Below the pieces are notes generated by a model that had not been told where the DNA came from, did no database searches, and saw only the letters and a list, made by a program, of their open reading frames with translations. A stretch of 64,000 nucleotides of DNA from Intestinimonas massiliensis (ex Afouda et al. 2020) (GTDB lineage Bacteria; Bacillota; Clostridia; Oscillospirales; Oscillospiraceae), in the NCBI RefSeq assembly GCF_001244995.1, contig NZ_LN869529.1, forward strand, positions 565,454 through 629,453, in the 5' to 3' direction. Numbering within the stretch: position 1 is the first letter of the stretch; each line of letters starts with the position of its first letter. This document shows positions 1-64,000 of the stretch, piece after piece. The translations under genes were made by a program, and so were the position numbers.

Positions 1-27
1 GATGGTTAAGACCAGCGTAGGGAAGCA
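1..27 (+). promoter_or_regulatory. 3' end of a TPP (THI-box) riboswitch
   Basis: The first bases contain the THI-box hallmark ACCAGCGTAGGGAA, preceded by TGGTTAAG, which pairs with ACCA as in the 3' half of thiamine pyrophosphate aptamers. The 5' half (the CTGAGA box) would lie before the window. A terminator hairpin follows about 35 bases later and then ykoF, the usual layout for TPP-dependent termination of thiamine uptake genes. Confidence 0.85.
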
Positions 28-61
28 ATTCGAACAGAACGACATGATTTGTTTGTGGCCA

Positions 62-100
62 AAAGAGTGCTTTTTCACGTGAAAAAGCACTCTTTTTATT
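62..100 (+). terminator. Riboswitch expression-platform terminator
   Basis: A perfect 17-bp inverted repeat (arms 62-78 and 79-95) is followed by a T-rich run. It lies between the TPP aptamer and ykoF, so it is probably the conditional terminator that stops transcription when thiamine pyrophosphate is bound. Confidence 0.85.
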
Positions 101-130
101 TTTGCCTGATGAAAGAAAGGAAGATGTGCA

Positions 131-760
131 ATGCAACAGGAAGGCTGCGGCTGCCAGCGGGAGGACCTCCCCTGGTCCGGGCGGGGCACCAAGCTGGATA
201 TCTCCGGCTGCCGGTTCTCCCTCTATCCCATGGACAGCGATTTTGTCTCCATCATTTTGGGGGCGCTGGAAAAGACCGACACCTCGGCGGTGTGGAGCCA
301 GTCCGACGCCCTGTCCACCGTCTACCGCGGACGGCTGCCCTACGTGGCCGACGCGGTGAAGGGGCTGTTTATCAACGCCTGGCGGCCGGGCGTCCACATG
401 GCGCTGGAGGGGCAGTTCTCCAAGGGCTGCCCGGGCGACTGCGACGGGGACAGCCTGCTGGACCGTCAGGGCCCAGCGCCCAACCAGGCGCTGGCGGCGG
501 AGCGGCACTTTCCCGTGCTGTGCAAGCTGGCCCTGTACCCCATGGGGGTGGGGGACTACATCGACCAAATCGCCCAGGTCTGGCGCATGGCGGAGGACGC
601 CGGTCTGGCCCCCGTCACCATCCACTATGCCACCCGCATCTCCGGCGACGTCCACCAGGTGTTCGACTATCTGGAGGCGGTCTGCCGCCGCATGGAGGAG
701 ACCGTCCCCCACTACATCCTGCATTTCACCCTGTCCGTCAACAGCCCCACCCAGGAATAA
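131..760 (+). CDS. ykoF: YkoF family HMP/thiamine-binding protein
   Basis: A 209-residue soluble protein of the YkoF family, which binds thiamine and its pyrimidine precursor HMP and accompanies the YkoEDC ECF transporter in Bacillus. The length is typical, and two related halves are visible (CRFSLYPM near residue 27 and KLALYPMG near residue 135). No signal peptide or membrane segment is seen, so it should be cytoplasmic. The ATG at 131 was chosen because it follows the riboswitch terminator and a GAAAGGAAG site. It is the first gene of a tight operon (ykoE starts 19 bases after its stop) and is expected to be repressed by thiamine pyrophosphate through the leader. Family assignment is firm; the exact ligand here is inferred. 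Confidence 0.9.
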   Translation: MQQEGCGCQREDLPWSGRGTKLDISGCRFSLYPMDSDFVSIILGALEKTDTSAVWSQSDALSTVYRGRLPYVADAVKGLFINAWRPGVHMALEGQFSKGCPGDCDGDSLLDRQGPAPNQALAAERHFPVLCKLALYPMGVGDYIDQIAQVWRMAEDAGLAPVTIHYATRISGDVHQVFDYLEAVCRRMEETVPHYILHFTLSVNSPTQE

Positions 761-779
761 CGAGAGGAGAAGATCCATC

Positions 780-1367
780 ATGAACGAGAAATACGGCTGG
801 AAGCTCCAGGAGATCATCCTGGTGGCGATGCTCTGCATCGTTTTCGGCGTCGTCTATCTGGCGGGGGTCTATCTGGCCTCCTTCCTCAGCACCCTGCTCA
901 CCCCCGTCGGCCTGGCCCCCCTGGCCAACGAGCTCGTCTTCGGCGTGTGGTTCATGGCCTCCACCCTGGCCGCCTACATCCTCCAGAAGCCCGGCGCGGC
1001 CATCGTGGCCGAGGTGCTGGCCGCCCTCATTGAGGTGCTGCTGGGCAACATGTACGGCCCCATGGTCATCGTGGCCGGCATCATCCAGGGCGCCGGCGGC
1101 GAGATCGTCTTTGCCGCGGGCGGCTACAAGAAATTCGACCGCAGGATGGTTTGCCTGGCCTCGGTTGGCTGCTGCATCACCAGCTTTTTGTGGAGTTTTG
1201 TCCGCTCCGGCTACGGCAAGCTGGCCGTTCCCCTGCTGGCGGTGATGTTCCTCATCCGGCTGGTCAGCTCGCTGATTTTCTCCGGCGTCCTCAGCAAGGC
1301 CATCGGCGACGGGCTGGCCCGCACCGGACTGCTCAAGGGCTACGCCCTGGGCCGGGCCCATGCCTGA
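780..1367 (+). CDS. ykoE: ECF transporter substrate-binding component YkoE
   Basis: A 195-residue integral membrane protein with about five or six hydrophobic segments, matching the YkoE S-component that captures HMP or thiamine in energy-coupling-factor transporters. ATG 780 follows GAGAGGAGAAG, a good ribosome site. Its 3' end overlaps ykoD by 8 bases, which suggests translational coupling. It would work with YkoD (ATPase) and YkoC (transmembrane coupling) and with the YkoF binding protein. The family call rests on membrane pattern, size and gene order, which together match the Bacillus ykoFEDC operon. Confidence 0.9.
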   Translation: MNEKYGWKLQEIILVAMLCIVFGVVYLAGVYLASFLSTLLTPVGLAPLANELVFGVWFMASTLAAYILQKPGAAIVAEVLAALIEVLLGNMYGPMVIVAGIIQGAGGEIVFAAGGYKKFDRRMVCLASVGCCITSFLWSFVRSGYGKLAVPLLAVMFLIRLVSSLIFSGVLSKAIGDGLARTGLLKGYALGRAHA

Positions 1368-2829
1368 GCCGCTGCTGGTCGGCCGGGAACTGACCTTCCG
1401 CTATGGAAAGCAGTCGGCTCCCATCTTTTCCAACCTGTCTCTGACGGTGGAGGAGGGAGAGACGGTGCTGCTGATGGGGCCCTCCGGCTGCGGCAAGTCC
1501 ACCCTGGCCTACTGTCTGGCGGGGCTCTACCCCGAGTATGCCGGCGAGCTGGCGGGAACGGTCCGGCTGGCGGGACGGCCGCTGGAGTCCTATGGGCCGG
1601 CGGCCCGGGCACGGACGGTCTCCATCCTCTTCCAGAATCCGGACAACCAGTTCTGCATGGACCGAGTGGACCATGAGGTGCTCTTCGCCCTGGAGAACAT
1701 CAACTACCCCGGCGACCTGCGGGCCCGGATGGACGAGCTGCTGGAGCTGGCGGGCCTGAGGGAGCTGGCCCAAGCCCCCATTCGCACCCTGTCCGGCGGC
1801 ACCAAGCAGAAGCTGGCCCTGTGCACCGCGCTGGCCACCGGCGCAAGGCTGCTCATCCTGGACGAGCCCTTCGCCAACCTGGACCCGGCCTCCTGCGCCC
1901 AGCTCTCCGCCCAGCTCCAGGCGCTCAACCGGCGGGGCCTGACCCTGCTGGTGGTGGACCACCGGCCCGACTGGTGGCGGAGCTTCCTGACCCGTGTGGT
2001 GCTGATGGAGGACAAAGGAAATCTGGATGCAGGGGCGTTCCCTCCGTCGGAGCTGGAGGCCCGCCGGGAGGCGCTCACCCGCCGGGGCCTGTTTCTGGAC
2101 GACGGCTGGCTCAACGGGCGGAGACCGCCCGCGGTGCCCCGGCCGCCGGAGACGGCGGCGGAAGCGGAGGATCTGGCGCTGTTTCACGCCCGGGAAAAGA
2201 AGCCCTGTCTGGAGCACCTCTCCTTCCGGCTGGAGAAGGGGAGCGTTACCGCTCTTATCGGCCGCAACGGGGCGGGTAAAACCACTCTGCTCACCGCCTT
2301 GGCCGGGGTGGGCCGCCACAGAGGAAGGCTCCGGGTGGCTGGGCGGGTCGGGCTGGTCTTTCAGAACCCCCGCTTCCAATTTCTCACCCTGACGGTGGAG
2401 GAGGAGGTCCTCACCACCCTGCGCGCCGCCCGGCCCCAGGCGGCGGAGGAAGCGCGGGCGGCGGAGGCCGAGGCCCTGCTGGGAGAGTTCGGCCTGCTGC
2501 CCTGGCGGAAGCACTCCCCCTATGAGCTGAGCCAGGGACAGCAGCGGCGGCTGGCCCTGCTGTCCATGCTGGCGGGGGAGCAGTCCCTGCTGCTGCTGGA
2601 CGAGCCTACCTACGCCCAGGACGAGCGGTCCACCCGCTTCATCCTGGACCTGCTGGAGCGGCGGGTGGCGGAGGGACTCACCGCCGTGCTGGCCACCCAC
2701 GACCTGGCGCTGGCCCGGGCCTGCGCCAATCAGATCCTGCTGCTGGAGGACGGACGCCTGACCACTCTCGCCCCAGCGGAGCTGGACGCCTATGCCGCCG
2801 AGAGGAGGATGCCGTCATGCGAAGCCTGA
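1360..2829 (+). CDS. ykoD: ECF transporter double ATPase YkoD
   Basis: A 489-residue protein with two ABC nucleotide-binding domains in one chain. The first has Walker A GPSGCGKST near residue 41, signature LSGGTKQK and Walker B LLILDEPFANLDP. The second, from about residue 260, has GRNGAGKTT, signature LSQGQQRR and LLLLDEPTYAQD. This fused arrangement is typical of YkoD/EcfA-type ATPases powering vitamin uptake. It overlaps ykoE at the start and ykoC at the end (13 bases), so the transporter subunits are co-translated. The catalytic residues look intact. Confidence 0.93.
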   Translation: MPEPLLVGRELTFRYGKQSAPIFSNLSLTVEEGETVLLMGPSGCGKSTLAYCLAGLYPEYAGELAGTVRLAGRPLESYGPAARARTVSILFQNPDNQFCMDRVDHEVLFALENINYPGDLRARMDELLELAGLRELAQAPIRTLSGGTKQKLALCTALATGARLLILDEPFANLDPASCAQLSAQLQALNRRGLTLLVVDHRPDWWRSFLTRVVLMEDKGNLDAGAFPPSELEARREALTRRGLFLDDGWLNGRRPPAVPRPPETAAEAEDLALFHAREKKPCLEHLSFRLEKGSVTALIGRNGAGKTTLLTALAGVGRHRGRLRVAGRVGLVFQNPRFQFLTLTVEEEVLTTLRAARPQAAEEARAAEAEALLGEFGLLPWRKHSPYELSQGQQRRLALLSMLAGEQSLLLLDEPTYAQDERSTRFILDLLERRVAEGLTAVLATHDLALARACANQILLLEDGRLTTLAPAELDAYAAERRMPSCEA

Positions 2830-3530
2830 ATCCCGGCTATAAGCTGCTCACGCTGATTTTGGCCTCCCTGCTGCTGTCGGTGACCTTTCGCACCCGGCTG
2901 AATCTGCTGACGGCGGGGCTGGCGCTGCTGGTCACCTTCTGTACGCCCGGTGTCCGCCGGCGGAACCTGCTGCTGGCCCTGATCCCTTTTTTTCTGACGG
3001 CGGCCGGCATGTTCACCACCGGCCTGTTCTTCTCCAACGGCGGGCAGGAGGGGGTGGAGGTAACGCTGCTGGGCCAGCGGACCCTCTACGCCACCAACCT
3101 GACCACCGCCGCCCAGCTCGCCTCCCGGGTGCTGGCCTTCGGCGGCCTGGGGATGCTCTTCGCCTTTACCACCGACTCCATGGAGCTGATTATGAGCCTG
3201 ATGCAGCAGTTCCGCCTGCCGCCCAAGTTTGCCTATGGCATCCTGGCAGCCTACCACTTCTTTCCGGTGGTCAAGGAGGAATACGCCGTCGTGGGGGCGG
3301 CCCTACAGGTGCGGGGTGTCAAGGCGGGCCTCTGCTCCACCAGACGGCTGTTCCCCATGCTGGTCCACGCCCTGGAGCGTTCGGAGAGCCTGGCCATGGC
3401 CATGGAGTCCCGGGGCTTTGAAAGCGGGAGCCCCCGGGCGGTGGCGTTTCGGGTGGAGCTGCGCCCGGTGGATTTCCTGTTTCTCTTCGGACTCAACGGC
3501 GCGCTGCTCGCCGGACTCATTCTGCTGTGA
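2817..3530 (+). CDS. ykoC: ECF transporter transmembrane component YkoC
   Basis: A 237-residue EcfT-family membrane protein with hydrophobic segments near residues 10-30, 40-60, 90-110 and at the C terminus. It carries the EcfT-type coupling segments, seen here as the ESLAMAMESRGF stretch near residue 188, which contacts the ATPases. It starts inside the end of ykoD. It completes the YkoFEDC HMP/thiamine uptake system. The gene after it starts 17 bases downstream in the same direction. Confidence 0.92.
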   Translation: MRSLNPGYKLLTLILASLLLSVTFRTRLNLLTAGLALLVTFCTPGVRRRNLLLALIPFFLTAAGMFTTGLFFSNGGQEGVEVTLLGQRTLYATNLTTAAQLASRVLAFGGLGMLFAFTTDSMELIMSLMQQFRLPPKFAYGILAAYHFFPVVKEEYAVVGAALQVRGVKAGLCSTRRLFPMLVHALERSESLAMAMESRGFESGSPRAVAFRVELRPVDFLFLFGLNGALLAGLILL

Positions 3531-3546
3531 GAAAGGAGACGCGTTC

Positions 3547-4776
3547 ATGATTGCGGCCAAGCGGGGGGAGTGGGCTCAGGCCTGCGCCGACTACCCCGAC
3601 CTGTCCCCCTTCACCCTGCTCAAGCTGAGCATGGTGCGCTACGGCGCGGAGCTGAGCCGGGGCGCGCTGGAGCGCCTTCAGGACCCCCGCTATTCCTTCG
3701 GGCAGACGGAGCCCTTCGGCATCCGCTTCGAGGGCCGAGCCCCCGCCCTGGCCCTGCCCGGCCCCATCCTGCTGCGGGACGGCTCCTTTGTCTACATCAA
3801 CTACGGGGAGCGCTTTGACGACCCCTACCGGATCGACTACGACCGGGACAGCGGCGTGTTCCTGCTGCGGGAGGGGGAGGAGACCCTGGAGGAGGTGGAC
3901 TTCGTGCCCCGGCCCGCCTTCTTTGGGAAAAAGACCAGCCGGGGCACCCCCATGGAGATGCTGGCCGACGTCCGGGCCCAGAAGCTGATTCTCACCGCCT
4001 TCCAGCGGTGCCGCCTGTGGGAGGGAGGCGACCAGTGCCATTTCTGCGCCTTCTTCACCGACGGCCGCAGCCAGGGGGAGGTGGACGGTCAGGACATCTA
4101 CGAGACCGTGCGGGAGGCCATCCGGGAGCCCGGACGCTTTTCGGAGATCTACCTCTCCGGCGGTACGGATTTCAGCGGGGACCCGCCCTTTGCGGCCGAG
4201 GCGGAGCGCTACATCCGGGTGCTCCAGGCCGTCGGGCGGAACTTCTCCGGCCGGTTCTCCAGCCAGCTCATGGCTCCCGCCTATCCAAAGACGCTGCTCC
4301 GGCGCATTTACGATCAGACCGGGGTGACCTCCTACTGTCCCAACATCGAGGTGTGGGATGCGGCCATTTTTAAGGAGCTATGCCCGGGAAAGGAGAAATG
4401 GGTGGGCCACGCCGAGTGGGTCCGCCGGACCCTGGACGCGGTGGAGATCTTCGGGAAAGGGCAGGTGTGTACCCAGGTGGTGGGCGGCGTGGAGCTGGCC
4501 GCCCGAAACGGCTTTGCCACCGTGGACCAGGCCCTGAAATCCAACTTTGAGGCCTGCGAATTCTTCGCCCGGCACGGGGTCAGCTACCTCAGCGTTCTCT
4601 GGCACCCCCACAAGGCCTCCCGGCTGGGGTTCCGGCCCCTGCCGCCGCTGGACTACTATATCCGGCTGGCCAAGGGCCTCCACGAGATCCGGCGGGACTA
4701 CGGTTTGACCTCCACCAACGACGACTACAAGCACTGCGGGAACCACCCCGACAGCGATCTGGAAAGGTTGGATTGA
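3547..4776 (+). CDS. Radical SAM enzyme of unknown reaction in the thiamine/HMP operon
   Basis: A 409-residue protein. The likely iron-sulfur ligands are C155, C164 and C167 in CRLWEGGDQCHFC, a Cx8Cx2C spacing instead of the usual Cx3Cx2C. A GGTD segment (LSGGTD) follows where the SAM-binding GGE motif is expected, and NIEVW fits a later core strand. About 150 residues precede the cluster, with no recognised domain. No B12 domain or C-terminal SPASM cysteines are obvious. ATG 3547 has AGAAAGGAG upstream. It sits 17 bases after ykoC in the riboswitch operon and 1 base before the next gene, so it probably acts on, or is controlled by, thiamine or its pyrimidine. It faintly recalls the radical SAM proteins of nitrilase (Nit1C) clusters. 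The reaction is not known to me. Confidence 0.75.
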   Translation: MIAAKRGEWAQACADYPDLSPFTLLKLSMVRYGAELSRGALERLQDPRYSFGQTEPFGIRFEGRAPALALPGPILLRDGSFVYINYGERFDDPYRIDYDRDSGVFLLREGEETLEEVDFVPRPAFFGKKTSRGTPMEMLADVRAQKLILTAFQRCRLWEGGDQCHFCAFFTDGRSQGEVDGQDIYETVREAIREPGRFSEIYLSGGTDFSGDPPFAAEAERYIRVLQAVGRNFSGRFSSQLMAPAYPKTLLRRIYDQTGVTSYCPNIEVWDAAIFKELCPGKEKWVGHAEWVRRTLDAVEIFGKGQVCTQVVGGVELAARNGFATVDQALKSNFEACEFFARHGVSYLSVLWHPHKASRLGFRPLPPLDYYIRLAKGLHEIRRDYGLTSTNDDYKHCGNHPDSDLERLD

Positions 4777-4777
4777 T

Positions 4778-5269
4778 ATGCTGCGACTGCCTGGAAAGAC
4801 CCCGCTCCCAGCGGCGGCCGCCGGCGGGCTGGAGAAGGCGGACTGCCGCAGGCTGCTCCAGGTCCCGGGGGCGGCGGCAGGGGAGCGGCACGCCTTTTTG
4901 TGCCCCTCTCTCACCAGCCTGAACGGCGTGACGCTGGCCCTGAGCCTGCCCCAGGAGCGGACGGAGCTGGGCCGGGGGCTGGTTCGCGGGCTGTGGTTTG
5001 ACCAGCCTCTCACGCTGTGGCTGTGCGGAGCGGGGACCACCCTGCGGGCACGGGCGTGGGCCTACCGCTGCCACATTGCCGGTCCGGCATTTACCCGCCT
5101 GTTGGCCCGGGCCAGGGAGGCGGACCCCGCCGGCGACATCGCCTGCGCCTGGGAGCTGCTGGCGGAGGAGTGGCGGGAGACGGGGGAGCTCCCTCCGGCC
5201 CCCGAGCCGCTGCCGGACGGCCCGCCGGAGCTGCACCTGGATCACCCGCTGTTGCACACAGACCGATGA
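4778..5269 (+). CDS. Unknown protein at the end of the thiamine/HMP operon
   Basis: A 163-residue protein that I do not recognise. It is rich in Ala, Leu and Pro, with no signal peptide or convincing membrane helix. Recognisable features are a TSLNGVTLALSLP segment near residue 45 and a CHIAGPAF stretch near residue 95 followed by a charged helical region ending in AWELLAEEW. It begins 1 base after the radical SAM stop codon, so it is surely in the same transcript and may be a partner or accessory of that enzyme. A long hairpin closes the operon just after it. Confidence 0.7.
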   Translation: MLRLPGKTPLPAAAAGGLEKADCRRLLQVPGAAAGERHAFLCPSLTSLNGVTLALSLPQERTELGRGLVRGLWFDQPLTLWLCGAGTTLRARAWAYRCHIAGPAFTRLLARAREADPAGDIACAWELLAEEWRETGELPPAPEPLPDGPPELHLDHPLLHTDR

Positions 5270-5271
5270 AG

Positions 5272-5310
5272 ACAGCCCGCCCCCGCGCCTATGGCGCGGG
5301 GGCGGGCTGT
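5272..5310. terminator. Long GC-rich hairpin between convergent genes
   Basis: A perfect 18-bp inverted repeat (5272-5289 and 5293-5310) with a 3-base loop lies between the converging thiamine operon and the LytTR gene. Neither side has a good T-run, so it may be a weak or factor-assisted terminator serving both strands. Confidence 0.6.
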
Positions 5311-5313
5311 GCG

Positions 5314-6036
5314 TTAGGGTACGGTATCGGGGCGCTGCCTGGACGCCACATAGTCCAGATAGGCCTGACGGATGGCCTTCAGGCCGCGCTGCCGGATGTA
5401 GACCACGTCCCCGGTCACCAGCAGAAACTGCTTGTCCGCCTGCCGGATGTAGTCCATGTTGACCAGAAAGCTCTGATGGCACCGGAGGAACCGCCGGTCC
5501 CGCAGCTCGCCTTCGATCTCGTTGAGGGTCTTGTAGATCACGTAGGTCCCGCCGGTGCAGCAGTGCAGGATGCATCTGGAGTTGCTGCTCTCGACATACA
5601 GGATCTCGTCGTAGGAGATGTGAAAGACCGTGGTGCGCTGCCGGATCTGATAGACGCAGGCGCTTCGGACCTGAGTGATCCGGTCCATGACCCTGCACAG
5701 CTTTTCGTAGTGGTACGGCTTGAGCAGATAGCCGTCGGCCCCCACGTCGTAGCTGTCCACCGCAAACTCCGGCTCGACCGTGAGGAAGATGATGCTCCCA
5801 CCATAGCCGAACTCCCGCAGCCGATGGGCCAGAGCAAGCCCCAGCATATCGCCCAGGTAGATATCCAGAAGGACGGCGTCGAACCAAGCGCCGTCCTCGA
5901 TGTCGTACAGCAGGTCCATTCCCTTTTCATACGGTACGATATCGAAGGGAATGGTCTGGGCCGAAGCATAGTGGCGGATCAGCTCTGCGATCAATTCTCG
6001 GTCGATAAAACTGTCGTCGCAAATGGCAATACGCAT
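5314..6036 (-). CDS. LytTR family response regulator
   Basis: A 240-residue two-component regulator. The N-terminal receiver domain has the acidic pair in ICDD (residues 6-9), the phospho-acceptor in AVLLDIYLG near residue 58, and a conserved Lys in LLKPY. The C-terminal LytTR DNA-binding domain runs from about residue 135, with FHISYDEILYVES and RCHQSFLVNMDYI. I start at 6036 because AAAGGATTCTGGAAC precedes that ATG; an upstream in-frame extension lacks family similarity. No histidine kinase is adjacent, so it is an orphan whose partner and target genes are unknown. It converges on the thiamine operon. Confidence 0.88.
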   Translation of the reverse strand: MRIAICDDSFIDRELIAELIRHYASAQTIPFDIVPYEKGMDLLYDIEDGAWFDAVLLDIYLGDMLGLALAHRLREFGYGGSIIFLTVEPEFAVDSYDVGADGYLLKPYHYEKLCRVMDRITQVRSACVYQIRQRTTVFHISYDEILYVESSNSRCILHCCTGGTYVIYKTLNEIEGELRDRRFLRCHQSFLVNMDYIRQADKQFLLVTGDVVYIRQRGLKAIRQAYLDYVASRQRPDTVP

Positions 6037-6205
6037 GTTCCAGAATCCTTTCTTTGGAAAGACTGCTTGGCAGCGATCCCATAACCGGCTCGAACGGATC
6101 AAAAAGAAGCGTATTTCGTTCTGGACGGAGGCGGGAGTTGGATGATTGACGAATTCATCGGTTTTCCATGCGTTTTCGACATGTCGAGGCACGGATACCG
6201 GAATA

Positions 6206-6214
6206 TGCTACAAT
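6206..6214 (+). promoter_or_regulatory. Extended -10 promoter for the small gene at 6277
   Basis: TGC-TACAAT forms an extended -10 element 60 bases before the small gene. No good -35 is visible, which is normal for extended -10 promoters. A 10-bp palindrome CGACATGTCG lies just upstream (6177-6186). Confidence 0.45.
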
Positions 6215-6276
6215 GTTTCCGGGATGGTAAAGAAGGGCTGCTTGCCCGATGGGAGTAGCGGAATGAGGAGGATAGT

Positions 6277-6510
6277 ATGTTTGAATATCAAGCAGAGCAG
6301 GAGCGGCTGTGCCGCTCAGATGTGGGGGAATATACCGCGTTCGCTGTGCGGGCCTGCTGCAGGTGCGGCGGACAGAGGGAGACGGTAGCCTTGATCTCGG
6401 ATGTGTTTTTGGACGAGGGGACGGCGGAACGGTGCGTCAGACAATGGAACCGGATGGAGCTGGATGTGATCCATTTGTGGGACGTCATTGACGATCTTTT
6501 GGCACTGTAA
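6277..6510 (+). CDS. Small protein of unknown function
   Basis: A 77-residue protein with an excellent ribosome site (AGGAGG, 7 bases before ATG 6277) and its own terminator, so it is very likely expressed. The middle holds a CCRCGG segment (residues 27-32) and the C-terminal half is acidic (DVFLDEG, DVIHLWDVIDDLL). It loosely resembles small Clostridia proteins grouped as DUF6514, but I cannot confirm that. No membrane segment is seen. It is divergent from the LytTR gene, and a regulatory link is possible but unproven. Confidence 0.65.
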   Translation: MFEYQAEQERLCRSDVGEYTAFAVRACCRCGGQRETVALISDVFLDEGTAERCVRQWNRMELDVIHLWDVIDDLLAL

Positions 6511-6532
6511 ACCGGAAAGCAGAGCGTCATAG

Positions 6533-6570
6533 CAAAAAAGTCAGCAAACCATCGTTTGCTGACTTTTTTT
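6533..6570. terminator. Bidirectional terminator (small gene / tRNA-Ala)
   Basis: The stem AGTCAGCAAAC / GTTTGCTGACT with a 4-base loop is flanked by an A-run on the left and a T-run on the right. It can therefore end transcription of the small gene on the plus strand and of tRNA-Ala on the minus strand. Confidence 0.88.
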
Positions 6571-6645
6571 GGTGGACCTGAAGGGATTCGAACCCTCGAC
6601 CTCTCGGATGCGAACCGAACGCGCTCCCAACTGCGCTACAGGCCC
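6570..6645 (-). tRNA. tRNA-Ala, anticodon CGC
   Basis: A 76-base cloverleaf with the CCA end encoded. The acceptor stem GGGCCTG/CAGGTCC contains the G3:U70 pair that marks alanine tRNAs. The anticodon stem TTCGG/CCGAG closes a TTCGCAT loop, giving anticodon CGC (reads GCG). The T-arm is GAGGG TTCGAAT CCCTT. GCG is a frequent codon type in this GC-rich genome. Confidence 0.95.
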
Positions 6646-6737
6646 ATGAAAATCGCCCGGCACGAACCGAACGCCATATTATTATAGCATATTTTCTCTT
6701 TTTGTAAAGCCCCTTTTTCACAAATAGCAAAAGCGTC

Positions 6738-6766
6738 TTGATAATTTAGGATAAGTGTAGTACAAT
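6738..6766 (+). promoter_or_regulatory. Promoter of the SRP RNA
   Basis: TTGATA (6738-6743), a 17-base spacer and TACAAT (6761-6766) make a good sigma-A promoter. The predicted start is near 6773, just before the SRP RNA. Confidence 0.8.
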
Positions 6767-6772
6767 AACTCC

Positions 6773-7098
6773 TACCGGCTGATACCGGGCCTGCCCGGCC
6801 CGGCGCAAAGCAAGGCCGCGCTAGTCGGGGAGTTAGCGGTGCCCTGTACCTGCAACCCGCTACAGCAGGGATGAACCCCGGCCCCCGGAACTGCATTGTG
6901 TCGTCTGCCCCAGGCAAGTAGTGATGATAGATCGGTCCCGCGCAACGGGAACCCGTGAACCATGTCAGGCGGGGAACCGAGCAGCATTAAGCGGAACCTC
7001 CCGTGTGCCGCGGGGGCGCCGTTCTTGAGCCAACTGCCCGGGTAACGGACATAGCGCAGCATTTCAAAGGTCGGTGTGCGGCCTTGCTTTGCGCCGGA
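6773..7098 (+). ncRNA. ffs: Large signal recognition particle RNA (4.5S/scRNA)
   Basis: The transcript has the hallmarks of Gram-positive large SRP RNA. The 5' (6799-6819) and 3' (7078-7097) ends pair over about 20 bases to close the molecule. An Alu-like 5' domain with GTGCCCTGTA and GCTACAGCAGGG follows. The conserved S-domain helix 8 region appears as GTCAGGCGGGGAACCGAGCAGC near 6965. The mature core is probably 6799-7097, about 300 bases; the exact 5' end after processing is uncertain. Its position directly upstream of dnaX is the same as in Bacillus. Confidence 0.93.
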
Positions 7099-7120
7099 AG
7101 GGCAAATCAGATCAGCGCGA

Positions 7121-7149
7121 GGGGCACGGTTCGCCGCGCCCCCTTTTTT
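7121..7149 (+). terminator. SRP RNA terminator
   Basis: GGGGCACGG-TTCG-CCGCGCCCC (one A-C mismatch, stable TTCG loop) followed by six T lies after the SRP RNA and before dnaX. Confidence 0.85.
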
Positions 7150-7167
7150 CGTGAGGTGACAGGAGCG

Positions 7168-8883
7168 ATGTACCAGGCCCTATACCGCAAATGGCGGCCC
7201 CGAACCTTTGACGATGTGGTGGGGCAGTCCCATATCACCGAGACCCTCAAGCGGCAGGTGGCTGCAGGCCGCCTCTCCCATGCCTATCTGTTCACCGGCA
7301 CCCGGGGCACGGGCAAGACCACCTGCGCCAAGATCCTGGCCCGGGCGGTCAACTGTGAGCATCCGACGGATGGCAATCCCTGCAACCAGTGCGCCTCCTG
7401 CCAGGGCATTGAGAACGGCTCTATCCTGGATGTGCTGGAGCTGGACGCCGCCTCGAACAACGGCGTGGATCAGGTCCGCGCCCTACGGGATGAGGCGGTC
7501 TATTCTCCTGCCGCGGTCCGCAAGCGGGTCTATATCGTGGACGAGGTCCACATGCTCTCCACGGCGGCCTTCAACGCCCTGCTGAAGATCCTGGAGGAGC
7601 CCCCAGCCCATCTGATGTTCATTTTAGCCACCACGGAGCTGCACAAGGTACCGGCCACCATCAAATCCCGATGTCAGCAGTTTTCCTTTCAGCGCATCCT
7701 GCCGGCGGACATCGCCCGGCGGCTGAGCTATGTGGCGGAACGGGAGGGGATCGACCTGAAGCCCGAGGGGGCGGCGCTGCTGGCGCGTCTGGCCGACGGC
7801 GGCCTGCGCGACGCGCTGTCGCTGCTGGACCAGTGCGCCGTCTCCGGCGGGCCCGTGGGGGAGCAGCGGGTACTGGACGCCCTGGGACTGGCAGGCGGTC
7901 TGGAGACCGGGCGCCTGATGGGACGGGTAGCGGATCATGACGCCGCCGGGGCCCTGGAGGACATTGCACGGCTGTATGCGGGCGGGAAGGATGTATCCGC
8001 CATTCTGGGAGAGCTGTCCTCGCTGGCCCGGGATTTGCTCATTCGAAAGACCGCGCCCACGGCAGGCGGAGCGCTCCTCACCGGCGGCTTTGACGATGCC
8101 ACGCTGCGGGGCCTGTCCCAGCGCTTTACCCCCGCCAAGCTGGCCTGGGTGCTCTCCACGCTCCAGTCCACCCTGGCGGACCTGCCCCGGAGCAGCAACC
8201 GTCGGACCGACGCCGAGCTGTGCCTGATCCGGCTGTGCGACGAGACTCTGGATGACAGTGTCCCGGCCATCCATGCCCGGCTGGCCCGGGTGGAGGCCCA
8301 ACTTGCCTCCGGTGTACCGATTCAAACGACAGGTGAAATGCCTTTACAAGAGAAAAGAGAAGTCAGGCCGAAGGAGTCCTTGAAAACAGAGGACCGGCAA
8401 GGAAAAATACTTGCTAATTTGGACGCCCCGGCAACGGAGACTCCCCCCCGGGAGGAGTCCTCCACAGTCCAGGAACCGGCCTCTCAGGAGGCTGTCCGGC
8501 CGGTCCGGACGGCCGAGCCGGTTTCCGCTCCCGCGTCCATGCCCAGCGGAGACTTCTGGCCCGCTCTGGCGGAGAGCCTGCGGGATCAGGTGGGGCGGAA
8601 TGTGTGGTCTTTCCTGGGAAATGCCGCCATGACCAGGGGGACGCTGGAGGACGGGGTGCTCACCCTGTGGGCGGACGACGATCTGGTCAAGGGGGTCATC
8701 GGCCGGCAGGCGGTGCTGGACACGGTGGCTCGGGCGGCCAGCGCCCGGGTGGGGAGCCCGGTGCGGGTAACGGTCAAGGTGGGCAAGCCGGAGAGCGCTC
8801 CAGCGGCTCCCGCTCCCGCCCACGACAACCTGGATGATCTGCTGGCCTTCAGTCAGCAGTTTGACAACATCACCATTAAATAA
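7168..8883 (+). CDS. dnaX: DNA polymerase III subunits gamma and tau
   Basis: A 571-residue clamp-loader ATPase. It has Walker [10 protein letters not shown] near residue 45, a four-Cys zinc module (NCEHP...PCNQCASC, about residues 65-80), Walker [10 protein letters not shown], and the sensor motif SRCQQF. The C-terminal third (from about residue 380) is a variable linker plus tau domain, so the full-length tau form is encoded; no slippery frameshift site was seen. ATG 7168 ([11 protein letters not shown]) has GACAGGAGCG before it and matches the family start. It is followed by ebfC, as in most Firmicutes, although recR is not next. Confidence 0.97.
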
Positions 8884-8897
8884 GGAGTGTATGCGAT

Positions 8898-9245
8898 ATG
8901 GCGAAAGGCTTTGGAGGCCGCGGCGGCATGGGTATGGGCGGCGGCATCAACATGAACATGATCAAGCAGGCCCAGAAGATGCAGGAGAACATGCAGAAGA
9001 TGCAGGCCGAGCTGGAGGCCAAGGAGTATACCGCACAGGCGGGCGGCGGCGTGGTCTCGGCCACCGTCAACGGCAAGCGGGAACTGCTGTCCATCACCAT
9101 TGATCCGGAGGCCGTGGACCCCGATGATGTGGAGATGCTTCAGGATATGATCGTGGCGGCGGTGAATGAGGCCATCCGGGCCTGCAGCACCGACGCCGCC
9201 TCCAGCATGGAGAAGCTGACCGGCGGGCTGGGCCTGCCATTCTGA
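8898..9245 (+). CDS. ebfC: YbaB/EbfC family nucleoid-associated protein
   Basis: A 115-residue small DNA-binding protein of the YbaB/EbfC family. A Gly/Met-rich N-terminal extension is followed by a helical part ([15 protein letters not shown]) and the conserved sheet with VNGKREL and IDPEAVDP. It starts 14 bases after dnaX with AAGGAG upstream, so it is co-transcribed. The expected role is nucleoid organisation or protection of DNA ends. The usual third gene, recR, is absent from this position. Confidence 0.94.
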
Positions 9246-9278
9246 ACGTTGAGCCATCCTATGTGAAAGGAGGCGCAT

Positions 9279-9854
9279 ATGAAGCTGAAGATCCCCAAGG
9301 TGGGGATGCGCACCATCAAGACCGCCGTGGCGGTGATGCTGTCCTATCTGCTGTTCGTCCCCTTTGATCTGATGTATCGGGAGGAGTATGGCGGCATCTG
9401 GGGGCAGATGGGACCCCTATATGCCTGCATCGCCTGCATTGTGTGTATGCAGAGCTCCCTGGGCCAGACGGTCCGCCAGGGAGTGTCCCGGCTCATCGGT
9501 GTGGCCATCGGCGGCGCTCTGGGGGTGCTGGCCCTGACCTTGGGCCCTGTGCTGTCCCATCCGGCGGTGCAGACCCTGACCCTGGGCGCGGTCTGTGTGG
9601 CGGGGATTTGGACGGGTCTGCTCCTGAAACGGCCTGCGGCCTGCCCCATGGCCTGCATTGTGCCATGCGTCATTCTGATCGGGGGGCATACCGGGGTGGA
9701 GCGGTATTATTATGCCGCCGCCCGGATCATCGAGACCGTGGTGGGCGTGGCCGTTGCCTTTGGGGTCAACGCCCTGCTGCCGGATCACCGGCGGGCGGAA
9801 GAACCGACGGAGAAGCCGGCGGACCCTTCGACCAGTGAAGAACATAAGAAATGA
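9279..9854 (+). CDS. Aromatic acid exporter family membrane protein
   Basis: A 191-residue membrane protein with about five or six hydrophobic segments, resembling the N-terminal membrane part of the FUSC/ArAE (YqjA-like) family. Conserved-looking features are KTAVAVMLSYLLF at the N terminus and the glycine-rich RLIGVAIGGALG segment near residue 75. The cytoplasmic tail is short and charged. Ribosome site AAAGGAGG lies 7 bases before ATG 9279. It may export organic acids; the substrate is unknown. A strong terminator follows. Confidence 0.75.
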   Translation: MKLKIPKVGMRTIKTAVAVMLSYLLFVPFDLMYREEYGGIWGQMGPLYACIACIVCMQSSLGQTVRQGVSRLIGVAIGGALGVLALTLGPVLSHPAVQTLTLGAVCVAGIWTGLLLKRPAACPMACIVPCVILIGGHTGVERYYYAAARIIETVVGVAVAFGVNALLPDHRRAEEPTEKPADPSTSEEHKK

Positions 9855-9861
9855 AAAAAGG

Positions 9862-9895
9862 GGGGCCCTCCAGCGCAGGAGGGCCCCTTTTCTGC
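9862..9895. terminator. Bidirectional terminator between the exporter and yoaK
   Basis: A 10-bp GC stem GGGGCCCTCC / GGAGGGCCCC has an A-run on the left and TTTT on the right, so it can end both convergent transcripts. Confidence 0.9.
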
Positions 9896-9903
9896 CGTTT
9901 TGT

Positions 9904-10587
9904 TCAAACCTCCAGGGCTTCCTCCCCGGATTTGAGGAACATGGCGCTGAAGACCACGACCAGAAGGCCGCAGCAGACCAGCACGGCTCTGCCCCGCCAC
10001 TGTTCCGTGCACCAGACGCCCAGGAAGGCGCCCAGAATGAAAAGGAGGATAATGGCGTAGTATTGGAGCCCCCGGCGGCGGGCGGTGGGATCGCGGTCCT
10101 GCACCGCGTGGAACAGCAGCTCAGTGCCGCTGCGGAGATTTCCGGTGCACATGGTGGTGGCACAGGGGTTGCCGCGGATCTTGCGGAAGGACTGCACCTG
10201 CACGGCGCACACAAAGGAGACCAGTACGTTGGCCGCCGTGTCCCACTCGCCGGTGGGGAGCAGGGCGACCAGACCTAAAATAGCGATCTCCAGGGCGATC
10301 ACGATCTGCCGCCAGTGGATGGCCGGATGGCTGCGGAAACGGCGGCGGGTCAGCTCCGCCACCACCACGCCCAGGGCGAACGCCAGGATGGGGATGAGGT
10401 AGTGGAGCAGGGCGTCGAACTGCCCCTCGGCCAGCTTGACGCCCAGCAGGACGATGTTGCCGGTCTGGGCATTGGCAAACACTTTGCCTCGGCACAGATA
10501 GGTGTAGGCATCCAGAAAGCCGCCCGTGACGGTCAGAAGGGCACCCAGAAACAGAGTTTCGGACATCTGGTGTCCAGCGCGGTTCAT
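9904..10587 (-). CDS. YoaK family (DUF1275) membrane protein
   Basis: A 227-residue protein with about six hydrophobic segments and the family signature near the N terminus: GGFLDAYTYL followed by FANAQTGNIVLLG. The later MCTGNLRSG stretch is also typical. The start at 10587 has AAAGGAGG upstream. Function is unknown for the family, which is often described as a transporter-like or stress-related membrane protein. It is downstream of the uracil-DNA glycosylase gene on the same strand with a 54-base gap. Confidence 0.88.
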   Translation of the reverse strand: MNRAGHQMSETLFLGALLTVTGGFLDAYTYLCRGKVFANAQTGNIVLLGVKLAEGQFDALLHYLIPILAFALGVVVAELTRRRFRSHPAIHWRQIVIALEIAILGLVALLPTGEWDTAANVLVSFVCAVQVQSFRKIRGNPCATTMCTGNLRSGTELLFHAVQDRDPTARRRGLQYYAIILLFILGAFLGVWCTEQWRGRAVLVCCGLLVVVFSAMFLKSGEEALEV

Positions 10588-10641
10588 GCGGTCGCCTCCT
10601 TTGACATGGATCGGGCCCCGCCGGAGCAGGACCCGGAAAAT

Positions 10642-11208
10642 TCAATAGGTGTGGGTGCAGATCTCCCGAATCTTAGCCTGGAGGACCTTCAGGTCCTCAA
10701 AGGTTTCCGGCCGTTTCCGGGGGTCCCGCAGCAGGGCGGCGGGATGGTAGATGGCCATCATCTGGACCCCAGCCTTTTCAAACCACTGGCCGTGCTCCTT
10801 GGTGATCTTGAAATCCTCCCGGATGAGGCGCATGGCGGCAATGCGGCCCAGGCAGACGATGATCTTGGGGCGGAGCAGCGCCACCTGGTTGCGGAGATAG
10901 CCGATGCAGGCCTCCACCTCCACGTTGAGGGGGTCCCGGTTCTGGGGCGGACGGCATTTGACCGTGTTGCCGATAAACACCTTGGAGCGGTCCAGGTCGA
11001 TGAGAGTGAGCATATCGTCCAGCAGCTTGCCCGCCTTGCCCACGAAGGGCTTGCCGGTCAGGTCCTCCTGTTCGCCGGGGCCCTCCCCGATGAACATGAC
11101 CTCGGCGTTCCGGGCCCCGTCGCCGAAGACCACGTTGTGCCGGGTCTCGGCCAAGGCGCACTTTTGGCAGGAGAGGCAGGCGGATTCCAATTCAGGCCAA
11201 TCAAGCAT
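10642..11208 (-). CDS. Uracil-DNA glycosylase, family 4 (iron-sulfur)
   Basis: A 188-residue DNA repair enzyme that removes uracil from DNA. Motif 1 GEGPGEQED and motif 2 HPAALLRDP are present, together with the four cluster cysteines (CLSCQKC near residue 11, NTVKCRPP, and IIVCLG). The start was moved to the internal ATG at 11208 because GAGGAAACGAC precedes it; the upstream ATG at 11232 has no ribosome site. Length is normal for the family (about 190-200). Confidence 0.92.
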
Positions 11209-11297
11209 GTCGTTTCCTCGTTTCTTTTCCATGTTTTTTTACATTGTATCATAAAGTATGGGGGCAGGGAAAGATGCGGTTTAGCTAAAATTCACCG

Positions 11298-11326
11298 TTG
11301 ACTTTTTTGCAGGAACTGCATATAAT
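11298..11326 (+). promoter_or_regulatory. Promoter of the aspS2-gatCAB operon
   Basis: TTGACT (11298-11303), a 17-base spacer, then a perfect TATAAT (11321-11326). Transcription should start near 11333, at the 5' end of the T-box leader. Confidence 0.9.
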
Positions 11327-11332
11327 ACATGC

Positions 11333-11589
11333 ATCAAAGGCAATGACGAAGACCGCGCCCCGTGAGGGCCGCCAGAGAATCCGGGTCACCGACTGAGAGC
11401 CCGGTCCGGCTGGATGGGGATGCGCAACGCTTCACGAGCTGAAAGTTCGAGTCCGCAAGGAGGAGGGCTTTTCGTCGTCCCGCGTTAAGGGAGCCAAGAG
11501 GCCGGCTCAAGGGTGAGGCGGCAATGTTTGGGTGGTACCGCGGATTGTTCCGTCCCGAAACTGCAAAAAGCAGCTTCGGGACTTTTTTT
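11333..11589 (+). promoter_or_regulatory. T-box riboswitch, asparagine specifier
   Basis: The leader holds the T-box GGGTGGTACCGCGG (11530-11543) and an overlapping terminator (stem from 11552, T-run ending at 11589). The stem I AGAGA bulge is present near 11374. Folding stem I by eye pairs GAAG with CTTC and GCGC with GCGC around an internal loop containing AAC at 11426-11428, the asparagine codon in the specifier position. Uncharged tRNA-Asn would therefore turn on the operon that makes Asn-tRNA by transamidation. Confidence 0.92.
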
Positions 11590-11688
11590 ATTCATTTTGG
11601 GATTTTTTAGAAAAAAGCTGTCTTTTAAAGGTACCGAAAACAGACGGAGCGGTGTACAGTATAGTTTGATGAAAGGACGTGAACGGTC

Positions 11689-13014
11689 ATGGAATTCCTG
11701 AAAGGCGCCCCCAAAACACAGCGGCTGGAACTCAAAGACATCCTGGGAGGTGCCCATCGGAACGAGACCGTCCAGGTCGCCGGTATGGTCCATGCCAGAC
11801 AGACGGTGGGCGGCGGGCTCACCTTCCTGAAGCTGCGCAAGCGGGATGGCATCCTGCAGTGTACCTGCGCCGAGGGCGTGGACGTGTCTGGCGTGCCGGA
11901 GGAGGCCGCGGTCGTGGTCACCGGCACCCTCCGGGAGGAGCCCCGGGCTCCCGGCGGGGTGGAGCTGGCGGCTCAGGCTGTGGAGGTCCTGTCCCGGCCC
12001 GCGGCCCCCCTGCCGGTGCCGGTGCCCAAGGCCAGACTGAATATCAACCTGGACACCGAGCTGGGCCTGCGGCCCGTGGTGCTCCGCCACCTGCGGGAGC
12101 GCAGCGTATTCAAGGTCCAGGAGTGCCTGGGCCGGGCATTTCGGGAGTATCTCCAGGGCCAGGGCTTCACTGAGGTCCACACCCCCAAGATCGTTCACGC
12201 CGGGGCGGAGGGCGGTTCCAACATCTTCCGGCTGGACTACTTCGGCCGCAAGGCGTTTTTAGCCCAGTCCCCTCAGTTCTACAAGCAGACCATGGTGGGG
12301 GTTTTTGAGCGTGTGTTCGAGGTGGCCCCGGTGTTCCGGGCGGAAAAGCACTCCACGGCCCGGCATCTCAACGAGTACACTTCCCTGGATTTTGAGATGG
12401 GCTTCATCGACTCCTTTGCGGACGTGATGGCCATGGAGACCGGCTTCCTCCAGTATGCTATGGAGCTGCTGCGGACGGAGTACGCCGCCGACGGGAAGCG
12501 GCTGGGCATTGCTATCCCCAACGTGGAGCGCATCCCCTGCGTCCGCTTCGATGAGGTCAAGGGCCTGGCGGCGGAGAAGTACGGCTACCAAATCCGGGAC
12601 CCCTACGACCTGGAGCCGGAGGAGGAGCATGCCATCGGCCGCTACGCCAAAGAGGAGTGGGGCAGCGACTTTGTGTTCGTCACCCACTACCCCAGCAAGA
12701 AACGGCCCTTCTACGCCATGGACGACCCCGCAGACCCCCGGTACACCCTGTCCTTTGACCTGCTGTTCCGGGGCGTGGAAGTCACCACCGGCGGCCAGCG
12801 GGTCCACAGCTACGCCGAGCAGGTGAAGAAGATGGAGAAGCGGGGGATGCATCCCGAGGAATTCGAGAGCTATCTGATGATCCACAAGCACGGCATGCCG
12901 CCCCACGGCGGCCTTGGCATCGGCCTGGAACGGCTGACCATGCAGCTGTGCGGGCTGGAAAACGTGCGGTGCGCCTGCCTGTTCCCGCGGGATCTGAGCC
13001 GGCTGGAGCCTTAA
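11689..13014 (+). CDS. aspS2: Aspartate--tRNA(Asn) ligase (non-discriminating, archaeal type)
   Basis: A 441-residue class II synthetase. It has an N-terminal OB anticodon-binding fold (about residues 20-110), then motif 2 (VFRAEKHST) and motif 3 (GGLGIGLERLTM near the C terminus). The length and absence of the large GAD insertion of bacterial AspRS place it with the archaeal-type AspRS/AsnRS group. Its Asn-specific T-box and the gatCAB genes directly behind it argue that it charges tRNA-Asn with Asp for amidation, not that it is a true AsnRS. ATG 11689 follows GAAAGGACG. The Asp-versus-Asn assignment is from context plus family, not from a diagnostic residue. Confidence 0.87.
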   Translation: MEFLKGAPKTQRLELKDILGGAHRNETVQVAGMVHARQTVGGGLTFLKLRKRDGILQCTCAEGVDVSGVPEEAAVVVTGTLREEPRAPGGVELAAQAVEVLSRPAAPLPVPVPKARLNINLDTELGLRPVVLRHLRERSVFKVQECLGRAFREYLQGQGFTEVHTPKIVHAGAEGGSNIFRLDYFGRKAFLAQSPQFYKQTMVGVFERVFEVAPVFRAEKHSTARHLNEYTSLDFEMGFIDSFADVMAMETGFLQYAMELLRTEYAADGKRLGIAIPNVERIPCVRFDEVKGLAAEKYGYQIRDPYDLEPEEEHAIGRYAKEEWGSDFVFVTHYPSKKRPFYAMDDPADPRYTLSFDLLFRGVEVTTGGQRVHSYAEQVKKMEKRGMHPEEFESYLMIHKHGMPPHGGLGIGLERLTMQLCGLENVRCACLFPRDLSRLEP

Positions 13015-13027
13015 GGAGAAGATCAAA

Positions 13028-13315
13028 ATGAAGATAACCGAAGAGATGGTGGATTATGTCTCCGCCCTGTCCCGACTCAGGCTTCCAGAGGAGGAGAAGG
13101 TCAAAGTGGCCGCCGAGCTGGAGCAGATCATCGGCTACATGGATGTGCTCAATACTCTGGATACCAGCGGGGTGGAGCCCATGAGCCATGTGTTCCCGGT
13201 GAAGAATGTGCTCCGGCCCGACGTGGTGGAGCCCTCGGCGGACCGGGCCGAGCTGCTGAAAAACGCGCCGGTTCCCGACGAAGCGGCCTTTCTGGTGCCC
13301 AAGACGGTGGAATGA
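13028..13315 (+). CDS. gatC: Asp/Glu-tRNA amidotransferase subunit C
   Basis: A 95-residue GatC with the family pattern: two N-terminal helices with LSRLRLPEEEK, the GYMDVLNTLDTSGVEP segment, and the extended tail that wraps GatA (RPDVVEPS). It starts 13 bases after aspS2. It holds GatA and GatB together in the amidotransferase that converts Asp-tRNA(Asn) or Glu-tRNA(Gln) to the amide form. Confidence 0.95.
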   Translation: MKITEEMVDYVSALSRLRLPEEEKVKVAAELEQIIGYMDVLNTLDTSGVEPMSHVFPVKNVLRPDVVEPSADRAELLKNAPVPDEAAFLVPKTVE

Positions 13316-13327
13316 GGGGGAGTGGAT

Positions 13328-14800
13328 ATGGAATGGTATGAGCTGACCGCCCTCCAACTGGGCGAAAAGATCCGGGCCGGGGAGGTCTCCGCCGTGGAGG
13401 CCGCCCAGGCGGCCCTGGACCGGATGGCCGCCCTCCAGCCGGACAACAACGCCTTCATCACCACCCTGGCCGACCATGCGCTGGCCGAGGCAGAGGCGGT
13501 GCAGAAAAAGCTGGCCGCCGGGGAGAAGCTGGGCCCGCTGGCCGGTGTGCCCATGGCCCTCAAGGACAACATCTGCACCCGCGGGGTCAAGACCTCCTGT
13601 GCCTCTAAGATTCTGGGGGATTTCACCCCGCCCTACGACGCCACGCTGACCGAGCGGCTCCGGGCCGCCGGCTCGGTGCTGCTGGGCAAGCTGAACATGG
13701 ACGAATTTGCCATGGGCTCCACCTCCGAGACCTCCTTCTACGGCCCGGTGAAGAACCCCTGGGATCCGGGCCGGGTGCCCGGCGGGTCCTCCGGTGGGGC
13801 CGCCGCCGCCGTGGCGGCGGGGGAGTGCTGGTACGCCATCGGCTCGGACACCGGCGGGTCCATCCGTCAGCCCTCCGCCTACTGCGGCGTCACCGGCATG
13901 AAGCCCACTTACGGCGCCGTCTCCCGCTACGGCCTCATCGCCTACGCCTCCTCTCTGGACCAGATGGGCCCCATCGCCCGCACCGCCGCCGACTGCGCCG
14001 CCGTGCTGGACGCCGTCATGGGGAAGGACCGGCGGGACGGCACCAGTCTGGATGTGTCGGCGGGCGGACTGCTGGCCGGCCTCACCGGAGATGTGCGGGG
14101 CATGAAGATCGGCCTGCCCGCCGACTGCTTTGGGGCGGGGCTGGACCCGGAGGTCCGTGCCGCCGTACTGGCCGCCGCCGACGTGCTGAAGGCCCGGGGG
14201 GCCGTGGTGGAGGAATTCGCTCTGCCCGTGATGGAATACGTGGTCCCCACCTATTATATCATTGCCGCCGCCGAGGCCAGCTCCAACCTGTCCCGGTTCG
14301 ACGGGGTGAAGTACGGCTGGCGGGCGGAGGGCTATGAGGATCTCACCGATCTGTACAACAAAACCCGTACCGAGGGCTTTGGCTCCGAGGTCAAGCGCCG
14401 CATTCTGCTGGGGACCTTTGTGCTGTCCACCGGCTACTACGACGCCTACTATAAAAAGGCCCTTCAGGTGAAGGCCCTCATCAAGCGGGCCTACGACGAG
14501 GCCTTTGGGACCTATGACCTGCTGCTCACCCCCGTGGCGCCCACCACCGCGCCGCGTCTGGGGGAGAGCCTGTCCGACCCGCTGAAGATGTACCTGTCCG
14601 ATATCTACACCGTGCCCCTCAATCTGGCGGGGCTGCCGGGGCTGAGTATGCCCTGCGGCTTTGACACCCGGGGTCTGCCCATCGGGGCCCAGCTCATCGG
14701 CCCCGCGCTGGGGGAGGCCAGGGTGCTCAACGCCGCCCACGCCTTCCAGCAGGACACGCAGTTCCATACCAAGATGCCGAAGGGAGGCGCCGCGCAATGA
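13328..14800 (+). CDS. gatA: Asp/Glu-tRNA amidotransferase subunit A
   Basis: A 490-residue amidase-signature enzyme that releases ammonia from glutamine. The Ser-cisSer-Lys machinery is visible: Lys in MALKDNI near residue 75, the GGSSGGAAAA loop near residue 150, and the nucleophile region GSDTGGSIRQP. I start at ATG 13328, 6 bases after GGGGGAG; a GTG two codons upstream is possible. It overlaps gatB by 4 bases. Confidence 0.96.
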   Translation: MEWYELTALQLGEKIRAGEVSAVEAAQAALDRMAALQPDNNAFITTLADHALAEAEAVQKKLAAGEKLGPLAGVPMALKDNICTRGVKTSCASKILGDFTPPYDATLTERLRAAGSVLLGKLNMDEFAMGSTSETSFYGPVKNPWDPGRVPGGSSGGAAAAVAAGECWYAIGSDTGGSIRQPSAYCGVTGMKPTYGAVSRYGLIAYASSLDQMGPIARTAADCAAVLDAVMGKDRRDGTSLDVSAGGLLAGLTGDVRGMKIGLPADCFGAGLDPEVRAAVLAAADVLKARGAVVEEFALPVMEYVVPTYYIIAAAEASSNLSRFDGVKYGWRAEGYEDLTDLYNKTRTEGFGSEVKRRILLGTFVLSTGYYDAYYKKALQVKALIKRAYDEAFGTYDLLLTPVAPTTAPRLGESLSDPLKMYLSDIYTVPLNLAGLPGLSMPCGFDTRGLPIGAQLIGPALGEARVLNAAHAFQQDTQFHTKMPKGGAAQ

Positions 14801-16236
14801 CCTGGGAGACGGTTATCGGCCTGGAGACCCATGTGGAGCTGGCCACGAAAACCAAGATCTTCTGCTCCTGCACCACCGCGTTCGGCGGCGCCCCCAACAC
14901 CCACTGCTGCCCGGTGTGCACCGGGATGCCTGGCGCTCTGCCGGTGGTCAACGAGAAGGTGCTGGAGTTCGCCGTCAAGGCGGGGCTGGCCCTGAATGGG
15001 ACCATCACCCGCGATTGCAGGTTCGACCGGAAGAACTACTTCTACCCCGACCTACCCAAGGCCTACCAGGTGTCCCAGCTCTATCTGCCCATCGTCCGGA
15101 ACGGCAAAGTGCCCATCCAAACGGCCTCCGGGGTGGAAAAGACCATCCGCATCCATGAGCTCCATATGGAGGAGGACGCGGGGAAGCTGGTCCACGACCC
15201 CTGGATCGACCAGACCCGGGCGGACTACAACCGCTGCGGCGTGCCCCTGATCGAGATCGTCACCGAGCCCGATTTCCGCTCCGCCGAGGAGGTCATCGCC
15301 TATCTGGAGAAGCTGCGCTCCATCCTCCAGTACCTGGGGGTCTCCGACTGCAAGATGCAGGAGGGTTCTCTGCGCTGCGACGTGAACCTGTCCGTCCGGC
15401 CCGCCGGGAGCGAGGAGCTGGGCACCCGTACCGAGATGAAAAACCTGAACTCCTTCAAGGCCATCGCCCGGGCCATCGAATATGAGGCCCGCCGGCAGGT
15501 GGAGCTCATCCAGGAGGGAAAACGGGTGGTTCAGGAGACCCGGCGCTGGGATGAGAACAAAGACGCCACCTTTGCCATGCGCTCCAAGGAGAACGCCCAG
15601 GATTACCGCTACTTCCCCGAGCCGGACATCCCACCTATGGAGCTCTCGGAGGAATACCTGGAGCATGTCCGCGCGGAGATCCCCGAGATGGCGGAGGCCA
15701 AGATGGCCCGGTATCAGAGGGACTGGGGCCTGCCCGTCTATGACACCCGGATGATCACCGGTCAGAAGGCCCTGGCCGATTTCTTTGAGGAGACGGTGGC
15801 GCTGGGGGCGGCCCCCAAGCAGGCGGCCAACTGGATCATGGGAGAGGTGCTGCGGCAGCTCTCCGCCCAGGGCCTGGAGGCCAAGGATATGACCCTTACG
15901 CCCGGGACTCTGGCCCGGCTCATCGAGCTGGTCCAGACCGGGAAACTGAACCGCAACACCGCCGTGAAGGTATTCGACGCCGTGTTCGTGGCAGACGGCG
16001 ACGTGGACGCCTATGTGAAGGAGCACGGACTGGAGCAGGTCTCCGACGCCGGGCTGGTGGGCCGGGCGGTGGAGCAGGTCTTGGCCGCCAACCCCAAGTC
16101 CATTGAGGACTATCGGGCGGGAAAGGAAAAGGCCTTCGGCTTCCTGGTGGGTCAGGTGATGCGGGAGCTCAAGGGCCGGGCCTCGCCCCAGGTGGTCAAC
16201 CAGACCATCCGGGAGAAGCTGGAGCAGATGAAGTGA
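14797..16236 (+). CDS. gatB: Asp/Glu-tRNA amidotransferase subunit B
   Basis: A 479-residue GatB, the kinase/amidotransferase subunit that activates the misacylated tRNA. Signatures include GLETHVELAT at the N terminus, the four zinc-type cysteines (FCSCTT and HCCPVC), and DYRYFPEPDIPP near residue 270. The C-terminal YqeY-like tail (from about residue 330) is present. The start codon overlaps the gatA stop (ATGA). It ends the operon with a strong terminator. Confidence 0.97.
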   Translation: MTWETVIGLETHVELATKTKIFCSCTTAFGGAPNTHCCPVCTGMPGALPVVNEKVLEFAVKAGLALNGTITRDCRFDRKNYFYPDLPKAYQVSQLYLPIVRNGKVPIQTASGVEKTIRIHELHMEEDAGKLVHDPWIDQTRADYNRCGVPLIEIVTEPDFRSAEEVIAYLEKLRSILQYLGVSDCKMQEGSLRCDVNLSVRPAGSEELGTRTEMKNLNSFKAIARAIEYEARRQVELIQEGKRVVQETRRWDENKDATFAMRSKENAQDYRYFPEPDIPPMELSEEYLEHVRAEIPEMAEAKMARYQRDWGLPVYDTRMITGQKALADFFEETVALGAAPKQAANWIMGEVLRQLSAQGLEAKDMTLTPGTLARLIELVQTGKLNRNTAVKVFDAVFVADGDVDAYVKEHGLEQVSDAGLVGRAVEQVLAANPKSIEDYRAGKEKAFGFLVGQVMRELKGRASPQVVNQTIREKLEQMK

Positions 16237-16240
16237 AGGA

Positions 16241-16272
16241 CGGGGGACCGGCCGTGGCCGGTCCCCCGTTTT
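16241..16272 (+). terminator. Terminator of aspS2-gatCAB
   Basis: A 13-bp perfect stem CGGGGGACCGGCC / GGCCGGTCCCCCG with a 2-base gap, followed by TTTT. Confidence 0.9.
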
Positions 16273-16286
16273 CTGTGCGGACGGTC

Positions 16287-16315
16287 TTTTACCGGCGGGG
16301 AAAAGCTGATATAAT
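16287..16315 (+). promoter_or_regulatory. Extended -10 promoter of the nucleotidase gene
   Basis: TGA-TATAAT (16307-16315) is a clear extended -10; the -35 region TTTTAC (16287-16292) is weak at 17 bases. Confidence 0.65.
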
Positions 16316-16348
16316 ACCGGTAACCGACGGAGAGGGGAGAGATGGGAT

Positions 16349-18319
16349 ATGAAGTCCATTCGACGCATGGGAGCGCTGCTGTGGTGTGCGGTCCTGCTGC
16401 TGGGCGGCCTGACCCTGCCCGCGGCCGCCGACGCGCCCAGCCAGACCCTGACCATCCTGTTTACCCATGACACCCACGATCACTTTTTGCCCATGTCCGC
16501 TGAGGGGGGCGGGGAATACGGCGGCTACACCCGCCTGGCCACGCTGCTGAAGGAGCAGCGGAAAAGGCCCGCGGTGCTGGCCGACGGCTCGGCCGTCCAG
16601 GGTCCCACCGTCACCCTGGACGCCGGGGATTTTTCCATGGGCTCGCTGTTCCAGACCATCTACGCCACCGACGCGCCGGAGCTCCGGGCATTGGGGGCCA
16701 TGGGCTATGACGCGACCACCCTGGGCAACCATGAGTTTGACTACCGGGCCGCCGGCCTGGCCGACATGCTCCGGGCCGCCGTGGCCAGCGGAGAGGCGCT
16801 GCCCGCCCTGGTCCAGGCCAATTACAAGCCGCCGGAGAGCGATGCGGATTCCTGGGATGCCTGGAACGCCTATGGCGTCACCGACTACGTGGTCATCGAA
16901 AAGGAGCGGGAGTCCCGGGAGGGGCCGGCAGAGCCCGTGCGCGTCGCGGTGTTCGGCGTGCTGGGGGTGGACGCCGACGAATGCGCTCCCATGTCCGGCA
17001 TGGAATTCGAGCCCGTCGCCGCGGCGGCGAAGCGGGTCGTGGCCCAGATCCAGGCGGAGGCTGACGCCGATTTTGTCATCTGCCTGTCCCACTCGGGCAC
17101 GGAGAACGGAAAAGGGGAGGACTACGAGCTGGCCAAGGCGGTGGACGGCATCGACGTGATCCTCTCGGGCCATACCCACGCCACCACGCCGGAGCCCATT
17201 CGGGTCAACGATACCCTCATCGTCTCCTGCGGGGAGTACACCCAAAATCTGGGGCGGCTGACCATCGCCAAAAAGGCGGGCCCCGGCCAGAGTCTGAGCG
17301 TGCTGGAGTACAAGCTCCTCCCCGTCGATGAGACCGTCCCCGAGGACCCGGCGGCGGCGGCCCTGGCGGCGGCGTTCAAGGAGAAGGTGGATCAGACCTA
17401 CCTGTCCGGATACGGCCTCACCTTCGATCAGGTCATTGCCCACAGCCCCTTTGACTTTACGCCCATTGACCAGTTTGGCCAGGAGCAGGCGGAGGACGGC
17501 CTGGGCAATCTGATCGCCGACTCCTACCTTTTCGCCGTCAAAGAGGCCGAGGGGACAGATTATGTGCCGGTGGACTTTGCCGTGGTGGCCTCCGGCGTGG
17601 TGCGCGCCTCCCTGGCGGAGGGACCGATCACCGTGTCCGACGCCTTCCAGGTCTCCTCCCTGGGCTCCGGCGGGGATGGCACGCCGGGTTACCCGCTCAT
17701 CTCAGTCTACATCACCGGGCGGGAGCTGAAGGATGCCTTTGAGGTGGACGCCTCGGTGACGCCACTGATGCCGGCGGCGCAGCTCTGGGGGGCGGGCATG
17801 ACCTGGACCTGGAACCCCCGCCGGATGATCTTCAACAAGGTCACCGACTGCGCCCAGGTGCTGGGGGATGGGACGACCCTCCCCATCGAGGACGACCGGC
17901 TCTACCGGGTGGTCACGGGGCTCTACTCCGGCCAGATGCTGGGGGCGGTAAACGGCAAGTCCTTCGGCATCCTAACCATTACCCCCAAGGATGCGGACGG
18001 GGTGCCGGTCACCGATTTTGAAGAACAGATCATCCGCACCTCCAGCGGCTCGGAGCTGAAGGAGTGGTACGCCTTGGCAGCCTACCTGCGCAGCATGGGC
18101 ACGGTGGATCCGCGCTATGCCGCGCCCGAGGGGCGAAAGCTCTCTGCCCCCTCCTGGAACCCGGTCCAGCTTCTGAAAAACCCGAACCGAATCACCCTGG
18201 CGGCTCTGACTGGGGTCCTGGCAGTACTCCTGCTGGCGGTCCGGCTCGTCCGCCGCGCCGCGGCGGGCGGAGGCAGGCGGCGCGGCCGCGGCCGATACCG
18301 GCCCTACCGGGGCAGATAA
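16349..18319 (+). CDS. Surface-anchored 5'-nucleotidase / metallophosphatase
   Basis: A 656-residue bifunctional-type 5'-nucleotidase. It has a signal peptide (residues 1 to about 27, ending in AAAD). The N-terminal calcineurin-like metallophosphatase has metal motifs FTHDTHDHF, LDAGDFSMG, LGNHEFDY and GHTHATTPE. The C-terminal substrate domain has ADSYLFA and GVVRASL features. A hydrophobic segment near residues 615-635 and a basic tail anchor it to the membrane. It likely dephosphorylates extracellular nucleotides to nucleosides for salvage. It is monocistronic, with its own promoter and terminator. Confidence 0.9.
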   Translation: MKSIRRMGALLWCAVLLLGGLTLPAAADAPSQTLTILFTHDTHDHFLPMSAEGGGEYGGYTRLATLLKEQRKRPAVLADGSAVQGPTVTLDAGDFSMGSLFQTIYATDAPELRALGAMGYDATTLGNHEFDYRAAGLADMLRAAVASGEALPALVQANYKPPESDADSWDAWNAYGVTDYVVIEKERESREGPAEPVRVAVFGVLGVDADECAPMSGMEFEPVAAAAKRVVAQIQAEADADFVICLSHSGTENGKGEDYELAKAVDGIDVILSGHTHATTPEPIRVNDTLIVSCGEYTQNLGRLTIAKKAGPGQSLSVLEYKLLPVDETVPEDPAAAALAAAFKEKVDQTYLSGYGLTFDQVIAHSPFDFTPIDQFGQEQAEDGLGNLIADSYLFAVKEAEGTDYVPVDFAVVASGVVRASLAEGPITVSDAFQVSSLGSGGDGTPGYPLISVYITGRELKDAFEVDASVTPLMPAAQLWGAGMTWTWNPRRMIFNKVTDCAQVLGDGTTLPIEDDRLYRVVTGLYSGQMLGAVNGKSFGILTITPKDADGVPVTDFEEQIIRTSSGSELKEWYALAAYLRSMGTVDPRYAAPEGRKLSAPSWNPVQLLKNPNRITLAALTGVLAVLLLAVRLVRRAAAGGGRRRGRGRYRPYRGR

Positions 18320-18327
18320 ATGGGAAC

Positions 18328-18362
18328 CACGCCTCTGTGTTTTGCACAGAGGCGTGTTTCTG
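18328..18362. terminator. Terminator between the nucleotidase and spoVAE
   Basis: A 12-bp perfect stem CACGCCTCTGTG / CACAGAGGCGTG with a 5-base loop, then TTTC. It lies between convergent genes and may serve both. Confidence 0.8.
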
Positions 18363-18364
18363 CC

Positions 18365-18733
18365 TCAGCCCTTGGGCCGGGGCTTGAAGATGAGAGCCAC
18401 CAGGTAACCGAAGAAAATGGCGGCGGCGATGCCGCCTGCGGCGGCGGTGATGCCGCCGGTGAAGGCCCCCAGAAAGCCGTTTTCGGCCACGGCCTGGGCC
18501 ACGCCCTTGGCCAGCAGGTAGCCGAACCCGGTGAGAGGGACGGTGGCGCCGGCGCCGCCCCATTCCACCACATATTTATAGAGGCCCAGACCACCCAGCA
18601 CCACACCGGAGACCACATAGAGTACTAGGATCTTGGCGGGGGTGAGAGGGGTGCGGTCAATGAGGATCTGTCCGATGGCACACAGGATGCCGCCGCAGAC
18701 AAAAGCCCGCAGATATTCCAGAAAGACGTCCAT
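18365..18733 (-). CDS. spoVAE: Stage V sporulation protein AE
   Basis: A 122-residue membrane protein with about four hydrophobic segments. Family features are AFVCGGILCAIGQILID at the N terminus and the C-terminal GGIAAAIFFGYLVALIFKP. SpoVA proteins form the channel that loads dipicolinic acid into the forespore and releases it at germination. It starts 3 bases after the spoVAD stop with GGGGGG in the spoVAD end as ribosome site, so the two are co-translated. Confidence 0.93.
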   Translation of the reverse strand: MDVFLEYLRAFVCGGILCAIGQILIDRTPLTPAKILVLYVVSGVVLGGLGLYKYVVEWGGAGATVPLTGFGYLLAKGVAQAVAENGFLGAFTGGITAAAGGIAAAIFFGYLVALIFKPRPKG

Positions 18734-18736
18734 ACG

Positions 18737-19756
18737 CTAACCCCCCTTCTGTGTGCTGATGGCCACGGCGTGGCAGATGCCGGGGACGCTCTCCCCCTGC
18801 ATGGAGGAGGTGGGGGAGAGCAGTGCGCCGGTGCCGCAGAAGAGGAGGTTCTTCCATTTCCCCTCCCGCATCCCGTTGAGCAGGTAGCCGGTGAGGACGG
18901 CGGCGGAGCAGCCGCAGCCCGAGCCGCCGCAGTGGACGTCCTGCGCCTGGGCGTCGAAGATGAGGCAGCCACAGTCGTCGTAGTTGGTCAGATCCACGCC
19001 GTCCTTCTGGAAGAGGTCCAGGACGATCTCTCTGCCCAGGCTGCCCAGATCGCCGGTGACGATCAGATCATAAAAAGACGGCGCGCGGCCGGTGTCGGAG
19101 AAGTGGGCGGTCAGGCTCTCGTAGGCCGCCGGAGCCATGGCGGCGCCCATGTTGTTGGCGTCACAGATGCCCTTGTCCACAATCTTACCCACGGTGGCGT
19201 GGGTGACATAGGGGCCGTCCCCCTCCCGGGCCAGCACCACCGCCCCCGCGCCGGTCACCGTCCACTGGGCCGTGGGGGTCCGCTGGCCGCCGTACTCCAG
19301 CGGGGTGCGGTACTGCCGCTCCGCGGAGCAGAAGTGGGAGGAGGCCATGGCGGCGCACCACTCCCCGAAACCGCCGTCCAGCATCATGGCGGCCAGCGTG
19401 AGGCTTTCCGCCATGGTGGAGCAGGCCCCGTAGAGGCCGAAAAAGGGGATGTCCTGCCCCCGGACGGCGAAGGAGGAGGCGATGCACTGGTTCAAAAGGT
19501 CTCCGGCGAAGATATAGTCCAGCGTGGCGGCGGACTGCTTGGCCTTGTCCAGGGCGTTTTGCAGCGCCATTCTCTGCATGGCGCTCTCGGCCTTCTCAAA
19601 GCTGGCCTCGCCAAAGGTGTCGTCCTGATTGATGAAGTCAAAAGAGGCGGACAGCGGCCCTTCCCCCTCCTTTTTGCCCACCACGTTGGCGTGGCCGGCG
19701 ATGGAGGGCGGGTTTGCGAAGGCCACGGTCTGCCTGCCCAGTTTTTTCGTGGTCAT
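18737..19756 (-). CDS. spoVAD: Stage V sporulation protein AD
   Basis: A 339-residue thiolase-fold protein that binds dipicolinic acid in the spore inner membrane channel system. Family segments include GRQTVAFANPP at the N terminus, FGLYGACSTM near residue 110, DYDDCG-like NYDDCGCLIFD and HCGGSGCGCSA. The start at 19756 has AGGAGAG upstream. spoVAC normally precedes spoVAD, but here the upstream side is occupied by a divergent gene, so spoVAC must be elsewhere or absent. Confidence 0.95.
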   Translation of the reverse strand: MTTKKLGRQTVAFANPPSIAGHANVVGKKEGEGPLSASFDFINQDDTFGEASFEKAESAMQRMALQNALDKAKQSAATLDYIFAGDLLNQCIASSFAVRGQDIPFFGLYGACSTMAESLTLAAMMLDGGFGEWCAAMASSHFCSAERQYRTPLEYGGQRTPTAQWTVTGAGAVVLAREGDGPYVTHATVGKIVDKGICDANNMGAAMAPAAYESLTAHFSDTGRAPSFYDLIVTGDLGSLGREIVLDLFQKDGVDLTNYDDCGCLIFDAQAQDVHCGGSGCGCSAAVLTGYLLNGMREGKWKNLLFCGTGALLSPTSSMQGESVPGICHAVAISTQKGG

Positions 19757-19785
19757 GGTATCTCTCCTATGCTTCAGACTGGCAA

Positions 19786-19814
19786 TAGTTTGAACAGTTT
19801 TCCGCAAAATATCA
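19786..19814 (-). promoter_or_regulatory. Possible forespore (sigma-G/F type) promoter of spoVADE
   Basis: On the minus strand, TGATAT (809-814 of the 19 kb block) is followed after 16 bases by CAAACTA, one change from the sigma-G -10 CATACTA. The position, 30 bases before the spoVAD start, fits. The -35 match is only partial. Confidence 0.4.
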
Positions 19815-19839
19815 AAAGGCTTTTTGGCAGGGGACGTGC

Positions 19840-19868
19840 TGGTCAAAAGCTGGAAAATGAGGTATAAT
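19840..19868 (+). promoter_or_regulatory. Promoter of the Cys-rich protein gene
   Basis: Perfect TATAAT (19863-19868) with TGGTCA 17 bases upstream (4 of 6 matches to TTGACA). Confidence 0.6.
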
Positions 19869-19898
19869 ACTACTACTTGCATAAAGGAGAGAGCTGAC

Positions 19899-20513
19899 AT
19901 GGTGGAAGAGCCAAAGCGTACCCTTGCATATCTGTGTCCGGAGTGCCGGCAGCCGGTCCTCGCGGAAAAAACAGTGTTCTCCCTGGCCGCCGGACCCTCC
20001 AGCGTCCCCTGCCCCTGCGGAAAATCCGCGCTGAAGATCGACATGCTGGGCGACCATGTGAACCTGACGGTGCCCTGCCTGCTGTGCGAAAAGGAGCATT
20101 CGGTCTCCTGCTCCACCCACGCCTTCCTTCATGAAAAGGCGCTGGCTTTCGCCTGCGCCGCCTCGGGGCTGGACTGTTGCTACGTGGGAGAGGAGGGCGC
20201 CGTCTTTGCCGCCATGCGCCGCCTGGAGGAGACGGTGGACAAGCTGGAGGCCTCCGCCGGAGCCGAGGGCACCTTCCTGGACGACATCATCATGCACGAG
20301 GTTCTCTCTGAGCTCAGAGACATCGCCCAGCGGGGCGGCGTCTCCTGCACCTGCGGCTCCAGAGAGTGGAAGCTCCAGGTGAATTTCAGCTCGGTGGACC
20401 TTTCCTGCGCCCAGTGCGGCGCCGCCCTGCGCATTCCAGCCGCCACGGCGGACGACTTGGAGGATCTCTGCTGCAAAAACACCCTGGTCATCCGGGGAAG
20501 AAGCGGGAACTAG
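19899..20513 (+). CDS. Cys-rich, zinc-ribbon-like protein of unknown function
   Basis: A 204-residue soluble protein I cannot name. Paired cysteines occur in at least four places: LCPEC near residue 13, CPCG near residue 38, CLLC near residue 60, and SCTCG plus SCAQCG near residues 150 and 170. These suggest two zinc ribbons flanking a helical middle (AAMRRLEETVDKLEA). ATG 19899 follows AAAGGAGAG. It is 15 bases upstream of the thioesterase gene, so the two form a unit, but no functional link is evident. It could be a metal-binding regulator or scaffold. Confidence 0.7.
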   Translation: MVEEPKRTLAYLCPECRQPVLAEKTVFSLAAGPSSVPCPCGKSALKIDMLGDHVNLTVPCLLCEKEHSVSCSTHAFLHEKALAFACAASGLDCCYVGEEGAVFAAMRRLEETVDKLEASAGAEGTFLDDIIMHEVLSELRDIAQRGGVSCTCGSREWKLQVNFSSVDLSCAQCGAALRIPAATADDLEDLCCKNTLVIRGRSGN

Positions 20514-20528
20514 AGAGGAAGCGGAAGC

Positions 20529-21287
20529 GTGAGTGTTTTTTATGAGCGGAGCTTTCGGGTTGACTCCCGGGATGTGGACCCCTTCAACCAATGCCGCCCC
20601 TCGGCCCTGCTGGGCTATCTCCAGGAGGCAGCCACTGAGGCGGCCTGCGCGCTGCACGTCTCCCGGGAGGAGATGATCGACAAGTACCACGTGTTCTGGA
20701 TGCTGGCCCGCATGTGGTACCGGCTGGACCGGCCGCTGTTTTGGGACGACACCGTCACGATCCGGACCTGGCACCGGGGGGACAAGGGCGCCTCCATGTA
20801 CCGGGACTTCGACCTCTTCCGGGACGGCGAGCGCGTCGGGGAGGCGGTGAGCGTGTGGGTGCTGGCCGATCTGGACACCCACAAGCTGTTCCGGCTGAGC
20901 AATGTAATGGAATTCCGGGATACCACCGGCGGCGAGCTGTGTAAGGACAAGACGCTGGGGCGGCTGCGGGTTCCCGTGGCGCTGCACCCGGCGGAGGAGC
21001 GGCCCATGCGCTACAGCGACGCCGACATCAACGGCCATGTCAACAATGTCCGCTATGCCGATTTTGCCTGCGACGCCCTGGACATGCAGCGGCTGGGGGC
21101 GGGGCGGCGCGTGTCCTCGCTCCAGATCGGCTATCTCAAGGAGTGCCGGCCGGGGGAGAAGCTGCACCTGCATACCGGCTTTCAGGACGGCACCCACTAT
21201 GTCCGCGGCCAGGGGATCGAGGGAAAAGCCAGATTTGAGGCCGCATTGATCCTTTCCCCCCTTGACAAGCCCGGGGCCGGGGCGTAG
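20529..21287 (+). CDS. Acyl-ACP thioesterase
   Basis: A 252-residue FatA/FatB-type acyl-ACP thioesterase built of two hot-dog domains. The catalytic Asn-His region is DADINGHVNN near residue 165, followed by VRYADF. The N-terminal domain has the VFWMLARMWYRLDRP and WHRGDKGASMYRDF segments. It hydrolyses acyl-ACP to free fatty acids. The start is GTG 20529 with GAGAGGAAG upstream. The -35 element of the guaB promoter lies in its last codons. Confidence 0.88.
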   Translation: MSVFYERSFRVDSRDVDPFNQCRPSALLGYLQEAATEAACALHVSREEMIDKYHVFWMLARMWYRLDRPLFWDDTVTIRTWHRGDKGASMYRDFDLFRDGERVGEAVSVWVLADLDTHKLFRLSNVMEFRDTTGGELCKDKTLGRLRVPVALHPAEERPMRYSDADINGHVNNVRYADFACDALDMQRLGAGRRVSSLQIGYLKECRPGEKLHLHTGFQDGTHYVRGQGIEGKARFEAALILSPLDKPGAGA

Positions 21288-21290
21288 AAT
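21262..21290 (+). promoter_or_regulatory. guaB promoter inside the thioesterase 3' end
   Basis: Perfect TTGACA (21262-21267), a 17-base spacer and TAGAAT (21285-21290). The stop codon of the upstream gene is the first three bases of the -10. The leader to guaB is only about 65 bases and shows no purine riboswitch. Confidence 0.85.
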
Positions 21291-21339
21291 AGGCGCAATA
21301 TATTTTGACCCGGGGACAGCCCAGGATGCTTTTATCTGA

Positions 21340-22833
<1,494 letters not shown>

Positions 22834-22845
22834 GACACAGCATAA

Positions 22846-22880
22846 GGGCCCGACCGTCGAAGGACGGCCGGGCCCGTTTG
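22846..22880. terminator. Terminator between guaB and the M56 gene
   Basis: Stem GGGCCCGACCGTC / GACGGCCGGGCCC with a GAAG loop and a GTTTG tail, between convergent genes. Confidence 0.82.
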
Positions 22881-22887
22881 CATCCCG

Positions 22888-24009
22888 CTACCACGCGATG
22901 GAGGCGGAAAAGAGGCCGGGAAGGGTGCGCAGCAGCAGGGGAGTGAGCATAAGCAGGAGAAAGAGCAGCAGAAGTGCGGCCTCCTGCGGGCGCGGATAGC
23001 GCGCTGTCTCACCCAGCAGCTCCACCCGGAAGCCCAGGCCGCTGGCAGAGAGCATCCCGCTGTGGAGGGCGGGGCGGCGGCGGAGCCGTCGCATCCGGGC
23101 CAGCCGCACGATGGCCCCGGCGTAGGCCAGACCCTCCTCTTCGGGCAGCTTTTCCAGCACCTCCTGATCCCGCAGGCATTCCAGGTCCTGACGCAGCCGC
23201 CGGAAAGCGAATGGGATCAGGGGATTGAACCACTGGATTGCCTGAAGAGCCACCAAAAGCAGGTTGAGGGCATTGTCCCGGTGCCGAAGATGGGTGAGCT
23301 CATGGGCGGCCACGCTGCGGCGCTCCTCCGGCGTAAGAGCCTCCCACTGCTCCCGGACCAGGATCAGCACGGGCCGCCGCCACCCGGCCAGACAGGGACA
23401 GGAGAGCTCCGGAAACCGCGCTTGGGAGACCACCCGGACCGCCGGGGGCTCTAGCCCGAAGAGCTCCCGGGCGCAGCCGGTCACCAGGGCCGCGGTCTTT
23501 TCATCGGGGCGGTCCGCCCCGCGGAGCTTTTGCCGCAGCCGGAGATAGCCCGCCGCCGGCAGCAGCAGGGAGAGGGCCGAGCCGGCCAGCCAGACCAGCA
23601 GGACCGGCATGCCGTCCATCTCATGGACGAAAAGGCCCCGGTTGGGGGACAGGGAGGCGAAAACGTGCAGCCGAAGCGCCCCGCTGGGCTGCCAGAAGGG
23701 GCCTCCGCCGTCGGAGACCAGGCGGCCCAGGGCCCTGAATGTAAAACAGACCGGGGGAAGGGCGTAGTCCGGCCCCACCCGGCCGACGAAGGTGAAGCCG
23801 GTGCCCCAGTGCATGGATGCCGGCAGCAGGAGCATGAGGGCCAGCAGGACATACCACAGGGCCATACGGGACAGGGACCGCAGCCGTCTGCCTGCCAGAC
23901 GCCGCAGCAGGAGCAGGGGACAGAGGACCAGCGAGGCCAGCAGAGTGGCGTAGCACACCGCTACGAACCAGGTGGAGAGCGTGTAGGGCAGGCGGAGCCA
24001 GTCATTCAT
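22888..24009 (-). CDS. M56 family (BlaR1/MecR1-like) membrane metallopeptidase
   Basis: A 373-residue sensor peptidase with hydrophobic segments near residues 15-35, 50-65, 135-155 and at the C terminus. The zinc motif HELTH is in SVAAHELTHLRHRD near residue 240. No penicillin-binding sensor domain follows, so the signal it detects is unknown. The start ATG at 24009 overlaps the end of blaI by 8 bases. In this family the peptidase cleaves or inactivates the partner BlaI repressor after signal detection. The ligand could be a cell-wall stress or antibiotic signal. Confidence 0.87.
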   Translation of the reverse strand: MNDWLRLPYTLSTWFVAVCYATLLASLVLCPLLLLRRLAGRRLRSLSRMALWYVLLALMLLLPASMHWGTGFTFVGRVGPDYALPPVCFTFRALGRLVSDGGGPFWQPSGALRLHVFASLSPNRGLFVHEMDGMPVLLVWLAGSALSLLLPAAGYLRLRQKLRGADRPDEKTAALVTGCARELFGLEPPAVRVVSQARFPELSCPCLAGWRRPVLILVREQWEALTPEERRSVAAHELTHLRHRDNALNLLLVALQAIQWFNPLIPFAFRRLRQDLECLRDQEVLEKLPEEEGLAYAGAIVRLARMRRLRRRPALHSGMLSASGLGFRVELLGETARYPRPQEAALLLLFLLLMLTPLLLRTLPGLFSASIAW

Positions 24010-24385
24010 GCCGTTCGCCCTCCCTCCTTTTTTGCAGCAGTGCCTCCAGCCGGTCCAGCTCCTCATCGGAGACCTGCCCGCTGTCCATCAGCGTGGAGAC
24101 CAGGCCGGACAGGGAGCCGCCAAAGACCCGGCTCAGCAGGTCGGCGGAACGGGCGCCCTCGCAGGAGCGCCGGTCCACCGCGGCCTCGTACCGAAAGGGG
24201 CGGGCCCCGCCGTGGACCGTCACCGCCCCCTTGCGGGACAGGCGGGTGAGCAGGGTATGGACTGTGTTTGGGGCCCAGGCGGACCCCCGGCGGCGAAGCT
24301 CTTCCACCAGCGTGGACAGGGGGACGGGCCCGGTGTGCCAAAGAGCCTCCAGGACCGCCCACTCGGAATCGGACAGACGCAGCAT
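24002..24385 (-). CDS. BlaI/MecI/CopY family repressor
   Basis: A 127-residue winged-helix repressor. The N-terminal DNA-binding half has LSDSEWAVLEALW and NTVHTLLTRLSRKGA; the C-terminal dimerisation half contains the VFGGSLSGLVSTLMD stretch. It is the first gene of an operon with the M56 peptidase. Two matching operators lie in its own promoter (24400-24415 and 24435-24450), so it is autorepressed. Targets beyond its own operon and the divergent addB promoter are unknown. Confidence 0.92.
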   Translation of the reverse strand: MLRLSDSEWAVLEALWHTGPVPLSTLVEELRRRGSAWAPNTVHTLLTRLSRKGAVTVHGGARPFRYEAAVDRRSCEGARSADLLSRVFGGSLSGLVSTLMDSGQVSDEELDRLEALLQKRREGERHE

Positions 24386-24399
24386 ACGACACCTCGCTC

Positions 24400-24457
24400 A
24401 CCTACTTTTGTAGGTTTATTTGCCCGCATTATACACCTACATTAGTAGGTGAGTCAA
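24400..24457 (-). promoter_or_regulatory. blaI promoter with two BlaI operators
   Basis: On the minus strand, TTGACT (24452-24457), an 18-base spacer and TATAAT (24428-24433) form the promoter. Operator 1 is ACCTAC-TTTT-GTAGGT (24400-24415), downstream of the start. Operator 2 is ACCTAC-ATTA-GTAGGT (24435-24450), which fills the spacer between -35 and -10. Both match the TAC-N-GTA dyads bound by the BlaI/CopY family. The centres are 35 bp apart. Confidence 0.9.
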
Positions 24458-26619
24458 GGGCTTTCCCTCTTTTCACGCGGGGTCTTTTTTGGTATACTGG
24501 GAACAAAAGAAAGGGGGAGGTCCCATGCTGAAGCTGCTGCTGGGCCGGGCGGGGTCCGGCAAGACCACCGCCATACTCCGGGCGGCGGCCCGGAACGGCG
24601 GGGAGCGGCGACAGCTCATTCTCGTGCCGGAGCAGGCCAGCCACGATACCGAGCGGGCCCTGTGCGCCGTGGCGGGGAACCAGGTCTCCCTCTATGCCGA
24701 GGTGCTGTCCTTCACCCGGCTGGCCAGCCGGGTCTTTTCCCAGCCGGAGGTGGGCGGCGTAGCCGTCCCCACCCTGGACCCCGGCGGGCGGCTGCTGCTG
24801 ATGTACGCCGCGCTGAAGTCGGTGTCCGGCCATCTGAGCGTCTATCAGCGCCCCTCCCGCAAGCCTGCTTTCCTGACTGGCCTGCTGGCCACATTGGACG
24901 AGTGCAAGCAGTATCAGGTCACTCCGGCGGCCCTGGCCGGGGCGGGGGAGGAGACCGGGGGCCGGGAGGGGGAGAAGCTGCGGGACCTGGGGCTCATCTT
25001 CGGGGCCTACGACGCCCTGGCCGCCCGGACCGCCGCCGACCCCCGGGACCGGCTCACCCGGCTGGCGGAGGGGCTGAAAATGGGAGCTTACGCCGGCGGC
25101 ATGGACGTGTATGTGGACGGCTTTACCGACTTCACGCCCCAGCAGGGGCTGGTGCTGCGGCAGCTTTTGGCTCAGGCCCGCAGCGTCACCGTGGCCCTCA
25201 CCTGCGGAGCCTTGGACGGGGAGGGGGAGTCCGGCATCTTCGCCCCCGCTCGGCGGACCGCCGCCTTCCTGCTGCGGCTGGCAAAGGAGGCGGGGACCAC
25301 GGTTGAGGCGGCCCATTGGACCGGACCGGGGGCCCCCCGGACGGCGGCTCTGGCCCATGTGGAGGCCCAGCTTTTTGCCGACGTGCCGGACGTGTGGCAG
25401 GAGCCTGCCCCGGCGGTGGAGCTCTTCCAGGCCGATTCCCCCCGGTCGGAGGTGGAGCGGACGGCGGCGGAGGTGCTGCGGCTGGTCCGGGAGGAGGGCT
25501 GCCGCTTCCGGGACATCGCCGTCACCGGCCGGGGCTTTGACGCCTATGCTCCGCTGGTGGAGGAGGTGTTCGGCCGCTACGGTATCCCCGTCTTTCTCGA
25601 TGGCATGACCGACATTCTCCAGCGGCCGGTGTTCGCCGTGGTCACCGGGGCGCTGGACACGGTGGCGGGGGAGTACGCCTATGACGAGACCTTCCGTTAC
25701 CTGAAGACCAGCTTGACCGACCTGGACCGGGACGATGTGGATGTGCTGGAAAACTACGTCCTCAAATGGGACCTGAAGGGGAGCCGCTGGACCCAGAAGG
25801 CCGACTGGACCATGCACCCCAGAGGCTACGGCTTTGCCTGGGAGGAGGGGGACCGGGCGGTCCTGGACCGGGTCAACGCCGCCCGGCGGCGGGTGACCGG
25901 CCCGCTGGAGACCCTGCGGAAGAACCGGGATCAGACCGGCCGGGGCCAGGCGACGGCCCTCTACCGCTTTTTGGAGGACATCGGCCTGCCGGACAAGCTG
26001 GCCGCCCGGTCGGAGACGCTGCGGCGGCGGGGCGAGCTCCAGCGGGCGGAGGAGGACCGGCAGCTCTGGGACATCCTGTGTGGCGGCCTGGAGCAGTGCG
26101 CTCGGCTGCTGGACCAGGCCCCCATGGAGCTGCCCGAGTTTGCCCAGCTTTTGAAGCTGGCGCTCTCCCAGTACGACGTGGGCTCCATCCCCGTGTCCCT
26201 GGACCGGGTGACCGCGGGCGAGGCGGCCCGGATGGGCAGCCGGGCGGTGAAGGCCCTGTTTCTGTTGGGGGCGGACGACTCCGCCATCCCCCAGACCGCC
26301 CCAGCCCCCGGACTGCTCACCGACGACGACCGGAGCCTGCTGTCCTCCTTCGGGCTGGAGCTCTCCCCCCGGCTGGCGGACAAGCTGGACCGGGAAATGA
26401 CCATCGTCTATGAGGCCTGCGCCCGGCCTACGGAGCGGCTGACGGTGAGCTGGCCCGCCCGGGGGCCCCAGGGAGAGGAGCGGCGGCCCTCGTTCCTGGT
26501 GGGGCGGCTGCGGCTGCTGTTCCCCCACAACCGGACCGTAGAGGAGGGGAGCCTGAACGGGGCTTTCCGGCTCGCCGCCCCCCGGCCCGCCCTGGAGATG
26601 GCCGGCCGGTCGGCCCGGG

Positions 26620-26661
26620 CCCCGGCAGGTCTCGTCCTGAAGGACATGCTCCAGCACATAG
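26620..26661 (+). repeat. Inverted-repeat arm 1 within addB (inverted copy)
   Basis: These 42 bases are the exact reverse complement of 26859-26900. The copy at 26859 encodes normal AddB sequence (VLEHVLQDETC), so this arm is the intruding copy and coincides with the frame change. Confidence 0.95.
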
Positions 26662-26858
26662 CGGGCGGCGGAGCTGACCCGGGGCAGCCTGTCCCCGGCG
26701 GCGGTGTCCGCCCTGTACGGCCGGCGGGTGCCCATGTCCGCCTCCCGGATGGACAAGTACAAGTCCTGCCACTTTTCCTATTTCATGCAGTACGGACTGA
26801 AGGCCCGGGCCCGGCAGGCCGCCGGGTTCCAGGCCCCGGAGTACGGCACCTTCGTCCA

Positions 26859-26900
26859 CTATGTGCTGGAGCATGTCCTTCAGGACGAGACCTGCCGGGG
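26859..26900 (+). repeat. Inverted-repeat arm 2 within addB (source copy)
   Basis: The source of the inverted copy at 26620-26661. It lies 197 bases downstream and is read in the proper AddB frame. Confidence 0.95.
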
Positions 26901-27547
26901 GACCGCGGACAAAAAGGCGGTGGAGAGCCGCATCAAGGCCATCATGGAGGACTACATCCGGGAGGAGCTGGGGGGCCTGGAGAACAAGACGCCCCGGTTC
27001 GTCTACCTCTTCCAGCGGCTGGTCCGCCCGGTGACCCAGGTGGTGCGCAACGTGCTGGACGAGCTGGCCCATTCCCAGTTCCAGCCCATCGACTTTGAGC
27101 TGGGCTTCGGCACGGGGGACGGTCTGCCCCCGGTGGAGCTCACCGTGGACGGCGTCACCGTCAGCGTGTCGGGCTTTGTGGACCGGGTGGACGGCTGGGT
27201 CCACGACGGGCGGCTCTACCTGCGGGTGGTGGACTACAAGACGGGCCGGAAGTCCTTTGACCTGACGGAGATCTGGAACGGCCTGGGGCTCCAGATGCTG
27301 CTTTACCTCTTCACGCTGGAGGAGAAGGGGGCGGAGCGCTACGGCCGTGAGACGGTCCCCGCCGGGGTGCTGTACCTGCCCGCCCGGGAGGCGGTGGTCC
27401 AGGGCAGCCGGTCCATGGACGAGGTCCAGCGGCGCAGGGAGGCCGACGCCGAGCTCAAGCGCCGGGGGCTGGTGCTGGACGACCCCGAGGTGGTGGAGGC
27501 CATGGAGCCTCTGGGCCCGGAGGGGGCGCGGTTTCTGCCCCTGCGGG

Positions 27548-28054
27548 TCAGCGCCCGGACCGGAGCGATCTCAGGCGACGCGCTGGTGTCGGCGGAGCGG
27601 CTGGGGCGGCTGAAGATCCACACCCAGCGCATCCTGGAGGAGATCGGCCGGGAGCTGGCCGCGGGCAGCATCGCCGCCGACCCCTTCTGGCGGGGACCGG
27701 AGAAGAACGCCTGTCTCTACTGCGATTACGCCGCCGCCTGCCACTTCGAGGAGGGCCGGGGCGGGGACTGCCGCCGGTATCTGCCGAACCTGGACGGCAA
27801 GGCGGTCTGGGCGTCGATAGAGGGGCGGTCAGACCCAGGGCAAGCTGCGCCCCCAGGCGGAGGCCGCGGATAAAGGCCTGGTCCTCCAGGACGCCGAAAA
27901 GCCGGACCACCTCGGACCAGTAGGCGTCCAGAAAGTCCATGGAGCAGGTCCGCAGAAGCTCCTGGTGATAGCGGTCCACGGCCTGGAGCCTGGCGTGGTA
28001 TTCCGGGGGCGTATCCTGGGGGAAGAGCTCGTTGAGCCGTAAGAGGTCAAACAT
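27548..28054 (-). CDS. Small DUF6809-like protein, 3' end running into addB
   Basis: The recognisable part is the first 80 or so residues: FDLLRLNELFP, a helical centre and FIRGLRLGAQLALGL, which resembles the FxxGFxLGxRL ending of DUF6809 proteins. The remaining 85 codons are low-complexity Pro/Arg/Ser sequence antisense to addB, so the native stop seems to have been lost. ATG 28054 has AGGTG 6 bases upstream. It diverges from the XRE gene and shares its double operator, so it is probably repressed by that protein. Function unknown. Confidence 0.55.
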   Translation of the reverse strand: MFDLLRLNELFPQDTPPEYHARLQAVDRYHQELLRTCSMDFLDAYWSEVVRLFGVLEDQAFIRGLRLGAQLALGLTAPLSTPRPPCRPGSADTGGSPRPGPPRSGRRRRNRSRDRRSSPVPARRGRRRCCPRPAPGRSPPGCAGCGSSAAPAAPPTPARRLRSLRSGR

Positions 28055-28067
28055 ATGAATCACCTGA

Positions 28068-28118
28068 ACACGAGATTATATATCGTGTTTTTATTATACA
28101 CGATATATAATATCATGT
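28068..28118. promoter_or_regulatory. Double operator between the divergent island genes
   Basis: Two dyads with the same design: ACACGA-N9-TCGTGT (28068-28088) and ACACGA-N9-TCATGT (28098-28118), centres 30 bp apart. TATAAT-like boxes occur on both strands within the AT-rich spacer. This is a probable binding site of the XRE regulator encoded next to it. Confidence 0.75.
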
Positions 28119-28134
28119 CAAGAGGAGAGAGAAA

Positions 28135-28365
28135 ATGAGGAAGTTTGGAGAACGGCTGAAGCAGTTACGCAATGACAGAGTTGAGAAACAGAAGGACCTT
28201 GCAGAATTATTGGAATGTTCTGTGCGTCATTATCAGGCGATTGAAGCCGGAACGATCAATATTCCGAGCAAAAAACTGGAATTGCTGGCGGACCATTTTG
28301 AGGTATCCATGGACTATTTAGTTGGCCGCACGGACGATCCCCAACTGCATCAGTTGGACGAATAG
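28135..28365 (+). CDS. XRE family transcriptional regulator
   Basis: A 76-residue helix-turn-helix protein: FGERLKQLRNDR, then the HTH KQKDLAELLECSVRHYQAIE and the NIPSKKLELLADHFEVSMDYLVGR tail. Its codons are clearly more AT-rich than those of addB and addA, which points to horizontal acquisition. AGAGGAGAG precedes ATG 28135. It sits between addB and addA, where related genomes normally have the two genes adjacent. It probably represses itself and the divergent small gene. It reads in the direction of addA, so it may now influence addA expression. Confidence 0.85.
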   Translation: MRKFGERLKQLRNDRVEKQKDLAELLECSVRHYQAIEAGTINIPSKKLELLADHFEVSMDYLVGRTDDPQLHQLDE

Positions 28366-28377
28366 GAGGCGTTACAC

Positions 28378-31300
28378 ATGTCCTTTCCCCTGACCACGCA
28401 GCAGCGCGCCGTGGTGACCGACCGGGGCGGCTGCCTGCTGGTGGCCGCCGCCGCCGGTTCCGGCAAGACCCGGGTGCTGGTGGAGCGGCTCCTGTCCCGG
28501 GTGGAGGACGAGGGGCTGGACATCGACCGCTTTCTGGTCATCACCTACACCAAGGCCGCCGCCGCCGAGCTGCGCGGGCGCATCGTGGACGAGCTGGCCG
28601 CCCGGCTGGCGAAAAAGCCCGGCGACCGCCATCTGCGGCGGCAGGCCACCCTGGTCTACAAGACCCAGATTTCCACCATCCACGCCTTCTGCGCCCAGCT
28701 CCTGCGGGAGTGCGGCCACCTGCTGGACCTGGAGGCGGACTTCCGCCTCTGCGACGAGGGGGAGGCGGGGGTGCTGCGACTCCGGGCCATGGACGACCTG
28801 CTGGAAAGGCGGTATGAGACCATCGGGGAGGACCCGGATTTTGCCCTGCTGGTGGACACCCTGTCCGCCGGGCGGGACGACAGCCGGCTGGTGCAGATCG
28901 CTCTGGACATCTACGGCAAGGTCCAGGCCCACCCCGACCCCTCCGCCTGGCTGAGGGAACAGCTTGCCGCCTTCGACCTGTCCGGGACGGCGGACGCGGG
29001 GGAGACGGTGTGGGGCCGGCTGCTGCTGGCCGACGCCGCACGGCAGGGGCGGTACTGGCAGGGCCGGATGGCCCACGCCCGGGAGCTGTGCGCGGGGGAC
29101 GAGAAGCTGGAGCGGGGCTACGCCCCCAGCCTGTCCGCCACGGTGGAGGGCCTGGGGGCCTTTGTCGCGGCGGCGGAGGCGGGGTGGGACCGGGCGGCGG
29201 CATTGTCGGAGATCCCGTTCCCCAAGCTGGGGGCGGTGCGGAGCTGCGGCGATCCCATGGCCCAGGAGCAGATCAAGGCTATCCGGGAAAAATGCAAAAA
29301 ACGGATGGGAAAGCTCCGGGAGCTGCTCCAGGACTCCAGCGCCGACCTGTTGGCCGACATGGCCCTGGTATGGCCGGCGGTGCGGGGGCTGTTCGCCCTG
29401 GTGGAGGACTTCTCCGCCGCCTATACTGCCGAAAAGCGCCGCCGGAGCCTGCTGGATTTTGCCGATCTGGAGCACCTGGCGGTGGCCCTGCTGACGGAGG
29501 ACGGGGCCCCCACCGAGCTGGCGGAGCAGTGGAGCGCCCGCTTCGACGAGGTGATGGTGGACGAGTACCAGGACACCAACGAGGTGCAGAACGCCATCTT
29601 TCAGGCTGTCTCCGGCGGCGGGCGGAAGCTCTTCCTGGTGGGGGACGTGAAGCAGTCCATCTACCGCTTCCGCCTGGCCGACCCCACTATTTTTTTGGAG
29701 AAGTACCGCACCTTCCGGCCCGCGGGAGAGGCGGCGGAGGGGGAGCCCCGCCGCATCCTGCTGACCCGGAACTTCCGCTCCCGGCCCCAGGTGCTGGAGG
29801 GGGCCAACGACCTGTTCCGCGCCCTGATGTCCCGGGAGTTCGGGGAGATGGACTACGGCCCGGATGAGAGCCTCTATCCCGGCGCGGCCTTCCCGGGGGA
29901 TGAGGCGGACTACGCGGTGGAGCTGGACGCCATCGACCTGTCCGGCGGCGGAGACGGTGAGGACGGCGGGGAGGGCGAAACGCCCGCCCGGGACCTGCTG
30001 GAGGCCCGGTTCGTGGCCCGGCGGGTCCAGGAGCTGCTGGACGAGGGCTTCCAGGTCTCCGATGGGGAGGGGGGGCTGCGCCCGGTGCGGTGCGCCGATA
30101 TCGTGGTGCTGCTGCGCTCCCCCAATACCGTGCTGCGCCACTATGCCCGGGCCTTCGGGGAGCGGGACATCCCCTGGGAGGCCGAAGGGGGCGAGGACTT
30201 TTTTGCCTCCACCGAGGGGAACGTGGCCCTGTCCCTGCTCCAGATCATCGACAATCCGCGGCAGGACGTGGCCCTGCTCTCGGTGCTGCGCTCCCCAATC
30301 TGCGGTTTCACCGCCGACCGGCTGGCCCTGCTGCGGGGCGCGGACGGAAAGACGGACTTCTACGGCTGCCTGCTGCTGGGGGCGGAGCGGGGGGAGGCCG
30401 ACTGCCTGGCCTTCCTGAAGAAGCTGGACGAGCTGCGGGACCTGGCGGGGGAGTTGAGCTGCCACCAGCTTTTGTGGCAGGTCTACGACCGCACCGACCT
30501 GCTGGGGGTCTTCGGCGCCATGGGAGACGGGGAACGGCGGCGGGGCAACCTGCTGGCGCTGGCCCAGTGTGCCCGACAGTTCGAGGAGGCCGGCCACAAG
30601 GGGCTGTTCGGCTTCCTTACCCACCTGGCCCGGCTGCGGGAGAACGGGGAGACCCTCACCGCCGCCGCCACCGGCCGGGAGGGGGCGGGGGTGCGCCTGA
30701 TGAGCATCCACAAGTCCAAGGGGCTGGAATTCCCGGTGGTCATCCTGGCCGGGCTGGCCAGAAGGTTAAACCGGGAGGATATGCAGAAGCCCATGCTCTT
30801 CCACCCCAAGCTGGGGGTGGGGCCCAAGGGCCTGGACCGGGAACGGATGGTGGAGTTCACCACCCTGGCCCGGAAGGCGGTGGCCAGGCAGTTGGAGGGA
30901 GAGATGATGGCTGAGGAGCTGCGGCTGCTGTACGTGGCTGTCACCCGGGCCAAGGAGAAGCTGATCCTGTCCTGCGCCCTCACCGGAGGGGCCCGGGAGC
31001 TCCAGCGCCTGGCGGGGGACGCAGGCTGTCCCGTGGAGCCCCAGGCCCTGCTGGCCACCCAGAGCGTGGGCCAGTGGGTGCTGCTCTGTGCCCTGGCCAG
31101 GCCCGACGGGGAGGCCCTGCGGCGGGCGGCGGAGTGCTATGTGGATGTGGCCGCGGCCCCGTGCGGCCCCGCATGGGACATCCGGTGGGTGGACGGCGGA
31201 CCGCTGTTCCAGGCCCCGGGCCGGCGGTCTAGCCGGCAGGAAGGACCGGAAGCGGACCTGGCGGCGGCGGACCGGGGGCTGGCGGAGCGCCTGGCCTGGA

Positions 31301-31980
31301 CCTATCCCCACGCCGCCGACGCGGACATCCCCTCCAAGCTGACCGCCACCCAGCTCAAGGGCCGGGCCCTGGACGAGGAGGTGCGGGAGGGCGCCGGACC
31401 GGCAACGGAGCCCTCCGCCGCGCCGGCGCCTTTTGGCCGGCCCCGGTTCGCCGCCGAGGAGCTGGGCCTCACCGCCGCCCAGAAGGGTACCGCCCTGCAC
31501 CTGGTGATGCAGTACCTGGATTTTGAGCGGGCAGGCACGCGGGAAGGGGCGGCGGAGGAGATCCGGCGGCTGGTGGACCGGGCCCTCCTCACCCCGGAGC
31601 AGGGCGAGGCGGCGGACCCGGCGCGTATTGCCGCCTTCTTTGCCTCGGACCTGGGTCGGGAGCTGATGGCCTCCACCAGCCTCCACCGGGAGTATAAATT
31701 TTCCATTCTGGTCCCGGCGGCGGACTATTACGCCCAGGCCGGGGCGGGGGAGAAGGTGCTGCTTCAGGGTGTGGTGGACTGCTGGTTTGAAACGCTGGAG
31801 GGCATCACCGTGGTGGACTTTAAGACCGACCGGGTGACAGAGCAAACCGTTCTGGCCCGGGCGGAGGAGTACCGGCCCCAGCTCATGGCCTACAGCCGGG
31901 CGCTGGAGGAGGTCACCGGGCGGCGGGTCGTCCGCCGGGTCCTGTGGTTTTTCCGGCTGGACCGGGCGGTGGAGGTGTGA
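28378..31980 (+). CDS. addA: ATP-dependent helicase/nuclease subunit A
   Basis: A 1200-residue UvrD-type helicase with nuclease. Motif I AAAGSGKTR near residue 28, motif II VDEYQDTN near residue 395, motif III LVGDVKQSIYRFR, and the late motif VRLMSIHKSKGLEFP are present. The C-terminal RecB-family nuclease motif VVDFKTDR is near residue 1145. ATG 28378 has GGAGG 8 bases upstream. The gene looks intact, unlike its partner addB just upstream, so a working AddAB complex is doubtful here. Confidence 0.96.
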   Translation: MSFPLTTQQRAVVTDRGGCLLVAAAAGSGKTRVLVERLLSRVEDEGLDIDRFLVITYTKAAAAELRGRIVDELAARLAKKPGDRHLRRQATLVYKTQISTIHAFCAQLLRECGHLLDLEADFRLCDEGEAGVLRLRAMDDLLERRYETIGEDPDFALLVDTLSAGRDDSRLVQIALDIYGKVQAHPDPSAWLREQLAAFDLSGTADAGETVWGRLLLADAARQGRYWQGRMAHARELCAGDEKLERGYAPSLSATVEGLGAFVAAAEAGWDRAAALSEIPFPKLGAVRSCGDPMAQEQIKAIREKCKKRMGKLRELLQDSSADLLADMALVWPAVRGLFALVEDFSAAYTAEKRRRSLLDFADLEHLAVALLTEDGAPTELAEQWSARFDEVMVDEYQDTNEVQNAIFQAVSGGGRKLFLVGDVKQSIYRFRLADPTIFLEKYRTFRPAGEAAEGEPRRILLTRNFRSRPQVLEGANDLFRALMSREFGEMDYGPDESLYPGAAFPGDEADYAVELDAIDLSGGGDGEDGGEGETPARDLLEARFVARRVQELLDEGFQVSDGEGGLRPVRCADIVVLLRSPNTVLRHYARAFGERDIPWEAEGGEDFFASTEGNVALSLLQIIDNPRQDVALLSVLRSPICGFTADRLALLRGADGKTDFYGCLLLGAERGEADCLAFLKKLDELRDLAGELSCHQLLWQVYDRTDLLGVFGAMGDGERRRGNLLALAQCARQFEEAGHKGLFGFLTHLARLRENGETLTAAATGREGAGVRLMSIHKSKGLEFPVVILAGLARRLNREDMQKPMLFHPKLGVGPKGLDRERMVEFTTLARKAVARQLEGEMMAEELRLLYVAVTRAKEKLILSCALTGGARELQRLAGDAGCPVEPQALLATQSVGQWVLLCALARPDGEALRRAAECYVDVAAAPCGPAWDIRWVDGGPLFQAPGRRSSRQEGPEADLAAADRGLAERLAWTYPHAADADIPSKLTATQLKGRALDEEVREGAGPATEPSAAPAPFGRPRFAAEELGLTAAQKGTALHLVMQYLDFERAGTREGAAEEIRRLVDRALLTPEQGEAADPARIAAFFASDLGRELMASTSLHREYKFSILVPAADYYAQAGAGEKVLLQGVVDCWFETLEGITVVDFKTDRVTEQTVLARAEEYRPQLMAYSRALEEVTGRRVVRRVLWFFRLDRAVEV

Positions 31981-32009
31981 AATTTTACGGGCAAAATGCA
32001 AAAAAACAG

Positions 32010-32038
32010 TTGCATTTTCTGGGAGCCTATGCTATTAT
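32010..32038 (+). promoter_or_regulatory. rpmE promoter
   Basis: TTGCAT (32010-32015), 17-base spacer, TATTAT (32033-32038), upstream of rpmE. Confidence 0.75.
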
Positions 32039-32087
32039 ACTAGTTGCGTTTGTGCGCATATCCCCGGGGAGAAAGAGGTGAACGAAA

Positions 32088-32294
32088 ATGAAGGAAGGCA
32101 TCCATCCCAACTACCAGCAGACCACCATCAAGTGCGCCTGTGGTAACGTGATCGAGACCGGTTCTACCAAGAAGGACATTAAGGTGGAGGTTTGCTCCAA
32201 GTGTCACCCCTTTTTCACCGGCAAGCAGAAGATGGTGGATACGGGCGGACGTGTCAGCCGCTTCAACAAGAAGTTTGGTCTGGACCAGAAGTAA
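32088..32294 (+). CDS. rpmE: 50S ribosomal protein L31 (zinc type)
   Basis: A 68-residue L31 with the four zinc cysteines (CAC near residue 16 and CSKC near residue 36) and the conserved MKEGIHPNY start and HPFFTGKQK motif. It belongs to the zinc-containing (C+) class. AGAGGTG lies before ATG 32088. It sits between addA and a flavin reductase gene and has its own promoter. Confidence 0.98.
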
Positions 32295-32308
32295 GATTGC
32301 AGCTTTTT

Positions 32309-32340
32309 GGACCCGTGCCGGTTTCGGCGCGGGTCCTTTC
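32309..32340 (+). terminator. Probable rpmE terminator
   Basis: Stem GGACCCG-T-GCCG / CGGC-G-CGGGTCC with a GTTT loop; the tail is a short TTTC, so strength is uncertain. Confidence 0.6.
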
Positions 32341-32378
32341 GCATATACTGAAAGCATCTGTGAACGGGAGGAAAAGTC

Positions 32379-32885
32379 ATGCTTGAGAGAATCGACGTCA
32401 AGACCCTGGATCAAAATGTATGTTCCCTGATCGGGGACCAGTGGATGCTGATCACCGCCGGAACGCCCGAGAGATGCAACACCATGACGGCGAGCTGGGG
32501 GGGCCTTGGAGTGCTGTGGGGGACCAATGTGGCCACCTGCTACATCCGGCCCCAGCGGTACACCAGGGAGTTTGTGGAGCGGGAGGCCTACTTCACGCTG
32601 GCCTTTTTCGGTGAGGAGCACCGCAAGGCGCTGGCCCTCTGTGGGGCCAGGAGCGGCCGGGACATCGACAAGATAAGGGAATGCGGCTTTACGGTAGCCG
32701 CCGGAGCGGGAAACGCGCCCTATTTCGAGGAGGCCGAGCTGGTGCTGGTCTGCCGCAAGTTGTACTGGCAGGACATGGACCCCGCCCACTTCCTGGACCC
32801 CGGGATTGATGGCAAGTGGTATCCGGACCAGGATTATCACCGGATCTATATCGGCGAGATTGTGGAGTGTTTGAAAAAGGTCTGA
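32379..32885 (+). CDS. Flavin reductase-like FMN-binding protein
   Basis: A 168-residue split-barrel protein of the flavin reductase-like family. The FMN-binding stretch NTMTASWGGLGVLWG is near residue 34, and CYIRPQRYTREFV follows. The C-terminal DYHRIYIGEIVEC fits the family. The start has GGGAGG 8 bases upstream. It may be a flavin or ferric reductase, or a redox partner of an unidentified enzyme; no partner is adjacent. Confidence 0.85.
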   Translation: MLERIDVKTLDQNVCSLIGDQWMLITAGTPERCNTMTASWGGLGVLWGTNVATCYIRPQRYTREFVEREAYFTLAFFGEEHRKALALCGARSGRDIDKIRECGFTVAAGAGNAPYFEEAELVLVCRKLYWQDMDPAHFLDPGIDGKWYPDQDYHRIYIGEIVECLKKV

Positions 32886-32928
32886 CGTCCGGATGGAATA
32901 CGGCGGACGCTGAGGCAACGGAGGATGT

Positions 32929-34206
32929 ATGGCAGAGAATACGACGGAAGTAAAAGTCAATCAGGCGGTGCTGGTGGGGCTTAATTCTCCAGCCCTGGAC
33001 CGGGAGGAGACCGCCACGGAGCGCTCTATGGAGGAGCTCGCCGCCCTGCTGGAGACGGCGGGGGGCGGGTGCGTGGGCACGGTGCTCCAGAACAAGGATA
33101 CCCCCGATCCCAGGACCTTCATCGGGGAGGGCAAGGTGGCGGAGGTCAGGGAGCTGGCCACCGCCCAGGGGGCCGACATGGTGATCTTTGACAACGCCCT
33201 GTCTCCCTCCCAGCAGCGGGTGCTGTCCGAGGAGCTGGGAGTGTCCGTCATGGACCGTTCCGCCCTCATCCTGGACATCTTTGCCCAGCGGGCCCGCACC
33301 AAGGAAGGCCGCCTTCAGGTGGAGCTGGCGCAGTACAAATACCTGCTTCCCCGCCTCACCGGCATGTGGGGCCACCTGGTGCGGCAGACCGCCTCCGGCG
33401 GGAAATCCCCCATCGGCACCCGCGGCCCCGGTGAGACCCAACTGGAGACGGACCGGCGGCACATCCGCAAAAAGATTGCCAAGCTGGAGGAGGACCTGGA
33501 GCAGGTCCGGCGGGTGCGGGGGGTGCAGCGGGAGCGCCGCATCAAAAACGAGGTGCCGGTGGTGGCCATCGTGGGCTATACCAATGCGGGCAAGTCCACG
33601 CTGCTCAACAAGCTGACCGGCTCGGATATCCCCGCCAATGACCGGCTGTTCGATACGCTGGACACCACCACCCGCACCCTGGAGATCTCTGACACCTGCA
33701 CGGTGCTCATCTCTGACACGGTGGGCTTTATCTCCAAGCTGCCCCACCACCTGGTGGAGGCCTTCAAGGCCACCCTGGAGGAGCTGTCCTTTGCCGATCT
33801 GCTGCTCCACGTCATCGACGGCTCCAATCCGGAGTGGCGGCAGCAGGCCGAGGTGGTGGACGCCCTCATCCGGGAGCTGGGGGCGGAGCAGACCCCCCGC
33901 ATCGAGGTATTTAACAAAGCCGACCGGTACACCGGGGATATCCTCCCCCACGGGGAGGATATCGTCACGGTGTCGGCCCGGACGGGGACAGGGCTGGACC
34001 AGCTCATCGCCAGGATCGGCAAGCGGCTGGACGCCGGCGCCCACAAGGTTATCCTCCGCCTGCCCTACAGCCAGGGTGGGCTGGTGGACATGCTCTATCG
34101 GGAGGCTAAGGTGGAGGCGGTGGAATACGGGGAGACCATTCAGGTCACCGCCGTCTGCACCCCCAAGGTCCTGGGCCAGGTGGAGGAATTTGTATGGAAC
34201 GATTAG
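32929..34206 (+). CDS. hflX: Ribosome-associated GTPase HflX
   Basis: A 425-residue HflX. The N-terminal domain carries NKDTPDPRTFIGEGK and the linker GRLQVELAQYKYLLPRL. The G domain has G1 GYTNAGKST near residue 221, G3 DTVGF and G4 NKAD. HflX binds the 50S subunit and rescues stalled or stressed ribosomes. GGAGG is 5 bases before ATG 32929. Its end overlaps the GNAT gene by 13 bases. Confidence 0.96.
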   Translation: MAENTTEVKVNQAVLVGLNSPALDREETATERSMEELAALLETAGGGCVGTVLQNKDTPDPRTFIGEGKVAEVRELATAQGADMVIFDNALSPSQQRVLSEELGVSVMDRSALILDIFAQRARTKEGRLQVELAQYKYLLPRLTGMWGHLVRQTASGGKSPIGTRGPGETQLETDRRHIRKKIAKLEEDLEQVRRVRGVQRERRIKNEVPVVAIVGYTNAGKSTLLNKLTGSDIPANDRLFDTLDTTTRTLEISDTCTVLISDTVGFISKLPHHLVEAFKATLEELSFADLLLHVIDGSNPEWRQQAEVVDALIRELGAEQTPRIEVFNKADRYTGDILPHGEDIVTVSARTGTGLDQLIARIGKRLDAGAHKVILRLPYSQGGLVDMLYREAKVEAVEYGETIQVTAVCTPKVLGQVEEFVWND

Positions 34207-34727
34207 AGACGCCCCGGCTCATCCTGCGGCCCTTCGAGGACCGGGACGCCGCCGATGTATTTGAATATGGCCGGGACCCCCGGGTGGGTCCCGCCGCCGG
34301 ATGGCAGCCTCACCGGGACCAGGCCGAGAGTCTGGCGATCATCCGCACCGTCTTTGCCCAGCCCGGCGTGTTCGCCCTGGAACTGAAGGAGAACGGCAAG
34401 GTGATCGGGTCCGCCGGCTATGTGGGCGGGCACCAGACCCTGCTGCCTGGTCCGGACAACGAGATCGGCTACGCCATGAGCCCGGCCTGCTGGGGCCGGG
34501 GCCTCATGCCAGAGGCCGTCCGGGAGATCCTGCGCTACGGTTTCGAGGACCTGGGCCTCAACGCCCAGTGGTGCGGCCATTACGATTTCAACGACAGGTC
34601 CCGCCGGGTGGTGGAGAAGTGCGGTTTTCGCTACCGCTTCACCGCGCAGACCTGGGTGGAGCTGATGGGAGAGGAACGCACCGAGCTCCACTATGCCCTG
34701 ACCAGGGAGGAGTGGCAGGCTCTATGA
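34194..34727 (+). CDS. GNAT family N-acetyltransferase (RimJ/RimL type)
   Basis: A 177-residue acetyltransferase. Typical features are ETPRLILRPFEDRDA at the N terminus, EIGYAMSPACWGRGLMPEAV for acetyl-CoA binding, and the late DRSRRVVEKCGFRY. It starts inside hflX and ends with an ATGA overlap with yigZ, so the three are coupled. The substrate, protein N-terminus or small amine, cannot be predicted. Confidence 0.88.
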   Translation: MERLETPRLILRPFEDRDAADVFEYGRDPRVGPAAGWQPHRDQAESLAIIRTVFAQPGVFALELKENGKVIGSAGYVGGHQTLLPGPDNEIGYAMSPACWGRGLMPEAVREILRYGFEDLGLNAQWCGHYDFNDRSRRVVEKCGFRYRFTAQTWVELMGEERTELHYALTREEWQAL

Positions 34728-35350
34728 CGGAATATTACATCCCGACCCGCGCCTCAGAGACGGAATTTACGGAGAAGCGCTCCCGCTTCCTCGGACATGT
34801 CTGGCGGGTGGAGAGCGAAGCGGAGGCCCGCGCCCGCATTGAGGAGATGAAGAAGCGTCACTACGATGCCCGCCACAACTGCTGGTGCTACCGGCTGCGG
34901 GAGGGGGGCGTGGAGCGCTACTCCGACGACGGGGAGCCCCAGGGCACCGCCGGCCAGCCCATGCTCAACGTGTTCCAGCGGGAGGAGGTCACCAACGTAG
35001 TGTGCGTGGTGACCCGCTATTTCGGCGGTATCCTGCTGGGGGCAGGGGGACTGGTCCGCGCTTATACGCAGAGCGCCAAGGACGCTCTGAATGCCGCCGG
35101 CATCTCGGTGGTCCGCCGGTGGACTCAGGTGACTCTGACCGTGCCTTACAGCCTGTTCGAGCGGGTAAAGCTGGAGGCGGAGAGCCTGGGCGGCGTCCTG
35201 GGGGAACCGGAATACGCCGCCGAGGTGACCATGCCCGTGCTGCTTCCAGAGGAAAAGGTAAAAACCTTTACACAGCGTATCACCGAGATCACAGCCGGCG
35301 GCGTGGTCCCGGCAGTTACCGGGGAACGCCTCAAGGATGTGCCCCGGTAA
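34724..35350 (+). CDS. yigZ: YigZ/IMPACT family protein
   Basis: A 208-residue protein with the IMPACT N-terminal domain: SRFLGHVWRV, then ARHNCWCYRL and the signature DDGEPQGTAGQPML, followed by VVTRYFGGILLGAGGLVRAY. The C-terminal DUF1949 domain is present. The family is conserved and linked to translation stress or DNA/RNA binding, but its activity is not settled. The start overlaps the GNAT stop codon. Confidence 0.92.
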   Translation: MTEYYIPTRASETEFTEKRSRFLGHVWRVESEAEARARIEEMKKRHYDARHNCWCYRLREGGVERYSDDGEPQGTAGQPMLNVFQREEVTNVVCVVTRYFGGILLGAGGLVRAYTQSAKDALNAAGISVVRRWTQVTLTVPYSLFERVKLEAESLGGVLGEPEYAAEVTMPVLLPEEKVKTFTQRITEITAGGVVPAVTGERLKDVPR

Positions 35351-35469
35351 AAAGAACCGCAGAAATATGAATTTTCTGTGAAATTTTGAAAAGAGGCAGG
35401 ATTTCTTCCGCCCTGCGGTGTATATAACAGCAGACCCGACTCAGACCCAAACAAGGGAGGCGGAACACC

Positions 35470-36474
35470 TTGACAGTGAGAGAGCGGCGCGAAGCGCTGG
35501 AGCAGCAGATCCTATCCCCCTATGCCTGCCGGTCGGTGGATTCCAGGGGACGGCAGCGCCCGGCGGAGCCCTGCCCGGTCCGGACCTGCTTCCAGCGGGA
35601 CATCGACCGGATCATCCACTCCAAGGCCTTTCGGCGGCTGATGCACAAGACGCAGGTCTTTCTCCAGCCCGAGGGGGATCACTACCGTACTCGCATGACC
35701 CACACCATCGAGGTGGCCCGCATTGCCCGGACCATGGCCCGGGGCCTCCAGCTCAACGAGGACCTGACGGAGGCCGCCGCCTTTGGCCACGACCTGGGGC
35801 ACACCCCCTTCGGTCACGCCGGCGAGCGGGTCCTCGACGAGATTATGCCGGAGGGCTTCCAGCACAACGTCCAGTCCCTGCGGGTGGTGGACCGGCTGGA
35901 GCAGGACGGCGACGGCCTTAACCTGACCTACGAGGTGCGGCGGGGCATCCTGTGCCACACCGGGCCAGACACGGCCGAGACCCTGGAGGGCCGGCTCCTG
36001 CGGCTGGCCGACAAGATCGCCTATATCAACCACGACATTGACGACGCCATGCGGGGAGGCATCATCTACCCCATGGATATCCCCCTGGAGATCTCCAACG
36101 TGCTGGGCTTTACCCATTCCGAGCGGATCGACACCCTGACGGTGGACATCATCGAGTCCAGCGCCGGGACCGGGGAGATCCGGCAGTCCACCGCCTGCCG
36201 GGAGGCCATGCACAATCTGCGGGAGTTTATGTTCGAGGCGGTCTACCGCAACCCGGTGGCCAAGGGCGAGGAATCCAAAGCCCAGGACATGCTGCGGCGT
36301 CTGTTTGAATACTATAGAAAAGACCCGGACAGGCTGCCCCCTGAGTTCCAGGATATCCGGGAACGGGAGGGCGTGGAGCGGGCCGTCTGCGACTACATCG
36401 CCGGAATGACGGACAACTATGCGGTGGAAAAGTTCTCTCTGGCCTTTATACCCGTGTCCTGGTCAGTCAAGTAA
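35470..36474 (+). CDS. dgt: Deoxyguanosinetriphosphate triphosphohydrolase-like protein
   Basis: A 334-residue HD-domain hydrolase of the dGTPase-like family. The metal ligands are the His in RMTHTIEVA and the HD pair in AFGHDLGHTPFGHAGE near residue 105, and a later Asp in NHDIDDAM. It likely removes triphosphate from dNTPs to control their pool. The start is TTG 35470 with AAGGGAGGCGG upstream. Placement before dnaG and sigA is common in Clostridia and supports a replication-linked role. Confidence 0.93.
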   Translation: MTVRERREALEQQILSPYACRSVDSRGRQRPAEPCPVRTCFQRDIDRIIHSKAFRRLMHKTQVFLQPEGDHYRTRMTHTIEVARIARTMARGLQLNEDLTEAAAFGHDLGHTPFGHAGERVLDEIMPEGFQHNVQSLRVVDRLEQDGDGLNLTYEVRRGILCHTGPDTAETLEGRLLRLADKIAYINHDIDDAMRGGIIYPMDIPLEISNVLGFTHSERIDTLTVDIIESSAGTGEIRQSTACREAMHNLREFMFEAVYRNPVAKGEESKAQDMLRRLFEYYRKDPDRLPPEFQDIREREGVERAVCDYIAGMTDNYAVEKFSLAFIPVSWSVK

Positions 36475-36486
36475 AGGAAAAAACCG

Positions 36487-36516
36487 TGACAGTGCTTTCT
36501 AGGTATAGCCCTGTCA
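36487..36516. promoter_or_regulatory. Dyad upstream of dnaG
   Basis: TGACAG-N18-CTGTCA with a further GC/GC pair inside, in the 77-base gap between dgt and dnaG. It lacks a T-run. It may be an operator or an RNA hairpin that sets dnaG-sigA expression. Confidence 0.4.
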
Positions 36517-36551
36517 AAGTTTGGTAAAGATACGACAAAGGGGGGACATCC

Positions 36552-38310
36552 TTGGCCATTCCGGCGCAATTCATCGACGAGCTTACCGCCCGGTGCGACA
36601 TCGCCGACGTGGTGGCCGACTATGTGTCTCTGACGCCCAAGGGGGGAAGCCTTTGGGGCCTGTGCCCCTTCCACGGGGAGAGAACCCCGTCATTCCATGT
36701 GGTGCCGGAGAAGCAGATCTACCACTGCTTCGGCTGCGGCAAGGGCGGCGGCGTCATCAACTTCGTCATGGAGATCGAAAATCTTCCTTTTCCCGATGCG
36801 GTGCGCCTGCTGGCCAAGCGGGCGGGTCTGGAGGTGCCGGAGGAGCGGGGGAGCGCCGACCTCCGCAAGAAGCGGGAGCGGCTGCTGGCCCTGAACAAGG
36901 AGGCCGCCCGCTACTTTCATGAGACCCTCCGGTCGTCGGGCGGCCGGGCGGGGGCGGAGTACCTCTTTGAAAAGCGGCGGCTGTCCAAGGGCACGGTCAC
37001 CCGCTTCGGCCTGGGTATGGCTCCCGACGGATGGGACAACCTCATCCGGGCCATGGGGGAGAAGGGCTATGACAAGAGCGACCTGCTGGACGTGGGGCTG
37101 GTGGTCAAGAGCAAGGAGGGCCGGGTCTACGACCGCTTCCGCAACCGGGTTATGTTCCCCATCATCGACCTGCGGGGGGACGTGATCGGCTTCGGCGGCC
37201 GAGTGCTGGACGATGGCACGCCCAAATACCTCAACTCACCGGACACGGTGGTGTTCAACAAGGGCCGCAACCTCTTTGCCCTTAACATCGCCAAGCGCAC
37301 CAAGCTGGGGCGCATCATCCTCACGGAGGGCTACATGGACACCATCTCCCTGCACCAGGCGGGCTTCGACTGCGCGGTGGCCTCTCTGGGCACCGCCCTG
37401 ACCCCGGACCACGCCCAGCTTCTGGCCCGGTTCACCAAGGAGGCGGTCATCGCCTACGACGGCGATGGGGCGGGGGTCTCGGCGGCCCAGCGTGCCATCC
37501 CCATCCTGGAGAAGACGGGCATCCAGGTCAAGGTCCTGCGGATGCAGGGGGCCAAGGACCCGGACGAGTATATCAAGTCTTTCGGCCGGGAGGCCTTTGC
37601 CCGGCTGCTGGATCAGAGCGAGAACCACATCGACTACCGCATCCGGCAGATCCGGCAGAAGTACGATCTGACCGACGACGCCCAGAAGGTGGAGTTCCTG
37701 CGGGACGCGGCGGGGCTGGTGGCCTCGCTGGCCCGCCCGGTGGAGCGGGAGGTCTACGGCGCCCGCTGCGCCCAGGCGGCGGGTATCTCTGCCGAGGCCA
37801 TGGCCCAGGAGGTCAAGCGGGAGCTGTCCCGCCGGCTGAAGAAGGAGAAGAAGCAGCAGGAGCGCCGGGACCTGTCCCCGGCCCTCCAGCTCCAGCCCAG
37901 GGAGCGGGCCATGCGGTACGAGAACATCCGCTCCGCTCGGGCGGAGGAGGGGGTCCTGCGGCTCGTTCTGCTGGACCCGGAGCTGCTGAAGCGGGCGGAG
38001 CGCCTGGGGCCGGAGCAGTTCTCCGCACCGCTGCTGGCGCGGGTGTTCACCCTGCTGCGGGAGCGCTGGAGCGCCGGGCTGTCTGTAAGCCTTCCCGCCC
38101 TGGCGGGGGAGCTGGAGCCCGGTGAGATGAGCCATCTGACCGGTGTGCTGAACCAGCCGGAGTCCCTGCAGAATGCCGAGGAGGCCATGGGGGACTACAT
38201 AGAGATCATAGAGACCGAAGCCGCCAAGCGGGCGGGGGACGGCAGAGCCGACCCCCTTCTGGTGATGCGGGAGAAATACCGAGAGAAAAAAGGGTACGGA
38301 GGATGCATCC

Positions 38311-38318
<8 letters not shown>
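36552..38318 (+). CDS. dnaG: DNA primase
   Basis: A 588-residue primase. The N-terminal zinc motif is CPFHGE...CFGCGKGG (about residues 39-65). The catalytic core has the TOPRIM glutamate in EGYMDTI near residue 262 and the aspartates in AYDGDGAG near residue 305. The C-terminal DnaB-interaction domain is present. The start is TTG 36552 after AAAGGGGGGA. It overlaps sigA by 8 bases, the classic macromolecular synthesis pair. Confidence 0.97.
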
Positions 38319-39630
<1,312 letters not shown>

Positions 39631-39641
39631 GGTGCCGGACC

Positions 39642-40109
39642 ATGGTGGAAGTAAAATTTTTTGACCAGGCGCTGGACAGCGACCTGAAGTTCGCGGTGAT
39701 TGCCGCCCGCTATGAGGATCGGTGGCTGCTCTGCCGCCACAGGGACCGGCAGACCTGGGAGATGCCCGGAGGCCATCGGGAGCCGGGGGAGAGCATCTAC
39801 CAGACCGCCCGGCGGGAGCTGCTGGAAGAGACGGGGGTGGCCGAGTGCCAGCTTGAGGCGGTCTCGGCCTACGGGGTCTACACCGAGGACGGGCAGCGCA
39901 CCTACGGCGGGCTATTTTTCGCGGAGGTGGAGGAGCTGGGCCGTCGGCCGGAGGGCTCTGAGATCGCGGAGAACCGCCTGGTGGAGGGGCTGCCGGAGCA
40001 TATGACCTATCCGGACATCCAGCCCGTGCTGCTGCAGCGCGTCCAGCAGTGGCTGGAGGAGGGGAATTACCGTCCCCTGCTGGAGGATTTGTTCGAGCAG
40101 TTCTATTGA
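39642..40109 (+). CDS. Nudix hydrolase
   Basis: A 155-residue Nudix protein with the full Nudix box GHREPGESIYQTARRELLEETG near residue 46. The N-terminal KVKFF-like strand and AVIAARYEDRWLLCRH are typical. It hydrolyses a nucleoside diphosphate-linked compound; the exact substrate is unknown. It starts 11 bases after sigA. A terminator follows. Confidence 0.92.
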   Translation: MVEVKFFDQALDSDLKFAVIAARYEDRWLLCRHRDRQTWEMPGGHREPGESIYQTARRELLEETGVAECQLEAVSAYGVYTEDGQRTYGGLFFAEVEELGRRPEGSEIAENRLVEGLPEHMTYPDIQPVLLQRVQQWLEEGNYRPLLEDLFEQFY

Positions 40110-40119
40110 ACAGGCAGGA

Positions 40120-40154
40120 AAAAAGACTGCGGAGCCGTCTCCGCAGTCTTTTTG
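40120..40154. terminator. Bidirectional terminator between the Nudix and XRE genes
   Basis: Stem AAAGACTGCGGAG / CTCCGCAGTCTTT with A-run and T-run on its two sides, between convergent genes. Confidence 0.92.
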
Positions 40155-40189
40155 TTTCATAAAAGGCCCGCTTCCTCTGAACAGAGGGA

Positions 40190-40426
40190 TCAACCCGCCT
40201 CCAGAAATTTGCTGGGAGGTACGTCCAGAACTTCGGAAATACGAAAAAGGGTATCGAGAGAAATTCCCTTCAGCTTGACACCGTTGTTGGCCTCTACCTG
40301 ACTGATAAAGGACCAACTTTTTCCGATGCGCTCAGCAAATTGCTCCTGCGTGTAGCCGCGCATTTTTCGATAGTACGCGATACGCAGTCCCAGCATGCGA
40401 TACTTATCCCGGTATTTCTCGTGCAA
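40190..40426 (-). CDS. XRE family transcriptional regulator
   Basis: A 78-residue single-domain HTH regulator: LGLRIAYYRKMRGYTQEQFAERIG, then SWSFISQVEANN and the LDTLFRISEVLDVPPSKFL tail. I use TTG 40426 as start because AGGGGTG lies 7 bases upstream; an internal ATG at 40396 has a weaker site. It diverges from the small gene at 40555 and an AT-rich dyad lies between, so it probably regulates both. Confidence 0.85.
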   Translation of the reverse strand: MHEKYRDKYRMLGLRIAYYRKMRGYTQEQFAERIGKSWSFISQVEANNGVKLKGISLDTLFRISEVLDVPPSKFLEAG

Positions 40427-40483
40427 TAAAATACACCCCTACATTATGTTACCAAAATCAGAACGTTTTTATTACGGGATAAG

Positions 40484-40524
40484 AGTAAGTAATTATTTAC
40501 TTTTAGCGAGTAATGTGGTATTGT
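40484..40524 (+). promoter_or_regulatory. Promoter and putative XRE operator for the gene at 40555
   Basis: TTTACT (40496-40501), a 17-base spacer and TATTGT (40519-40524). The -35 is embedded in the palindrome AGTAA-N8-TTACT (40484-40501), a plausible site for the divergently encoded XRE protein. Confidence 0.6.
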
Positions 40525-40554
40525 AAGTGAAAGGGATGTGAGAGGGGCGGTTAC

Positions 40555-40815
40555 ATGCGGCAGGGAGAAGAGCTGTTGGATACTGTATATCGGACGGTAA
40601 GGTGTACCTATTTGTCTGACCTGCGGGAGGAGCCCTATCTGGAGTCGGCGATCGGGTACCTCTCCGGCGTGGAACCTGAAGATTATCCGCTGTATCAATG
40701 GCAGGATGCCGTCCGCTACCTGACGGGAGTCAGCCTTTCTTTTGAGACTCCGGAGGCGGTGCGGGAATTCTTTGCCGGCCTGGCGGAAGGGGAGTGGGCC
40801 CCATGTCTGCCTTAG
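40555..40815 (+). CDS. Small acidic protein of unknown function
   Basis: An 86-residue protein with net negative charge. No known motif; it has a YLSDLREEPYLESAIGYL segment and an aromatic middle (DYPLYQWQDAVRYL). AGAGGGG precedes ATG 40555, and a terminator follows, so expression is credible. It is divergent from and probably controlled by the XRE gene. The pairing of an HTH gene with a small acidic gene is like many small regulatory units, but it does not look like a toxin. Confidence 0.65.
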   Translation: MRQGEELLDTVYRTVRCTYLSDLREEPYLESAIGYLSGVEPEDYPLYQWQDAVRYLTGVSLSFETPEAVREFFAGLAEGEWAPCLP

Positions 40816-40856
40816 ACCCAGGCCCATTGGACTGTGCGCATATGGAACAGACGACA

Positions 40857-40893
40857 AAAAAATTTCCCTCCGCTTTGCGGAGGGAAATTTTTG
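40857..40893. terminator. Bidirectional terminator between the small gene and leuA
   Basis: Stem AAATTTCCCTCCGC / GCGGAGGGAAATTT with a short loop, flanked by A- and T-runs, serving both convergent genes. Confidence 0.9.
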
Positions 40894-40902
40894 TAAATAA
40901 GC

Positions 40903-42594
40903 CTATTGCTTGGCGGTGACCGCCCGGTTAATGGCGGAGAGAATGCCGCGCAGCGGGGCCAGGTTGATGTTGTGGTCCACGCCTACGCCGAAGATGTCCT
41001 GCCCCTGTGCGTCCCGGAGCTGGATATAGGCCACGGCCATGGAGTCGGAGCCGGCCTGAATGGCGTGCTCCTTGTAATCCACGAAGGTGAAGCGGTCCAT
41101 TTTCTGGCCGTGAATGGCGTTGAAGAAGGCGTCGATGGGGCCGTTGCCCTCGCCGCAGACCTCAAAGACGGTCTCTTTGTGCCGTAGCGTGCCACGGAAG
41201 ACCACGTGAGACCGGCCCTGCACGTCCGCCGTCTCCTGGAAAGCGTGCCGGAGCAGCGTGTAGGGGCTGCTGATGTCCACATAGGCGTGTTGGAACAGCT
41301 CAAAGATGCGCTGAGGCTGGAGCTCCGTCCCGACCCGGTCGGTCTCCACCTGGACAATGTGGCCGAACTCGGCATGCATGGCTTTGGGCAGGTCGTAGCC
41401 GAAGCTCTGCTGCATCACGAAGGCGGCGCCGCCCTTGCCGGACTGGCTGTTGATGCGGATGATGGGCTCGTACTGGCGGCCCACGTCGGCGGGGTCGATG
41501 GGGAGATAGGGAATCTCCCAGAGCGGAGACCGGTTCTCCTTCCGGTACTGCACGCCCTTGTTGATGGCGTCCTGATGGGAGCCGGAGAAGGCGGTGAAGA
41601 CCAGCTCGCCGGCGTAGGGCTGCCGCTCGCCCACCTTCATCTTGGTGCAGCGCTCGTATACCGTACGGATGCGGTTGATGTCGGAAAAGTCCAGGCCGGG
41701 GTCCACGCCCTGGGTATACATGTTCATGGCCAGCGTGATCATATCCACGTTGCCGGTGCGCTCGCCGTTGCCGAAAAGGGTGGCCTCGATGCGCTCGGCC
41801 CCGGCCAGCATGCCCAGCTCGGCGGTGGCCACCCCCTCGCCGCGGTCATTGTGGGGGTGCAAGGAGATGACGGCGCAGTCCCGGCTGGGGAGCTTGTTGA
41901 TGAAGTACTCGATCTCGTCGGCAAAGTAGTTGGGCATGCAATTCTCCACGGTGGAGGGCAGATTCAGGATGACCTTGTTCTCCGGCGTGGCACCCAGCTC
42001 TTCCAGCACCCGCTGGCAGATGTAGACGGCGTTGTCCATTTCGGTGCCCATGAAGGACTCCGGGGAGTACTGGTAGCGCAGGTTGGTGCCGGAGCGGATG
42101 ATGGGCTCGGACAGCGCGCGGATGAGCCGGGCAGCGTCCACGGCGATCTGAGTGACGCCCTCCATATCGGTGTGGAAGACCACCTTGCGCTGGAGGGTGG
42201 AGGTGGAATTGTAGAAGTGGAGGATGACGTTTTTGGCGCCCGCCATGGCCTCGAAGGTCCGCTGGATCAGGTGGGGCCGGGCCTGGACCAGCATCTGGAT
42301 GGTCACGTCGTCGGGGATGTGACCGCCCTCGATGAGGGTGCGGAAGAACTGGAACTCCGTCTCGGAAGCGGAGGGAAAGCCCACCTCGATCTCCTTCACG
42401 CCGATGTCTACCAGGGTGTGGAAGAGTTCCAGCTTTTCTTCCACGTTCATGGGGTCGATGAGGGCCTGATTGCCGTCCCGCAGGTCCACGGAGCACCAGA
42501 CGGGAGGAGCGGTAATCTGCTTGTCGGGCCAGGTCCGGCGCTCCATTTGGATGGGAACGAAGGGGATGTACTTTTCAGCGGGATTTTTGAGCAT
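40903..42594 (-). CDS. leuA: 2-isopropylmalate synthase (long form)
   Basis: A 563-residue enzyme condensing 2-oxoisovalerate and acetyl-CoA, the first step of leucine synthesis. The long LeuA (actinobacterial-type) N terminus is seen in KYIPFVPIQMERRTWPDK and WCSVDLRDGNQALIDPM with metal and substrate residues. SLHPHNDRG carries the metal histidines. A C-terminal LeuA allosteric domain starts near residue 425. ATG 42594 has GGAGG upstream; the longer frame to 42738 reads through the T-box leader. Expression is under the T-box at 42636-42902. Confidence 0.95.
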   Translation of the reverse strand: MLKNPAEKYIPFVPIQMERRTWPDKQITAPPVWCSVDLRDGNQALIDPMNVEEKLELFHTLVDIGVKEIEVGFPSASETEFQFFRTLIEGGHIPDDVTIQMLVQARPHLIQRTFEAMAGAKNVILHFYNSTSTLQRKVVFHTDMEGVTQIAVDAARLIRALSEPIIRSGTNLRYQYSPESFMGTEMDNAVYICQRVLEELGATPENKVILNLPSTVENCMPNYFADEIEYFINKLPSRDCAVISLHPHNDRGEGVATAELGMLAGAERIEATLFGNGERTGNVDMITLAMNMYTQGVDPGLDFSDINRIRTVYERCTKMKVGERQPYAGELVFTAFSGSHQDAINKGVQYRKENRSPLWEIPYLPIDPADVGRQYEPIIRINSQSGKGGAAFVMQQSFGYDLPKAMHAEFGHIVQVETDRVGTELQPQRIFELFQHAYVDISSPYTLLRHAFQETADVQGRSHVVFRGTLRHKETVFEVCGEGNGPIDAFFNAIHGQKMDRFTFVDYKEHAIQAGSDSMAVAYIQLRDAQGQDIFGVGVDHNINLAPLRGILSAINRAVTAKQ

Positions 42595-42635
42595 GGGAAA
42601 CAGCCTCCAGTCTTTTTGAGTGGCCGGGAGGGATG

Positions 42636-42902
42636 CAAAAACGCCCCCGACCGTTGTTACGGTCAGGGGCGTATGATACGCGGTACCACCCTGATTCGGC
42701 CGCCGGTCACCCGGACAGCCCTCGTCAGCCTCCAACAAGGCTTTGGCCGGTAACGGGGCCGGACGTCCCGCCCTACTCGCGTTCAGGCGGACAGCTCAGG
42801 GGCCAGTATGCACCTGGAATCACCGCGCCGGTTCGCACCCACCACCGGCTCTCTGAGCGGGACGCACAGGTCTTGTTCCCTTCCTCGCTTTTGCTAATAT
42901 TG
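42636..42902 (-). promoter_or_regulatory. T-box riboswitch upstream of leuA
   Basis: On the minus strand, TCAGGGTGGTACCGC (42680-42694) is the T-box. The terminator stem (about 42641-42673) with a T-run follows it. AGAGAG of stem I is near 42850. By-eye folding pairs TGTGC with GCATA and places CTG (42804-42806 complement), a leucine codon, at the edge of the following loop; this specifier is tentative. The gene it controls makes leucine, so leucine tRNA sensing is expected. Confidence 0.88.
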
Positions 42903-42908
42903 CTCCAT

Positions 42909-42937
42909 ATTATAAAAGAATGCCGGGCCTTTGTCAA
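42909..42937 (-). promoter_or_regulatory. leuA promoter
   Basis: Perfect TTGACA (complement of 42932-42937), 17-base spacer and perfect TATAAT (complement of 42909-42914), driving the T-box leader. Confidence 0.93.
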
Positions 42938-42970
42938 GAAAAAATCCGGCAAATAATTTTGCAAAAAAAC

Positions 42971-42998
42971 TTGACAAATGGAATTGTTTTGGTATAAT
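42971..42998 (+). promoter_or_regulatory. tRNA-Gln promoter
   Basis: Perfect TTGACA (42971-42976), 16-base spacer, perfect TATAAT (42993-42998), divergent from the leuA promoter 33 bases away. Confidence 0.9.
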
Positions 42999-43030
42999 AA
43001 ATCCTGCGCCTGCGATAACGGGCGCGATAC

Positions 43031-43104
43031 AGCGGGATTGTGTAAGGGTAGCACGACAGACTCTGACTCTGTTTGTGAGGGTTCGAATCCTTCTCCCGCT
43101 GCCA
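43031..43104 (+). tRNA. tRNA-Gln, anticodon CTG
   Basis: A 74-base cloverleaf. Acceptor AGCGGGA/TCCCGCT, D-stem GTGT/GCAC, anticodon stem ACAGA/TCTGT around CTCTGAC (anticodon CTG, reads CAG), T-arm GAGGG TTCGAAT CCTTC, discriminator G and an encoded CCA end. Confidence 0.95.
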
Positions 43105-43110
43105 CCAAAA

Positions 43111-43142
43111 CCCTGAAGCCGCAAAGGCTTCAGGGTTTCTTG
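43111..43142 (+). terminator. tRNA-Gln terminator
   Basis: Perfect 10-bp stem CCCTGAAGCC / GGCTTCAGGG with a GCAAA loop, followed by TTTCTTG. Confidence 0.88.
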
Positions 43143-43148
43143 TATAAT

Positions 43149-43335
43149 GGAAAACCACTGGCTAGGCCAGCGGGTTAAAAGAGACTACGGCGATAGGTAT
43201 GAGAAAGAAACTCCCTATAGTGTTTACACCAAAGCATCGCAGGAAAGTATTTTACCAAGAAAAGCGAGTGGGAATAAGATGCCCGACAGGCCACATCTTT
43301 TGACGGGGCCAGCAGCGTTTGAGTCGCGGAAAAAG
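43149..43335 (+). ncRNA. Structured RNA candidate (possibly raiA-like) upstream of the YeiH gene
   Basis: About 190 bases with no convincing gene, but with several self-complementary elements. Hairpin AACC-A-CTGGC-TAG-GCCAG-C-GGGTT occupies 43152-43176. ATAGG...CCTAT encloses GAG...CTC (about 43194-43218). An AAGATG...CATCTT pair lies near 43279-43302. TATAAT (43143-43148) sits just before it. The purine-rich loops and single-stranded GTTTACACCAAAGCA look like a conserved RNA core, and the size fits raiA RNA of Clostridia, which I recall but cannot verify. It could also be a leader of the YeiH gene. Confidence 0.5.
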
Positions 43336-43349
43336 GAGAAGAGAGCCAT

Positions 43350-44366
43350 ATGAAATGGATCAGAAGAAATGGACCGGGTATCCTGGTCTGCCTGTGTATC
43401 GCCGTTCCCGCCTGGTTTTTGGGGAGAACCTTTGAGGTGGTGGGAGGGCCGGTATTCGCCATCCTCCTCGGTATGGTCATGGCTCTGTTCTGGAAAGAGC
43501 AGGGCCAGGCCCGGGCCGGCATCACTTTTACTTCGAAGAAGATACTCCAGCTTGCGGTGGTCCTGCTGGGCTTTGGCATGAACCTGTCCAGTGTCGCCAA
43601 GGTGGGGGCCCAGTCCCTACCCATCATCCTGTCCACCATCACTACCTCGCTGGTGGCGGCCTTTGTTTTACATAAGCTGCTGCATATGGACGCCAAGATA
43701 TCCACCTTAATCGGTGTGGGTTCCTCCATCTGCGGCGGCTCCGCCATTGCCGCCACGGCACCCGTCATCGGCGCAGACGATGAGGAGATCGCCCAGTCCA
43801 TCTCGGTGATCTTCCTGTTCAATGTTCTCGCGGCGCTGACTTTCCCGACTCTGGGCGGGATGCTGGGGCTGTCCAACGAGGGTTTCGGGCTTTTTGCCGG
43901 CACCGCCGTCAACGACACCTCTTCCGTCACTGCGGCAGCGGCGGCCTGGGACGGTATACACGGCAGCAGCACGCTGGACACTGCCGCCATCGTCAAGATG
44001 ACCCGTACCCTTGCCATCATCCCTATTACACTGGTGCTGGCCTTCCTTCGCACCAGGCAGGAGGAGAAGAGCGTCCGGGGCACTGGCGTAACGGTGAGCC
44101 TGAAAGAGATCTTTCCCTGGTTTGTCCTCTTTTTTGTGCTGGCTTCGGTGGTGACGACCCTGCTACCCCTTCCTGCCGCCGTCACCGGCTTTTTGAAGAG
44201 CGCCAGCAAATTCTTCATCGTCATGGCCATGGCCGCCATCGGCCTGAACACCGACGTGGTCAAGCTGGTCCGGACCGGAGGTAAGCCCATCTTTATGGGC
44301 TTTTGCTGCTGGGTGGCCATCGCCTGCGTCAGCCTGGGGGTGCAGCACTTGCTCCATATCTGGTGA
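43350..44366 (+). CDS. YeiH family (UPF0324) putative sulfate exporter-like membrane protein
   Basis: A 338-residue membrane protein with about ten hydrophobic segments. The family signature region is [19 protein letters not shown] near residue 122, followed by [17 protein letters not shown] near residue 184. AAAAAGGAG precedes ATG 43350. Members are annotated as putative sulfate exporters, but the substrate is not proven. The unexplained structured segment at 43149-43335 may regulate it. Confidence 0.88.
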
Positions 44367-44371
44367 GACGA

Positions 44372-44398
44372 AGCCGCCCCATAGGGCGGCTGGTTTCC
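44372..44398 (+). terminator. Probable terminator of the YeiH gene
   Basis: Stem AGCCGCCC / GGGCGGCT with a short loop; only TTT follows after GG, so it is a weak call. Confidence 0.55.
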
Positions 44399-44489
44399 CC
44401 TCACGGCATGAAGGTGCAAATTCCAACACAGAAAATGGGAAATTTGATATGGTAGGATTGCTTTATTCCATAGGAAATGGGGGAAACCC

Positions 44490-45863
44490 ATGTCCATTCA
44501 TGAAGAATGCGGCGTTTTTGGCATCTATGACCCGGCCGGAGACTGCGCCCGTACCACCTATTACGGGCTTTACTCCCTCCAGCACCGGGGGCAGGAGGCC
44601 TGCGGCATCGCCACCATCAACGACCGGGAGCTGTCCTATCATAAAGACCTGGGGCTGGTGGGGGATGTGTTCCATCAGGACGTCCTGGACAGACTGGGCG
44701 GGACCATGGCGGTTGGCCATGTGCGCTACTCCACCACCGGCGGCGTCCGACGGGAGAACGCCCAGCCCCTGACACTGAAATACGTCAAAGGGACCCTGGC
44801 AGTGGCCCACAATGGCAATCTGGTCAATACGCCGGAGCTGCGTACGAGCTTTGAATATCGGGGCGCGATCTTTCAGACCACCACCGATTCAGAGCTCATC
44901 GCCTATGCCATTGCCCAGGAGCGGCTGCGCTGCGGCTCGGCGGAGGAAGCGGTGTGCCAAGCGGTCAAGGGCCTGCGGGGGGCGTTTTCCCTCATCGTCA
45001 TGTCGGCCCGGAAGCTGATCGCCGCTCGGGACCCCTGGGGCTTCCGGCCCTTGTGCATGGGCAGAAGGGGGCAGGCGGTGGTATTTGCCTCGGAATCCTG
45101 CGCTCTGGACGCGGTGGGAGCCGCCTTTGAGCGCGAGATCGACCCCGGCGAGATCGTAGTGGTAGAGGACGGACAGGTCCGCTCCATCCGGGAAAACTGC
45201 GCCGGCGCCACCTCACACATGTGTATCTTTGAATACATTTACTTTGCCCGGCCCGACTCGGTGATCTGCGGGCAATCCGTCCACGAGGCCCGCCTGGAGG
45301 CCGGCCGCATCCTGGCCCGGGAGCACCCGGTGGACGCCGACGTGGTCATCGGTGTGCCTGACTCCGGCCTGGATGCCGCCATGGGCTATGCCGAGGAGTC
45401 CGGCATTCCGTACGGCCAGGGCTTTGTGAAGAACCGTTACATCGGCCGCACCTTTATCACCCCTGACCAGCAGAGCCGGGAACAGGCCGTCCGCATCAAG
45501 CTGGGTGCCCTCCGGAGCACAGTCGAGGGCCGGCGGGTGGTTATGATCGACGACTCCATCGTCCGGGGTACTACCTCCCGGCAGATCATCAGCCTGCTGC
45601 GGGAGGCGGGGGCTAAAGAAGTGCACTTCCGGGTCTCTGCCCCGCCCTTCATCGCCCCCTGCTACTTTGGCACCGATATCCCGGACAAGAAGGATCTCAT
45701 CGCCTGCCACCACACGGTGGAGGAAATCCGCCGGCTTGTGGGGGCGGACACCCTGGGATTCCTCAGCGTGGATGCCCTGGAGCGCATCGCGCCCAGCGCC
45801 GCCTGCGGCTTCTGTAAGGGTTGTTTTACCGAGGAATACCCCGTGGCCACCGCCGGCATGTGA
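44490..45863 (+). CDS. purF: Amidophosphoribosyltransferase
   Basis: A 457-residue enzyme for the first step of purine synthesis. A short propeptide (MSIHEE) precedes Cys7, the glutaminase nucleophile in ECGVFGIYD. The phosphoribosyltransferase signature is VVMIDDSIVRGTTS near residue 350. Cysteines in MCIFEY and CGFCKGCF near the C terminus match the iron-sulfur class as in Bacillus. GGGGG lies before ATG 44490. It stands alone here, without other pur genes. Confidence 0.96.
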   Translation: MSIHEECGVFGIYDPAGDCARTTYYGLYSLQHRGQEACGIATINDRELSYHKDLGLVGDVFHQDVLDRLGGTMAVGHVRYSTTGGVRRENAQPLTLKYVKGTLAVAHNGNLVNTPELRTSFEYRGAIFQTTTDSELIAYAIAQERLRCGSAEEAVCQAVKGLRGAFSLIVMSARKLIAARDPWGFRPLCMGRRGQAVVFASESCALDAVGAAFEREIDPGEIVVVEDGQVRSIRENCAGATSHMCIFEYIYFARPDSVICGQSVHEARLEAGRILAREHPVDADVVIGVPDSGLDAAMGYAEESGIPYGQGFVKNRYIGRTFITPDQQSREQAVRIKLGALRSTVEGRRVVMIDDSIVRGTTSRQIISLLREAGAKEVHFRVSAPPFIAPCYFGTDIPDKKDLIACHHTVEEIRRLVGADTLGFLSVDALERIAPSAACGFCKGCFTEEYPVATAGM

Positions 45864-45976
45864 TGTACTTCCATCTTTTGCAGCACGGCGGGACAAATGT
45901 TGCATAAAAGCCGGAACAAAACCGGGCTTGCTCCCTGATAGTTGCAACAAAGTTGATTTGGCTTTCAAAAAGACCC

Positions 45977-46005
45977 TTGACAGGCGCCGGAAAATTCCTT
46001 ATACT
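45977..46005 (+). promoter_or_regulatory. glnA promoter
   Basis: Perfect TTGACA (45977-45982), 17-base spacer, TATACT (46000-46005). The expected start is near 46012. The 110 bases between purF and this promoter show no gene. Confidence 0.9.
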
Positions 46006-46011
46006 CAGAGT

Positions 46012-46066
46012 ATCAATTGCGAACGAAGGCGTTCCGGTCCATGTGGGCGGAGCGCCTTCTTTCCTT
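46012..46066 (+). promoter_or_regulatory. glnA leader: terminator with competing short hairpin
   Basis: A small hairpin GAACG-AAGG-CGTTC (46021-46034) uses the same bases as the 5' arm of a long terminator: GAAGGCG (46025-46031) pairs with CGCCTTC (46053-46059), strengthened by TCCG/CGGA inside, then TTTCCTT. The two cannot form together. This is the layout expected for antitermination by an ANTAR protein, and one is encoded just after glnA. Confidence 0.75.
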
Positions 46067-46116
46067 ATCGGAAACCTTTAGAATGTGTATTTCAATGATG
46101 AAAGGGGATACCCACC

Positions 46117-47448
46117 ATGGCGTACACCAAGGAAGACATCATCCGTATCGTAAAGGAAGAGGACATCGAATTCATCCGCATGCAGTTCACCGATATTTTC
46201 GGCCAGCTCAAGAACGTGGCCATTACCGCCTCCCAGATCGAGAAGGCCGTCAACAACCAGATCATGCTGGATGGCTCGTCCATCGAAGGCTTTGTCCGCA
46301 TCAACGAGTCTGACCAGTACCTCTATCCCGACCTGGACTCCTTTGTTGTGTTCCCCTGGCGGCCGCAGCACGGTAAGGTGGCCCGACTCATCTGCGACAT
46401 CTACAATCCCGACGGCACTCCCTTCGTAGGCGACCCCCGCGGCGTGCTGAAGCGGGTGCTGAAGAAGGCCGCCGACATGGGCTATGACACCTTCAACGTG
46501 GGCCCCGAGGCTGAGTTCTTCCTGTTCCAGACCGACGAGGAGGGCAAGCCCACCACCAAGACCAACGACGAGGCCGGCTACTTCGACCTGGGCCCCCTGG
46601 ACCACGGCGAGGGTACCCGCCGCGAGATCTGCATAGCGCTGGAGCAGATGGGATTTGAGATCGAGGCCAGCCACCACGAGGTGGCTCAGGGCCAGCACGA
46701 GATCGACTTCAAGTATGCCGAGGCTCTGAAGACCGCCGACAACATCATGACCTTCAAGCTGGCCGTCAAGACCCTGGCCCAGAAAAACGGCCTCCACGCC
46801 ACCTTTATGCCCAAGCCCATCTACGGCATCAATGGTTCCGGTATGCATACCAACATGTCCCTGTTCAAAAACGGCAAGAACGTGTTTTACGATCCCGACG
46901 GAGAGAAGGGGCTGTCCAAGGAGGCGTACAGCTTCATTGCCGGGCTGCTGGCCCATGTCAAGGGCATGTGCGCCGTAACCAACCCCCTGGTCAATTCCTA
47001 CAAGCGCCTGGTGCCTGGCTACGAGGCCCCCTGCTACCTGGCCTGGTCCGCCTCCAACCGATCCGCTCTAATCCGCATCCCCGCCGCCCGCGGTCAGTCC
47101 ACCCGCGTGGAGCTGCGCTCGCCCGACCCCGCCTGCAACCCCTATCTGGAGCTGGCCGTCCTGCTGGCGGCGGGCCTGGACGGCATCGAGAAGGGTATGG
47201 TTCCCCCGGCTGAGATTACCGAGAATATCTTCCAGATGGACGACGACGCCCGCGCCGCCGCTGGTATCGACAGCCTGCCCGGCTCCCTGGAGGAGGCCAT
47301 CAAGGCCATGCAGGCCGACCCGATGGTGCTGGAGACTCTGGGCGGGCATGTTTCCGAGAACTACATCGAGGGCAAGGCCAAGGAGTGGGACGAGTACCGC
47401 ACCCGTGTCAGCTCCTGGGAGCGCGAGAAGTACATCATCAACTATTGA
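46117..47448 (+). CDS. glnA: Glutamine synthetase, type I
   Basis: A 443-residue GSI. Signature segments are the N-terminal [18 protein letters not shown] metal ligands near residue 130, [10 protein letters not shown] near residue 248 (active site), and RIPAARG. The 443-residue length matches the Bacillus/Clostridia short form without the adenylylation site region. It fixes ammonia into glutamine. It has its own promoter and an attenuator-type leader, and is followed 87 bases later by an ANTAR regulator gene. Confidence 0.97.
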
Positions 47449-47535
47449 TGGCCGGCGGTGGCCGGAATACCGTTCGAAAGGTTGACGGAGTGCTGACCCT
47501 GTGAGTAACTCCTTGACGCAAAGGAGTGATTGAAA

Positions 47536-48075
47536 ATGGGAATGGAACAAATCATCGTGGCTTTTGAAAGTCCCAAAAGCTGCGACCGGGTCCGGGAGAT
47601 TGTGGAGAACAGCGGAACGGCCTCCTGTATCGTCTGCCGTTCGGCAGCGGAGGTCAAGCGCACGGTGAACAAGCAGCGCGTCAGCACCGTGGTCTGCGGC
47701 TTCAAGCTTCCGGATGAGAGCGCAGAGGACCTGTTTGCGGACCTGCCATCCTCCTGCGCCATGCTGATGGTGGCCGTCCAGAACCTGCTGGATCTGTGCC
47801 AGACCGACGACATCTTCAAGCTGGCCTCCCCGGTGAGCCGGGGCGACCTGACCGCCTCCGTGCGGATGCTGCTGCAGATGGGGCACCGGCTGGAGAAGTT
47901 CACCCGGCCCCAGCGGAGCGGAGAAGAGCAGGCCATCATCAAGGAAGCCAAGGTGCTTCTCATGGAGCGGCACGGCATGAGCGAGGAGCAGGCCCACCGC
48001 TTCCTGCAGAAAAAGAGCATGAACTCCGGGGCCAAGATGGTCCAAACCGCCAAGCTGGTACTAGGCGGCCAATAA
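47536..48075 (+). CDS. ANTAR domain antitermination regulator
   Basis: A 179-residue protein. The N-terminal part (about residues 1-110) resembles a degenerate receiver: it has a receiver-like strand pattern but no clear phospho-acceptor Asp. The C-terminal ANTAR domain (about residues 125-178) reads EEQAIIKEAKVLLMERHGMSEEQAH then RFLQKKSMNSGAKM. ANTAR proteins bind paired RNA hairpins and prevent termination. I start at ATG 47536, 9 bases after AAGGAG. In Clostridia a similar gene (NitR/GlnR-type) follows glnA and controls it; that role is inferred here. Confidence 0.88.
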   Translation: MGMEQIIVAFESPKSCDRVREIVENSGTASCIVCRSAAEVKRTVNKQRVSTVVCGFKLPDESAEDLFADLPSSCAMLMVAVQNLLDLCQTDDIFKLASPVSRGDLTASVRMLLQMGHRLEKFTRPQRSGEEQAIIKEAKVLLMERHGMSEEQAHRFLQKKSMNSGAKMVQTAKLVLGGQ

Positions 48076-48207
48076 ACAACATACGATAGATGGGGATTTC
48101 CATCGGTCGAAGGACGAGGTTGTCTTTTTGGCGGCAGTCTGGTGATTACTGGCTGCCGCCAATCTGTATATACATTGAGTATCGGCATACGGATCAAGGA
48201 GGCAGCC

Positions 48208-49047
48208 ATGCGATTCACAAAAATGCAGGGTCTGGGAAACGACTACATCTATCTGGACTGTACCAAAGAACGGCCGGAGAACGCGCACGAGCTGGCGCGC
48301 AGGATATCGGACCGGCACTTCGGCGTAGGCTCGGACGGGCTGATTTGTGTCTGTCCCTCCCGTTCGGCGGATTTCCGCATGGAGATGTATAACGCCGACG
48401 GCACTCAGGGGGAGATGTGCGGCAACGGAATCCGCTGCATGGGCAAGTACGTCTACGACCGCGGGATGACGAACAAGACCGATCTGACCATCGAGACGCC
48501 GGGGGGCGTCAGGACCCTGCGGCTCCAGGTGGGGAAGGGGCAGGTGGTCTCGGCCACCGTGGATATGGGTGCCCCGGTCCTGGAGCCCGGCCGGATTCCC
48601 GTGGTGGCCCGGGGCAGCCGCTTCATCGGCAAGCAGCTTCACGTGCGGGGCAGGAGCTATGAGGTGACCTGCGTCTCCATGGGCAATCCCCACGCGGTGG
48701 TCTTCGTGCCGGATGTGGAGCGGCTGAATCTGGCGGAGATCGGTCCGGCCTTTGAGCGGCACGCCATCTTTCCCCACCGGGTCAACACGGAGTTTGTGCA
48801 GGTGGAGGGCCGCAGCAGCCTGCGTATGCGGGTCTGGGAACGGGGCAGCGGCGAGACGCTGGCCTGCGGTACCGGGGCCTGCGCCAGCGTGGTGGCCGGC
48901 AGTCTGACCGGCCGTTCCGAACGAACCGCCACGGTCCGGCTGCGAGGCGGAGAGTTGGATGTCCGCTGGGATCAGGAGGACGGCCACGTCTATATGACCG
49001 GGCCCGCCGTCACAGTATTTGAGGGCGAGTGGCCCGAGAAAATGTAA
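48208..49047 (+). CDS. dapF: Diaminopimelate epimerase
   Basis: A 279-residue epimerase interconverting LL- and meso-diaminopimelate. Two catalytic cysteines lie in MCGNGIRC near residue 72 and ACGTGACA near residue 217; the substrate motif GLGNDY is near the N terminus. AAGGAGG precedes ATG 48208. It is 18 bases upstream of dapL, so the last steps of lysine/peptidoglycan precursor synthesis are co-expressed. Confidence 0.96.
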   Translation: MRFTKMQGLGNDYIYLDCTKERPENAHELARRISDRHFGVGSDGLICVCPSRSADFRMEMYNADGTQGEMCGNGIRCMGKYVYDRGMTNKTDLTIETPGGVRTLRLQVGKGQVVSATVDMGAPVLEPGRIPVVARGSRFIGKQLHVRGRSYEVTCVSMGNPHAVVFVPDVERLNLAEIGPAFERHAIFPHRVNTEFVQVEGRSSLRMRVWERGSGETLACGTGACASVVAGSLTGRSERTATVRLRGGELDVRWDQEDGHVYMTGPAVTVFEGEWPEKM

Positions 49048-49065
49048 GGAGAGAGGAAGGGACCT

Positions 49066-50283
49066 ATGACAGCCATCAACGAGAATTTTCAAAAGCTGCC
49101 CGGCAGCTATCTCTTTTCTGAGATTGCCCGGCGGGTGGCGGCCTATGAACAGGAGCACCCCGACAAAAAGCTGATCCGCTTAGGCATCGGAGACGTGACC
49201 CGCCCCCTTCCGGAAGCGGTGACCGCCGCCATGCACAGGGCGGTGGACGACATGGCCACCGCCGGGGGCTTCCACGGCTACGGCCCGGAGCAGGGCTACG
49301 ACTTTCTGCGGGAGGCCATCGCCCGGTGCGACTATCAGGCCCGGAACGTGGATATCCAGCCCGGTGAGATCTTCGTCTCCGACGGGGCCAAGAGCGACTG
49401 CGGCAACATCGTGGACCTGTTTGCACGGGAAAACAGGGTAGCGGTCTGCGACCCGGTGTACCCGGTGTATGTGGACACCAACGCCATGGCCGGCCGGGCC
49501 GGGGACTACGACGAGGCCGCCGGCCGCTGGACCAACCTGATCTACATGCCATGTATAGCGGAAAACGGCTTTACACCCGCCATCCCGGAGGGAAGGGCCG
49601 ACATGATCTACCTCTGTTTCCCCAACAACCCCACCGGCGCGGTGGCCACCCGGGTACAGCTTCAGGCCTGGGTGAATTACGCCAACGCCAACGGCTCGGT
49701 GATCCTGTTCGACGCGGCCTACGAGGCGTTTATCACCACCCCCGGCATTCCCCACAGCATTTTTGAGATTCCAGGCGCGGAGACCTGCGCCATTGAGTTC
49801 CGCTCCTTCTCCAAGACCGCTGGCTTCACCGGTACCCGCTGTGCCTATACGGTGGTGCCCAAGGCGCTGGAGCGGGGCGGGGCCAGCCTCAACAGCCTGT
49901 GGAACCGCAGACAGTGCACCAAGTTCAACGGCGTGCCCTATGTGGTCCAGCGGGGCGCTGAGGCGGTCTACTCCGACGAGGGCCGGGCGCAGGTCCGGGA
50001 GACCCTGGACTACTACTTGAATAACGCCCGGGTCATCCGGGAGGGCCTGACGGCTGCCGGGCTCACCGTCTCGGGCGGGGTGGATTCCCCCTATGTGTGG
50101 GCCAGAACGCCCGCCGGCATGCCATCCTGGGACTTTTTCGACCGGCTGCTCCGGCGGGCCAATGTGGTCACTACTCCGGGGGCCGGCTTCGGCCCCAGCG
50201 GTGAGGGCTACATCCGCCTCACCGGCTTCGGCGAGGCAACCGCCACCCAGGAGGCGGTCCGGCGCATTAAGAGCGCGCTTTAA
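49066..50283 (+). CDS. dapL: LL-diaminopimelate aminotransferase
   Basis: A 405-residue class I/II PLP aminotransferase. The signature residues are [10 protein letters not shown] near residue 186, the Asp-Tyr region LFDAAYEAF, and the PLP lysine in [13 protein letters not shown] near residue 250. The N-terminal [11 protein letters not shown] and [10 protein letters not shown] are typical of DapL. It converts tetrahydrodipicolinate directly to LL-DAP, bypassing the succinyl/acetyl routes. The partner dapF is immediately upstream. Confidence 0.95.
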
Positions 50284-50300
50284 TCGGATAGCAAAACGTA

Positions 50301-50362
50301 CAACGGGGTACGGGCGTTGGGTGGCAGAAGGTGGCCGCCCGGCGCGCGTGCCCCTATTTTTT
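50301..50362 (+). promoter_or_regulatory. Leader hairpins upstream of gltB
   Basis: A short stem CAACG / CGTTG (50301-50305 with 50315-50319) overlaps the 5' arm of a longer terminator: GGGGTACG (50305-50312) pairs with CGTGCCCC (50347-50354), followed by TATTTTTT. The design is the same as in the glnA leader. It may be the dapL terminator, an attenuator of gltBD, or both; no promoter is seen between dapL and this site. Confidence 0.6.
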
Positions 50363-50390
50363 GATTCTGACCCGGAAAGGGGCTTTGTAC

Positions 50391-53300
50391 ATGCAAGAGA
50401 ACAGACAAGAAGGCTATCGACAGCGGGGCTTGTACGATCCTGCCTTTGAACATGACGCCTGCGGCATCGGAGCCGTGGTGGACATCAAGGGCCGCAAGAG
50501 CCATCAGACCGTGGACGACGCCCTGAAGATCGTGGAAAAGCTGGAGCACCGGGCCGGAAAGGACGCCGAAGGCAAGACCGGCGACGGCGTAGGTATCCTG
50601 CTCCAAATTTCGCACAGGTTTTTCTCTAAGGCTGTGAAGGGATGGAATTTTACCCTTGGAGAAGAGCGGGATTACGGGGTCGGCATGTTTTTCTTCCCAC
50701 AGGACAGCCTGAAGCGCAGCCAGGCCAAGAAGATGTTTGAAGTCATCGTGGAGAAGGAGGGCATGGAGTTCCTGGGCTGGCGGGCGGTCCCGGTCGAACC
50801 CGGCATCCTGGGCACGAGGGCGCTGAATAAAATGCCATGCATTGAGCAGGGCTTCGTGAAGCGGCCGGAGGGCGTGGCGCAGGGCCTGGATTTTGACCGG
50901 AAGCTCTACGTGGCCCGGAGGGTCTTTGAGCAATCGGGTGGGGACGGCACCTATGTCTGCTCGCTGTCCAGCCGTACCATCGTCTATAAGGGCATGTTCC
51001 TGGTCCATCAGCTCCGGCGGTTTTACCCGGACCTTCAGGACCAGGATTACCAGTCGGCCATTGCCCTGGTCCACTCCCGGTTTTCCACCAATACCAACCC
51101 CTCCTGGGAGCGGGCCCACCCCAACCGGCTCCTCCTTCACAATGGAGAGATCAACACCATCCGGGGCAATGCCGACCGGATGCTGGCCCGGGAGGAGACC
51201 ATGTCCTCCCCTCTGCTGGACAGCGACATGGACAAGATCCTGCCCGTCATTAACGAGGCGGGCTCCGACTCCGCCATGCTGGACAACACTCTGGAGTTCA
51301 TGATGATGGCCGGCATGGACCTGCCCCTGGCGGTCATGGTGGCTATCCCCGAACCCTGGAGCAACGATAAGACCATTTCCCGGGCCAAGCGGGATCTGTA
51401 CCAATATTACGCCATCCTGATGGAGGCGTGGGACGGCCCGGCCTCCATCCTGTTCTCCGACGGCGACGTGGTGGGCGCGGTGCTGGACCGCAACGGTCTG
51501 CGCCCCTCCCGGTACTATGTCACCGCCGACGACAAGCTGATTCTGTCCTCCGAGGTGGGGGTGCTGGGTCTCCCCGCCGAGCGCATCGTCACCAAGTCCC
51601 GGTTGCAGCCCGGCAGGATGCTGCTGGTGGATACCCGGCAGGGCCGCATCATAGGGGATGAGGAGCTGAAGGCCTCCTACGCCGCCCGGCAGCCCTACGG
51701 CGAGTGGTTGGACAAAAACCTGGTTCATCTGTCCGACCTCAGCATTCCCAACCACCGGGTGGAGATGAGCTCCAAGGAGCAGCTCGCCCGGCTGCAGAAG
51801 GCCTTTGGATATACCTACGAGGACGTGCGCAACACCATCCTCCCCATGGCCCGCACTGGCGCCGAACCCACCGCCGCTATGGGCATTGACATTCCCCTGG
51901 CCGTCCTGGATCAGGAGGGGCAGCCTCTGTTCAACTACTTCAAGCAGCTCTTTGCTCAGGTGACCAACCCGCCCATCGACGCCATCCGGGAGGAGGTGGT
52001 CACCGATACCACCGTCTACATCGGGGATGACGGCAACCTGCTGCAGGAGAAGGCAGAAAACTGCAAAGTGCTTCAGGTCCGCAATCCCATCCTCACCTCC
52101 ACCGACCTGATGAAGATCCGCCATATGAAAAAGCCCGGCTTCCATGTGGAGACGGTTTCCATCCTGTATTATAAGAACACCCCCCTCAAGCGGGCGCTGG
52201 ACCACCTGTTTGTGGCGGTGGATCGGGCCTACCGCAACGGGGCCAACATCGTCATCCTCTCCGACCGGGGAGTGGACGAGAACCATGTGGCCATCCCGTC
52301 CCTGCTGGCGGTGTCCGCCATCGAGCAGTATCTGATCCGCACCAAAAAGCGTACGGCGGTGTCCATTCTCCTGGAGTCCGCCGAGCCTCGGGACGTCCAC
52401 CACTTCGCCACGCTGCTGGGCTATGGCGCTCGGGCCATCAACCCCTATCTGGCTCAGGAGACCATCGTGGAGCTCATTGAGGAGGGCCTGCTGGACAAGG
52501 AGTTCCACGCCGCTGTGGCCGACTACAATTCCGCTGTCCTCCACGGCATTGTGAAGATCGCCTCCAAGATGGGCATCTCCACCATCCAGTCCTACCAGTC
52601 CGCCCAGATCTTTGAGGCGGTGGGCATCGCCCGGGACGTCATCGACGTGTATTTTACCAACACCATCTCCCGGGTGGGCGGCATCGGCCTGAGGGAGATC
52701 GGCGCTCTGGTGGACAAAAACCACGCCAGGGCCTTCGATCCCCTTGGCCTGGGCACCGACCTGACGCTGGACTCCCTGGGGGCCCACAAGGCCCGGGCGG
52801 GCCACGAGGACCACATGTATAACCCCCAGACCATCCATCTGCTCCAGGAGTCCGCCCGACGGGGAGACTACGGGCTGTTCAAGCAGTACACCGCACTGGT
52901 GGACGATGAGCACAAGCCCCACACTCTGCGCGGCCTGCTGGACATCAAGTACGCCGAGAAGCCCATCTCCCTGGACGAAGTGGAGGGTGTGGATTCCATT
53001 GTCAGGCGCTTCAAGACCGGCGCCATGAGCTACGGCTCCATCTCCCAGGAGGCCCACGAGTGCATGGCCCAGGCCATGAACCGGCTGGGGGGAAAGTCCA
53101 ACTCCGGCGAGGGCGGCGAGCGGCCCGAGCGCCTGGGCACGGACCGGAACTCTGCCATTAAGCAGGTGGCCTCCGGGCGGTTCGGCGTCACCAGCGAGTA
53201 CCTGGTGTCCGCCGACGAAATCCAGATCAAGCTGGCCCAGGGGGCCAAGCCCGGCGAGGGCGGTCACCTGCCCAGCCAGAAGGTCTACCCCTGGATCGCC

Positions 53301-54941
53301 AAGACCCGCTACTCCACCCCCGGCGTCTCCCTGATCTCCCCGCCGCCTCACCACGACATTTACTCCATCGAGGACCTGGCCCAGCTTATCTACGATTTGA
53401 AAAATGCCAACCGCAGGGCCCGTATCTCGGTGAAGCTGGTCAGCGAGGCAGGGGTGGGCACCATTGCCGCCGGCGTGGCCAAGGCGGGGGCACAGGTGGT
53501 GCTGATCTCCGGCCATGACGGCGGCACCGGCGCCGCTCCCCGCAGCTCCATCCACGGGGCGGGCCTACCCTGGGAGCTGGGTCTGGCCGAGACCCACCAG
53601 ACCCTAATGGAAAACGGCCTGCGCTCCCGGGTGGTGCTGGAGACCGATGGCAAGCTGATGTCCGGGCGGGACGTGGCCATCGCCTGTATGCTGGGCGCGG
53701 AGGAGTTTGGCTTTGCCACCGCGCCTCTGGTCACCATGGGCTGCGTCATGATGCGGGTGTGCAACCTGGACACCTGCCCCGTGGGCGTGGCCACCCAGAA
53801 CCCGGAACTGCGTAAGCGGTTCAAAGGGAAGCCGGAATATGTGGTCAACTTTATGCGCTTCATCGCCCAGGAGCTGCGGGAGCATATGGCCCGGTTGGGT
53901 GTGCCCACCGTGGACGAGCTGGTGGGTCGCACCGACCTGCTTCAGGTCCGGGAGCACGCCGTCAACGGCCGGGCCGCCACCGTGGACCTGTCCGTCCTGC
54001 TTGAGAATCCCCTCCACGGCACAGGGGTGAAGGAGCACTTTGACCCGGCGGACGTCTACGATTTCCACCTGGAGGATACCGTGGACCTGAAGATTCTGGA
54101 GAAGAAGCTGAAAGATGCCCTGGAGAAGGGGGAGAAAGCCTCCATTGAGATCCCTGTCTCCTCCACGGACCGGACGCTGGGGGCCATTCTGGGCTCCGAC
54201 ATTACCCGGCTTCACGGCAGCGCCCTGGCGGAGGACACCCTCACCGTCAAATGTACCGGCGGCGGCGGCCAGTCCTTTGGCGCCTTCATCCCAAAGGGGC
54301 TCACCCTGGAGCTGGAGGGCGATTCCAATGACTACTTCGGAAAGGGCCTCTCCGGCGGCAAGCTGGTGGTCTATCCGCCCAAGGACAGCCCCTTCCCGGC
54401 AGAGGAGAACATCATCATCGGCAACGTGGCCCTGTACGGGGCGACCTCCGGCAAGGCCTTCGTCTGCGGCGTGGCGGGAGAGCGCTTCTGCGTGCGCAAC
54501 TCCGGCGCCACCGCCGTGGTGGAGGGCACCGGCGACCACGGCTGCGAATACATGACCGGCGGCCGTGTGGTGGTGCTGGGCCGCACCGGCAAGAACTTTG
54601 CCGCGGGCATGTCCGGCGGGGTGGCCTATGTCCTGGACGAGGACCGGGACCTCTATATGCGGCTGAACAAGCATCTGGTGTCCATGGATCTGGTGACGGA
54701 GAAGCACGACATCTCCGAGCTCAGGACACTGATTCAGGAGCATGTAGCCGCCACCGGCTCTCGGCGGGGTATGGAGATCCTGACCGACTTCGACCGCTAT
54801 GTACCCCTGTTCAAGAAAATTCTGCCCCATGACTATGACCAGATGCTGCGCACCATCGCCCAACTGGAGGAGAAGGGCATGAACCGGGACCAGGCCGAAG
54901 TGGAGGCCTTTTATCGGAACACGAAGGGAGGGGAGCAGTAA
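50391..54941 (+). CDS. gltB: Glutamate synthase large subunit
   Basis: A 1516-residue GOGAT large subunit. The N-terminal glutaminase has its nucleophile Cys in HDACGIG near residue 22, so a propeptide is removed. The FMN/synthase domain carries GAMSYGSISQEAH near residue 880, GGKSNSGEGGE, and the 3Fe-4S cysteines in MGCVMMRVCNLDTCPVG near residue 1120. The C-terminal GXGXG domain has GVAGERFCVRNSGA and EGTGDHGCEYM. GGAAAGGGG precedes ATG 50391. It makes glutamate from glutamine and 2-oxoglutarate with GltD. Confidence 0.97.
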   Translation: MQENRQEGYRQRGLYDPAFEHDACGIGAVVDIKGRKSHQTVDDALKIVEKLEHRAGKDAEGKTGDGVGILLQISHRFFSKAVKGWNFTLGEERDYGVGMFFFPQDSLKRSQAKKMFEVIVEKEGMEFLGWRAVPVEPGILGTRALNKMPCIEQGFVKRPEGVAQGLDFDRKLYVARRVFEQSGGDGTYVCSLSSRTIVYKGMFLVHQLRRFYPDLQDQDYQSAIALVHSRFSTNTNPSWERAHPNRLLLHNGEINTIRGNADRMLAREETMSSPLLDSDMDKILPVINEAGSDSAMLDNTLEFMMMAGMDLPLAVMVAIPEPWSNDKTISRAKRDLYQYYAILMEAWDGPASILFSDGDVVGAVLDRNGLRPSRYYVTADDKLILSSEVGVLGLPAERIVTKSRLQPGRMLLVDTRQGRIIGDEELKASYAARQPYGEWLDKNLVHLSDLSIPNHRVEMSSKEQLARLQKAFGYTYEDVRNTILPMARTGAEPTAAMGIDIPLAVLDQEGQPLFNYFKQLFAQVTNPPIDAIREEVVTDTTVYIGDDGNLLQEKAENCKVLQVRNPILTSTDLMKIRHMKKPGFHVETVSILYYKNTPLKRALDHLFVAVDRAYRNGANIVILSDRGVDENHVAIPSLLAVSAIEQYLIRTKKRTAVSILLESAEPRDVHHFATLLGYGARAINPYLAQETIVELIEEGLLDKEFHAAVADYNSAVLHGIVKIASKMGISTIQSYQSAQIFEAVGIARDVIDVYFTNTISRVGGIGLREIGALVDKNHARAFDPLGLGTDLTLDSLGAHKARAGHEDHMYNPQTIHLLQESARRGDYGLFKQYTALVDDEHKPHTLRGLLDIKYAEKPISLDEVEGVDSIVRRFKTGAMSYGSISQEAHECMAQAMNRLGGKSNSGEGGERPERLGTDRNSAIKQVASGRFGVTSEYLVSADEIQIKLAQGAKPGEGGHLPSQKVYPWIAKTRYSTPGVSLISPPPHHDIYSIEDLAQLIYDLKNANRRARISVKLVSEAGVGTIAAGVAKAGAQVVLISGHDGGTGAAPRSSIHGAGLPWELGLAETHQTLMENGLRSRVVLETDGKLMSGRDVAIACMLGAEEFGFATAPLVTMGCVMMRVCNLDTCPVGVATQNPELRKRFKGKPEYVVNFMRFIAQELREHMARLGVPTVDELVGRTDLLQVREHAVNGRAATVDLSVLLENPLHGTGVKEHFDPADVYDFHLEDTVDLKILEKKLKDALEKGEKASIEIPVSSTDRTLGAILGSDITRLHGSALAEDTLTVKCTGGGGQSFGAFIPKGLTLELEGDSNDYFGKGLSGGKLVVYPPKDSPFPAEENIIIGNVALYGATSGKAFVCGVAGERFCVRNSGATAVVEGTGDHGCEYMTGGRVVVLGRTGKNFAAGMSGGVAYVLDEDRDLYMRLNKHLVSMDLVTEKHDISELRTLIQEHVAATGSRRGMEILTDFDRYVPLFKKILPHDYDQMLRTIAQLEEKGMNRDQAEVEAFYRNTKGGEQ

Positions 54942-56401
54942 TGGGAAAACCCACCGGATTTATGGAATATCAGCGCCGGGGCAACCCGGCCCAGGCTCCG
55001 CAGGAGCGCGTCCAGCACTTTGACGAGTTCCACCCGCGGCTGGGCCGGGAGGAGCGCCGGCGGCAGGGAGCCCGCTGCATGGAGTGCGGCGTCCCCTTCT
55101 GCCAGTCCGGCTCCGTCCTGAACGGCATGGTTTCCGGCTGTCCGCTGCACAACCTGATCCCCGAGTGGAACGATCTGATCTATACCGGCAACTTCGGACA
55201 CGCCGTCCAACGGCTGCTCAAGACCAACAACTTCCCCGAATTTACCGGCCGGGTCTGCCCGGCCCTGTGCGAGGCGGCCTGCACCTGCGGCCTCAACGGC
55301 GAAGCGGTCACCATCAAGGAAAACGAGCTGGGAGCCATTGAAGACGCCTGGGAAACAGGGCTTATCCGGCCCCATCCGCCCAAGGTCCGTACCGGCAAGC
55401 AGGTGGCGGTGGTGGGCTCCGGGCCCTCCGGCCTGGCAGCGGCCGACCAGCTCAATAAGCGGGGCCACACGGTCACCGTCTTTGAGCGGGCGGACCGGAT
55501 CGGGGGACTGCTGATGTACGGAATCCCCAACATGAAGCTGGAAAAGCAGATCATCCAGCGGCGGGTCGATCTGATGGCCGCCGAGGGAGTGAACTTCGTC
55601 ACCGGCGTGGACGTGGGGAAGGACAAGCCGGCCAAGGAGCTGCTGCGGGACTTCGACGCGGTGGTGCTGTGCTGCGGGGCGGGCAATCCCAGGGATTTGT
55701 CTGTGCCAGGAAGAGGTGGAAAGGATATTTACTTTGCGGTTGATTTCCTCAAATCCACCACCAAGAGCCTCCTGGATTCGCAGCTCAAGGACAAACAATA
55801 TCTCTCCGCCAAGGGCAAGCGAGTGGTCATCGTGGGCGGCGGCGACACGGGCAACGACTGCGTGGGCACCTGCATCCGACACGGCTGTAAGTCGGTGGTC
55901 CAGTTGGAGATGATGCCCAAGGCGCCGGACTGCCGGACCGAACACAACCCCTGGCCGGAGTGGCCCAGGGTGTGTAAAACCGATTACGGCCAGGAGGAGG
56001 CCATCGCTGTCTTTGGACGGGACCCCCGGGTCTATCAGACCACCGTCACCGAGTGCGTCCGGGACGACCAGGGTCGCCTCACCGCCCTCCAAACGGTGAA
56101 GCTGACGCCGGACCTGAAACCGGTGGAGGGCAGCGAATCCACCATGCCCTGCGATCTGCTGCTCATCGCGGCGGGCTTTTTAGGCTGCGAGAGCTATGTA
56201 CCGGAGGCCTTCGGCGCGGCCCTGACCCCCCGGGCGGCGGTGCAGACCGAGGCGGGAAGGTACGCCTCTAGCGTGCCCCGGGTGTTCACTGCGGGTGACA
56301 TGCACCGGGGCCAGTCCCTGGTGGTTTGGGCCATCCAGGAGGGGCGAGCCGCCGCCCGGGAGGTGGACGAATCCCTCATGGGCTATACCAACCTGGAGTG
56401 A
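54941..56401 (+). CDS. gltD: Glutamate synthase small subunit
   Basis: A 486-residue NADPH-dependent GltD. N-terminal cysteine clusters [11 protein letters not shown] and [17 protein letters not shown] (about residues 45-110) hold 4Fe-4S centres. FAD binding is [15 protein letters not shown] near residue 152 and NADPH binding is [16 protein letters not shown] near residue 300. The start overlaps the gltB stop by 1 base. Electrons pass from NADPH through FAD and the clusters to GltB. Confidence 0.97.
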
Positions 56402-56412
56402 GAGCACCTCTT

Positions 56413-56447
56413 CGAATGGGCCGCAGTTTGCGGCCCATTCGCCATTT
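56413..56447 (+). terminator. Terminator of gltBD
   Basis: Stem CGAATGGGCCGC / GCGGCCCATTCG with an AGTTT loop, followed by CCATTTTA. Confidence 0.75.
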
Positions 56448-56513
56448 TATGGTTGCACTGGGCCGCCGTGTGCTTTATCATGTTGCCTGGTGATTGGATT
56501 GCGACGAATTGGG

Positions 56514-57251
56514 ATGTGCTTCAAACGACTTCTGCTTGGGCTGCTGGCGCTGTCGGCGGTGTGCTCCGTGACTCTGGGCATGATGCGCTGGCAGGGCTAT
56601 CTTTTACTGCCCCAAGAGGCCGACCCGCCTGCCTGGAAGGTCTTCGGCGTGGATGTGTCGGCCTATCAGGGCCGGATCGACTGGCAGGACCTGCGGGAGC
56701 AGGGGGTGGATTTCGCCTTTATCAAGGCCACGGAGGGCAGTTCGCTCCAGGACCGCTACTTTGCCGACAACTGGGCGGCGGCTCAGGCGGCGGGGGTACG
56801 TGTGGGCGCCTACCATTTTTTCAGTTATGACAGCCCCGGCGAGACCCAGGCGGATAATTTTCTCTCCATGGTGCCGGTGACGGCGGGGGCTCTGCCCCCG
56901 GTGGTGGACATCGAGTTCTATGGGGACAAGCTCCAGAATCTGCCCCGGCGGGAGGATGTAAAGGCGGTGCTGGACCCGTTGCTGGCCCGGCTGGAGGAGC
57001 ACTATGGCGTGAAGCCGATCTTGTATGTCACCTATCGCTCCTACCGGCTGTATATCGCCGGCAGGGACTACCGGGACTATCCCCTGTGGTTCAGCAGCCC
57101 CGTGGTGTCCCCCATCGGCAAGGGCTGGGATTTTTGGCAGTATTCCCACAGCGCCAGCCTGACGGGCTATTCCGGGCCGGAGGCGTGCATCGACCTGAAT
57201 GTGTTCCGGGGCAGTATGGAGGAGTTCCGGCAGTTTGGATGCCCGGATTGA
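56514..57251 (+). CDS. Glycoside hydrolase family 25 lysozyme
   Basis: A 245-residue exported muramidase. A basic start (CFKR) and a hydrophobic stretch (residues 5-25) act as signal or membrane anchor. The GH25 barrel begins at FGVDVSAYQGRIDW, with catalytic acids in FIKATEG and VVDIEFYG, and ends with WDFWQYSHSA. The start codon is uncertain: ATG 56514 has no good ribosome site, and GTG 56490 or TTG 56499 upstream are possible. It likely remodels peptidoglycan. Confidence 0.87.
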   Translation: MCFKRLLLGLLALSAVCSVTLGMMRWQGYLLLPQEADPPAWKVFGVDVSAYQGRIDWQDLREQGVDFAFIKATEGSSLQDRYFADNWAAAQAAGVRVGAYHFFSYDSPGETQADNFLSMVPVTAGALPPVVDIEFYGDKLQNLPRREDVKAVLDPLLARLEEHYGVKPILYVTYRSYRLYIAGRDYRDYPLWFSSPVVSPIGKGWDFWQYSHSASLTGYSGPEACIDLNVFRGSMEEFRQFGCPD

Positions 57252-57256
57252 GTGAA

Positions 57257-57296
57257 ATAGGCGGAGGCAGTTTTCTTGCCTCCGCCTATTCTATTT
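57257..57296 (+). terminator. Terminator of the GH25 gene
   Basis: Stem AATAGGCGGAGGCA / TGCCTCCGCCTATT, 7-base loop, then CTATTT. Confidence 0.88.
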
Positions 57297-57308
57297 CCCG
57301 GCGGATTC

Positions 57309-57317
57309 TGGTATAAT
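57309..57317 (+). promoter_or_regulatory. Extended -10 promoter of murB-rapZ-yvcK-whiA
   Basis: TGG-TATAAT is a perfect extended -10 element 46 bases before murB; the -35 is poor. Confidence 0.7.
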
Positions 57318-57362
57318 GACTTAATAATATGGACCGCTGTGTCCTGTCGTATGGAGGTCATT

Positions 57363-58277
57363 ATGGATATCTACGCCAAGCTGACGGAGGACCTGCAAAA
57401 AGCCTGCCCGCCCCTGGAGCTCCGGGAAAACGAGCCGATGGCCCGCCACACCACCTTCCGCATCGGCGGACCTGCCCGGCTGATGGCGCTGCCCAAAAGC
57501 GGCGCGGAGGCACAGGCCGCGCTCCAGGCCGCCGCCGGCCTGGGTGTGGAACCGATCTTCGTGGGCAACGGCAGCAATCTGCTGGTGGCCGACGCCGGGT
57601 TGACAGGCTTCGTGGTCAAGGCGGTGGATGGACTGGGCGAACTGCGCTGTGAAGGAAACTCCCTGTACGCAGGCGCGGGGGTGCTGCTGTCCGCCCTGTC
57701 CGGCTTGGCGCGGGATCACAGCCTTACCGGGCTGGAGTTTGCCCATGGGATTCCAGGCTCGGTGGGGGGCGCCGTCACGATGAACGCGGGGGCGTACAAC
57801 GGGGAGATGGGCGCGGTGGTGCGGGAGGTGGACTGCCTGGAGGCCGATGGCACCCGCCGCACGCTGTCCGGGGACGAGCTGGCGTTCTCCTACCGGCACA
57901 GTGCCTTTTCCGACGGGAGGCGCTTCATTCTGGGCGCCCGGATGGAGCTCACGCCGGGCGACCCGGTCAGCATCCAGATGCTGATGGACGATTTCGGCAA
58001 CCGGCGCCGCCACAAGCAGCCCCTGAACCTGCCCAGCGCGGGCAGTACCTTCAAGCGGCCGGAGGGCTATTTTGCCGCCGCCCTCATTGACGAGTGTAAG
58101 CTCAAGGGGACCACCATCGGCGGGGCCCAGGTATCCAAAAAGCACGCCGGATTCCTGGTGAACGCGGGCGGGGCCACCTGCTCCGATGTGCTGGCCCTGG
58201 TGGACCTGGTACGAGAGACCGTTCTCCGGGAGACCGGCGTGGCTCTGGAGCTGGAAGTCAAGACTCTGGGTATCTGA
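57363..58277 (+). CDS. murB: UDP-N-acetylenolpyruvoylglucosamine reductase
   Basis: A 304-residue FAD enzyme reducing UDP-GlcNAc-enolpyruvate to UDP-MurNAc. FAD-binding features are FVGNGSNLLVAD and HGIPGSVGGAVTMNAGAY. The catalytic Ser lies in PSAGSTFKRP near residue 231 and the Glu in the C-terminal ALELEVK. ATG 57363 was chosen because GGAGG is 7 bases upstream; an ATG four codons earlier overlaps that site. First gene of a conserved cell-wall/regulator cluster. Confidence 0.96.
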   Translation: MDIYAKLTEDLQKACPPLELRENEPMARHTTFRIGGPARLMALPKSGAEAQAALQAAAGLGVEPIFVGNGSNLLVADAGLTGFVVKAVDGLGELRCEGNSLYAGAGVLLSALSGLARDHSLTGLEFAHGIPGSVGGAVTMNAGAYNGEMGAVVREVDCLEADGTRRTLSGDELAFSYRHSAFSDGRRFILGARMELTPGDPVSIQMLMDDFGNRRRHKQPLNLPSAGSTFKRPEGYFAAALIDECKLKGTTIGGAQVSKKHAGFLVNAGGATCSDVLALVDLVRETVLRETGVALELEVKTLGI

Positions 58278-58297
58278 GAGAAAAGAGGACCCCTGCT

Positions 58298-59158
58298 ATG
58301 AAATTTATCCTGATCTCCGGCCTGTCCGGAGCCGGAAAAAGTAAAGCCGCCTCCTTTCTGGAGGATATGGGCTACTACGTGGTGGACAACATGCCCGCCG
58401 CGCTGATCCCCAAGTTTGCGGAGCTGTGCATGGCCTCGCCGGGCCGGTACGACAAGGTGGTGCTGGTCACCGATATCCGGGGCGGGCAGACCTTCGACGG
58501 CCTGTTCGACGCCTTGGACAAGCTCCACGACATGGGCTGCGACTACAAGATCCTCTTCGTGGAGGCGTCGGTGGAGGCCATCATAAAGCGCTATAAGGAG
58601 ACCCGGCGTAACCATCCGCTGTCCAAGACCGGCCGCTCCCTGGAGGAGGCCGTCCAACTGGAGCGGAGCGCCCTGGAGCCGGTCCGGCAGCGGGCGGAGT
58701 ACATTGTGGATACCTCGGCCCTGCCCACCGCCAAGCTGCGGGGGGAGATGCTCCGGCTGTTCGGCAGCGGCGATACCGCCTCGGCCATGAGCGTCTCCGT
58801 CATCTCCTTTGGATTCAAGTACGGCATTCCCATCGAGGCCGACCTGGTCTTTGACGTGCGGTTTTTGCCCAACCCCTACTATATTGCCGAGCTGCGGCAC
58901 CAGACCGGGCTGGACCAGGGGGTGTGGGATTTTATCTTCGGCTACCAACAGACCCGGGACTTCATGAAGCACCTGGAGGGTCTGATCGGCTTTCTGCTGC
59001 CCCTGTATGTGGAGGAGGGCAAGACAGCCCTCGTCATCGGGGTGGGCTGTACCGGCGGCCACCACCGCTCGGTGGCTATCACCAGGGCTCTGGCGGAATT
59101 TATCCGGCAGAAGGGCTACAGCGCCGCAGAGAACCATCGGGACATGACCAGGGAATGA
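58298..59158 (+). CDS. rapZ: RNase adapter/nucleotide-binding protein RapZ (YvcJ)
   Basis: A 286-residue P-loop protein with Walker A GLSGAGKSK at residue 8 and the Walker B-like VVLVTDIRG. The C-terminal ligand-binding part has GCTGGHHRSV near residue 250. In Bacillus YvcJ affects competence; in enterics RapZ controls GlcN6P synthesis. It lies 20 bases after murB and 16 bases before yvcK, as in most Firmicutes. Confidence 0.95.
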   Translation: MKFILISGLSGAGKSKAASFLEDMGYYVVDNMPAALIPKFAELCMASPGRYDKVVLVTDIRGGQTFDGLFDALDKLHDMGCDYKILFVEASVEAIIKRYKETRRNHPLSKTGRSLEEAVQLERSALEPVRQRAEYIVDTSALPTAKLRGEMLRLFGSGDTASAMSVSVISFGFKYGIPIEADLVFDVRFLPNPYYIAELRHQTGLDQGVWDFIFGYQQTRDFMKHLEGLIGFLLPLYVEEGKTALVIGVGCTGGHHRSVAITRALAEFIRQKGYSAAENHRDMTRE

Positions 59159-59174
59159 CCCAAGGAGGAGCCAT

Positions 59175-60236
59175 ATGACCGAACTCTACGGCCGGAACGA
59201 CCGGCGCTGGGAGCTGGGCCCGAAGATCACCGCCATCGGCGGCGGTACCGGATTGTCCACCATGCTCCGGGGATTGAAGAACTATACCCGCAATCTGACC
59301 GCCGTGGTCACCGTGGCCGACGACGGCGGCGGCTCCGGCGTGCTGCGCCAGGACCTGGGGATGCCCCCGCCGGGGGACATCCGCCACTGCATGGAGGCCC
59401 TGGCCAACGTGGAGCCCGTCATGGGAGAGCTGCTGTCCTACCGCTTTCCCAAGGACTCCGGCGCCTTGGGCGGCCAGTCCTTTGGCAACCTGATCCTGGC
59501 CGCGCTGAACGGCATCTCCCCCTCCTTCGATCAGGCGGTGGCCCGGATGAGCGAGGTGCTGGCCATCACCGGCCGGGTGCTTCCGGTGACCAACGAGAAC
59601 ATCCAATTGGAGGCCACCTTTGAAAACGGCAGCCACGTGGTGGGGGAGTCCCGCATCTTCCAGTTCAAGAAGGAGCAGGACTGCCGCATCGGGCATGTCC
59701 GGCTCCTGCCGGAGCATCCCCCGGCCCTGCCCGCCACCCTTCAGGCCATCGACGAGGCCGACCTCATCCTGCTGGGGCCCGGCAGCCTCTACACCAGCGT
59801 GATCCCCAACCTGCTGGTGGACGGCGTGTCGGAGGCCATCCGGCGCTCGGACGCTCTGAAGGTGTATATCTGCAACATTATGACTCAGGACGGGGAGACC
59901 GAGGACATGACGGCCTCCGACCATGTGGCGGCGCTGCTGGCCCACGGAGGGACAGGTCTGGTGGACGTATGCCTTTGCAACTCCGCTCCGGTGCGCCCCG
60001 GATTGCTGGAGCGCTACCGGGAGGAGGATGCCGTGCCCATCCGGGTGGACCGGGACAGGATCGAGGCCATGGGGGTGGAGGTGGTGGAGCGCCCGCTGGC
60101 CTCCGAGACCTCGGACTATGCCCGGCATTCCATCGCCCGGCTGTCCGCCGCCGTTATGGAGCTCTTCGGGGAGCGGGCCGTCCGGGTGGCCCCGGACCGG
60201 GAGTGGGAACGGGGCGCCTATATCCTGGAGGAGTGA
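59175..60236 (+). CDS. yvcK: Gluconeogenesis factor family protein YvcK
   Basis: A 353-residue UDP-sugar-binding regulator of the CofD-like family. The N-terminal AIGGGTGLSTMLRGLK binds the nucleotide, followed by VVTVADDGGGSG and ILLGPGSLYTSVIPNL near residue 200. It links carbon state to cell-wall synthesis. AAGGAGG precedes ATG 59175. It is part of the rapZ-yvcK-whiA trio. Confidence 0.95.
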   Translation: MTELYGRNDRRWELGPKITAIGGGTGLSTMLRGLKNYTRNLTAVVTVADDGGGSGVLRQDLGMPPPGDIRHCMEALANVEPVMGELLSYRFPKDSGALGGQSFGNLILAALNGISPSFDQAVARMSEVLAITGRVLPVTNENIQLEATFENGSHVVGESRIFQFKKEQDCRIGHVRLLPEHPPALPATLQAIDEADLILLGPGSLYTSVIPNLLVDGVSEAIRRSDALKVYICNIMTQDGETEDMTASDHVAALLAHGGTGLVDVCLCNSAPVRPGLLERYREEDAVPIRVDRDRIEAMGVEVVERPLASETSDYARHSIARLSAAVMELFGERAVRVAPDREWERGAYILEE

Positions 60237-60249
60237 AAGGAGGGACGGT

Positions 60250-61146
60250 ATGTCCTTTTCTGCGCAAGTCAAAGAGGAGCTGTGCCGGACCCCGCTGTCC
60301 CGCCGGTGCTGCGCCCGGGCGGAGGCCTACGGAATCCTCTTGTTCTGCCACAGCTTTACCGCCGCTGAGATCAAAATCGTCACCAGCGCTCCGGTCTTTG
60401 CCAAGCGTCTGCCCGCCCTCTTCCGCAAGGCGTTCAAGGTGGACTTCGACCGGAGCCCCGAACCGGCCGAGACCGGGAAGCGGATCTTTCTCATTACGGA
60501 CCCGGGGAAGCTGGCGGCCATCCGGGAGGCCTACGGCTCCGACCCGGCAGTGAGTCTGGCCAACCACATCAACTTTGCCGTGCTGGAGGAGGACCACGAC
60601 CGCGCGGCCTTTCTGCGGGGGGCTTTTTTGGCGGGGGGGTCGGTGAACGACCCGACCAAGAGTTACCACCTGGAGCTGGTGACCTCCCATTACAGCGTGA
60701 GCCGGGAGCTGGCGGCCCTGCTGCCCGAGGCCGGCTTTGAACCCAAGCAGACCACCCGGAAGTCCAACTATGTCACCTATTTCAAGCCCAGCGAGACCAT
60801 CGCGGACTTTTTGACGGCCGTCGGGGCCCCGCTGGCCGCCATGGAGGTCATGAACGCCAAGCTGGAGAAGCATCTGCGGGGGAGCGTGAACCGCCGGGTG
60901 AACTGCGACTCGGCCAATCTGGACAAGGCGGTGGACGCCGCCCTGCTCCAGGTGGAGGCCATCCAGCGGTACAGCGCCATCCACGGGCTGGACGCCCTGC
61001 CGGACAAGCTGCGGGAGACCGCCCGGTTGCGGGCGGAGAACCCGGAGCTCACCCTGGCTCAGCTCGCCGCCCTCTGTGACCCGCCGGTGACCAAGTCCTG
61101 CCTCAACCACCGTCTGCGCAAGCTGATGGAGCTGGCGAAAGAGTAG
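60250..61146 (+). CDS. whiA: DNA-binding protein WhiA
   Basis: A 298-residue WhiA with the N-terminal LAGLIDADG-like domain (FLRGAFLAGGSVNDPTK near residue 120) and a C-terminal helix-turn-helix (LRAENPELTLAQLAAL, then KSCLNHRLRKLMELA). In Bacillus it affects division and chromosome segregation. ATG 60250 has AAAGGAGGG upstream. A second, partial copy of its last 20 codons lies 156 bases downstream. Confidence 0.96.
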   Translation: MSFSAQVKEELCRTPLSRRCCARAEAYGILLFCHSFTAAEIKIVTSAPVFAKRLPALFRKAFKVDFDRSPEPAETGKRIFLITDPGKLAAIREAYGSDPAVSLANHINFAVLEEDHDRAAFLRGAFLAGGSVNDPTKSYHLELVTSHYSVSRELAALLPEAGFEPKQTTRKSNYVTYFKPSETIADFLTAVGAPLAAMEVMNAKLEKHLRGSVNRRVNCDSANLDKAVDAALLQVEAIQRYSAIHGLDALPDKLRETARLRAENPELTLAQLAALCDPPVTKSCLNHRLRKLMELAKE

Positions 61147-61301
61147 AATACGGCGGCGGGGCGCAGAGCGAGCGGCAGCGAGCCGCGCCTTTTGGCGCGT
61201 CAAATGCCGAAGGCGTTTCCGCAGGGCGGATTGATTCCGCCCGAGGAAGTGAAAGAAAAGGGGCCCCCACAGAATGCGGAGCATTCTGTGGAGAGACACC
61301 T
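61147..61301 (+). repeat. Hairpin-rich repeat-like insertion after whiA
   Basis: This 155-base segment has no gene but several stems: GCGGC-A-GCGAGCCGC, CGCGCC-TTTT-GGCGCG (61183-61198), GGCGGATTGATTCCGCC (61227-61243) and CCACAGAATGC-GGA-GCATTCTGTGG (61267-61291). The chain of modular stems resembles a REP/BIME or MITE-like intergenic repeat. It sits exactly between the true whiA end and a second copy of the whiA end, so its arrival is linked to that duplication. Confidence 0.65.
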
Positions 61302-61365
61302 GCCGGTGACAAAATCCTGCCTGAACCACCGGTTGCGCAAGCTGATGGAACTGGCGAGGGGGTGA
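61302..61365 (+). pseudogene. Partial duplicate of the whiA 3' end
   Basis: About 64 bases repeat the last 20 codons of whiA (PVTKSCLNHRLRKLMELA then a stop). The differences from 61083-61146 are almost all in third codon positions and keep the same residues; only the last two residues differ. This looks like the end of a whiA allele from a related strain, not a decayed local copy. No start codon or ribosome site is present. Confidence 0.85.
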
Positions 61366-61370
61366 GAGGC

Positions 61371-61979
61371 ATGGTTGGTCAATATGAGTTTTACAGTCCC
61401 GATGTGCTGGATGCGGTTCGGCGGAAACTCACCAGGCGGGTGGAGGAGGAAAATGCCGGTCTGGCCTCTTGGCGGGCCGCAGAGAGCCAGTCCGAGTCCT
61501 GGAAGGGCCAGATCAAACTGGATTGGCGGGAAGAGAAGTTCACGCTGCGCTACTCTGAACAAATAAAAAGCAGCGGAAGCTGTGTTGGATCCGATACCTA
61601 TACGGGAATAAGGGGCGGGAAACTTTTCACCGGGGCCTCCCTGTTCGCTGGAGTTGGTATGCGGCGGGAAGTCTCCTTCGGCAACCCGTTTCAAGGGGTG
61701 CTGATACCGGTACCCGACGGGGGAACAGTCATTCAGGGGCGGTTTACCCTGTCCTGGGCGGCCCGACTGCTCCTCTGGGGCGTACTTTTGCTGTGCCTCG
61801 GCATAGGCTGGTGGATGGAGGTGCCCCTGGCCTTTCTGGGCGCTCTGCTGTGCATGTATCAGATCGTCCGGGGCGAGGTGCGGGCCGACCAATGCCATGG
61901 GTCCGAGGGGCTGCTGCAAATGCTGAATGAGGTGGCGCAGGGGCGCGAGGGGGATACGGCCGGTGGAACGGGAGTTTAA
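61371..61979 (+). CDS. Membrane protein of unknown function, tandem paralogue 1
   Basis: A 202-residue protein with a hydrophilic N-terminal half and two hydrophobic segments (about residues 128-147 and 150-166). YEFYSPDVLDAVRRKL at the N terminus is echoed in the next two genes. The VSFGNPFQGVLIP and TVIQGRF stretch recalls hypothetical membrane proteins common in Oscillospiraceae. GAGGGGGTGAG lies before ATG 61371. It overlaps the next gene by 17 bases. Function unknown. Confidence 0.7.
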   Translation: MVGQYEFYSPDVLDAVRRKLTRRVEEENAGLASWRAAESQSESWKGQIKLDWREEKFTLRYSEQIKSSGSCVGSDTYTGIRGGKLFTGASLFAGVGMRREVSFGNPFQGVLIPVPDGGTVIQGRFTLSWAARLLLWGVLLLCLGIGWWMEVPLAFLGALLCMYQIVRGEVRADQCHGSEGLLQMLNEVAQGREGDTAGGTGV

Positions 61980-62415
61980 CAGCGCTTTGCCGGAGGCGGA
62001 CATCCGGGCGCGCCTCCGGGCCAAAACCCGGCCCTGGTCCCGGGCCGATCTGTGGACGGCCCGGAACACCTTCTTCAGCCGGGCGGGCGGGGGCGGAGAA
62101 ATCCGTCTGGCGAAAACCGCCGCCATGCGGGGCTATGTCTACGCCGATATCTGCATGGCCCCCCTGGAGACTGGGGGCACGGCCCTGTCCGTGACCATGG
62201 ACGTGCCCAAGACCCTGTATGCGGCCGATATCGGTGTCTGTATGTTCTTCGCGGTCCATCTGGCCCTGAGCCTCGCGTTAGACGGCTGGCCCTATGTGCT
62301 TTTACACGGCTTGCGCTATGTGTGTGTGCCGGGGCTGTTTGTCTGGACGACACATAGGGCTCGGCGGCATTTGCCCGAGCTGGCGGCATTTATCAAGGAA
62401 AACCTGCTTGATTGA
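61963..62415 (+). CDS. Membrane protein of unknown function, tandem paralogue 2
   Basis: A 150-residue protein starting at GTG 61963 with GAGGGGGA upstream. It has the REFNSALPEADIRARLRAK N terminus, an RNTFFSRAGGGGEI turn, and hydrophobic segments near residues 85-105 and 108-122. It appears related to the genes on both sides, sharing the N-terminal start pattern and membrane hairpin. It is translationally coupled to paralogue 1. Function unknown. Confidence 0.62.
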   Translation: MEREFNSALPEADIRARLRAKTRPWSRADLWTARNTFFSRAGGGGEIRLAKTAAMRGYVYADICMAPLETGGTALSVTMDVPKTLYAADIGVCMFFAVHLALSLALDGWPYVLLHGLRYVCVPGLFVWTTHRARRHLPELAAFIKENLLD

Positions 62416-62514
62416 CGCGGGCGGAGAGATGGACAGGTTCCAGAGCTTGGATGACGGCCACAGTCCGCACCGGCATTGAAGGAGCGGGCCGGGCCCTCGG
62501 GAAGGGGATGCGGA

Positions 62515-62939
62515 ATGGAACGTGAATTTGAGCTGTCTTGTTCCCGGGAGGAGTTTTTGGACCGCGTCCGGCGGCATGTGAGTCCCCGGAATACCACGGC
62601 GCTGCCGCGGGGGATTCCGTATTATGAGGAGCTGTCCGCGTCGCGTGTACCAATGGGAGGAGAGGGAGCCTCTACGACCTCTATCTCACGCCTCAGCACA
62701 ACGAAACTCTGCGGGTCCGTGTCTGCGGGGCGGAAAAGGTGTTAAAGTCTTCCGGTATCCTCTACTACCTGCCGTATCTGGTGTTCGCCCTGCTGTTCTG
62801 GTGGGCGGACCCCTTTCCGGGTTCGGCCCTGCTGTCCCTCCTGATTCTTGGTATGGGCGTGTGGGGCGGAGGGCAGGATCTGGTTTACCAAAAGAAACTG
62901 CTTTTGCTCCTGCGGGAGGAACTGGGGCTCCCCCTGTGA
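62515..62939 (+). pseudogene. Membrane protein of unknown function, tandem paralogue 3, frameshifted
   Basis: The reading starts at ATG 62515 (EREFELSCSREEFLDRVRRH), continues to about 62640, then moves to the +1 frame (RVYQWEE) and again to the next frame from about 62664 (GSLYDLYLTPQHNE), ending at 62939 after two hydrophobic segments (FALLFWW, LLSLLILGMG). Two single-base insertions, near 62641 and 62663, explain the shifts. The whole would be about 140 residues, like paralogue 2. It is a recent pseudogene or contains sequencing errors. Confidence 0.75.
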
Positions 62940-63000
62940 GGCAGGGCCCAACAAGTTTTGAATTTCATGTGATTTGATCGCGCCATGAGGAGGCCCTACC

Positions 63001-64000
63001 ATGTCCTTTGTCCATCTCCACGTACATACGGAATATTCCCTGCTGGACGGCGCCTGCCGCATCCCCAGGCTCATGGAGCGGGTCAAGGCGCTGGGTCAGG
63101 AGGCGGTGGCGATCACCGACCACGGGACCATGTACGGCGTGGTGGACTTTTACAAGGCGGCCAAGGCGGCCGGCGTGAAGCCCATCATCGGCTGCGAGGT
63201 CTATGTGGCCCCCCGCACCCGCTTCGACAAGGAGCACGACCGGGACAAGCACCCCTACCACCTCATCCTGCTCTGCCGTAACGAGGAGGGCTACCGCAAT
63301 CTGAGTCACATGGTGTCCCAGTCCTATACCGAGGGCTTTTACGTCCGGCCCCGCATCGACAAGGAGCTGCTGAGGGCCCACAGCGGCGGCCTCATCGCCC
63401 TGTCGGCCTGCCTGTCCGGGGAGGTGCCCCGGCTGCTCCTGGGGGGCAACTACGACGCGGCCCGGCAGGCAGCGCTGGAGATGCGGGAGCTCTTCGGGCC
63501 GGACAACTACTATCTGGAGCTCCAGGACCACGCCCTGCCTAGGGACCGGGAGCTGATCCAGGGGCTGGTGCGGCTCCACGAGGAGACCGGCATCCCGCTG
63601 GTGGCCACCAACGACGCCCACTACCTGACCCGGGACGACGCCGAGATGCAGGACGTGCTCATGTGCATCCAGATGGGCAAGACGGTGGACGACCCCGGAC
63701 GGATGCGGATGGAGACCCAGGAGCTTTACGTCAAATCGGAGGAGGAGATGCGCGCTCTGTTTTCCGACTGGCCCGAGGCGGTCGAAAACACCGCACGGAT
63801 CGCCGACGCCTGCCAGGTGGAGTTCGAATTCGGAAAATACCACCTGCCGGAGTTCAAGCTCCCGGAGGGGTACACCGACGGGGACGCCTACTTTGAAAAA
63901 CTGTGTCTGGACGGTTTCCGCCGGCGCTATCCCGAGGAGCCGGAGGACTACCGCCGGCAGCTACAGTATGAGATGGACATGATCCGGAAGATGGGGTTTG
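63001..64000 (+). CDS. dnaE: DNA polymerase III alpha subunit DnaE, 5' part
   Basis: The first 333 residues of DnaE; the gene continues beyond the window. The PHP domain starts at once with HLHVHTEYSLLDG and ITDHGTMYG, then IIGCEVYVAP and LIALSACLSGEVP. AGGAGG is 8 bases before ATG 63001, a strong site. DnaE1-type alpha subunits act as replicative or accessory polymerases in Firmicutes. No frame problem is seen in this part. Confidence 0.95.
   Translation, partial: MSFVHLHVHTEYSLLDGACRIPRLMERVKALGQEAVAITDHGTMYGVVDFYKAAKAAGVKPIIGCEVYVAPRTRFDKEHDRDKHPYHLILLCRNEEGYRNLSHMVSQSYTEGFYVRPRIDKELLRAHSGGLIALSACLSGEVPRLLLGGNYDAARQAALEMRELFGPDNYYLELQDHALPRDRELIQGLVRLHEETGIPLVATNDAHYLTRDDAEMQDVLMCIQMGKTVDDPGRMRMETQELYVKSEEEMRALFSDWPEAVENTARIADACQVEFEFGKYHLPEFKLPEGYTDGDAYFEKLCLDGFRRRYPEEPEDYRRQLQYEMDMIRKMGF

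Follow-up and report, generated by a model that had tools for sequence, protein, structure and literature searches.

A ykoFEDC operon under a TPP riboswitch that also encodes a radical SAM protein and a predicted FMN-type partner: a tentative role in thiamine supply

The window, by which we mean the whole stretch of 64,000 nucleotides analysed here (Intestinimonas massiliensis, contig NZ_LN869529.1, positions 565,454 to 629,453), opens inside a TPP riboswitch and continues into an operon of six genes:

1 to 40, + strand: 3' end of a TPP aptamer (RF00059), which as a whole spans window positions -60 to 40 (G000:C7:565394-565493)
61 to 96, + strand: intrinsic terminator of the riboswitch, a 16-pair stem followed by a T-rich tail
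131 to 760, + strand: ykoF, soluble thiamine/HMP-binding protein with two YkoF domains (PF07615, 3.7e-55, two stretches; solved YkoF chains 1s7h, 1s99 and 1sbr)
780 to 1367, + strand: ykoE, S component of a group I ECF transporter (PF09819; PDB 5edl; residue comparison)
1360 to 2829, + strand: ykoD, double ATPase (PF00005, two stretches)
2817 to 3530, + strand: ykoC, T component (PF02361, 4.6e-22)
3547 to 4776, + strand: radical SAM gene, 409 aa (Cx8Cx2C at C155, C164 and C167; NF045502; fold match; family alignment and tree)
4778 to 5269, + strand: p163, predicted FMN split-barrel-type partner, 163 aa (AlphaFold, Foldseek, fusions)
5272 to 5310, + strand: perfect 18-bp inverted repeat, read directly from the sequence and adjoining the 3' end of the last gene

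The initial annotation read the first 100 nucleotides as the end of a THI box and a terminator heading a ykoFEDC operon, and this reading is upheld. When the sequence is extended upstream, as that annotation suggested, Rfam finds the whole aptamer with 64 bits against a gathering score of 54.3, which places it in RF00059; an Rfam scan of the window alone yields no TPP aptamer because only the 3' end falls inside. Our scan gave 4 terminator-like sites versus 3.3 expected, and the 16-pair stem is by far the longest of them; the RNA fold of aptamer and terminator together has a z-score of -3.66. All four ykoFEDC products belong to their families, with PF07615, PF09819, PF00005 (in two stretches) and PF02361 above cut-off. 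The inverted repeat possibly marks the end of the operon, with the T tract absent on this strand.

The fifth gene had been described as a radical SAM enzyme with Cx8Cx2C spacing, and the motif, CRLWEGGDQCHFC, is indeed present. The protein matches no Pfam family at E≤1, and it belongs to the NCBIfam family NF045502 (variant_rSAM), with 179.5 bits against a cut-off of 125. Its AlphaFold model (pLDDT 85.4) has the partial TIM-barrel fold and gives 17 Foldseek matches at E≤0.001, the best of which is lipoyl synthase (9.7e-7, TM 0.42 by query); MTAB (9a6d), a radical SAM methyltransferase, RlmN, BlsE and HydG are among the others. By its superfamily membership, the protein would be expected to cleave SAM reductively.

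Several more specific identities can be set aside. ThiC is ruled out, since the protein lacks PF01964 along with every other Pfam family at E≤1, and so are ThiH and the other named radical SAM equivalogs, since at E≤1 the only NCBIfam matches are NF045502 and TIGR04043; the protein does not belong to the latter (MSMEG_0568 family), where it scores 54.5 versus 303.7 bits. The protein thus matches no named thiamine family in Pfam or NCBIfam, as the initial annotation had supposed in setting it apart from ThiC and ThiH. Sequence matches in the PDB to retinol-binding proteins (E 0.28 and 0.019) are chance. The cysteine spacing is likewise no sign of a special function: the three-cysteine cluster motif occurs in all 27 aligned rows (18 from the window's own clade, T; 7 from its sister clade, S; 2 paralogs), with a spacing of x8 or x9 and then x2, and Cx8Cx2C is shared by two distant paralogs, while five of the seven sister-clade genes have Cx9Cx2C. 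Among the members scanned, the top NF045502 score (467 bits) belongs to one paralog, P_L073, which is 24% identical to the window's protein.

The sixth gene had been said to match nothing, and this is so for Pfam and NCBIfam (no match at E≤1) but not for the fold. By sequence, p163 has 0 matches among solved structures. Its AlphaFold model (pLDDT 91.3) matches an FMN-binding protein at 1.4e-5 as well as HupZ and PNPOx-like chains, and the 32 PDB matches at E≤0.001, mostly named FMN-binding, PNPOx-like, HupZ, PhdC or F420-binding, agree on a split barrel. On this model p163 is predicted to be an FMN-type split barrel and would bind a flavin. The PNPOx model PF01243 leaves p163 itself unmatched, and thus outside that family, and it matches two of three scanned S-clade partners weakly (26.1 bits in L074 and 18.5 in L073, cut-off 28.1). 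In L019 and L092 the partner is fused to the radical SAM protein.

The initial annotation had proposed counting how often the pair co-occurs with ykoFEDC or TPP riboswitches, and had held that homologues lying mostly outside thiamine contexts would speak against a thiamine role. Among 19 related loci, ykoFEDC lies upstream in 15 and a TPP aptamer is present in 16, all 15 ykoFEDC loci included; the first of these counts should not be read as a rate for the whole family, because the pattern-based search for relatives reaches close relatives only. A p163 gene or fused copy is found in 15 of the 19 loci; the exceptions are L024 and L026, which end within the radical SAM gene, L025, which is broken, and L020, in which none was found. 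Contigs titled Lachnoclostridium, Diplocloster, Gemmiger, Fournierella, Merdimonas, Pseudoflavonifractor and Collinsella carry these genes in the same order, as does one titled Synergistaceae, apart from the last gene, which was not found there. Recurring as it does on contigs with very different names, the linkage of ykoFEDC, TPP aptamer and radical SAM gene is real and beyond chance. Homologues do lie mostly outside thiamine contexts in the wider family, though not in the nearest clade: three T-clade loci (L011, L022 and L023) keep the pair with neither ykoFEDC nor a TPP aptamer at the locus, in genomes that have ThiC and ThiE, and seven S-clade genes sit at loci without a TPP aptamer. In class samples of 391 genomes, apparently one draw used for both searches, the radical SAM protein was found at E≤1e-40 in 3 (the window's genome aside, all S clade) and YkoF in 13, three of them with two matches; no genome in these samples except the window's had both. 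Our literature searches found no work joining radical SAM with ykoF, and the papers on TPP riboswitches, radical SAM and thiamin were, judged by title, on other subjects.

The sister clade offers a view of the same two-gene module in another setting. S-clade radical SAM proteins are 31-38% identical to the window's, and their partner is homologous to p163 (hhalign, 98.8% probability). The six S-clade pairs (L072-L074 and L093-L095) adjoin SsuABC-like, sulfonate-type importers in five loci and MetK-like genes, so named by sequence appearance, in three. Three positions separate the clades: W270, Q310 and C337 are invariant in 18/18 T rows, and are L, G and A in 7/7 S rows. As a separate observation, the paralog P_L096 adjoins nitrogenase-like and MetK-like genes, again by appearance; the Pfam NifH test was applied in L073 only.

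We searched the host genomes for ThiC, ThiE, ThiG, ThiN, thiamine pyrophosphokinase (TPK) and ThiT. In the window's genome ThiC, ThiE, ThiN and full-length ThiG were not found; TPK is present, and of its two TPP aptamers one precedes the ykoFEDC operon and the other thiT, the second TPP-controlled gene. With this set of genes, no known route would let the organism use free HMP. Across the 14 genomes that carry the ykoFEDC-radical SAM operon, ThiC and full-length ThiG were each found in 0/14, full-length ThiE in two (G149, where it lies in a cluster downstream of a TPP aptamer, L098; and G160), TPK in 14/14 and ThiT in 12/14; ThiN was found in 0/20 genomes searched, these 14 included. Partial ThiG matches above the Pfam cut-off, in seven operon genomes, are tentatively taken for related barrel proteins. 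By known routes, therefore, HMP would be a dead end in 12 of the 14 operon genomes, the window's own among them. Loss of ThiE is nevertheless no mark of the radical SAM gene, because two of three YkoFEDC genomes that lack that gene also lack full-length ThiE (G323 with no match, G507 with one weak match; G426 has it). Nor do ThiT and YkoFEDC together prove a second substrate, since the B. subtilis control was positive for both YkoF and ThiT.

The transporter itself bears on what is imported. With contact positions as given in PMC5037267, the pyrimidine contacts W49, E77 and Q95 of YkoE are retained in 16/17, 17/17 and 17/17 operon rows, and the thiazole contacts Y46 and D131 are each altered in 16/17; position 131 also varies in four rows free of the radical SAM gene (N, T, N, D). 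YkoF is described in PMC5627462 as binding the HMP moiety, without residues for the thiazole. B. subtilis YkoE is reported to bind thiamine at about 4.5 nM, and changing D131 or Y46 to Ala to weaken binding just 2- to 5-fold (PMC5037267), so that YkoFEDC here may simply import thiamine.

The explanation that we consider best, with a probability of about 0.44, is that the radical SAM protein and its FMN-type partner make thiamine from a derivative of it that bears the pyrimidine and enters through YkoFEDC. It draws on the TPP aptamer, the conserved operon, the two fusions, the folds predicted for both proteins, and the genes of TMP synthesis that were not found. When TPP is scarce, the riboswitch would permit read-through transcription, and YkoFEDC would import a molecule recognised chiefly by its aminopyrimidine half. 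The two proteins would act as a single two-protein enzyme, in which a 5'-deoxyadenosyl radical would cleave or re-form a bond on the thiazole or bridge side and the flavin-type protein would donate or accept electrons; TPK would then make TPP from the thiamine produced. Chemistry at a C-S bond is a first guess, because sister-clade genes lie in clusters of organosulfur type. The import substrate, the reaction, the binding of flavin and the order of the steps are those that we infer.

The main rival is that YkoFEDC imports thiamine itself, and that the pair has a TPP-controlled side role such as disposal of toxic or damaged analogues or repair of oxidised thiamine. We judge this rather unlikely, and yet the presence of both YkoF and ThiT in B. 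subtilis and the mild effects of the YkoE alanine changes have raised our confidence in it and lowered that in the conversion of a derivative. It also agrees with the thiamine binding of B. subtilis YkoE, with the listing of 'YkoEDC2' among B1 transporters in a survey of gut genomes (PMC6593275, Table 1), with the two genomes that have YkoFEDC but neither the pair nor full-length ThiE, and with the three T-clade loci that keep the pair without ykoFEDC alongside ThiC and ThiE; Nudix clearance of oxothiamin and oxythiamin (PMC5627462) is a precedent. ThiT in 12 of the 14 operon genomes would make a second thiamine importer redundant, a point blunted by B. subtilis, and switching off by TPP would fit supply better than detoxification.

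The initial annotation had suggested another role, the salvage or conversion of a pyrimidine precursor brought in by YkoFEDC; here the pair would yield HMP or HMP-P, from which thiamine is then assembled. One such precursor could be pyrimidine-methanesulfonate, which arises when sulfite cleaves thiamine, and which the pair would desulfonate as the sister clade might do with sulfonates. The retained pyrimidine and altered thiazole contacts of YkoE, the binding described for YkoF, the sulfonate-type importers of the sister clade and the full-length ThiE of G149 and G160 are all in keeping with such a role. It fits poorly with the gene counts: HMP would be unusable by any known route where full-length ThiE was not found, as in the window's genome and eleven other operon genomes; neither ThiN nor ThiC was found in any of the operon genomes, and TPK was found in all. 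We regard it as quite improbable. Less probable still is that an organosulfur compound serves the pair as a source of sulfur, which is what we presume for the sister clade, and that its adjacency to ykoFEDC is secondary; the SsuABC-like importers and MetK-like genes beside S-clade pairs point that way, but the operon is headed by a TPP aptamer and no SAM aptamer, the link to ykoFEDC recurs on contigs of very different names, and the T clade has invariant residues of its own.

Conversion to thiamine can be taken further, into an account that we hold to be unlikely as a whole: the pair was recruited from an anaerobic C-S-cleaving module and makes thiamine from modified or damaged thiamine, delivered by a re-tuned YkoFEDC, in bacteria lacking ThiC, ThiE and ThiN, and the sister pairs beside SsuABC-like importers are nitrogenase-independent anaerobic desulfonating or dealkylating enzymes. 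Gut bacteria without ThiE are counted as thiamine-only users in PMC6593275; if the conversion is real, such counts overlook a growth source. Should the pair convert another vitamer, YkoFEDC would be mis-annotated in these hosts. Conversion would, besides, be a first lead to the function of this radical SAM family, including its relatives in sulfur-type clusters.

This radical SAM protein and its partner are not known from B. subtilis. In its four genes and in being controlled by a THI box, the ykoFEDC operon of that species agrees with the window's (PMC5037267), and the window's YkoF and YkoE match solved chains; B. subtilis differs in having ThiC and ThiE, as our search controls showed, and in its YkoE, whose Y46 and D131 are altered in the window's operon. 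With NF045502 the radical SAM protein shares a variant cluster motif and a score above the curated cut-off, although the name is a domain-level one ('radical SAM protein') that carries no reaction. The predicted fold of p163 resembles that of PNPOx-like FMN split-barrel proteins, from which it differs in having no Pfam match and in the C-terminal HLD or HLE motif conserved in its family. IsrBHDK isethionate reductase and methylthio-alkane reductase are nitrogenase-like systems in which the role of radical SAM is called unclear and in which, as described in PMC11423573, a radical SAM gene works with an SsuABC importer in anoxic organosulfur assimilation. The nitrogenase-like and MetK-like neighbours of the paralog P_L096 recall such systems; the window's operon has no nitrogenase-like genes, and the likeness to IsrB/MarB is by description only. 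Another comparison is with the S-clade pairs, in which the same two-gene module is found and SsuABC-like importers, with MetK-like or methionine/cysteine genes, take the place of ykoFEDC and the TPP switch.

The left end of the window holds the 3' part of a TPP riboswitch and a terminator. Downstream of the terminator stand six genes, separated by short gaps or overlapping, in the order ykoF, ykoE, ykoD, ykoC, a 409-residue radical SAM gene (here rSAM) and a 163-residue gene (p163). The riboswitch end, and behind it ykoFEDC with two further genes, had been read in the initial annotation and are confirmed here, with the following elements:

-60 to 40: TPP riboswitch aptamer, whose first 60 bases precede the window so that its 3' part alone lies inside (64 bits; gathering score 54.3)
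61-96: terminator, a 16-pair stem followed by a T-rich tail
5272-5310: perfect inverted repeat of 18 bp

A scan restricted to the window sequence does not list the aptamer. The terminator scan gave 4 sites where 3.3 were expected, with only 5 pairs at each of the others, and the RNA of aptamer and terminator folds more stably than its shuffled versions (z -3.66). Elsewhere in the window we note a large bacterial SRP RNA (RF01854, 200 bits) at 6816-7081, directly 5' of a gene that is DnaX-like by appearance, and a T-box leader (RF00230, 97.7 bits) at 42662-42894 on the minus strand.

The linkage of rSAM to ykoFEDC and TPP riboswitches holds in most of the 19 loci collected by a pattern-based scan: ykoFEDC lies 5' of the rSAM gene in 15, and 16 have a TPP aptamer, namely those 15 and L025 (7905-9296, Absicoccus porci). 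At L025 the radical SAM gene is fragmented and runs into a YkoE-like end, but the aptamer, ykoD and ykoC are kept. Three loci, L011 plus L022 and L023 from Omnitrophica, have neither ykoFEDC nor an aptamer. The partner protein, separate or fused, occurs in 15 of the 19; those without a counted partner are L024 and L026, which end within the rSAM gene, the broken L025, and L020, where a partner gene was looked for and none was found.

At E≤1, Pfam assigns zero families to the rSAM protein. NCBIfam places it in NF045502 (179.5 bits, cut-off 125), a domain model named no more specifically than 'radical SAM protein'; TIGR04043 is excluded (54.5 of the required 303.7 bits). The cluster motif, CRLWEGGDQCHFC, has the Cx8Cx2C spacing originally reported. 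We rejected this spacing as a special feature: it is also found in the distant paralogs P_L073 and P_L096, and 5 of the 7 sister-clade genes described below have Cx9Cx2C. The predicted structure (pLDDT 85.4, from a 14-row alignment) matches radical SAM enzymes, with lipoyl synthase on top (9.7e-7).

The p163 protein had been said to resemble nothing known, and at the level of sequence families this stands, with no match in Pfam, in NCBIfam or, searched as a profile, among solved sequences; it does not extend to the fold, which is predicted to be an FMN-type split barrel. The model (pLDDT 91.3) matches 32 solved chains at E≤0.001, led by an FMN-binding protein of Desulfovibrio and including HupZ and PNPOx-like proteins. 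Since a p163 homologue is fused to the rSAM C-terminus in L019 and L092, the sequences argue for a physical pairing of the two proteins.

In a tree of 27 rSAM rows rooted on the two paralogs, the window's gene falls in the T clade (18 rows, support 92/96), mostly from aptamer and ykoFEDC loci and with the Omnitrophica pair as first branch; its sister is the S clade (7 rows, support 87/77); neither split earns a star from the tree program, and the branch of T_L092 is long. All 18 T rows share W270, Q310 and C337, which are replaced by L, G and A respectively in all 7 S rows. At the Omnitrophica loci (L022:443-9429, L023:4563-13555) the T-clade pair adjoins two NMT1/THI5-type binding proteins and a LUD-domain protein, together with a gene uniting MFS and ABC permease domains (neighbour families tested in L022); both genomes contain ThiC and ThiE.

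Among 392 genomes from the order to which G149 belongs, G149 counted, six match rSAM at E≤1e-40. The TPP-type operon accounts for two of them (G149, and G576, the source of L092), three are of S-clade type (G909 with two pairs, G926, and G694 with an internal stop) and one is a paralog (G733). Of the 4 matches in a class sample of 391 genomes, one is the window's own genome and three are S-clade. Among the kin of the window's genome the operon has a sporadic distribution, since only 6 of 149 relatives match, its own genome counted, and the other five do so at 25-28% identity.

We searched 17 genomes for thiamine genes, namely the window's genome and 16 source genomes of the loci (those of L024, L025 and L026 not included); 14 carry the ykoFEDC-rSAM operon. 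ThiC occurs in three, which are precisely the genomes whose locus has no ykoFEDC. ThiE matches in eight at E≤0.001 and is full-length in only five, two of which, G149 and G160, also have the operon; the matches in G150, G152 and G153 are weak and partial. ThiG is full-length in G163 only. Partial ThiG matches above the Pfam cut-off in eight other genomes (at most 31.8 bits; seven are operon genomes) are taken, without proof, for related barrel proteins, and the window's genome gives 20.9 bits, under the cut-off. TPK is present in 15 of 17 genomes and in 14/14 with the operon, ThiT in 13 of 17 and in 12/14; ThiN has no match among 20 genomes (the 17 and three others). At E≤0.001 the TPP aptamer is found twice in the window's genome (99.38% complete): before this operon and 5' of thiT (L002:842-1618).

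The pyrimidine-precursor (HMP) route of the initial annotation fits only 2 of the 14 operon hosts, the others lacking full-length ThiE, and imported HMP has no known use in the window's genome. Most likely, we suggest, the radical SAM protein and its putative flavoprotein partner turn a pyrimidine-bearing thiamine derivative, its putative substrate, imported by YkoFEDC, into thiamine, which would then feed TPK. The main rival is that YkoFEDC imports thiamine directly and the pair serves repair or detoxification. Host gene content does not decide against it: ThiE loss is no proof of a cargo other than thiamine, because full-length ThiE is also missing from two of the three YkoFEDC genomes without rSAM, nor is the presence of ThiT, because the B. 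subtilis control matches both YkoF and ThiT.

According to PMC5037267, B. subtilis YkoE contacts the pyrimidine through W49, E77 and Q95 and the thiazole through D131 and Y46, and Ala changes other than W49A lower thiamine binding only 2- to 5-fold. The 17 operon-associated YkoE rows retain the pyrimidine contacts (W in 16, E in 17, Q in 17), with Phe at position 46 in 16 rows and Ser (14), Gly (2) or Asp (1) at position 131; in the four rows without rSAM the residues are F, Y, Y, Y at 46 and N, T, N, D at 131. With the pyrimidine contacts kept and positions 46 and 131 changed, the operon-associated rows hint weakly at a ligand with a pyrimidine but an altered second half. YkoF, according to PMC5627462, apparently holds the HMP half only. 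Among open-access papers, at the level of titles, we found none joining radical SAM with ykoF or, in this sense, with TPP riboswitches; any claim of novelty is therefore limited to that search and the family libraries.

That the pair converting such a derivative may perform C-S bond chemistry is an idea taken by analogy from the surroundings of the S clade, whose genes occur as the same rSAM and partner pair. SsuABC-like importers adjoin it in 5/6 loci (called by NCBIfam and Pfam in L073 and L074, by likeness to L074 in L093-L095), and a gene that is MetK-like by sequence appearance does so in 3/6. At L072 the pair adjoins methionine-cycle genes, likewise named by appearance; SAM riboswitches, adjoining other genes, flank it on both sides there and lie downstream of it at L073. 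By hhalign, the S-clade partners are homologues of p163 (98.8%). Scored with the S-clade profile, the Omnitrophica partners reach 95 and 91 bits and no other T-clade partner exceeds 26.5, so the former look intermediate. Nitrogenase-like genes near S-clade pairs (L072-L074, L093-L095) are recognised in L073 only, the other loci being judged by eye. These S-clade pairs, rSAM with an FMN split-barrel-type partner, are candidate enzymes of anaerobic organosulfur assimilation. In Rhodobacter capsulatus, as described in PMC11423573, isethionate assimilation involves a nitrogenase-like enzyme together with a radical SAM protein whose role is called unclear. The paralog P_L096 adjoins nitrogenase-like and MetK-like genes, both by appearance. 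In the NF045502 paralog clusters (L096:7717-12639, L073:1009-6240) there are NMT1-type binding proteins together with nitrogenase-like genes, which were identified by Pfam (NifH) in L073 and by appearance in L096; these clusters resemble those of isethionate reductase or methylthio-alkane reductase.
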